In this document: piece after piece, positions 1-32,155 of the stretch
How the letters are laid out: each line of letters begins with the position of its first letter
How positions within the stretch are numbered: the stretch's first letter is position 1
NCBI RefSeq assembly: GCF_006175995.1
Contig: NZ_VDMB01000017.1
Coordinates: forward strand, 50,149-82,303
DNA from: Desulfobotulus mexicanus
GTDB lineage: Bacteria > Desulfobacterota > Desulfobacteria > Desulfobacterales > ASO4-4
Length of the DNA stretch: 32,155 nucleotides
Reading direction: 5' to 3'
Notes under the pieces: model-generated
Told to the model about the DNA's origin: nothing
The model's input: only the letters and a program-made list of their open reading frames with translations
Databases searched by the model: none
Position numbers and translations under genes: made by a program

Positions 1-1
1 T

Positions 2-1672
2 GGCAGGGCCAGCCGTCTGCTGCGCCTTCAGGAGATGATCCGGCCCCTGCCCGAAGACCCGGCCTTTGCCCCTGAACAGCAAGGCTACGCAGAAGCCAGA
101 AGCCGCATCTCCATGCTGGATACCCGTACCGTCCGTTTTCCGGAACATCTGCTTCTCACGGGGGCCACGGGTACCCTGGGAGTGGATCTTCTCAAAGAAC
201 TCCTCTCGGAAACATCCGCCCGCATCACAGCCCTGATAAGGGCCGGATCTACGGAAGAGGGAAGAAAACGCCTTGCCTCCATCTATCACCAGCGTTTTCA
301 GGAGGATATCAGCCTTCTTGCCGGAGACAGACTGAGGGTGCTGCCTGCGGATCTGGAGAAAGGATATTTCGGCATGGACGAAGCCTCCTTTACGGCCCTT
401 GCCATGGACGTGGATGCCATACTGCATTCCGCTGCCCTCACCCGCCATTATGGTGCATGGGAGGAATTTGCGGAAGCCAATGTGGACAGTGTCCGCCATA
501 TCATGGATTTTGCCAAAACAGGCAAGGACAAGGAGCTGCACCATGTCTCCACCACTTCCATAGCAGCGGGCAAGGTGGAAGGCCGCAGCCGCATGCTGTT
601 TTCTGAACTGGATCTGGATAAGGGACAAAGGGCCGATAACTTCTATGTAAAATCCAAATTTGAGGCGGAAAAACTCCTGCATGGGGCCCGGAAGGAAGGG
701 CTTGCCGTCCGAATTTACAGGGCAGGCAACATTACCTGCGATTCCCTTACCGGGGCCCTGCAGCGCAATGTGGAAGACAACGCCTTTTACCAGCAGGTGA
801 GGGCCTATGTGAACCTTGGAGCCGCACCGGACATGATGGATACCCGCAACATGACCTTTGTGGATCAGGCGGCAAAGGCCATCGTACTTCTCATGGGCAG
901 ACCGGGACTTTCCGGCCAGACCTTCCACATCCAGAATCCCCTTCTGCTCCAACTCTCCACAGCCCTTGCCGACCCGGCTCTGGAACTTTCCTGCCAGGCC
1001 ACATCCTTTAGGGATTTCATTTCCTTTGTGGCAGATCATGCGGGACATAAGGGCTTTGAAGAATACGTGGAACGCCTGCTGCTCCATTCGGGATGGCAGG
1101 ACTGGCTGCAGAATCCAGCCCAGACTGCCGCAGAAATCCGTGCGGACCGCACCGCAGACATTCTTTCCCTTCTGGGCTTTACCTGGAAAACACCGGGCCC
1201 AGATGATCTCAGGGGCTTTATCCGCCATGCCCTGAAAGACCGCATACGCATGCTGCAAGCACTTGCCCCCTTCTCTTCCCTGAAGGAAGAAAGTCTCTTT
1301 ACACTGGCCTGCCGCATGAAACCGGAATCCTTTGGCGGAGAAGATCGGCTTCAGACCGAAGGCCAGCCCATAGATGCCCTGCGATTTGTCATGGATGGTA
1401 TTGTGGAAACCTACCGACACAACCGCAGCGGCTGGATCGGCACCGTTCGGGTAGCCGGTCCCGGAGCCTGCACAGGGGAAGAGGCCCTGCCACCGGGCAG
1501 AAATCCCGGAGCAGGCAGTACGGTGGAAGCCATAGAACCTGTCTTTGCCTTCTCCGTATCCCTTGAAGACATGCGCAGTCTCATCCGAAAAGACCCGGAT
1601 CTTGGGTTCATGCTGCTGGAAATAGCCTCAGGGAAGAATGATCAGGCGGAAAGGCTTTTTGTGGCGGTGTAA
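2..1672 (+). CDS. Thioester reductase-like NAD(P)-binding protein with C-terminal cNMP-binding-like domain (5' incomplete)
   Basis: The frame is open to the left edge of the window. The first ATG (35) has AGGAG abutting it with no spacing, so the real start is probably upstream. After a short linker comes a Rossmann domain of the NAD_binding_4/thioester reductase type: a TGATGTLG nucleotide loop at about residues 43-50 counted from that ATG, then an SDR-like FYVKSKFEAE stretch (Tyr-x3-Lys) near 210. Such domains reductively release or reduce acyl thioesters from CoA or carrier proteins. The last ~130 residues resemble a cyclic-nucleotide-binding beta-roll (PFSSLKEESLFTLA, then GACTGEEAL), which suggests ligand control. 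The missing upstream part could be an adenylation or carrier module. It ends 2 nt from the convergent neighbour with no terminator between. The substrate is unknown. Confidence 0.8.
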   Translation, partial: GRASRLLRLQEMIRPLPEDPAFAPEQQGYAEARSRISMLDTRTVRFPEHLLLTGATGTLGVDLLKELLSETSARITALIRAGSTEEGRKRLASIYHQRFQEDISLLAGDRLRVLPADLEKGYFGMDEASFTALAMDVDAILHSAALTRHYGAWEEFAEANVDSVRHIMDFAKTGKDKELHHVSTTSIAAGKVEGRSRMLFSELDLDKGQRADNFYVKSKFEAEKLLHGARKEGLAVRIYRAGNITCDSLTGALQRNVEDNAFYQQVRAYVNLGAAPDMMDTRNMTFVDQAAKAIVLLMGRPGLSGQTFHIQNPLLLQLSTALADPALELSCQATSFRDFISFVADHAGHKGFEEYVERLLLHSGWQDWLQNPAQTAAEIRADRTADILSLLGFTWKTPGPDDLRGFIRHALKDRIRMLQALAPFSSLKEESLFTLACRMKPESFGGEDRLQTEGQPIDALRFVMDGIVETYRHNRSGWIGTVRVAGPGACTGEEALPPGRNPGAGSTVEAIEPVFAFSVSLEDMRSLIRKDPDLGFMLLEIASGKNDQAERLFVAV

Positions 1673-1674
1673 AA

Positions 1675-2727
1675 TCACAGCCCCTGAAATTCAAAGGGTT
1701 CGGATACAATAAAATGCCCAAGGGCATTCCCGGCATAAACCTGCCCTGCGTCCAGAGGGAGCTTCCTGACGGGTTTTCCAGCCGTAAAATCCACCTGATT
1801 CATGTCCACCCAGAGAATGTTTGGCGTCAGTACGTTTTCAAAAAAATAAATCAGGCGTTTCTGATCCGCCACAACCCGCCAGCGGGTACTTGAAATATGG
1901 GGCTGTCCTTCCGTGGATATGCCATAGGGAACCGAAACATTACGGATAACGCTGAACACACTGGCCACGGCAAGGTGAGGATTGCTGGTTTGCGGGATTG
2001 CATTGATATAGTACGACGCCCGCACAAAACGGTCTGCTGCCCGGTTGCTGCCGGGAAGGAAGATGGTGCCGGGAATATTCTCCCAATAGCCTTTGATTGC
2101 CAGCTGATCCTTGAACAGCGGATCATTGGTCATTACCTGATGTGAGGAATCGTGGTGAATCACCAGTCTGCCCTCGACATATTCAAGAATGGCACTGTCG
2201 CCAGAGGCATCGGATATGGAAAGATGTACCGTGGTAAACTTGTCCGTTCCGGGAATAAAGTCGGTGACAACAACAAACGCCTCTTTCCCCAGAGATGCAA
2301 CGGCTTCCTTTACCGTGGCAAAATTATCGAGCACATACTGCGCCCATGCCGCAATGGTCAGCCCTGTTTTTCTTCCTTTCTTATCAAAAGGGGGGTATTC
2401 AGACTGAACCAGCCAGAGCATATTGGCAACCAGTCCTTTTTCATTCATGCCGTCCGGCGTTGAAATATCCCATGAACTGGTAGCAATGCTGCCGTAGCGG
2501 GACACCCACTTGAGGGAATTCGGCCCCACCTGACCACTCCGCTCCATGCCTCTGGGAAAGAGCCACAAATTGGGAGGAATATCAATGGAAAAATCCATGG
2601 TTCTTCCAGTGAGGACCGTCTGTTCGGGTCCGATGTATACAACCCGCGTACAGGCGTAGGCATCAGCAGCAAGGGCAAGGGAGCTGAAGATCATCAAAGC
2701 AGCCCACAGATTCATCATTTTTCTCAT
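1675..2727 (-). CDS. Secreted linear amide C-N hydrolase (choloylglycine hydrolase/penicillin acylase family)
   Basis: This is a 350-residue Ntn hydrolase that cleaves non-peptide amide bonds; family substrates include bile salts, penicillin V and acyl-homoserine lactones. The start at 2727 is chosen because AAGGAA lies correctly upstream and because it gives a signal peptide (MRKMMNLWAALMIFSS...). That peptide ends at AYA just before CTRVVY, so signal cleavage would expose the catalytic N-terminal Cys. Other family residues are visible: R and D in GRTMDF, Asn in DGMNEKGL, Asn in MTNDP and Arg in DRFVRA. A longer frame to 2859 exists but would bury the signal peptide. The protein is expected in the periplasm or outside the cell. 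The natural substrate cannot be told from sequence. Confidence 0.85.
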   Translation of the reverse strand: MRKMMNLWAALMIFSSLALAADAYACTRVVYIGPEQTVLTGRTMDFSIDIPPNLWLFPRGMERSGQVGPNSLKWVSRYGSIATSSWDISTPDGMNEKGLVANMLWLVQSEYPPFDKKGRKTGLTIAAWAQYVLDNFATVKEAVASLGKEAFVVVTDFIPGTDKFTTVHLSISDASGDSAILEYVEGRLVIHHDSSHQVMTNDPLFKDQLAIKGYWENIPGTIFLPGSNRAADRFVRASYYINAIPQTSNPHLAVASVFSVIRNVSVPYGISTEGQPHISSTRWRVVADQKRLIYFFENVLTPNILWVDMNQVDFTAGKPVRKLPLDAGQVYAGNALGHFIVSEPFEFQGL

Positions 2728-2961
2728 TGCATTTTTCCTTTCATAAGGGGAAAGCCCACTGGCACAATTGGAGGGCAGCGGAATTGCCGCGCGCCATACA
2801 CTCAAAAAAGCTCGATAATGGGTAAAAGGAAAGCTCCTCAGATTTATAATATACTCCAAGCGGTCAACCGTGAAACATTAATGGGTTTTCTGTATCGTTT
2901 CAAGACTGCCCCATGTATCAAGAATGACCACGCAGAGTATAATACGGCCTTCCGTCAGCAA

Positions 2962-4809
2962 TCAGAGCCTAAGCTCCGTTTTACCCATCTTTTCCTTGAG
3001 AAAGGGAACATAGGCCATGTCGGTCTTTAAGATATGGGTATTGAGCCAGTCTTTGAGAAAATCCATGAGATCCATGGTGACCGTCGCCTTTCCGCTCTCA
3101 AAATCCTTCTGAATCCCCACAACCCTTGCCACAAGATCCCTGTGAACCTTACTGTGGGACCGGCTTTCCGGGTATCCGTATCTGGCAAAAAGCTCTTCCT
3201 CATAGGCAAAATGGGTTACGGTGTAGTCTGCAAGCTGTTTGAGAATACCTCCCAGCTCAGCGGTCCCCTTTTGAAGCCGCATTGCCTTGTGAAGAAGATT
3301 GATCAGGCGCACAAGTTCTCTGTGCTGGTCATCAATGGTCTTGATGGATGTGGCAAGGCGTGAACTCCATGGCATCAGCTCCGGTATGTCCGACGCCTTC
3401 AGTCCGGAGTCAAGACCTCCGGCCTTCTCTTTATTGGATACCCTGAAAACGGCGATCATTTCCCTGAGATTTGAAGCCAGAAGATCCAGATCCTTTGCGC
3501 TGATACTCATATGGCTGGACCGGCCGGACATTTCTGCGGCCACCGTATCCACGGTTGCAATGTCCCTTGCAATTTCCGATGCCACAAGGGAGCTCTGGGC
3601 AACATTCTCATTCACTTCCCGGATACCGATGGAAGCCTGATCAATGTTTTCAGCCACCTCCGATGCCCTTGATGACTGCTCATCCACGGAAAGAACAATC
3701 TCGTGGACTATCTGATCCACCTGAGAAATCACCTGAGAGATGGTTCCTACCTCCTCTACGGTCTCACGGGTGGATGACTGGATGCCCCCTATCTTTTCAC
3801 GGATAATGCGGGTGGCATCCGCCGTCTGATCCGCCAGCTTCTTGATTTCTCCGGCAACAACGGCAAAGCCCTTGCCGTATTCGCCAGCACGCGCCGCCTC
3901 TATGGTGGCATTGAGGGCCAGAAGATTGGTCTGCTCCGCAATTTCCGTTATCAGCTCCGTTACATTGCCAATTTCCTGAGCCGCTGCACCCAGCGTGCCG
4001 ACCTTATCGGAAACCACATCCACCTGATTTCTGGCCTGGGTCGATATTTCAAGGGCTTCCCTGCAGTTCCCCGCCACTCCTGAAATATTGACCTGCATCT
4101 GGGCAGCGGCTTCTGCCACCATGGCAATATTGGTGGAAGCTTCCTCGCTGGCCGCAGCCACCGTATGCATACTGGTGTTCATTTCTTCTGCTGCCGCAGC
4201 CACGGAATTGGAACGGCGGTGCAGGTCCGATGCCTCCCCCTCCATTTCAGCAGACACCATGGCAACCTCTGAGGATGCAGCAGCAATACTCTGGGTTTTT
4301 CCTCCGACACTCATGATGATTTCATCAAGGGTGGCCACAAAAAGATCAAATCCCGCCGAAAGGCTGCCGATTTCATCCTCTCTCACAAGCCCCATTCGAA
4401 CGGTGAGGTCCCGCTCTTTTCCTTTGATGGCCTTGCGAAGGCTGGCATTCAGTTCTCTGACGGGTGTAAGAAAAATACGATTGAAAAGAAAGCCCATGGC
4501 AAGCATGACAAAGAGCAGGCTGGCTGCAGCAGCAAGAACCATCCGCCCCAGCATCCCGTGGGAAAGGGTATGGGGAATGGCACGGATATCCTTCTGAAGC
4601 CCTTCCAGTAAGGCTCTGGTATCCGCATTCACAGAAACGGAATCCATGGCCTGAACCTGCGCTGCCATGGCTTCGGCAATGCGGGTGCTGTCATGGATCT
4701 GGACACTGCGAAAGGCCCACAGCATAAAAATCAGGGCCAGAATCACCACCAGCAGGAGCGATCCTGCAATTTTAACATCCAGACTTTTTTTAACCAGCGA
4801 TGCAACCAT
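2962..4809 (-). CDS. Methyl-accepting chemotaxis protein with C-terminal bacteriohemerythrin domain
   Basis: This 615-residue chemoreceptor has TM1 at about 13-32, a short periplasmic helix, TM2 near 90-110, a HAMP domain, and then a long coiled-coil signalling domain with the family tip [15 protein letters not shown]. From about residue 478 there is a full hemerythrin four-helix domain. All seven di-iron ligands can be placed: His496, His533, Glu537, His552, His556, His592 and Asp597. Hemerythrin-tailed receptors (the DcrH type) sense O2 or redox, so this one likely steers the cell away from oxygen through CheA/CheW. The start at 4809 has GAGG about 8 nt upstream; an ATG at 4857 with AAGGGA is the alternative. 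No che genes lie nearby. Confidence 0.93.
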
Positions 4810-4938
4810 GAATACCCGCCTCAGACATGAAGGGTTATACAAAAACAGAACCGCCATCGGTCCCTTTGCGAAAAAATCATCCAAACCAACGCCTGCACAG
4901 GTGGCAGAGTGCCTGATACAGGGGGGAGAATATGCTTT

Positions 4939-5376
4939 TTATTCGCCGATATCCTCGTTCCAGAGTGCAGAATTTTTTTTTATAAAATCTTTCATCTGCA
5001 AAATACAGCTTTCATCATTTAAAACTTCAACCTCAATGCCCCTTGATTGAAGGTAGTCTTCTGCGCCTTTGAAATTGATATTTTCTCCTATAACTATCTT
5101 TGGAATCTTATACAGCAATGCTGCACCGCTGCACATATCACAAGGGGACAGGGTTGTGTACAAAACAGAATTTTTATAATCTCTGGCAGTAAGCCTTCCT
5201 GCTTTTTCAATACAATCAATTTCCGCATGTAACACAGCACTTTCTTTCTGTACTCTCTGATTATACCCCCTTCCTTTTATTTCTCCGTTTACCACAAGAA
5301 CAGCACCGATTGGAATTCCGCCCTCTTCCAGACCTTTTTTAGCCTCATCGAAGGCTGCCTGCATAAATTTATCCAT
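4939..5376 (-). CDS. Yeast-type (FCY1-like) cytosine/nucleoside deaminase
   Basis: A 145-residue zinc deaminase of the CDA/dCMP superfamily. It resembles yeast Fcy1 rather than bacterial CodA (an amidohydrolase) or TadA. Recalled Fcy1 active-site residues align with a nearly constant offset: Asn39, His50, Glu52, Cys79 and Cys82 (PCDMC), Phe102 (GENINFK), then Trp139 and Asp142 in the C-terminal clamp, ending EDIGE as Fcy1 does. The expected reaction is cytosine to uracil in pyrimidine salvage. GAAGGA stands 7 nt before the ATG. The gene is clearly richer in A+T than its neighbours (poly-T runs near 4970-4985), which fits horizontal acquisition. A related small-base deaminase specificity cannot be excluded. 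Confidence 0.85.
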   Translation of the reverse strand: MDKFMQAAFDEAKKGLEEGGIPIGAVLVVNGEIKGRGYNQRVQKESAVLHAEIDCIEKAGRLTARDYKNSVLYTTLSPCDMCSGAALLYKIPKIVIGENINFKGAEDYLQSRGIEVEVLNDESCILQMKDFIKKNSALWNEDIGE

Positions 5377-5463
5377 ATTTTTCCTTCATTATACCCATTA
5401 GAGGGCAGGTTTTATAAGAGTCGGGTCTTCCAGAAAATCCATGCCTCAAAAGGGGGCAACGGA

Positions 5464-6468
5464 TCATTTTATGCCCATGAGAATACCTGATTCTGTGGGG
5501 CCTTTATAAGGCAGGCGACGGATCTCAGAAGCCCCTGCGTTTTCAAGCATCTCCCGGATTTCTGACTCGGAATAGGATTGTCCGCCATCCGTTGCCACTA
5601 ACATATTGATGCTGAAGAGAGCTGCAAAGAGCGGGGCTGTGCGCAGATCTTCAAGGATGAAATCATGGATGAAAATGCGGCCTCCGGGTTTTAAAGCTGA
5701 CATGGCCTTTACAACAAGCCTTTGGGCATCTTCCGGATTCTCCCCATGGAGAATGTGGGAAATCCATACAGCATCAAAAGCTTCCGGTTCTGCCACACTG
5801 TCCGTGTGAAAATTGAAATCTTTAAAAGCCATGCGCCCTTCAAGGCCATAGCGGGCAATGATTTTTTCCGCAAAGGGTCTTGTGGTGGGCAGATCATAGA
5901 CATCTGCCGTCAGATCCTTGTTTTCCATACAGAAATGAATGGCAAAGGTTCCCGGCCCTCCGCCAAAATCCAGAAGACGGCGGCATCCGGAAAGATCAAG
6001 GGCCTTTGCAACGCCCGGTGCGGTGGCAGAAGCGATGTTGAACATCCCCATGAGAAAACTTTCCCGCTCTGCTTCTTCCGTAACACCGTCAAGGCTGCTG
6101 TCAACGGGTTTTCCCGAAAGAACCGACTCGGACATGCGGTTCCAGGAATCCATGAGAAAGTGGTGGTGCAGAATCATGTAACCCACATAGGCGGGGGCAT
6201 CCTTCACCAGAAAGGCCTCCGCAGCCGGGGTGTTGGCATAAAGGCTGTCTTTTTTTTCAAGAAGCTCCATGGCAGAAAGGGCATCCAGCAGGGCCACAAC
6301 TCCCCTGAGATCCCCCTTCATGGCATGGCAGAGATCTCTGGCACTTGCAGGGCCTTTGGAAAGAAGGGTAAAAATTTCCAGCTTCACCCCCGTATGCAGG
6401 GTGCAGACCTGCCAGTAGGAGCCCGAAAGGCGCAGAAGAGTGCCGGGATTCCAGGAAGATTCCGTCAT
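5464..6468 (-). CDS. SAM-dependent O-methyltransferase (family 2, acetylserotonin/hydroxyneurosporene OMT-like)
   Basis: A 334-residue methyltransferase. The N-terminal ~100 residues form the winged-helix dimerisation domain of plant-type and bacterial small-molecule O-methyltransferases. The SAM-binding motif I is LLDFGGGPGTF near residue 165-175, followed by an acidic strand (DVYDLP) and a downstream KPGGRIFIHDF strand. A strong AAGGAG sits just before the ATG. Family members methylate hydroxyl groups of aromatics, carotenoids or polyketides; some are C- or As-methyltransferases. The substrate is not identifiable here, and neither neighbour suggests a pathway. It is probably transcribed alone, since the gap to the deaminase downstream is 87 nt. 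Confidence 0.85.
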   Translation of the reverse strand: MTESSWNPGTLLRLSGSYWQVCTLHTGVKLEIFTLLSKGPASARDLCHAMKGDLRGVVALLDALSAMELLEKKDSLYANTPAAEAFLVKDAPAYVGYMILHHHFLMDSWNRMSESVLSGKPVDSSLDGVTEEAERESFLMGMFNIASATAPGVAKALDLSGCRRLLDFGGGPGTFAIHFCMENKDLTADVYDLPTTRPFAEKIIARYGLEGRMAFKDFNFHTDSVAEPEAFDAVWISHILHGENPEDAQRLVVKAMSALKPGGRIFIHDFILEDLRTAPLFAALFSINMLVATDGGQSYSESEIREMLENAGASEIRRLPYKGPTESGILMGIK

Positions 6469-6625
6469 GATGGTTCTCCTTTCTCAATCATTTGATTTGA
6501 TTCGTAATTATTCAGCACAATTTATTTCGAACTGCCAATGCTGTCATTGCAGCAGCTTCGTACTGTTGCAAGGCTCCGAGTCTATTTGAAAGTGACATTG
6601 CAATCGTTTCGGCAAGAAGCTCCCG

Positions 6626-6699
6626 AATCCGGCACTCAAGATCCCTAAACACTTTTGCTCCCGTAAAGGGCTTGAGCTTTTCAGCTTGAGTGCCGGATT
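6626..6699. repeat. 15-bp perfect inverted repeat with 44-nt spacer
   Basis: AATCCGGCACTCAAG at 6626-6640 is the exact reverse complement of CTTGAGTGCCGGATT at 6685-6699. The spacer also contains CTTGAG at 6671, a partial third copy of the arm. There is no T-run after the second arm, so this is not a classical terminator. It could be a small mobile-element remnant or a structured RNA. Confidence 0.6.
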
Positions 6700-6815
6700 G
6701 CGTCACGGGCAAATAGCCTGGAGCCTGTGCATCTGTCTTGCAGGTATGATATGAAAAAGCGTGCTGAACAGTTACAAATTATTGAAATTAAATGGCTATA
6801 TTTTACGATTGTGGC

Positions 6816-6840
6816 GGGCACCCGTAAAGGGTGCCCCTAC
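6816..6840 (-). repeat. REP-like GTAG hairpin, copy 1
   Basis: GGGCACCC (6816-6823) and GGGTGCCC (6829-6836) form a perfect 8-bp stem with a 5-nt loop, followed by CTAC. Read on the minus strand this is GTAG at the foot of a hairpin, the architecture recognised by REP-associated tyrosine transposases. It lies just downstream of the SelO stop. Confidence 0.6.
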
Positions 6841-6865
6841 AAAACAGGGGTCGTAAAAACCATCC

Positions 6866-6886
6866 ATAGGGGCAGATGATTCGCCC
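6866..6886 (+). repeat. REP-like hairpin, degenerate copy 2, inverted relative to copy 1
   Basis: ATAGGGGC at its left end and CGCCC at its right resemble the GTAGGGGC...GCCC family, but the stem is imperfect. It faces copy 1 across about 25 nt, so the two form an inverted pair as in REPIN/BIME units. Identification of this copy is weaker than for copies 1 and 3. Confidence 0.4.
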
Positions 6887-6894
6887 ACATCACC

Positions 6895-8364
6895 TCAGGT
6901 TCCGCAAAAAGTCCGATGCACAAGCTCATGGGGCTGCGGTGGATCAGCATAATTTTCAAAACCCGGCTGAGGATCAAAGGGCCGGGACAGCACATAGAGC
7001 AGGGTTTCAAAGGGCTTGAAGTCACCCCTGTCCTCTGCGGCCCGGATAACTTCCTCCACCCTGTGGTTACGGGGAATGAAAAGAGGATTCACCTTCCGCA
7101 TGGCTGCGGCACGCTGAACGCCATCGCCGTCTTCGGCATCCAGGCGATTCAGCCAGTCCCCCAGCCATGGACCGCAGGCCTCAGGTTCCCTGAAAAGGGC
7201 CGTGAACCCGGATACCCTTGCAGGGTCTTCTGCAATATCGCAGAGCTTACGGAAACTTAAAGTGAAATCAGCTCCCTGAGTATGCATAAGCTTTAATAAA
7301 GACTGAATCAGCTTTTCATCCCCTTCCCTTGCCTTAAAAAATCCGAGCTTCTGACCCATAGCAAAAAGCCAGTGGCGCTGGAAGACATCGGGAAAGGCCC
7401 CGAGAACAGCATTGGCCTGCTCCAGTTCTTCATCAGAAAAAAGCGGCAGAAGACTTTCCGCAAAACGCAGCAGATTCCAGTGGACAATCTGCGGCTGCCT
7501 TGCATAGGCGTATCTTCCTGCCTGATCAATGGAACTGAAAACCTTCATAGGATCATAGGCATCCATAAAGGCGCAGGGGCCAAAATCAATGGTTTCTCCG
7601 GAAAGGGCACAATTGTCCGTGTTCATCACACCATGGATAAAACCCACCTGCATCCATGATGCCACAAGGCTGGCCTGCCGCTCCATCACAGCCCGAAGCA
7701 GACCAACAGGCCCATCTCCTTCCATTGTCATCTCCGGGAAATGCCGTTTCATCACATAATCCGCCAGAATATGAAGGGCTTCCCTGTCTTTTTTTGCCGC
7801 AAAAAATTCAAAGGTTCCCACACGGATGTGGCTCAAGGCCACACGGGTAAGCACAGCACCGGGAAATTTTTTTTCCCGAAGCACCTCTTCTCCAGTCAGC
7901 ACCACGGCCAGAGACCGGGTGGCAGGGATACCAAGGGCATGCATGGCCTCCCCAAGGATATACTCCCGCAGCACAGGCCCCAGAGGCGCCCTGCCGTCTC
8001 CATTACGTGAAAAGGGGGTTGGGCCGGAACCCTTCAGCTGAATATCCCGGCGCAACCCGCCTTTGTCCACAATCTCTCCCAGCAGAATGGCCCGGCCATC
8101 CCCAAGCTGAGGCACAAAATGACCAAACTGATGCCCTGCATAGGCCATGGCCAGAGGCTCAGCACCTTCAGGTACCCGGTTGCCCGAAAGAATTTCTCCC
8201 CAGACTTCAGGAGAAAAGATCTCCCAGTGAAGCCCCAGATTCTCCAGAAGCCCCCGGTTTATTTTCATAAGCACAGGCTTTTTCACCGGAACCGGATGCT
8301 GAAAAACATAAAAACGGGAAGGCAGACGGGCATAGCTGTTGTCAAAGGGAATGGCTGAATCCAT
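6895..8364 (-). CDS. selO: Protein adenylyltransferase SelO (YdiU family)
   Basis: A 489-residue pseudokinase-fold enzyme that transfers AMP from ATP to Ser/Thr/Tyr of proteins, implicated in redox homeostasis in characterised homologues. Residues known to matter in Pseudomonas SelO can be placed here with a constant offset: Lys111 in QLKGSG, Glu134, Arg174, Arg181, then Asp250-Asn251 in MNTDN and the metal-binding Asp260 in IDFGP. The C-terminus FCGT carries the Cys found where eukaryotic SelO has selenocysteine. GGAG precedes the ATG. It lies 42 nt downstream of the nitronate monooxygenase gene on the same strand, so the two are probably co-transcribed. Length is normal for the family. Confidence 0.93.
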   Translation of the reverse strand: MDSAIPFDNSYARLPSRFYVFQHPVPVKKPVLMKINRGLLENLGLHWEIFSPEVWGEILSGNRVPEGAEPLAMAYAGHQFGHFVPQLGDGRAILLGEIVDKGGLRRDIQLKGSGPTPFSRNGDGRAPLGPVLREYILGEAMHALGIPATRSLAVVLTGEEVLREKKFPGAVLTRVALSHIRVGTFEFFAAKKDREALHILADYVMKRHFPEMTMEGDGPVGLLRAVMERQASLVASWMQVGFIHGVMNTDNCALSGETIDFGPCAFMDAYDPMKVFSSIDQAGRYAYARQPQIVHWNLLRFAESLLPLFSDEELEQANAVLGAFPDVFQRHWLFAMGQKLGFFKAREGDEKLIQSLLKLMHTQGADFTLSFRKLCDIAEDPARVSGFTALFREPEACGPWLGDWLNRLDAEDGDGVQRAAAMRKVNPLFIPRNHRVEEVIRAAEDRGDFKPFETLLYVLSRPFDPQPGFENYADPPQPHELVHRTFCGT

Positions 8365-8406
8365 GGGAAAGCTCCTGAGCCTCTGTAAGACCGTTAAACT
8401 GCAATT

Positions 8407-9378
8407 TCAGGAAAGAAAGGAGGCAAGGCGTTCTTTGATGATCCTTTCAGCATCCTCCACAATACGACGGATCAACTCCTCCACAGAAGGCACATCACGG
8501 ATCAGCCCCGCCACAGGACTTGCCCCCCAGACACCGCCGTTAACATCCCCGTTCTTCATGGCCTGTTCTCCCCTTTTTCCCGCAACAAGGGGGGCCAGCT
8601 CCTCTATGGTTACACCACCCCGCTTTTCCAGCGCCACAATCTCATCGGCCAGGGTGTTTTTATAAATCCTTGCCGTATTATGCAGGGTTCTGAAAATCAG
8701 TGCGGTCTGCCGTTCATCGGCATCCACAAGGGCCTGTTTAATATTGGCATGCACAGGCGCTTCCTTTGTTGCCACAAAACGAGTGCCCATATTGATCCCG
8801 TCCGCCCCCAGTGCCAGTGCTGCAACCAGTCCCCTGCCATCGGCAAATCCACCGGAGGCAAGAATTGGAATATCAAGGCTGTCTGCGGCCAGAGGCAGGA
8901 GGATCAGGCCCGGAATATCGTCTTCTCCGGGATGTCCTGCGCACTCAAACCCATCCACACTGACAATGTCGCAGCCAATTTTCTGCGCCTTCAGGGCATG
9001 GCGCACGGAAGTGCATTTATGAATCACCGTGATTCCCGCCTCTTTAAACAGAGGCAGAAACTCCTCCGGGCTTCTGCCCGCGGTTTCCACAATTTTCACA
9101 CCCTTTTCCACAATAATGCGGGCATAATCCATATAGGGTACAGGCTTGAGGGTGGGCAGAAGGGTGAGATTCACACCGACGGGCTGATCCGTGAGGGAAA
9201 AAAGCCTGTCGATCTCATGGCCAAGGGCCTCAGGGTCGGGATAAATCAATGCCGTCAAAAGACCAAGGCCACCGGCATTGGATACCGCCGCTGCAAGGTC
9301 TGCCGTTCCCACCCACTGCATGCCACCCTGAACAATGGGATGGCGTATACCCAGTTTTTCCGTAATCCGTGTTTTCAT
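8407..9378 (-). CDS. Nitronate monooxygenase (2-nitropropane dioxygenase family)
   Basis: A 323-residue FMN-dependent TIM-barrel protein. It opens with HPIVQGGMQW, then AVSNAGGLG near residue 33, ECAGHPG with the catalytic-type His near 165, and the phosphate-binding ASGGFADGRG and GADGINMGTRF motifs. Family members oxidise alkyl nitronates; FabK-type enoyl-ACP reductases share the fold and some annotated NMOs may be such reductases. GGAG lies 7 nt before the ATG. It is followed after 42 nt by selO on the same strand. It follows argP by 114 nt, in which no clear terminator is visible. Confidence 0.88.
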   Translation of the reverse strand: MKTRITEKLGIRHPIVQGGMQWVGTADLAAAVSNAGGLGLLTALIYPDPEALGHEIDRLFSLTDQPVGVNLTLLPTLKPVPYMDYARIIVEKGVKIVETAGRSPEEFLPLFKEAGITVIHKCTSVRHALKAQKIGCDIVSVDGFECAGHPGEDDIPGLILLPLAADSLDIPILASGGFADGRGLVAALALGADGINMGTRFVATKEAPVHANIKQALVDADERQTALIFRTLHNTARIYKNTLADEIVALEKRGGVTIEELAPLVAGKRGEQAMKNGDVNGGVWGASPVAGLIRDVPSVEELIRRIVEDAERIIKERLASFLS

Positions 9379-9492
9379 ATTTTTTCTCCGTGAAGGGTTT
9401 CGGGTTTGAAAAAATTATACAGAAAAAATTTGCAAGCGCTAAAACTGAACATCCAGCTTACTTCCCCTGTAAAGGCACTGCAAGATTGTGAT

Positions 9493-10377
9493 TCAAAAAA
9501 GTCTTTTTCCTGCTTCCCGAACCAGAACATCCGTAAAGTCTTTAAGAAGGGAGGAACCGATGTCCCAGCAGTGCCAGAAAAGGGGAATGTCCATGGGCAT
9601 ATCCGGAACCAGCTCCACAAGGGAGCCGGAATTGAGAAAACTTCGGCTCTGGAGATCCGGCACCATGCCACAGCCAAGGCCCAAAAGGATAAAGTTCAGA
9701 AAGCTTGTGGCGGAAGGAATATAATGTACCGGAGGATTAAGGGATAAACCCTTTACCTGATTAAAAAAACGATCCTGCAGGCGGTCTTTACGGTTAAAAA
9801 TCAGCACTGGTGCTTGAAGATCCCGCAGACCTTCCAACCCCGACGGCAGCCAGCGGTTCATGTAGGCCGGTGAGGCCAGCATCCGGTAGCGCATACTGCC
9901 AAGGGGGTGGATGCGGCAACCCTGAACGGCCCTGTCCCTGCTTGTAATGCATCCCATGACCTCCCCATCCTGAAGCAAACGATGGGTCACATCCTGATCA
10001 TCTGTCCTGAGATCCAGCAAAATATTCCGGGAAAGCAGAAATTCCTGCATCGCCTCAGGAAACCATGTGATGAGACTGTCTGCGTTCAGGCCTACCTTAA
10101 GGCTTCGGTAGGCACCCGGCCCTTCAGGCAGCAGGGCATCTTCCAGATCCGCCTCCAGAGAGGCCACCTGCCGGTAATGTTTCAGAAGCCGTACACCCGG
10201 CTCCGTTGCCCTGGGCGGACTGCTCCGTACCAGCAATACCTGACCCGTCTGACTTTCAAGCAGTTTAACCCGCTGGGACACCGCAGACTGGGTGATGTGC
10301 AGCACCTGCGCCGCCCGTTCAAACCCGCCCTCTTCCACCACGGATGCCAGTGCTTCCAGCAATTTATAATCCAGCAT
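9493..10377 (-). CDS. argP: LysR-family transcriptional regulator ArgP (IciA)
   Basis: A 294-residue LysR regulator with an N-terminal winged HTH (FERAAQVLHITQSAVSQRVKLLES) and a substrate-binding co-inducer domain. The HTH and the segment NADSLITWF closely match E. coli ArgP, which senses lysine and arginine and controls argO. The ATG at 10377 is preferred because GGGAG lies 8 nt upstream; a GTG at 10386 sits too close to it. The gene diverges from argO with about 230 nt between them, the classic arrangement for a LysR regulator and its target, so ArgP probably activates argO from that region. Confidence 0.9.
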   Translation of the reverse strand: MLDYKLLEALASVVEEGGFERAAQVLHITQSAVSQRVKLLESQTGQVLLVRSSPPRATEPGVRLLKHYRQVASLEADLEDALLPEGPGAYRSLKVGLNADSLITWFPEAMQEFLLSRNILLDLRTDDQDVTHRLLQDGEVMGCITSRDRAVQGCRIHPLGSMRYRMLASPAYMNRWLPSGLEGLRDLQAPVLIFNRKDRLQDRFFNQVKGLSLNPPVHYIPSATSFLNFILLGLGCGMVPDLQSRSFLNSGSLVELVPDMPMDIPLFWHCWDIGSSLLKDFTDVLVREAGKRLF

Positions 10378-10609
10378 ATCCGCCACTCCCTTTTTGCTGC
10401 CCCATCATCTTCTGAACTTCTCTGGCTTCATTCATAACATATTCTTATAGATCATCAAAATAATGAATTTTCCTTTTAATACCTTTGGGGTTAAGAATGG
10501 GGAAAAGGGCCGCCACAGCCCCCATGCCTTTGAAAATATCCGTTCCGGACAGACAGGGTGAGAACCTTCTTTCGGCCCGGCAGAATAGAGAACCTGAAAG
10601 GAAAGAACC

Positions 10610-11227
10610 ATGCTGACACCTGCTTTTTACGGATTTTCCGTATGCCTTGGACTGATTATTGCCATTGGTGCACAAAATGCCTTTGTGCTAAGTAATGGCA
10701 TCAGAAACAATCGGCCCCTTCTCATTGCCCTGACCTGCATTGTCTGCGACAGCCTTCTCATCGGCATCGGTGTCGCAGGGCTGGGGAGTCTCCTTGTCTC
10801 TAAGCCAGACTTTGTCCGCTGGGCCACATGGGGTGGGGCTGCCTTTCTCATGCTCTATGGATTCAGGGCCTTCTGCTCTTCCATCAAAGGAGGCGGCACG
10901 CTGGAAACCGGGAACAGCGGGAGTATTACTGCATCTTCTTTGATCCTCGCCACCCTTGGCGTGACTTTCCTCAACCCCCATACCTATCTGGATACCATTG
11001 TACTGATGGGTGGGCTGTCTGCTCCTTACATGGGGACGGAAAGGCTGGGATTCTGGCTGGGGGCGGTAACGGCCTCCACGGTCTGGTTCATCTCTCTGGC
11101 CTTTGGAGCCCGGCGGCTTGCCCCTTTTTTCAAAAAAGCCGCTGCATGGCGTATGCTGGATGCGGGGGTATGTGTCATCATGTGGGGAATTGCTGCTGCT
11201 CTGGTACAGCAGGCGCGGTCCCTTTAA
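10610..11227 (+). CDS. argO: LysE/ArgO-family amino-acid exporter
   Basis: A 205-residue inner-membrane exporter. It starts with GLIIAIGAQNAFVLSNGI, the signature of ArgO/LysE, followed by hydrophobic segments near 35-58, 65-85, 105-130, 140-165 and 180-200 with short loops. The family exports arginine, lysine or the toxic analogue canavanine. AAGGAAA precedes the ATG. The divergent argP neighbour supports the assignment to ArgO rather than a generic RhtB exporter. Transcription ends at the hairpin directly after the stop codon. Confidence 0.9.
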   Translation: MLTPAFYGFSVCLGLIIAIGAQNAFVLSNGIRNNRPLLIALTCIVCDSLLIGIGVAGLGSLLVSKPDFVRWATWGGAAFLMLYGFRAFCSSIKGGGTLETGNSGSITASSLILATLGVTFLNPHTYLDTIVLMGGLSAPYMGTERLGFWLGAVTASTVWFISLAFGARRLAPFFKKAAAWRMLDAGVCVIMWGIAAALVQQARSL

Positions 11228-11228
11228 A

Positions 11229-11292
11229 AAAAACGGATCTTTCAGTCGCAGGTCTGACAATGCCCGTTGAAGCCGCTGAAAGATCCGTTTTT
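11229..11292. terminator. Bidirectional rho-independent terminator between argO and the yrbL-like gene
   Basis: A 17-bp perfect stem (arms 11229-11245 and 11276-11292) encloses a 30-nt loop. The arms start with an A-run and end with a T-run, so either strand yields a hairpin followed by U residues. It lies 1 nt after the argO stop and 17 nt from the stop of the convergent yrbL-like gene, so it can serve both. Confidence 0.85.
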
Positions 11293-11309
11293 GAAACCTT
11301 TTTATTTTT

Positions 11310-11900
11310 TCAAGCTGCCTTTTTGAATGCCTTCTCGTCAATGAGATCCAGAAGTCGTTTGCTCCTTCGTATGAGTTTTCTCCTTGAAAACCAGGGAAAC
11401 CATGAAGATATGGGCAGTGTTTCATGGTTGTCAAAGGGACCTTTAAGATCAATGGCCACGGGCCGGACAGTCTGCTGTTCATCTTTCCGGAGAAGAATAT
11501 TCCCGGGATTCAAATCAAAAAGACGGATATTCCTCCAGACGATGAAGGCAAGGAACAATTCCACCTTCAGTCTCACTTCACTAAGATCCCATGCTTCCGG
11601 CTCCTCAAATACGCTGGAAAGGGGGGAAGAAAGAGAACCATCCGCATCCCGGATACAGGCCATGACAAGCCCCTGGCCAAGGGAGGTTTCCACCATGCCA
11701 CAACAGGCAGAAATCATGGGAAGCTCCCCATGCCGGTCACGGATGTCCTGCCAGTGATTCCACTCGGCCCTTTTTGGATCAAGATGCTCCGGACAATCGG
11801 CCCGCTGAATTTTGATAATACGATCCGGCCGGTCCGGGTGAATGTAGCAGTCCCGCATTCTGCCGGAACCAATGTGCAGTTCCGGATCAATAAGAGTCAT
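11310..11900 (-). CDS. YrbL-like protein (PhoP regulatory network family, kinase-like fold)
   Basis: A 196-residue protein of the YrbL family. A conserved N-terminal segment (IGSGRMRDCYIHPD) resembles a degenerate kinase glycine loop, followed by a Lys in IIKIQR. A catalytic-loop-like LFDLNPGNILL lies near residue 135 and a DFG-like AIDLKG near 155. In enterobacteria yrbL belongs to the PhoP regulon; its biochemical role is not established. The start at 11900 has AAGGAGG at ideal spacing, so the 28 codons upstream in the same frame are not used. The nearest upstream neighbour is the mobile island, more than 300 nt away. Confidence 0.75.
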   Translation of the reverse strand: MTLIDPELHIGSGRMRDCYIHPDRPDRIIKIQRADCPEHLDPKRAEWNHWQDIRDRHGELPMISACCGMVETSLGQGLVMACIRDADGSLSSPLSSVFEEPEAWDLSEVRLKVELFLAFIVWRNIRLFDLNPGNILLRKDEQQTVRPVAIDLKGPFDNHETLPISSWFPWFSRRKLIRRSKRLLDLIDEKAFKKAA

Positions 11901-12220
11901 ACCGGCCTCCTTCGCCTTGCATCTCCGACCGAAACTAAAAATCCCGGCCCTTGTGTTGCGTTTACCAGATTCAGGACCTTCCATAAGGCCCCGTCAATCT
12001 ATGCATTCCTAAGATGCCCGACCTTTCTTTGTCCAGATATTTTGGCGCTCGCTACCTGTCAGAATCTATTTTATGAATACATGCTCACATCTTAAATGTA
12101 AGAATTTACAAGTTATTGTTCCATGTAAAAAAAAAGAAAAAATCCAGCTTTAAATAAACCATATATTCTAGGAGTTACGCAGTTGATGTTTTTACCGGTT
12201 CCATTTAAGGTTTAAAGATT
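11901..12220. other. AT-rich gap at the edge of the mobile island
   Basis: Base composition shifts to strongly A+T-rich from about 12060. A run of nine A's occurs near 12130. The sequence GGAGTTACGCAGTTGATG around 12170-12187 may be the left end of the IS701-like remnant that follows. No gene is supported. Confidence 0.4.
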
Positions 12221-12400
12221 ATGAATCCACCAAAATTTTCTGAATATGATTACATGGCTTTTTTGACAGCAAGTCCCAAAATTTTTACCTGCACAGAGGT
12301 TGAGAGAGTTTTACAGGAGCAAAAAAATGCTCCTGCGCATGATTCCATCAATCGACTTCTTCACAGGCTTACGCCTTCAGCATCGGCTCTTCGTACCTGA
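12221..12400 (+). pseudogene. N-terminal stub of an IS701-like transposase
   Basis: Fifty-nine codons are left (MNPPKFSEYDYMAFL..., APAHDSINRLLHRL, ending ALRT and TGA). This matches the N-terminus I recall for IS701-family transposases, in which APAHD-x-x-x-RLLHRL is typical. The rest of the transposase, including all catalytic residues, is missing. The stub ends within a few bases of the inferred left end of the IS1634-like element. It is non-functional. Confidence 0.6.
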
Positions 12401-12402
12401 AA

Positions 12403-13886
12403 TCCCGCTCTTTTTTATACCTACGCAGGTTCTTTAACTCCAAAGGCTTTAAAGATAGTCATTTGAAGTCTGGTTAATGGAAAAAGGATTTTGGTTCCCT
12501 TGATTTCCTGTCTGCGCAACTTGGATAAAGTCAGAAGCAATTCCTTCATTGTCATTTTGCAATACAGTTTTTCCTGAAGCATCGTGTAGTGGATCTTTGA
12601 CAACAATATGAGTGCCAGGAAACCTACGAAGGTTTTATTCCTGGCATTGTGATTGCTGTGAACCCTTAGTCTGCCAAGATCAAGGTTGTTTTTCATTCGG
12701 TCAAAGCCTTTTTCAACGACATCCTTATCCCGGTAAATCCTGAGGGCTTCTGTCGCTTCTGAGACATCGTTACTGATGAGCACCATCCAGCCAGCATAGC
12801 CGAGGGCTTTTTCGACAGCATCCTCTCTTATGGAGACTGTGTAACCACTGCTCTGTTTTGTGGAACGGCGGATAATCAGATATTTTCTGTATTGAGCATC
12901 CCCGGAAGCCATTACCGGATTCTCCTTTGCAAAATCCCTGAGTCTTGCAGTATAAGAATAAAGATCTTCCCGGATTTTGGCTCCTTTCAGGGCATTATAA
13001 TAAACATGGACATAAATCCGATGCTCCGGATTCCATGCCTGCTCTTTGGTCACTGCCCTTATGGAATCTGAACCTATGACAATTGTGTTTGTGACCCGGT
13101 CAATGTCTTTGCGTTCGCTATCCACACTTTTTTTAGCAATTCCGGTAGTAAAAGGGACTGCTATCAGCCAACGCAAATCGGCTTGTTCCAGCATACTGTT
13201 TACATTCTGTATACTGTAAAAGCCTTTGTCCATTACTAAGCGCAGGGGGCGGTTCTGGGTAAAAATCGCCAACTTGGAAAGAGTTGTCTTCAGAGTACTC
13301 ACATCCTTCAGGCTGCCGCTATAGAATTCCTGGTAAATGGGAAGGTGTGAATTTTCACCCATCAGCAGGCAGAGGTTCACCTGAGGTAATGACTCATGAT
13401 CGCGATTATAGCCCCACTCCACATCATCAATAAGGTTTGAGTATGATGAGATGGAAGTAATATCCAGGGCCAGATACTCTTTTTCTGACCGCAATTTGCA
13501 CCATAACTGATAAAATTGATTCTGCTGATCCGCTGAGATCACTCCCATAAGTTCACTTATCCGCTGAGAAGACATGCTGCCCACAGGCAGGCATTCTGTA
13601 TTTCCGATGAGGCAGCGTTTATTTCTGGATTTTCCCTCACTATTTCGATAGGATTTTGACTCATAAAGATAAGTATGGTTTCCAACTTTTTGCTTCACGA
13701 TGCAAGTCATGCTTCCCCCCTTGTGGTAATATGTTATTATACCTGCAAAGGGTCAAAAAACCAGCTTTTTTAAACTTTTAAAAAATTAATTTTCAACAAA
13801 AATCAAGGGTAATCCTTGGTGTTTCAGGTTCTTACGCAAAATATCAGCACGGCATTAAGCGTTGTAGGTATACAAATCAACAGGGA
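12403..13886 (-). mobile_element. IS1634-like insertion sequence (about 1.48 kb)
   Basis: The element holds one transposase gene. Candidate terminal inverted repeats are imperfect and about 22 bp: the left end reads TCCC...TATACCTAC (12403-12424) and the right end is its approximate reverse complement (13864-13886), with nine identical inner bases. AAT occurs directly outside both ends and may be a short target duplication. The right end puts a TGA into the interrupted PLD/helicase gene. The exact boundaries are uncertain by a few bases. Confidence 0.6.
12421..13710 (-). CDS. IS1634-family DDE transposase, probably internally deleted
   Basis: A 429-residue IS4/IS1634-type transposase. The DDE residues appear as Asp83 (LALDITSIS), Asp161 (LVMDKGFYS) and Glu333 (DVVEKGFDRMK), so the catalytic core is present. 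Family members I recall are about 500-560 residues and carry roughly 100 residues between the KRCLIG-like N-terminal segment and PVGSMSSQRIS. Here these two are almost adjacent (residues 31-48), which suggests an in-frame deletion near position 13600. The stop codon lies within the left inverted repeat. AAGGGGGG precedes the ATG. Activity is doubtful. Confidence 0.85.
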   Translation of the reverse strand: MTCIVKQKVGNHTYLYESKSYRNSEGKSRNKRCLIGNTECLPVGSMSSQRISELMGVISADQQNQFYQLWCKLRSEKEYLALDITSISSYSNLIDDVEWGYNRDHESLPQVNLCLLMGENSHLPIYQEFYSGSLKDVSTLKTTLSKLAIFTQNRPLRLVMDKGFYSIQNVNSMLEQADLRWLIAVPFTTGIAKKSVDSERKDIDRVTNTIVIGSDSIRAVTKEQAWNPEHRIYVHVYYNALKGAKIREDLYSYTARLRDFAKENPVMASGDAQYRKYLIIRRSTKQSSGYTVSIREDAVEKALGYAGWMVLISNDVSEATEALRIYRDKDVVEKGFDRMKNNLDLGRLRVHSNHNARNKTFVGFLALILLSKIHYTMLQEKLYCKMTMKELLLTLSKLRRQEIKGTKILFPLTRLQMTIFKAFGVKEPA

Positions 13887-14677
13887 ATCGAGGTTGTTAC
13901 TTTGAGATTCCACTCTAGGCCGTTTGTTAATGCGGAACGAGAAAGATTGGATGAACCAATATAGCCTGTATCAAAACCGCTTTTTCTATGAAAAAGGTAG
14001 GCTTTGGCATGAAGGCGTTCACGATCCGTGTTGTAACTGAGACGAACTTCTGTATTAGGTAGGCTGGCAAGAAAGTCTACGGCTTTTTGATCCGTTGCCC
14101 CCATATATGAGGTTGTAATGATTCTTATTTTTGTTCCGTTTGAAACAGCTTCTTTAAGAGTATCGGAAAAAATTCTAATGCCAGTCCACTTGATAAATGA
14201 AACCAGCCAGCAGATTTCATCAGAAGATAGAATTTCACGCTTTAACTCAGATTCAAGAGAAATTCCTATATTGCTTCCCGTAAAAAGTTCACTTTGAGTA
14301 AGTCCCGTTTTTGGAGTAATTTTTAATACATGGGATTTTAAATTTGCTGCAATTGGATTAGACGTATCAAAAAGAGCTGTGAGTATTTCTCCTTGTGATG
14401 TCAGAATATTTTCTGAAATTTCAGTATTATTCAAATACTCAGAAAGCCATTTGACCAGTGCATTAGAAAGATCAATTTGTGTTAATACTTTATCTTCATT
14501 GCTGGGCAAATAATCAAAAGCAATCACCAGTACACGGGATAAAAAACGAGATAAGTATTCTGCCGCCTCAGCAGGGTCAAGTTTCTGTTTTTCGATGAAA
14601 TAGGAGCCTTCAAGCTCTGCTAATCGTTTTTGAATTAGGCGCGTGACAAGAGATTCATAAATTCCAGATACTGTCAT
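13877..14677 (-). pseudogene. N-terminal fragment of a PLD-domain/DEAD-helicase-type protein, truncated by IS
   Basis: A 266-codon frame with a helical N-terminus and a phospholipase-D-like domain near residues 130-260 (LHAKAYLF, then IGSSNLS). This layout is typical of the front part of large DUF3427/DEAD-box proteins with an N-terminal PLD nuclease, often found in defence islands, where a helicase of several hundred residues follows. Here the reading frame runs into the IS1634-like end and stops there. No helicase part exists on the other side of the IS, so the rest was lost. AT-rich composition fits an acquired gene. Confidence 0.65.
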
Positions 14678-14730
14678 TCCTATAGGCCCCGTTTTTCTAG
14701 TCTGATTTGTGCATAAATGTTTGTTTTCAA

Positions 14731-15039
14731 TTAAAATGGAATACCATCCTCATCTTCCTCCACACACCGAACCGGAGTATATGAATCGGAAAGGAGCTCT
14801 TCCTCTTTGATAAGCTCCCAGAATCCATTCCTATGCAACCACAGGGGATCGGCATTGTTCGCTATGAATTCATCCGCAGGGATTCCGTCTATGGTTTCAG
14901 GTCTTTTGATTCTGACCTGCTTTCCATTGATGAAAATCCACTGGTATTTTTTCTGGCGCTCTTTTTTGGCTGCATTCTGTGCCTGTTTCTGTACCTTTGT
15001 CAGTTTTTTCTTTATTTTTTTCACAGCAGAATGGACCAT
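14731..15039 (-). CDS. Small hypothetical protein, 102 residues
   Basis: I do not recognise this protein. The first ~35 residues are very basic and probably helical (KKIKKKLTKVQKQ, AAKKERQKK). The middle holds WIFINGKQVRIKRPE and IPADEFIANNADPLWL, and the C-terminus is acidic (VEEDEDGIPF). No transmembrane segment is present. A clear Shine-Dalgarno sequence is missing before the ATG. It lies 53 nt upstream of the truncated PLD/helicase gene on the same strand and shares its AT-rich composition, so it may have been part of the same acquired module. Confidence 0.5.
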   Translation of the reverse strand: MVHSAVKKIKKKLTKVQKQAQNAAKKERQKKYQWIFINGKQVRIKRPETIDGIPADEFIANNADPLWLHRNGFWELIKEEELLSDSYTPVRCVEEDEDGIPF

Positions 15040-15293
15040 TATTTGATTGATAAGAGAGCTTTTTAAAATAAATCATGGGGCCATTTTTGAAATTCCATCC
15101 CCCCTTCAAGCGGGTTCCTCAGCCTGTTTTCTTCCGGCTTATGATTCTTGCGTCTGGATTATCTCATAGGATGCTCAGGTATTTTTTTCAAGGCTTTGCC
15201 CATTAAAGTCTTATTTCCTTGAGGTCATGGCATTTTTGAGGGGCTGGCCTTTGGATTTAACGTCCATTGAATGGAAAGCTGTTTTGTTCAGGG

Positions 15294-16205
15294 TTAAAAT
15301 GAATACATATTCAAAATAATGGAAGCTCTGGTGATTTCTCCCGCAAGCTTTCCCTTTAGAATCACGGGCAAAAGACCGGTTTCCGAGCGGGACATGAGAA
15401 GCAGGGCATGGCGCAGGCTGTCTTCTGGAGAGACAGAAGGCACCTCCCTGTTCAGCATGGCGGTAACGGGCTGTTCCCATTGCCGGTCCTGGCGGATGGA
15501 GGCAATGGTTTTTTCGGAGATGGTGCCGAGAAATCTGTCTTCATCATCCACCACAGGCAGTGCTGTTTTTCCGGTTTTCTGAAGACTGTCCGCCGCCTGC
15601 CGGACGGTATTTCCGGCTAAGAGTTTTTCCGGTACAGGACTCATGAGGTGACGCACGGAGGTTTCCTCCACCTTTGTGCTTTGAATACAGTCCAGAACCT
15701 GCTGATGAACGCTTTCAAGAGAGCCCTTCAGTATGGCCGAACCTGCTCCGGGATGTCCGCCGCCGCCCAGTCTTCGCATCATGGCACCCAGATCCAGCTC
15801 CCTTGCGCTGCTGCGTGCAATCACGGCCATTTTTTCAGGCCCCATGGGAAAGATGCCGAAGGCCGCATCCAGCCCCTGAATCTCTTTGAACTGATGCACC
15901 ACTGTCGGCAGCATGGTCAGCCCCTTTTCCACTTCAAGGGAAGAGATCCCTATTTTCAGGCTTCCCAGGGCAAAGGTTCGGGCTTCGCCCAGCATACGCT
16001 GGAAAAGAGCCATGTGCCGTTCATCCAGCGCACTGTCCTGATAGGCGGCCACCACATGGAGGTCGGCCCCGTTTTCCTGCATGAAGCCCACCATGTGCAC
16101 ATCTCTGGCTGTAGTTTGTGGGTTTTTATATGTTGATGCAGTTTCTTTGTTTTTTTTAGCAGGCGTTTTCTTAAACCTTGCAGCATTGGAAAACCGGTCC
16201 GACAA
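15294..16205 (-). CDS. DHHA1 plus tandem CBS domain protein, lacking a DHH half and a clear start
   Basis: This frame encodes the C-terminal DHHA1 substrate domain of a DHH phosphoesterase (GGGGHPGAGSA near residue 147), then two CBS domains (about 175-303). The relatives I recall carry a full DHH catalytic half before DHHA1, and often a CCA-adding-enzyme module after the CBS pair; both are absent. Homology seems to begin at TTARDV near residue 32, preceded by a Lys-rich linker. The only upstream initiator is TTG at 16205 without a ribosome site; an ATG at 16094 is also weak. The frame continues upstream, in phase, into the TAG that ends the hydrogenase/MCP gene. CBS pairs usually bind adenosine nucleotides. 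It may be a remnant. Confidence 0.65.
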   Translation of the reverse strand: MSDRFSNAARFKKTPAKKNKETASTYKNPQTTARDVHMVGFMQENGADLHVVAAYQDSALDERHMALFQRMLGEARTFALGSLKIGISSLEVEKGLTMLPTVVHQFKEIQGLDAAFGIFPMGPEKMAVIARSSARELDLGAMMRRLGGGGHPGAGSAILKGSLESVHQQVLDCIQSTKVEETSVRHLMSPVPEKLLAGNTVRQAADSLQKTGKTALPVVDDEDRFLGTISEKTIASIRQDRQWEQPVTAMLNREVPSVSPEDSLRHALLLMSRSETGLLPVILKGKLAGEITRASIILNMYSF

Positions 16206-16217
16206 GTCTTTGGGCAG

Positions 16218-18221
16218 CTATGATGATCGGAGAAGCATTTCCAGCTCATCCTCTTCCATACCAGCCACTTCCCTGGCCATGTTTTTGGCAAGATCCTTGG
16301 TTTCATTGATTTTTTCGTCGGCCTCTTTTATGCCTTCAGAAACATTCCCCAGATTGGCTGCCACATCCCCCGTTACAGCCGCCTGTTCTTCAATGGCTGA
16401 GGCGATGCCCAGAACCGTTTCATTGATGATATGGACAATTCCTGCAATTTTTTCCATGTCATTAATGGCATGGCCCGAAGATGTCTGAACGCTGCTGATC
16501 CTTTCCTTGATATCTTCTGTGGCAGTGGCTGTCTGTCTGGCAAGACCTTTGATTTCATCTGCAACCACGGCAAAGCCTTTGCCTGCCTCACCGGCCCTTG
16601 CTGCTTCTATGGTGGCGTTCAGGGCCAGCAGATTGATCTGGGCTGAGATATCCGTAATGGTTTCTGTGAATTTACCTATTTCCTGCGATGCCGTGCCCAG
16701 TTGTTGCATCATTTTTGAAATGGATGCCACCTGATTTTCTGCATCATGGGCAGTGCCGCGGGCTTTTTCCGAACTTCTGGCAATTTCAGTGATGGTGGCA
16801 CTCATCTCTTCCGTTGCACCCGCCACAGATGAAAGGTTTTCCGATGCACGGTCCATGATTCCGGCCACCTGGCCTGTGTCCTTAACCATGGTTATGGCAA
16901 TCTCCTTTGCCCTTTTCTCCAGCTCTGCCTTCAGATGATAATGGCAGTTTTCCGGTCTGTTCAGGCCATTTTGAAGGGCAACGGCCATGGCATGGCAGGA
17001 CTTGTAACCGCAGGAGTTGCAGTTGTACATGTCTTTGGTGCTGTGTTTGCCCATGCTGGCGTAGGCATCCTTGAGTTTTGCATCGGGGATGTTGAATTCA
17101 AAGGAGTGGCTTTTGCTCCTGTCTTCATATTTTCTGTCATAAAGGCCTTTTTTCCAGTAGCGGTTCAAAAGGGTTTCCAAATTTTTTCTGGTCCGGTCAT
17201 CCGCTCGAAAACCCTGCTTTTTATACTGTTCCTTCATTTTTCGGCTGCGGGCCTCCACAAGGGATTCAATCTCATCGGGATGCATGCTTTTACCCAGAGT
17301 TGCAGTCCCTCCATTGCAGCCGGTATCGCAGTTCAGGCAGTCGATGAGCAGTGGAGCTTTACCGGAAGCAATCATGGGAGCAAGGCCTTCAAGGTAGTGA
17401 TAGACAACATGGGGCCCTTCTATTTTGCGGGCTGCGGAAGCAATGCCCGGTTTCCAGCGTTCAGCCGTTCGGAGAAGGCCGCCGGGTGTGGAAAAGAGGA
17501 CGGCCCGCTCTGCGGGCGGATTGTCGTATTCCAGGGCAGGAAAGGAGGCAAGGGAAATTCTGTTCTTCTGGAGATAATCCGCAATGGAGGAGAAGGTAAC
17601 ATTGTAATCCCCAAGACCCGTTGCATGGAATTCCCGTTTTTTTGCCCAACAGGGAGAAATGACAGCAAATTTTGCGCCTCTGTATTCGGGATAGAATTCC
17701 TGCACCATTTTTATGGTATGCAGCATGGGGCTGTGGGCCGGAGCGAGATAAGGCAGCAGTTCCGGATGGTATATTTCAATGAAGGAAACAATGGCAGGGC
17801 AGGGCTGGGCAATGACGGCCTTTGGGCTTTTAGCTTCAATATGTTCAAGGTAGCTGCGTATGGTGAGTTCCGCCCCGAAGCTGACATCGAAAAAGGCCTG
17901 AACACCGAGGGATTTAAGCCATCCGTTGAGGTTCAGATATTGCTCAGGAAAATTGGAGGCCACACCGGGGGCTACAATGGCAACGGTCTTTTCTCTGCGG
18001 GAAAGGGCCTCCATAAAAGGCTTAAAATCATCGATTCCATGGCGGGCATCGTGGGTGCAGGCAGTAAGGCACTGCCCGCATCCGATGCACAGATCCTGAA
18101 TGCATGCCACATGGTCGCCGCTGGCATCATTGCAGTAATATACGGGACAGACATAAACGCAGGCATGACAGTTCACGCATTTTTCACTGTCAACCTCAAT
18201 GATAGCAGGCAGTTTTTTCAT
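16218..18221 (-). CDS. Sensory [FeFe]-hydrogenase-like protein fused to a chemoreceptor signalling domain
   Basis: A 667-residue soluble fusion. Residues 15-55 hold two 4Fe-4S motifs ([22 protein letters not shown]). Residues 75-310 are an [FeFe]-hydrogenase H-cluster domain: Cys141 (AQPCPA), Cys191 (SPCWAKK), and Cys298 and Cys302 (CDTGC) match the four cluster ligands. The Cys used for proton transfer in catalytic enzymes is Pro140 here, as expected for a sensor rather than a turnover enzyme. A further 4Fe-4S domain follows at 401-426 (CNSCGYKSC...C). From 430 on there is an MCP coiled coil with tip [13 protein letters not shown] and no transmembrane helix. It probably reports H2 or redox state to CheA. 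AGGGAG precedes the ATG at 18221. Confidence 0.88.
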
Positions 18222-18562
18222 AACAGCTCCCTTGTGGGCTTTGGTTTTTTTTAAATGAATCAGGTGCTTGAGAAGCAAGTACAAGGTGGTGGATCAGGCT
18301 GATATTCACTATCTACAGAGATAATATCCTGTGTTTGAAGGCAAAAGGCAAAGGCTTTCTGGTGATGCCGTGTTTTGTGGTGAACACCGTTATTTTGGCT
18401 GATACAGTGACGGGCTGTTTCAGAATATGCTTTCTGGTGTATAAAGCAGTTCCGCCTGTTTTTTATCTGAAAACGCATGTTTTTATTCAAAGACGGCAAA
18501 AAACGTCTTGATGCTTAAATGCTATGGCCTTATATTTTTGTCAAACGAATGGAGGTGCACCT
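18222..18562. other. Divergent intergenic region
   Basis: This 341-nt gap separates the divergently transcribed hydrogenase/MCP and antitoxin genes, so both promoters should lie here. I see an 11-bp direct repeat GCTTTCTGGTG (18354-18364 and 18429-18439) and a 6-bp stem with an A-rich loop (18490-18509) shortly upstream of the antitoxin. Neither can be assigned to a known regulator. Confidence 0.4.
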
Positions 18563-18814
18563 ATGGAAACAACGACCAGACGAACCACAGTTTATCTTGA
18601 TGAAATACTTCATAAAGCTCTTAAGTTGAAAGCTTTTGAAACATCCCGTTCCATATCGGACCTTGTTAATTCGGCCATCAGAGAAGCCCTTGCCGAAGAT
18701 GCCGCAGATCTTGCCGCATTCGAAAACCGGATGGATGAGCCTTTGATCAGCTATGATGAAATGGTAAAAAGGCTAAAAAATGATGGCCTGATGGATAAGG
18801 ACAAAGTTATCTGA
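18563..18814 (+). CDS. Ribbon-helix-helix (CopG-type) antitoxin, orphan
   Basis: An 83-residue protein with an N-terminal RHH DNA-binding unit (TTRRTTVYLDEILHKAL, then SRSISDLVNSAIREAL) and an acidic C-terminal toxin-binding-like tail (ENRMDEPLISYDEMVKRLK). Proteins of this type normally repress their own operon and neutralise a RelE/ParE toxin encoded directly downstream. Here no RelE/ParE-like frame follows; a nuclease fragment does instead. The ATG at 18563 has GGAGGT at good spacing, so the 13 upstream codons in frame are not used. Confidence 0.8.
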   Translation: METTTRRTTVYLDEILHKALKLKAFETSRSISDLVNSAIREALAEDAADLAAFENRMDEPLISYDEMVKRLKNDGLMDKDKVI

Positions 18815-18843
18815 CCCCCTTATCCGGTGATTATGGTGCCGAT

Positions 18844-19161
18844 GTGGTTGTGTTTTCAGAAAAAGGCAATGCTCTCATTCAATGTAAAACCAGTATGTAT
18901 AGTCTGGAAGATGCTAAAATGGTTTTGGAACCTTATAATGCGCGACCCGAGTATGAGGCTCGTTTTCATAAAGAATTTCCAAAACTGATTTTTTGCACCA
19001 ATGCTTTGCATGTGGGAAATAAGGTCAGGGAAAAAGTAAAAAAATATGGGATAGACATCTGGACGGCAAAGGAGATGGGACGCTTGTTGGATATATCTAC
19101 GGTTCATTATGAAGATCTGTTGCGCTGGGAGTCTGCCGAACGCCTGTCTCTGGATTCATGA
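18844..19161 (+). CDS. Mrr-like restriction endonuclease fragment
   Basis: The frame is open from 18799 and reads SGDYGADVVVF then ALIQCK, which fits the D...(Q)xK core of PD-(D/E)xK nucleases of the Mrr_cat type. Such a domain normally starts 25-40 residues earlier with a helix containing a conserved Glu, and that part is missing, replaced by the end of the antitoxin gene in another frame. The only initiator (GTG 18844) has no ribosome site and would cut into the active site. The C-terminal part is intact-looking and ends in LLRWESAERLSL. It is probably a 5'-truncated pseudogene. Confidence 0.5.
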   Translation: MVVFSEKGNALIQCKTSMYSLEDAKMVLEPYNARPEYEARFHKEFPKLIFCTNALHVGNKVREKVKKYGIDIWTAKEMGRLLDISTVHYEDLLRWESAERLSLDS

Positions 19162-19228
19162 AAACGCTATCCATGTGTATAAAAAGAAAATTCAGCCATA
19201 TTACAGATGGCAGAAATGGAATAAGCCA

Positions 19229-20500
19229 ATGCATGAAAAGTCCCTTGACCTTCTCAGGCGTATTGCCCTTGGAGAAGATTCGTCACTTGAACTTAAGGTT
19301 CTTGAATTCAGCGGGAACAGGATTGCAGAATCCCACAGAAGTGGCGTGGCGGATGAATTGGCGGCCATGGCCAATACGGTAAAGGGAACCATGGTGCTGG
19401 GGGTGGATGGCAGAACCAGAAAAATCCTTGGTATCCCCTTTGAAAAGCTGGATATTGCGGAAGACTGGGTGCGTTCCCTGTGTAATGATGCCATCACACC
19501 GCCCCTGGACTGCGTGATCCGCAAGCTGTTCCTTGAAGATGATGGGGGAGAAGAGAAGGCCGTTTTGTGCATTGATGTGCCTAAAAGCCTGTTTGTGCAT
19601 AAAAGTCCCAATGGTTATTTCCGACGTATTGGCAGTTCCAAACGGGAGATGCCACCGGATGCCCTTGCCCGTCTTTTTCAGCAGCGAAGTCAGGCGAGAT
19701 TGATTCGTTTTGATGAACAGACGGTACCGCATACCGACCTTCAGGATTTAAGCCCTGTACTATGGAATCGTTTCCGCACGGTTCTTTCTCCAAAGGAGGA
19801 TCAGGAGTTTCTGGAAAAAATGAAGCTGATCGCTCCGGATGAAGACGGAGGTATCCGTGCAACGGTAAGCGGTGTGCTCATGGTTTGTGATTCACCGGAA
19901 AAATTTATGCCCAGTGCCTTTATTCAGGCGGTGTGTTACCGGGGAAATGAAAGGACTGCTGCTGCCCAGCTGGATGCCAGGGATATTGTGGGGCCTCTGG
20001 ATGTTCAGATAAGGGAAGCCTGCAACTTTGTGGAACGGAATATGCGTGTGTATGCCACCAAGGCACCCAACCGTATTGAAATTCCTCAGTTTTCCATGAG
20101 TGCAGTCTTTGAGGCCGTTGTGAATGCCGTGGCCCACAGGGATTATTCCATTTACGGTTCCAGAATCCGTATGCACCTTTTTTCAGATCGCCTTGAAATT
20201 TTTTCACCGGGAACCATCCCCAATACCATGACCATAGAAAGTCTTTCGGAAAGGCAGTCTTCCCGCAATGAACTGCTTTCTTCCCTGCTGGCACGGTGTC
20301 CCCTTAATGTGAATGCAGCAGGCAGTCGGAGGGAATTTATCATGGACAGGCGGGGTGAGGGGGTTCCTATTATTATAGTGGAAAGCGAGCGGCTTTCGGG
20401 CAGAAAGCCGGAGTATCGTCTGATTGATGATGCAGAATTGAAACTGACCCTTTTTGCGGCAAAGTCTCCCCATGGGGATGTAGATGGGCTGATTTCATAA
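19229..20500 (+). CDS. AlbA_2-domain ATP-binding protein (Schlafen-like, putative transcriptional regulator)
   Basis: A 423-residue protein. The N-terminal ~130 residues match the AlbA_2/Schlafen-like nucleic-acid-binding domain (SSLELKVLEFSGN, then GTMVLGVDG). The C-terminal part carries the histidine-kinase-like ATPase segment typical of this family (NAVAHRDYS, RLEIFSPGTIP). Such proteins occur scattered near defence and toxin genes; their role is not well established. The ATG at 19229 has only a weak GGA nine bases upstream. It lies 67 nt after the nuclease fragment. The end of the ORF is a normal family end. Confidence 0.75.
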   Translation: MHEKSLDLLRRIALGEDSSLELKVLEFSGNRIAESHRSGVADELAAMANTVKGTMVLGVDGRTRKILGIPFEKLDIAEDWVRSLCNDAITPPLDCVIRKLFLEDDGGEEKAVLCIDVPKSLFVHKSPNGYFRRIGSSKREMPPDALARLFQQRSQARLIRFDEQTVPHTDLQDLSPVLWNRFRTVLSPKEDQEFLEKMKLIAPDEDGGIRATVSGVLMVCDSPEKFMPSAFIQAVCYRGNERTAAAQLDARDIVGPLDVQIREACNFVERNMRVYATKAPNRIEIPQFSMSAVFEAVVNAVAHRDYSIYGSRIRMHLFSDRLEIFSPGTIPNTMTIESLSERQSSRNELLSSLLARCPLNVNAAGSRREFIMDRRGEGVPIIIVESERLSGRKPEYRLIDDAELKLTLFAAKSPHGDVDGLIS

Positions 20501-20561
20501 GTCTGGCCTGTGTTTATTGGCCCTTGTTGGCAGAAACTTTGCCCGAAGCATTTAATTTTTT

Positions 20562-20891
20562 TTATGTTTGCCTGCATTCTTGCGTATCAGAATACTTTCC
20601 GGACAGCCTCGCAGCCATTTTTTGGGCCATGAGCGCTTTGGGGTAGTTTTGCATATGCAGGGCGGAAATGGCAAGGAGGCGGCAGGCTTCAGGGCTGGCT
20701 TTCAGGGAAACCCAGCGGCTGGAGTGTATGTACAGGGTTTCCATATCTTTTTTTTCATGGGCCTGACGGGCTTTTATGGCATGATTTTCAGCTTCTTTCT
20801 CCACATCCAGAAAAAGCTGGAGATCCAGTTTGCAGCGGTGGCAGGTGGTTTTTTCTGCAGTTTTGGCTTTGCATGCCGGGCAGGTATCCAT
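20562..20891 (-). CDS. Zinc-ribbon protein with helical (TPR-like) tail in chaperone cluster
   Basis: A 109-residue protein with a zinc ribbon at its N-terminus (Cys4, Cys7, Cys17, Cys20; CPAC and CHRC). An all-helical remainder has a TPR-like pattern (ACRLLAISALHMQNYPKALMAQKMA). It is the last gene of the minus-strand Hsp70 set, 99 nt after the Hsp70 stop, and that gap contains a REP-like hairpin. No named function is known to me. By position it may bind the Hsp70 or its clients. GGGATGAA precedes the ATG, a moderate ribosome site. Confidence 0.7.
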   Translation of the reverse strand: MDTCPACKAKTAEKTTCHRCKLDLQLFLDVEKEAENHAIKARQAHEKKDMETLYIHSSRWVSLKASPEACRLLAISALHMQNYPKALMAQKMAARLSGKYSDTQECRQT

Positions 20892-20942
20892 GGTGATTCA
20901 TCCCATATTTTGGAGGTCTGTTTTGATTTTAACGAAGAAGAA

Positions 20943-20968
20943 GGGCAGGCACAGGGGCCTGCCCCTAC
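20943..20968 (-). repeat. REP-like GTAG hairpin, copy 3
   Basis: GGGCAGGC (20943-20950) pairs perfectly with GCCTGCCC (20957-20964) around a 6-nt loop, followed by CTAC. On the minus strand this is GTAG plus hairpin, the same architecture as copy 1. It lies between the Hsp70 stop and the zinc-ribbon gene and could affect mRNA stability inside the operon. Confidence 0.6.
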
Positions 20969-20990
20969 TCCCCACTAATATTTGACAGCA

Positions 20991-22724
20991 TCAGTCAATA
21001 TAGAAAAGGATGTCCTCCAGTGCCATGCGGATGTCTTCCGCATCGTCCATGCGTTTTTCTTTGACGGCCTGGCGCAGGTCTTCCATGAGATTGATGATCT
21101 CATCCTTGTCTTCTTCGGCGGCCCGGTCCAGCTTTGACTTTGCATCTTCAAGGATTTCCTGGATGTCTGAAGGCAGGTCCGGGGCCTCTTCTTCCATTGT
21201 TTCCTGATCAGGACTTTCTTCTTCTCCCCAGAGGGTTTCCATGCGCTCACGGGAGCCGGCAATACTCAGCGCATCCTGGGAAAAGGCGTTTTCAATGACC
21301 GCCTCAAGGGAGTGGCCCGTAGCTTTTTCCTCTGCCCTGATCTTAAGGATGCCGTTCACATCCAGATCATAGCGGAAAATGATGGGAGCCTGCTCTTCCT
21401 GGGGGGTCAGTTCAAACATGTATTTTCCAATCAGTGTGTTTTCAGTGGCATCACTGTTTTCGCCCTGATAAACAAGGATTTCAATCTGCTTCTGATAAGG
21501 AACGACGGTAGTGAAAACATCGCTGCGGGAGGCGGGGAGCTTGGTGTTGCGGCGGATCAGGGGCACATAGCAGTATTCATATAATTCACCATCTCTATAT
21601 CCAAGGCTTGAAGTGCCAAAGGTATAGGGCGTGATGTCAATGAGGACGGTACTGGTTTCAATGCCCATTTCCCGGCCAGCCTGAATACCTGCGCCCAAGG
21701 CCACGCATAGATCCGGATCCACCTCGGAGTGGGGCAGGTGACCAAGCCTTTCCTCAAGGAGTCTGGAGATCATGGGAATGCGGGTGGACCCGCCCACAAG
21801 GAGGATTTTGTCCAGATCCGATGCCAGAATGCCCGCATCGTTTAAAGCCCTGCTAACCGCCTCCATGGTGCGTTCAATATCTTCCCGTATCATATCCTCA
21901 AAGTCCATCCGGGCCAGCTCATGGGTGAAGTGGATGGGCGTATCTTCCTTCTGGATAAGATGATCAAGGCTTATTTTTGTGTAGGGGGCTGTGGAAAGGG
22001 CGATTTTTGCTTCTTCCGCTGCCCTGAGCAGCCGGGCTGTGGCCTGGGGAATCCCTTCTACATCGGCCTCCTGCTCTTCTTTCAGCACTTCGGCCAGATG
22101 GGCTGCGAGTTTTCTGTCAAAATCATCACCACCCAGGAAGTTGTCCCCTGTGCTGGCCATAACCTCCACTACGCCATTTTCTATGTGCACAACGGAGACA
22201 TCAAAGGTGCCGCCCCCAAGGTCAAAGACCAGCACCTTACGGCTTTCTCCATCTCCCTGTTCATAGGCCAGCGCTGCTGCTGTGGGCTCGTTGATGATGC
22301 GTACCACCTCAAGGCCTGCAATTTCTCCGGCTTCCTTGGTGGCCTGACGCTGGCTGTCCGTGAAATATGCGGGTACGGTGATGACGGCTTTTCGGATGGG
22401 CTTTTGGAGTTCCTTTTCCGCCCTTTGTTTCAGGTGGCGAAGAATTGCCGCAGAGATTTCCTGGGGCCGGAATTCCTTGTCGCCCATGCTGACTTTTTTA
22501 TCAGACCCCATGAGGCGTTTCACCGAGGCCACGGTTTTTTCCGGAGCCACAAGCATCTGGTTTCTGGCTTCCATGCCCACGAGAAGACTTTCCGAGCGGT
22601 CCAGACCCACAACGGAGGGCAGAATGCCGTTGTCATTATCTGTGAGGATGATGGGTTTTCCGTCTTTAATAATGGAGACAACGGAGTTGGTGGTGCCAAG
22701 GTCGATGCCGATAATGGTTTCCAT
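20991..22724 (-). CDS. Hsp70-family chaperone (second DnaK-like protein)
   Basis: A 577-residue Hsp70. The ATPase domain is complete: phosphate 1 [12 protein letters not shown] (residue 4 on), phosphate 2 [12 protein letters not shown] near 168, and the adenosine motif [11 protein letters not shown] near 309. A substrate-binding beta-domain follows (about 360-490, including [15 protein letters not shown]). The lid is short, very acidic ([10 protein letters not shown]) and ends without the DnaK EEVD-like tail. It is shorter than DnaK (about 635), so it is an alternative Hsp70. AAGGA lies 9 nt before the ATG. The gene follows the GrpE-like gene by 40 nt, which points to a dedicated chaperone set. 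Confidence 0.92.
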
Positions 22725-22764
22725 GGGTACAAATCCTTAGGGGTTGAAGTAGTACGATACTTTT

Positions 22765-23685
22765 TTATTCACTCACAATGACATCCGCATAGCGCAGCAC
22801 CGCATCTTTACGGATATAAGCGCTGGACAGGGTGCGTATGACTTTGCCGGAAGGAATATTTTCGCTGGCTTCCACATGGATGGCCTTCATCCATCTGGGA
22901 TCAAAGTCTTTCCCGTCCGTTTCAATGGCCCGGATGCCTGCTGTGGCAAAGGCCGCATCCAGGCGTTGCAGGGTAAGGGTGTAGCCTTCCTGCATGGCTG
23001 AAATGGCATTGGAACTGGAAGACCTGAAAAAGCGGAAGCCTTTTCTTTGGGGTGCCTTTGCCGCTTCCAGGCCCCTTAGAAGGGCATCCCGAACATCAAG
23101 AAAGGGTCGGATGGCATTTTGTTCCGCAGCGTCTCTGATGCGGACTTCCAGCTCCACCAGACTGGCGGTGCGGGACCGGAAAAGTTCTGCCGCATCATTA
23201 TGGTCGTCCATGAACTGCTGCAGGGTTTTGATGGCCCGGACCTGCTCCCTGTTCTGCATACGGATTTCCTGGCGCAGGCCTGAGAATTCGGAAAGAAGGG
23301 TGTAAAGATCGCAGCTTTCCATGCCTGCACCTTCAGAAGGCGGGGTGTCCGGCAGATCTTTGAGCCAGGTCTCAAAATCTTCAAGACTGCTTTTTTTCCA
23401 GTCTGTCAGGGGTGTATCTTTTTCTGACTTTTCCTGAACTTTTTGATTCAGTAGATGTGCAAGCCACTTAAGAAAGGGTAGGTAGCATTTTCTGTCCATC
23501 CAGAGGATAAGATTTTTCATGCGCCCATAGAGCCATGTGGCAAATATCTTAAGCTGGTCCCATATCCACAGGGTAAATATTTTCATTCGTCCGTATGACC
23601 AGATGGCAAATATTTTCCCTTGGCCGTATATCCAGATGAAAAGCCTGCGGATGAGCTGAAACAGGCTGAGAAGCAGTTTTTTCAT
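22765..23685 (-). CDS. GrpE-like nucleotide exchange factor with N-terminal 11-residue repeat array
   Basis: A 306-residue protein. The C-terminal ~55 residues match the GrpE beta-domain (FDPRWMKAIHVE, SGKVIRTLSSAYIRKDAVLRYA). The middle is a long helix as in the GrpE dimer stalk (about 110-245). The N-terminus (1-66) is unlike GrpE: Trp recurs at 18, 29, 40, 51 and 62 and Lys at 24, 35, 46 and 57, in units like IWSYGRMKIFT. That 11-residue period suits a long amphipathic helix lying on a membrane. The ATG overlaps the TGA of the J-like gene (ATGA), so translation is coupled. Its likely job is ADP release from the neighbouring Hsp70 at the membrane. Confidence 0.8.
   Translation of the reverse strand: MKKLLLSLFQLIRRLFIWIYGQGKIFAIWSYGRMKIFTLWIWDQLKIFATWLYGRMKNLILWMDRKCYLPFLKWLAHLLNQKVQEKSEKDTPLTDWKKSSLEDFETWLKDLPDTPPSEGAGMESCDLYTLLSEFSGLRQEIRMQNREQVRAIKTLQQFMDDHNDAAELFRSRTASLVELEVRIRDAAEQNAIRPFLDVRDALLRGLEAAKAPQRKGFRFFRSSSSNAISAMQEGYTLTLQRLDAAFATAGIRAIETDGKDFDPRWMKAIHVEASENIPSGKVIRTLSSAYIRKDAVLRYADVIVSE
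23488..23637 (-). repeat. 33-bp tandem repeat coding for 11-residue units
   Basis: About four and a half 33-bp units lie inside the GrpE-like gene, visible as recurring GGCAAATATTTT and CCATATCCA/CGTATGACC blocks. Units differ at many third positions, so this is an old expanded repeat under coding constraint rather than a recent slippage product. No unit is broken. Confidence 0.8.
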
Positions 23686-24023
23686 TTAGCTTTCCCCCAA
23701 TCTCTTACAGCACGCCCTGCCGGTCCCTTGCCCCTTTCCGCAGCAAGAATTTCTTTCAGAGTGGGTCTGCGGCGCTCAAGGCTGATTTCTCCTGTGATGA
23801 AATCCAGCCCCATATCTCCATCCCTGAATTTATAGCTTCCGAAAAGGCGGTTGTGTATGCGGCTTCTCTGGTCCTTGATACTGTCGTAGGATTCAGAGAA
23901 AATGCGGAAACGATCAGGATCTTTTTCCGGAGTATGCTCCCGTATTTTTTCAAGATAAGCTTTTCGGATTTCCTGATCCGAAGCCGATTCCGTGACTCCG
24001 AGTATGCGGTAATTTGTAAACAT
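23682..24023 (-). CDS. J-domain-like co-chaperone with HTP in place of HPD
   Basis: A 113-residue protein whose first ~62 residues follow the J-domain pattern: NYRILGVTESASDQEIRKAY for helices I-II and FRIFSESYDSIKD for helix III. In the loop, the HPD tripeptide needed to stimulate Hsp70 ATPase reads His30-Thr31-Pro32 (HTPEKDP). The C-terminal half is basic and ends GRAVRDWGKAK, without a zinc or client domain. GGGAG lies 7 nt before the ATG. The stop overlaps the GrpE-like start by 4 nt. Either the variant loop works with this particular Hsp70 or the protein has become a structural adaptor. Confidence 0.8.
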   Translation of the reverse strand: MFTNYRILGVTESASDQEIRKAYLEKIREHTPEKDPDRFRIFSESYDSIKDQRSRIHNRLFGSYKFRDGDMGLDFITGEISLERRRPTLKEILAAERGKGPAGRAVRDWGKAK

Positions 24024-24047
24024 GGTGCACTCCCTGGCACTGGGCCA

Positions 24048-26822
24048 TTATCGAAAGAGTATTTTTGCATGGGCAGAAGAAAAACCGGCCCGTACTTCAG
24101 GGGAAAGATTCTGGATCAAAGCCTTCATGTTGTGGAAACTTCTGTGGCCTGAGTCTTCAAAAAGGGAGTAAAACATTTCTTTGATAAGGGCCGTAGGAGC
24201 TCCGGTCTTCAGAATGATGTCCAGCAGGGCTTTAACGGCTTTGGCAAAGGATTTTTGTTCTTCGATGCTGAAGGGACGACCCTTTGCACCGTACATATGG
24301 TACATGCCGGTCAAGGTGAGCAGATGCTGAATGATTTGCTGACCAAAGATGTCCATAGGATTTGTAAAGAATGGGTCGTTATCGGGATTGGGCATATTTT
24401 TTCCAAAAGGAGGCATCGGCTCAGGATAGTCAAAGAGATCATCGTCATCATCGTCGTCATAATAGTCGTCATCATCTCTAAGGAAGAACATATTCTCATT
24501 AAAATCAAGAGCTTTAAATCTTTTCTGTAGATATTCAGGTACAAAGTCTGCCAGTGTGCGGGCGATCTTGCGGACCCTTTCCTTATCCTCTGCATCTACT
24601 TTTTCCATCTGAGCCTCAAGGGAAAAGAAATTGAATCTTCCACCGCTGGAGATGCCCTTAAGAATTTCCTGTATGATTATGAAAAGAGCCCTTCTGGAGG
24701 GAGTTTTCACCTTTCTGACGCGGAGGGCACTTTCATTTTTAAAAAGATTCAATGTTTTTTTATTCTTCTGCCAAGACAGTACCAGACAAAAATCTTCATC
24801 TGAAAGCCTGTTAATAATATTGATTTTTTCCGTAAGCAAAAAGTCCATGGGGCTGCGCTTGTGGTTGCGGTAGAGGACGGCTTCTTCTTCGGGAAAATCA
24901 CTGAGCAAAAGGAGCATCTCCTTTTGGGGCAGGGCTTCAGGAGCCTTTAATTCTTCAAGGATGATTTTTTTGAGCTGTTTTGAAGTAGTGGACCTGTTTG
25001 CACCAATGCCCTCACTCTCCCTGTCCAGATAAAAAAAGGCCATGATTTTCAGCTTCATCACCTTTGGAAAGCTCTGAAGCACTGAGGTCAGCCTGTCTTC
25101 AAGGGTTTTTTCCGGCTCAAGGATTTCGAGAATCCGCAGGCGGATGAGGGCTGCATGGGGATTGATGGAAGATAGTTTTAGTGCCTCTGTCTGTTTCAGA
25201 TCTTCAAGGGCCAGCTCCACCTTCTTTCTGCCAAGGCTTCTTTTGGCGGATACCAGAAGGGAAATGGCATAGCGCAGATTTACCTTGGGATCGTGGGGAG
25301 CCCGTTTTCTGGCTTCCAGCATGGCGGATTCCGCCTTTCGGTGGGCGCCCTTCAGATCGTAGAGGGTGGCAAGTTCCAGGCAGGGGAAGGGGTCTTTGGG
25401 AAAAAGCTCCTGCATCTTTATAAAAAGGGGTTCAAGCTGCCTGCGCATCTCAGCACTTTTCCGGATGATTTCACTGACCCTGAGCATCTCCCAGGCATCC
25501 CGGTTTTTAGGATCCCACTCCAGCGCTTTGGCAAGGATGGCAATGCGAAAAATTTCCATATCGTCTGAATCTTCATCACTAACGGAAAGATTTTCTATGT
25601 CGCTGAGGGCATCGTATAGATCGAAAATGACTTCTTCTTCATCCAGACTGGCAGATCGTGTGAGTATCCAGATGAGGATCATGCCCCTTGCCATATTTGC
25701 TTCTTCGGAATCTGTAAAAATTTTAGAACATAATGGGATAAGATCTGGAAGAATGGCATCCATATCCCAATTCAGGTAGAGTCCGATTTTTAATAAAGAA
25801 AATAAAGCCGTCTCATGGGGCAGATGTTTCTTTAACCCATCCTTGATGACCGTTAAAATTTTTGGATTCTGGTCGTAGCTACGCATGGTCTCAAAGATAT
25901 CCGTCAAAAGCTCTTTTTTATGGTCCAGGTCAAGACTTACGGCCAGATCCATGGCTGCGGCGGGAATACTTTTCCATTTCCGGTAATCCTTTACCGTCTC
26001 CTTCAATTGCTGAAGAGAGATGGCCTTTTTGGGCAGGGCTTGCCGGAAAACAGCAGCCTGGGCAGGGGGCATGGCTTTGTATTCGCCATCTTTATTTTCG
26101 GCCTCAGCCCGCAGTGCTGCCAGAGTATCGGGCAGGGGAAAGTCATCGGGCAGGGCGGAAAGGGCCCTTAAGATGCCCCGGCTGTCATCTTTAAGAAAGG
26201 CGCACATGGCCGTACAGAAAATGCGCACAGGAGCAAAGGGAGACTCTTTGGGGACACTTCGTAAAAGCGAAAGGGCATCTTCCCAGGCTCCGGTATTCAT
26301 TTTTTCAATGGCAGGCATCATGCCTTCTGCCTCATTGCGTAGGGCCGAGCCGGGGGGGAGGGTATCCAGCAGATTCCATCCGGATTCAGCAAAAAGGCGC
26401 ATACAGAGGATGGGGGTGATCGCTTCCTGTTCCGGGCTGTTTTCGGCAAAAGTTTTAAAGCAGGCCATGAGGGTGCCAAGGGGAAGATAGTCTGCCATGA
26501 GACGGAGATCTTCTTTTTGAAGGGCAGGCATGGTTTTAAGGTAATCGACAGCCATGTTAGCCATGGCATCTCCTTCCGTTTCCATGGCTTTGGCGTAAAG
26601 CTGTCTGGCCCGGTGCAGGGAGGCCCTAAAAAACCTGGGAGCCAGTTCGGATTCCTTAATACCGGATTTTCGTGCCTGTTTCAGAAGGGCCAGGGTGTCC
26701 CGGTACTTTTCCTTGGTCATGGCAGCGTCCGCATCACCAAGGAGCTTTTCAGGGCTTGCAGCGGCAGAATCTTTGAAAGAAGCCGTTCCGGTTTTTTTGT
26801 TTTTTTTCTGTTTTTTTGTCAT
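24048..26822 (-). CDS. Large helical-repeat (TPR-like) protein of the chaperone cluster
   Basis: A 924-residue, mostly helical protein with no catalytic motif I recognise. The N-terminus is highly basic (MTKKQKKNKKTG). TPR-like helices occur at about 30-80 and most clearly near 430-560 (FPCLELATLYDLKGAHRKAESAMLEARKRAP). Residues 783-802 form an acidic tract of Asp with Tyr, followed by a Pro/Met/Asn-rich linker and a helical C-terminal domain of about 110 residues. No signal peptide or membrane segment is seen. The gene is 24 nt upstream of the J-like gene, so it heads the Hsp70 operon. It probably acts as a scaffold or client adaptor, but this is inference. The ribosome site is weak (GGGGAT). 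Confidence 0.75.
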   Translation of the reverse strand: MTKKQKKNKKTGTASFKDSAAASPEKLLGDADAAMTKEKYRDTLALLKQARKSGIKESELAPRFFRASLHRARQLYAKAMETEGDAMANMAVDYLKTMPALQKEDLRLMADYLPLGTLMACFKTFAENSPEQEAITPILCMRLFAESGWNLLDTLPPGSALRNEAEGMMPAIEKMNTGAWEDALSLLRSVPKESPFAPVRIFCTAMCAFLKDDSRGILRALSALPDDFPLPDTLAALRAEAENKDGEYKAMPPAQAAVFRQALPKKAISLQQLKETVKDYRKWKSIPAAAMDLAVSLDLDHKKELLTDIFETMRSYDQNPKILTVIKDGLKKHLPHETALFSLLKIGLYLNWDMDAILPDLIPLCSKIFTDSEEANMARGMILIWILTRSASLDEEEVIFDLYDALSDIENLSVSDEDSDDMEIFRIAILAKALEWDPKNRDAWEMLRVSEIIRKSAEMRRQLEPLFIKMQELFPKDPFPCLELATLYDLKGAHRKAESAMLEARKRAPHDPKVNLRYAISLLVSAKRSLGRKKVELALEDLKQTEALKLSSINPHAALIRLRILEILEPEKTLEDRLTSVLQSFPKVMKLKIMAFFYLDRESEGIGANRSTTSKQLKKIILEELKAPEALPQKEMLLLLSDFPEEEAVLYRNHKRSPMDFLLTEKINIINRLSDEDFCLVLSWQKNKKTLNLFKNESALRVRKVKTPSRRALFIIIQEILKGISSGGRFNFFSLEAQMEKVDAEDKERVRKIARTLADFVPEYLQKRFKALDFNENMFFLRDDDDYYDDDDDDDLFDYPEPMPPFGKNMPNPDNDPFFTNPMDIFGQQIIQHLLTLTGMYHMYGAKGRPFSIEEQKSFAKAVKALLDIILKTGAPTALIKEMFYSLFEDSGHRSFHNMKALIQNLSPEVRAGFSSAHAKILFR

Positions 26823-26858
26823 GGATCCCCGATTTCATGGCTTGAATGATAAGACAGT

Positions 26859-26886
26859 ATTTTAAATTGCTGCTTTGTGCATACAA
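26859..26886 (-). promoter_or_regulatory. Candidate sigma-70 promoter for the Hsp70 operon
   Basis: On the minus strand TTGTAT (26886-26881) and TAAAAT (26864-26859) are 16 nt apart, a fair match to -35/-10 boxes, about 37 nt upstream of the 924-residue protein's ATG. I see no heat-shock sigma-32 consensus. Weak evidence, since the region is AT-rich. Confidence 0.3.
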
Positions 26887-26970
26887 AAAAACAAGGGTTT
26901 GTGTCCATACAAGAGGTGAAAGGCTGTTTGTTGTCGGGTTAAAAAACAGTGGCCGAGGAGCAGAGCAGTA

Positions 26971-28053
26971 TCAGATTTCTTTTTGAGCCGAAACCCTGCG
27001 GATATCATCAGAGGTCAGCCCCTCCTGGGGCCAGCGAAGACTTTCTGCCTTTTCAAGATAAATTTCTGCCAGTTCATCCCCCAGCCATTGCTTGGCAGCC
27101 ATGGGATCGTGATCCTTGGTCTGGGATCTGTCATAGGGCGTAGGTAGGTTTTTTTCAAGGAGGGCCTTATAAAGGGAAAGGGCTGGTCGAAGTGGAAGAA
27201 GGCCCTTTTCTTTCCTCATGGCATTGATGCGGGTGGGAATGGCAATGCCTGTGGGATCAAGGTCTCCAAAATAGAGGATTTCCATGGCTTCAAGATCTGC
27301 TCTGATCTGTTCCAGCCCGTCATTGGCATATTCCCCTGCATTGGCCGATACCGTGAAACCCTTGCCATATACCACTGCTGCATAAATGCACATATCCCCA
27401 TTGGCCTGGCAGCAGCTCCAGTAGGTGTTGGCGTTTTCCACAACCAGAAGTGGTTTGCCTGAAAGAAGGGCCTTATCCGGCGAGGGGATTTGGAAGGGAA
27501 GGGGTTCCGGGCAGTAAAAGCAGTCCAGAATTTCAAGGGTGATTCTGCCACCAAAAAGTCCCTTGCGGGTATAGCCATCCAGGGCCTTTTCACTTTCAAA
27601 GATCTGTAAGGCCCTTTCCCTGTGGGGAATTTTCTTTGTATCGGGTTTGCGGTTCAGCAGATAATCGTTGACCCTGATGGCCTGTTTCAGTTCTTTTTCT
27701 GTTTTCAGATGACAGGCAAAGGATGCCATGTATGTGGGTTCCCAGGCGGTCTGGTGGCGTAAATTGTAAAGTTCTGTCTTTTTTTGAATTAGGACGGCAT
27801 CTTCTTCCGGCCGTAATGCGGTGACATAAGGGGGAAGGCCGGTTTTGTAATCAGATTTAGTTTTGGGAATTTGCAGCAGTTTTTCTTTTTCAAGGGTTTT
27901 CAGGATATCAAAAAGGCGTTTTGGGAGTTCGAAATCCCCTATGGATGAAGGGGCTTTTCTTCTGATGGTTTCAAGCAGAAGGACCGTTTCAATCTTTTTG
28001 CGTTTGCTGCATCGTATCACTTCCCAAACAGCTTCATGCAGGATGTTTTCCAT
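26971..28053 (-). CDS. JetD-like TOPRIM (DUF2220) protein without other Wadjet genes
   Basis: A 360-residue protein resembling JetD, the Topo VI-A-like nuclease of the Wadjet anti-plasmid system. An N-terminal winged-helix segment (1-70) and a helical middle are followed by a TOPRIM domain. Its metal-binding acids appear as Glu in LLVVENANTYW (near 203) and the DxD in YFGDLDPTGIAIP (near 262). JetD normally cuts DNA captured by the JetABC SMC complex; no jetABC-like gene is in this window. AAGGA lies 9 nt before the ATG. It follows the 61-residue gene by 20 nt and precedes the Hsp70 operon by about 150 nt on the same strand. Confidence 0.75.
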   Translation of the reverse strand: MENILHEAVWEVIRCSKRKKIETVLLLETIRRKAPSSIGDFELPKRLFDILKTLEKEKLLQIPKTKSDYKTGLPPYVTALRPEEDAVLIQKKTELYNLRHQTAWEPTYMASFACHLKTEKELKQAIRVNDYLLNRKPDTKKIPHRERALQIFESEKALDGYTRKGLFGGRITLEILDCFYCPEPLPFQIPSPDKALLSGKPLLVVENANTYWSCCQANGDMCIYAAVVYGKGFTVSANAGEYANDGLEQIRADLEAMEILYFGDLDPTGIAIPTRINAMRKEKGLLPLRPALSLYKALLEKNLPTPYDRSQTKDHDPMAAKQWLGDELAEIYLEKAESLRWPQEGLTSDDIRRVSAQKEI

Positions 28054-28073
28054 GGAGAATATCCTTTGCCGGG

Positions 28074-28259
28074 TTATTGAGGCTTTTCATCTCTCCGGGG
28101 TGCATCTTCGCCCACCAGAACCGACCTGTCATTTTCCCAGAAAACCGCATACTGGTCCAGCCTGCGTTTTTTTTCAGGGCTTTTTACCATGGCCGTTCGC
28201 AGTGCTTCCAACTGCTGCTGGGCTTCAAGGGACGGCTTGTTTTTCTGCTTGATATTCAT
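28074..28259 (-). CDS. Small helical protein, 61 residues, upstream of the JetD-like gene
   Basis: An unrecognised, charged protein. Predicted helical at SLEAQQQLEALRTAM, followed by a segment with KSPEKKRRLDQYAVFWENDRSVLVG and a hydrophilic end. It sits 20 nt before the JetD-like start on the same strand, so the two are co-transcribed and it may be its partner. A hairpin (28261-28276) places the GGGAAG-like ribosome site in its loop, 1 nt before the ATG. Whether it is translated is moderately sure. Confidence 0.6.
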   Translation of the reverse strand: MNIKQKNKPSLEAQQQLEALRTAMVKSPEKKRRLDQYAVFWENDRSVLVGEDAPRRDEKPQ

Positions 28260-28619
28260 GATCCGGCTTCCCGGATGAGAAGATGATAAAAGTCTTCATG
28301 ATTTATGGTTACGATAAATGTCAACAGAGCCTGCAGTCCCTTCCTCAATGGAAAAGGCATAGCAGATCAGGGATCTTTATCAGGAATGAAAATATACGGG
28401 AATAAAAATATGCCAGTTGAAAAAGGTGGGCCTGCGGAGCTGTTTTTTTAATGGAAAGCTTGTTTCCCGATGTTCCTATGGTTTATGGTGGGTTCATTTT
28501 TTCTTGAGGACTTTTTTTTGATCTTACTGATTTTAGAGCGTTAAGGAAGCTGGGTTTCAGGCTCTCAGTTTTTTTCAAGGGCTGGTGGAGACTCTCATAT
28601 TGGTTGAAGGGAATATATA
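28260..28619. other. Divergent AT-rich gap without gene
   Basis: This 360-nt region separates the minus-strand JetD/Hsp70 set from the plus-strand fic gene. It holds a 6-bp hairpin (28261-28266/28271-28276) at the small gene's start, several T-runs (28443-28449, 28498-28518) and, at its right end, GAAGGGA as ribosome site for fic. No further gene or known site is visible. Confidence 0.4.
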
Positions 28620-29225
28620 ATGATATTAGAGAATAAACTGAACATCACCCATCAGGTGGATCTTGCCAAAGCTGAAGAGAGAATCAGCAAACAAAAAGCC
28701 AGGCAGCTCTTTGACTCTGGTGACATTGCCAAAGTCAAAGTGGGTACCTTTGAAGGGCTTTCATTTATTCATGCTTATTTGTTTGAAGATATTTATGACT
28801 TCGCAGGGCAAATCAGAACGAAAAATATAGCCAAGGGCAATTTCCGGTTTGCGCCGGTGATGTATTTGGTGCAATCTCTTGCACATATAGATTCCATGCC
28901 CCAAAGTACATTTGGCCAGATCATAGAAAAATATGTGGAAATGAACATTGCCCATCCCTTTCGTGAAGGGAACGGAAGAGCCACCCGTATCTGGCTTGAC
29001 CTTATGCTCAAAAAAGAAATCAAAAAGGCGATAGACTGGAATCTGGTGGATAAAGATGAGTATCTCTCTGCCATGGAACGAAGTGTCGTCAAAGACATCG
29101 AAATTAAAGTTCTCCTCAAACAGGCCCTCACGCATCAAATTGATGACCGTTCCCTTTTTATGAAAGGTATTGATGTGAGTTATTTTTATGAAGGTTATAG
29201 TCAATATAAAACGGAGGATCTGTAG
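28620..29225 (+). CDS. Fic-domain adenylyltransferase, class III (C-terminal inhibitory motif)
   Basis: A 201-residue Fic protein. The active-site loop is canonical: HPFREGNGRATR at 112-123 with catalytic His112, Glu116, Asn118, Arg120 and Arg123. Near the C-terminus SYFYEG (Ser187, Glu191, Gly192) fits the (S/T)xxxE(G/N) inhibitory motif of class III enzymes such as Neisseria NmFic, in which the glutamate blocks ATP until oligomer state or autoAMPylation relieves it. Class III members modify DNA gyrase/topoisomerase IV. Length and layout match NmFic. GAAGGGA precedes the ATG. The gene is alone on its strand here, with no separate antitoxin needed. Confidence 0.9.
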   Translation: MILENKLNITHQVDLAKAEERISKQKARQLFDSGDIAKVKVGTFEGLSFIHAYLFEDIYDFAGQIRTKNIAKGNFRFAPVMYLVQSLAHIDSMPQSTFGQIIEKYVEMNIAHPFREGNGRATRIWLDLMLKKEIKKAIDWNLVDKDEYLSAMERSVVKDIEIKVLLKQALTHQIDDRSLFMKGIDVSYFYEGYSQYKTEDL

Positions 29226-29531
29226 TCGGATAAAAAAGGGGCCATTTTCCGGGGCTGTGTATACACTGAAATCGTGTAGGCCCAAGGGTTTTTGTAGGGC
29301 AGTTTCAGGGTTTCTGAACCGGCTACTTCATGACAGAGAGTTCTTCGTCGGCCAGAAACTAAAAAAGCTTTTTTTTGGCTGAAAGCCTGCCATTGCCATG
29401 AAGGTATAGGGGCATTCCTGTCAGAATAGCTGGTTTTTTGGCCAAAAAATTCAAGATTCTGCCATATATCTTGAGCTATTCTGCCCATCAGCGTTTTGTA
29501 TTGAGGAAAACAGGAACCCTTGGAGGAAGAC
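29226..29531. other. Palindrome-rich gap between fic and the VOC gene
   Basis: About 300 nt with no gene but several perfect palindromes: GTGTATACAC (29257-29266), AAAAAAGCTTTTTT (29361-29374) and TTTTTTGGCCAAAAAA (29434-29449). The last one lies in a larger nested inverted-repeat structure listed separately. Confidence 0.5.
29422..29483. repeat. Nested inverted repeats, potential three-way junction
   Basis: CAGAATAGCT (29422-29431) pairs with AGCTATTCTG (29474-29483). Between these arms are two further hairpins: the 16-bp palindrome at 29434-29449 and TCAAGAT/ATCTTGA (29451-29457 with 29468-29474, one base shared with the outer arm). The set could fold as a three-way junction about 50 nt upstream of the VOC gene. 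No riboswitch class is recognised. Confidence 0.5.
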
Positions 29532-29933
29532 ATGGAAATTCAATCCGTCAGCACAACCATTGTCACGCAAAATCTTGAAGAAACAAAGGCATTTTATATC
29601 TCACACTTTGATGCCCGCCCGGCCTTTGACTGCGCCTGGTACGTGGTGCTTCGCCTTGGAGCTTCCCCGTCCGGGCCGGAAATCTGCCTTATGAAGCCCC
29701 AGGAAGGGATGGTTCCTTTTACCGGAGGTATCTTTCTGAATGTCCTTGTGACGGATGCCGATGCCATGTACGAGAGGCTGCATGATCAGGCGGGTCTGTC
29801 TGTCATCATGCCTCTGGAAGATCATCCCTGGGGAGACAGGGGCTTCGGACTTCTGGATCCCTCCGGTGCCCTTGTTTACTGCTACCATCCCATTCCTCCG
29901 GCAGCGGAGTTTCAGCAGTATATTCTTGACTGA
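29532..29933 (+). CDS. VOC-family (glyoxalase/bleomycin-resistance-like) protein
   Basis: A 133-residue protein with two beta-alpha-beta-beta-beta units of the vicinal-oxygen-chelate fold: a first half opening with VSTTIVTQNLEETKAFYISHF and a second ending DPSGALVYCYHP. Family roles include metal-dependent isomerisation or dioxygenation and binding of drugs; the substrate is unknown. GGAGGA precedes the ATG at 29532. Its 3' end overlaps the convergent AraC-type gene by 22 nt. A VOC gene next to an AraC regulator is a common pairing, which suggests the regulator controls it. Confidence 0.8.
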   Translation: MEIQSVSTTIVTQNLEETKAFYISHFDARPAFDCAWYVVLRLGASPSGPEICLMKPQEGMVPFTGGIFLNVLVTDADAMYERLHDQAGLSVIMPLEDHPWGDRGFGLLDPSGALVYCYHPIPPAAEFQQYILD

Positions 29934-30625
29934 GGATTGGGGAATGCATCGGGAGCTGTCAGCCGGGCTGTGGACAGCTCCCTGTTCATACGAAGCATTT
30001 TGGGGGTGCAGCCGAACCAGCGTCTGATCTCCCTGTTCAGATGGGCCTGATCTGAAAAACCGTGGTCTGCGGCAATATCGGCCAGGGCTATGTCCGAGGT
30101 GGCGATGGCAGACCCTGCCTTCCGTACCCGGGCCAGCCCCTTCCAGTAGTTGGATGATGCTCCCGTGAACCGAACCAGATGTCTCCTGATGCTCCGCTGA
30201 CTGAATGCAGTGGCCCTTTTTATTCCTTCTGTCCCCAGTTCAGTCAGGTAGTCTGTAATCCAATGGGGGGCAGGGCTTGCCAGCGATACCACCTCTAAAA
30301 GCGCATTCTGAATTTCATCATGATCTGCTTCAAAACAGAATCTCTGCCAGGATGGCGGGTATGGGGAGATGGACAGATCCCTGCACTTTGAGCCGGGGTC
30401 ATCCTTTTCCCATGGGAAGGTCAGGCCCGGCGCAAGCCGGATGCCCACAAAACGGGTTTCCTCCGGGCAGATCACAATTCTCGGAGAGGTATCCAGTCCG
30501 CTGCAGATAAGCTCTGGAGCCTGATTTTTCGGAAGAATGGCAATCAGATCCCGGCAGCCATCGGGCCAGACAAGGGACTTGCCTCCAGGCAGACAGACCT
30601 TCCATGAACAGATGATATCACCCAT
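29912..30625 (-). CDS. AraC-family transcriptional regulator
   Basis: A 237-residue regulator. The N-terminal ~140 residues are a small ligand-type domain like those starting VWPDGCRDLI (DUF6597-like AraC proteins). The C-terminal double HTH is clear: SIRRHLVRFTGASSNYW, then IADHGFSDQAHLNREIRRWFGCTPKML with the conserved final-helix signature. No good ribosome site precedes the ATG, so the start could differ slightly. It overlaps the end of the convergent VOC gene. The probable target is the VOC gene or itself; the ligand is unknown. Confidence 0.85.
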   Translation of the reverse strand: MGDIICSWKVCLPGGKSLVWPDGCRDLIAILPKNQAPELICSGLDTSPRIVICPEETRFVGIRLAPGLTFPWEKDDPGSKCRDLSISPYPPSWQRFCFEADHDEIQNALLEVVSLASPAPHWITDYLTELGTEGIKRATAFSQRSIRRHLVRFTGASSNYWKGLARVRKAGSAIATSDIALADIAADHGFSDQAHLNREIRRWFGCTPKMLRMNRELSTARLTAPDAFPNPQSRIYC

Positions 30626-30815
30626 GGTTTATCTGTCTTTTTGTTTTTTCCACATTCAGCTCCGTGATTTCGAGGCAGTTATAGGAAATACCGTGGGAAA
30701 TTCTTTTACGGCTGCTTTGTCAAATTCAATCGACAAGCAATCGAAATCTATTGGCGGGGTGAAAAAACAGTGTTTTTCTGCTGGCAGAATAATCAAAAAA
30801 AGACCTTTGGGTATT

Positions 30816-31997
30816 TTACCCGGAAAAGCGAAAATTCAGTGAGTATTCACCGTTATTATTCAGGAGAAGCCCCATTTCTGATAATTTGGCGAGGTCTCTC
30901 CGGGCTGTCTGGCTGCTGATACTGCTGTAGAGAAGCCTGAAGGGCATTTTTGATATGAGATCTTTTATACAAAAGACAAAATCAGGTGGATAATCGAGAA
31001 GAAGAGTCAGCAGCTCAAAATGTCTTTTGTTTATCTCTTTTTTCTGGCTCTGGTCTGTGTAATGATCTTTTAATGCAAAGATTTTTATGGAAGAAATTAT
31101 TATTTTCTTAATTTTTTCCATGGAAAATATGGCAGCATCCAGAAAAAATTCTAAAAAAGGAGTGGCATCGTTTCCGAGTCTGTTTGTTTTTGAAAAAGCA
31201 TTATAATAATTGTCTATGTTTCTGTAATAATAGTTTGATAATTCTCCGGGTATGTATTGCAGCTTGCCAGTTTGCAAGATAAGGGCTTCCAGCAGCCGGG
31301 CTGTTCTTCCGTTTCCGTCCCAGAAGGGATGGATGGTACATAAATAATAGTGTGCAAGGGGTGCCCTTATGAGGGGGGGCAATTCCAGTATTTCATGGCT
31401 GTTCATCCATTCTGTGAAGGCAGCCATCAGCAGGTTGACGTCATCCAGGCATTTGGGAGGCCTGTATACGCCGCCATGGGCTTTGTCGCCGACTTCCACC
31501 CTTCCGTTTCGGTAATTGCCAGGTATGTTGTATTCATGGGGCACATTAGTGGTAATGATTTTATGCAGATTCCGGATGAGCTGTTCGCTGATCAGAAAAG
31601 GCTGAGAGATGATTTTTTTCTCAGAGAGATAATCATAGGCCTTAATAAGATTTTTGATCTCTTGCTGATCTTTGGCAGAATACTCAATAAGATCATGGCC
31701 TTCTGATATTTTTCTGACATCTGCTTCTGATATGGGGTTGCCTTCGATGGCGGCGGTCCCGGCAATGGAGCTGTACATGATCTCTGGTTCCAGTCGTGAT
31801 GCCAGACCGGAGAAAACGGGCAGCTCTGCAATGGTTTCATTCAGAACCATTGCCCTGATAAACAGCTCCCTTATTTTTTGAGAGTCATATTTTTCCTGGA
31901 AAATGAATTTTCCGGATTTACTAAAAAGTTCAAAACCAACTCGACATGATGTATATTGCTGCTTATGAAAAAACAAGACGCTAGAAAACTCGATCAT
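30816..31997 (-). CDS. Fic-family protein, class II type (N-terminal inhibitory motif) with C-terminal wHTH; 5' end disrupted by IS630
   Basis: The protein carries GTAAIEGN, matching the N-terminal inhibitory (S/T)xxxE(G/N) motif of class II Fic enzymes, then a canonical HPFWDGNGRTAR active-site loop and a C-terminal winged-helix segment (SSISSQTARRDLAKLSEMGLL). Native-looking sequence begins only at about 31919 (KSGKFIFQEKY). The frame is open further upstream to 32087 but this part overlaps the IS630-type transposase on the other strand. The ATG at 31997 used here lies within the IS and has a poor ribosome site; an ATG at 31850 would remove some N-terminal helix. The natural start was probably lost on insertion. 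Expression is uncertain. Confidence 0.75.
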   Translation of the reverse strand: MIEFSSVLFFHKQQYTSCRVGFELFSKSGKFIFQEKYDSQKIRELFIRAMVLNETIAELPVFSGLASRLEPEIMYSSIAGTAAIEGNPISEADVRKISEGHDLIEYSAKDQQEIKNLIKAYDYLSEKKIISQPFLISEQLIRNLHKIITTNVPHEYNIPGNYRNGRVEVGDKAHGGVYRPPKCLDDVNLLMAAFTEWMNSHEILELPPLIRAPLAHYYLCTIHPFWDGNGRTARLLEALILQTGKLQYIPGELSNYYYRNIDNYYNAFSKTNRLGNDATPFLEFFLDAAIFSMEKIKKIIISSIKIFALKDHYTDQSQKKEINKRHFELLTLLLDYPPDFVFCIKDLISKMPFRLLYSSISSQTARRDLAKLSEMGLLLNNNGEYSLNFRFSG

Positions 31998-32155
31998 AAG
32001 ACCCGTGAGGCTATCCGTATACGCGCTGTCCAGCAGATCGAATCGGGTGAAAGCCCAGAGGTTATCGCCAGGGCTCTGGGTTACCATCGATCCGCAATTT
32101 ACCAGTGGATAGCCAAATACCGCAAAGGCGGCCTTGACGCTTTAAAGACGAAACC
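31922..32155 (+). mobile_element. IS630-type insertion sequence, left part only (continues past the window)
   Basis: An IS630-like transposase begins at 31965. Upstream of it the sequence from a TA at 31922-31923 is unlike the fic gene it abuts. IS630/Tc1 elements insert at TA, so the boundary is placed there. The right end lies outside the window and the inverted repeat cannot be tested. Confidence 0.55.
31965..32155 (+). CDS. IS630-family transposase, N-terminal part (runs off the window)
   Basis: Sixty-three codons without a stop: MKKQDARKLDHKTREAIR, a first helix-turn-helix, then SPEVIARALGYHRSAIYQWIAKY and KGGLDAL. This is the N-terminal DNA-binding domain typical of IS630 transposases; the DDE domain would follow outside the window. 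No ribosome site is visible before the ATG, which is common for IS630 genes. Confidence 0.85.
   Translation, partial: MKKQDARKLDHKTREAIRIRAVQQIESGESPEVIARALGYHRSAIYQWIAKYRKGGLDALKTK

Follow-up and report, generated by a model that had tools for sequence, protein, structure and literature searches.

A putative hydrogen- or redox-sensing chemoreceptor with an [FeFe]-hydrogenase domain in Desulfobotulus mexicanus, a host without detected H-cluster maturases

The window analysed here, a stretch of 32,155 nucleotides from Desulfobotulus mexicanus, carries a gene for what is probably a cytoplasmic, MCP-linked receptor of the sensory [FeFe]-hydrogenase type, with a putative H2 or redox input and a CheA output. 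The receptor is real, conserved and of an already named kind, the C2 type of HydDB. The surprise lies in the host genus: a named kind of putative hydrogen sensor occurs in Desulfobotulus, where the usual cofactor-building genes were not found.

The receptor gene lies on the minus strand (18221..16218) as a single open frame of 667 amino acids from an ATG at 18221, and an alternative TTG start at 18284 would give 688 codons; frame 1 of the plus strand over 16218-18221 is interrupted by stops. The first-pass annotation had the coordinates and the 667-residue length right, and the strand is minus. The gene is intact, since its frame is uninterrupted and dN/dS against the D. alkaliphilus copy is 0.098 over 667 codons (0.075 in the H-domain, 0.109 in the MCP part). 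Its features, in 667-residue numbering, are as follows.

16218..18221, minus strand: hydrogenase-MCP receptor gene; open frame, 91% identity to the D. alkaliphilus copy (L108) across the whole protein
18057..18179, minus strand: two ferredoxin-type 4Fe-4S motifs, C15/C18/C21/C25 and C45/C48/C51/C55; Fer4 in two stretches, cysteines invariant in the alignments
17307..17990, minus strand: H-domain (Fe_hyd_lg_C, PF02906), residues 78-305; Pfam E 2.8e-28 and fold match
17796..17807, minus strand: motif L1, Q139-P140-C141-P142, with P140 in place of CpI C299 and C141 as CpI C300; alignment
17631..17657, minus strand: motif L2, S189-P-C191..K194..E197, with S189 in place of CpI M353; alignment
17307..17339, minus strand: motif L3, C295-L-N-C298-D-T-G-C302-N-G-G, with L296 in place of CpI M497; alignment
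16944..17021, minus strand: C-terminal 4Fe-4S site, C401-x2-C404-x4-C409-x16-C426; PF04060 above cut-off
16263..16943, minus strand: MCP signalling hairpin, helix 427-542, turn 543, helix 544-653; PF00015 and AlphaFold2 secondary structure
16560..16637, minus strand: hairpin tip, residues 529-554; pattern search
16794..16823, minus strand: methylation-site-like stretch, residues 467-476; pattern search

A Pfam scan of the 688-residue form (subtract 21 for the numbering above) placed Fe_hyd_lg_C at 99-326 (E 2.8e-28), PF04060 at 420-448, MCPsignal at 504-668 (E 2.1e-31) and Fer4 in two stretches, every match exceeding its own cut-off. The two ferredoxin motifs, the third 4Fe-4S domain and the MCP hairpin that had been read from the bare sequence are thereby confirmed. 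The same scan gave no PAS domain at E 0.001, and no PAS, HAMP or membrane part was found between the iron-sulfur sites and the hairpin. Hydropathy gives no sign of a membrane helix, the highest 19-residue mean being 1.69 within the coiled coil, which agrees with the earlier view of a soluble protein. We take the hairpin tip to be the expected contact for CheA and CheW, and the methylation-site-like stretch is a putative site.

The structure prediction that the first-pass annotation had asked for bears out the hydrogenase fold. An AlphaFold2 model, built from 47 sequences (the window protein and 46 of its best 80 relatives), has a mean pLDDT of 85.6, and the 17 best VIA-align rows are all solved [FeFe] hydrogenases (Z 34.0-35.6, rmsd 2.6-3.2, 342-368 residues aligned). 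This fold match covers the first 370-420 residues, and the search barely probes the hairpin. In the model, C426, the last cysteine of the C-terminal cluster, directly precedes a 116-residue signalling helix.

Relatives of the receptor were collected by a genome-contig scan with an alignment of five orthologues. It returned 193, of which the best 80 were kept; these include Spirochaetota, Bacteroidota, Acidobacteriota, Planctomycetota, Fibrobacterota, Riflebacteria and Desulfobacterota, mostly as metagenome bins. Desulfobotulus alkaliphilus comes closest, with 94% over the query part; its two records (G027 and G626) show matches in identical places and were taken as one genome and counted once. 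MCPsignal is present in 62 of these best 80 (33/40 and 29/40 in the two halves), and from domain tallies and lengths the rest have PAS, SpoIIE-type phosphatase or histidine-kinase outputs, or none. A survey of the class at E 1e-30 found matches in 7 of 389 genomes. In five of these, counting that of the window, the match is an MCP fusion; in the other two (L030 and L031, matched by the H-domain search) it is a kinase fusion. Not every Desulfobotulus genome carries the receptor, for G024, the third of the genus, gave no orthologue at E 1e-30.

A tree of 89 rows gathers the 80 family rows in a single group, separate both from the kinase fusions and from the group A, group B and PAS-type enzymes of the host; within it the window and D. 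alkaliphilus receptors are sisters. The tree was made by a quick method, with L003 on a long branch and L098 left out as a near copy of L097, and we use it only for the coherence of this 80-row clade.

The four H-cluster ligands that had been noted, C141, C191, C298 and C302, are present and are invariant in all 81 aligned members (the window protein and the best 80 of 193 relatives), as is the lysine at CpI K358; with its ligands complete, the domain does not belong among the ligandless paralogues that had been considered as an alternative placement. An extra cysteine, C295 in motif L3, is likewise invariant in the alignments made. Group A residues C299, E282, S319, M353 and M497 are not kept (P, S, A, S and L in the window protein), the CpI positions being assigned from the usual spacing of the motifs in the group A protein of the host, with E279 falling in a gap and left unused and E282 the least sure. 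The CpI C299 column is Pro in 80/81 and Ala in one, the M353 column Ser in 79/81 and the M497 column Leu in all 81. The replacement of the proton-transfer cysteine by Pro140 is thus genuine and, judged by the alignment, is a mark of the family, not a defect of the window copy, because 80 of 81 members share it. Among sensory sequences in HydDB, the available part of a paper on TmHydS gives for position C299 a share of 17% (which we read as Cys), with Ala at ~43%, Pro at ~10% and Ser at ~10% (PMC10055695).

Two marks of sensory groups C and D are present, namely the loss of C299 and the C-terminal Cx2Cx4Cx16C site (C401/404/409/426), a 4Fe-4S spacing quoted for sensory groups in the portion available of PMC8163306. 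According to the accessible text of the two sources, the group C enzyme TmHydS of Thermotoga maritima resembles the receptor in its two N-terminal and one C-terminal 4Fe-4S sites, its lost C299 and its changed M353 and M497 (PMC8163306, PMC10055695); it differs in having a PAS domain and Ala, Gly and Ser at C299, M353 and M497, where the receptor has no PAS and carries Pro, Ser and Leu. The group D enzyme TamHydS of Thermoanaerobacter mathranii, as far as PMC8163306 was available, carries the clusters seen here and, again as here, Ser in place of M353 and Leu in place of M497; it differs in having Ala at C299 and no PAS domain, and no MCP part is mentioned. Group D conserves a proton path through E252 and E289, and where TamHydS has E252 the receptor apparently has Leu249. 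The presumed column of E252, CpI V423, is Leu in 81/81. Membership of group D on the strength of the Ser/Leu pair was therefore not adopted.

The first-pass annotation had named sensory [FeFe] hydrogenases with PAS or kinase outputs as known; it missed the MCP-linked type, which in the part of the 2016 HydDB paper at hand is already group C2, 'Chemotactic (putative)', its role given there as undetermined and the group as one that may sense H2 and act via methyl-accepting chemotaxis proteins (PMC5037454). Like that group, our receptor joins an [FeFe] hydrogenase to a methyl-accepting chemotaxis output (MCPsignal, E 2.1e-31), a combination shared by the 62 MCP-bearing relatives; the likeness is to the published description of C2, and the host here differs in having no detectable maturases. 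A later survey of acetogens found C2 matches and then discarded them in its checks (PMC9431212). The accessible text of a 2022 review names PAS-based sensing and does not contain 'chemotaxis', 'methyl-accepting', 'MCP' or 'chemotactic' (PMC8924675). In the literature searched, with most subscription papers outside its scope, we recognised no demonstrated tactic response to H2 through an [FeFe] sensor.

The design has a counterpart in other soluble receptors. In energy sensors of the Aer2/TlpD type, too, a domain that senses redox state or a gas controls an MCP hairpin in the cytoplasm; in them it is a haem-PAS, FAD-PAS or zinc domain and here an H-cluster domain.

Coupling of the receptor to CheA, as predicted, is well supported. 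A CheA dimerisation domain was found in 51 of 56 genomes tested, and CheA matches occur within the fetched flanks of 8 of 80 loci (L045, L047, L056, L085, L092, L097, L098 and L101), that in L047 by tblastn only. At L045, in Candidatus Rifleibacterium, the genes run as a CheY-like receiver, CheA, the receptor, CheW, CheB and CheR, with ends that adjoin or overlap. Of the 50 named hosts among these genomes, 41 have an MCP output and nine another one; CheA was found in 40 of the former and 5 of the latter (Fisher p 0.0025). The test is not independent because the nine non-MCP hosts all sit in one clade, so that kinship may explain the difference. The single MCP-output host without CheA, L097, has a CheA-like match at its own locus.

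The window's own genome holds seven CheA-type matches, six at E 1e-5 or better. One lies with CheW, CheB and CheR matches on a single contig (L137), where an apparent CheY match coincides with the receiver part of CheB and was not counted as a CheY gene; a second contig (L138) carries CheR, CheA, a CheY-like receiver and CheB; and at L136 a CheA/CheW pair lies beside receptors with tips up to 71% identical to that of the window receptor. Within the window itself, no che or hyd maturation genes were seen beside the receptor gene. The search for CheA and CheW that had been proposed thus succeeded, and the wiring of a soluble MCP-type receptor to CheA is borne out both by these matches and by relatives inside or beside che clusters. 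In the two Desulfoluna relatives, L049 and L077, the tip lacks the usual QTN and reads DNLTLLALNAK or DNLSLLALNAK; CheA coupling may differ there because that QTN is lost.

The MCP part could instead drive a non-flagellar chemosensory system, acting on pili, cyclic-di-GMP or gene regulation and not on swimming, and we regard this as possible, if the lesser expectation. Several chemosensory pathways may exist in the host, given its seven CheA-type matches with six at E 1e-5 or better, and in the window the receptor gene is linked to no CheA pathway. Sister groups with kinase and phosphatase outputs are also listed in the available part of the HydDB paper (PMC5037454). On the other side, the tip and the methylation-like site look ordinary, and the che row of L045 includes CheR and CheB. 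A chemotactic output remains our preferred reading.

An association of the family at large with H-cluster maturation is supported. HydF was found in 44 of 56 host genomes tested, with at most 27 candidates per genome scored, which is 44 of 52 outside Desulfobotulus (the 56 less four Desulfobotulus records from three genomes). The eight misses outside the genus are metagenome bins, and in one of them (G612, locus L079) the receptor gene is immediately followed by hydG and hydE. The background in the phylum is 19 of 198 genomes (at most 8 candidates per genome scored), a rough comparison only, as the genome mix differs. Maturase genes lie near the receptor relative in 3 of 80 loci: besides L079, there is L062, where a family member with an output other than MCP is flanked by hydE, hydF and hydG, and a hydE-like match lies ~3.4 kb downstream of the relative at L064.

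Desulfobotulus departs from this pattern. HydE, HydF and HydG were each searched for in the window's genome and gave no match above the cut-off; in each of these searches one of 14 control genomes passed, for HydF that of Thermotoga maritima. The HydF candidates score 92 bits or less, where the cut-off is 325.55, and match in the GTPase part only. A HydG candidate on contig C33, at 198 bits below its cut-off and beside ThiG-like and ThiF-like genes, was read as ThiH from its sequence, and the HydE candidates on C3 (33 bits) are two adjacent radical-SAM proteins that look MqnC/MqnE-like by eye. The other two Desulfobotulus genomes gave no HydF and no HydG above the cut-off; three genomes of the genus of G292 do have HydG above it. 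In 40 relative genomes, the window's own included, HydF was not found at E 1e-60, and only the three Desulfobotulus genomes among these 40 hold a group A hydrogenase at E 1e-30 (at most 36 candidates per genome scored). Because the group A, phylum HydF and host HydF surveys scored at most 36, 8 and 27 candidates per genome, rare misses are possible in each.

The first-pass annotation had taken HydEFG to be necessary in the genome and their absence to speak against it. No match at the cut-off is what we found for all three, so on its own terms the interpretation fails at this point for the window's genome; the soluble, CheA-wired receptor and the link to maturation at the level of the family stand.

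An alternative that builds on these missing genes holds that the Desulfobotulus receptor is a redox (energy-taxis) sensor without a working diiron site, whose cubane-type clusters, with the cubane half of the H-cluster among them, would respond to the ferredoxin or cytoplasmic potential and not to H2. In its favour, searches of the genome gave no HydE, HydF or HydG, and the sister genomes yield no HydF and no HydG above the cut-off, where 44 of 52 other hosts have HydF. Also in its favour are two substitutions shared by the two Desulfobotulus proteins: K28 (Lys in 79/79 others) is changed to Y and D163 (Asp in 76/79 others) to H. We nevertheless think it rather unlikely. The H-cluster ligands and K358 are kept, and the pocket, as far as sequence can tell, shows no decay, since the H-domain has a dN/dS of 0.075 and only I22V, K28Y and D163H change a position that is at least 90% conserved in the 79 others. 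Moreover, the genus keeps a group A hydrogenase with the motifs TSCCPSW, MPCTSKKFE and EVMACRGGC and a dN/dS of 0.048 and 0.054 in two comparisons (0.059 and 0.084 for group B); such strong selection on group A argues that the H-cluster is made in Desulfobotulus.

The genes seen do not account for its assembly: HydF and HydG were detected in none of the three genomes, and HydE not in the window's own, the one searched for it. Either the maturases were missed in three drafts, or they are too divergent for recognition, or another route exists. For an assembly gap to be the cause, three drafts of 97-98% completeness would all have to be hit. A precedent of a kind comes from diplomonads: in the part of PMC11437800 available, Giardia species are reported without maturases, the hydrogenase being kept by implication. 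As a tentative proposal, either an unknown bacterial pathway supplies Desulfobotulus with H-clusters in place of HydE, HydF and HydG, or cubane clusters alone serve both a chemoreceptor of hydrogenase shape and a whole set of hydrogenases. The genus is in either event a place to seek another route to the H-cluster or a hydrogenase domain used as a redox gauge only.

That the fusion is an evolutionary relic which no longer senses anything is very improbable: its downstream neighbour is truncated, a transposase gene lies nearby and its occurrence is sporadic, both in the class (7/389 genomes at E 1e-30, two of them with kinase fusions) and in the genus (absent at E 1e-30 from one of three genomes), but the uninterrupted frame, the 91% identity in D. 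alkaliphilus and a dN/dS of 0.098 show selection that contradicts it.

For the receptor as a CheA-coupled H2 or redox sensor, we envisage the following working. It would act as a dimer in a receptor array, its H-domain equilibrating with H2 or with the low-potential electron pool of the cell, a process presumably slowed by the loss of the group A proton path. Electrons from the H-domain would spread over the accessory clusters, and the C-terminal cluster, with C426 as last ligand, may alter the packing of the signalling helix, which begins one residue further on. This change would travel to the hairpin tip and modify CheA activity, with adaptation by CheR and CheB at the putative methylation site. 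The output would most likely be movement along H2 or redox gradients. An H2 signal is plausible, being likely for the family at large and uncertain for Desulfobotulus; we count against the working set out here that the authors of PMC13104023, in the portion available, describe earlier signalling ideas as challenged. Two systems offer themselves for testing, the receptor within the che gene row of L045 and the receptor followed by hydG and hydE at L079.

Elsewhere in the host genome, a group A hydrogenase gene lies behind NuoE- and NuoF-like genes, as read from the sequence (L130, 10006-14526), and a PAS-type sensory hydrogenase has a SpoIIE-like phosphatase and a small protein resembling NuoE as neighbours (L132, 5259-8586); no maturase was recognised near either.

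In the window, the downstream neighbour of the receptor gene (15294-16205, minus strand) encodes a DHHA1-CBS protein; set against the 428-residue D. alkaliphilus copy (L108, 8154-9437), its first 153 residues are missing, and the longer copy is similar to the first half of an A-adding tRNA nucleotidyltransferase. At 12421-14677 (minus), a DDE transposase adjoins a 266-residue PLD-domain fragment with 96% identity to the opening part of a 1056-residue D. alkaliphilus protein, as if an insertion had cut the PLD-domain gene. A row at 20991-26822 (minus) encodes a DnaK-like protein, a small protein that reads as J-domain-like and a 924-residue protein without an NCBIfam match. A further MCP at 2962-4884 (minus) has a C-terminal hemerythrin domain and a weak HAMP match and is perhaps an oxygen-sensing receptor.
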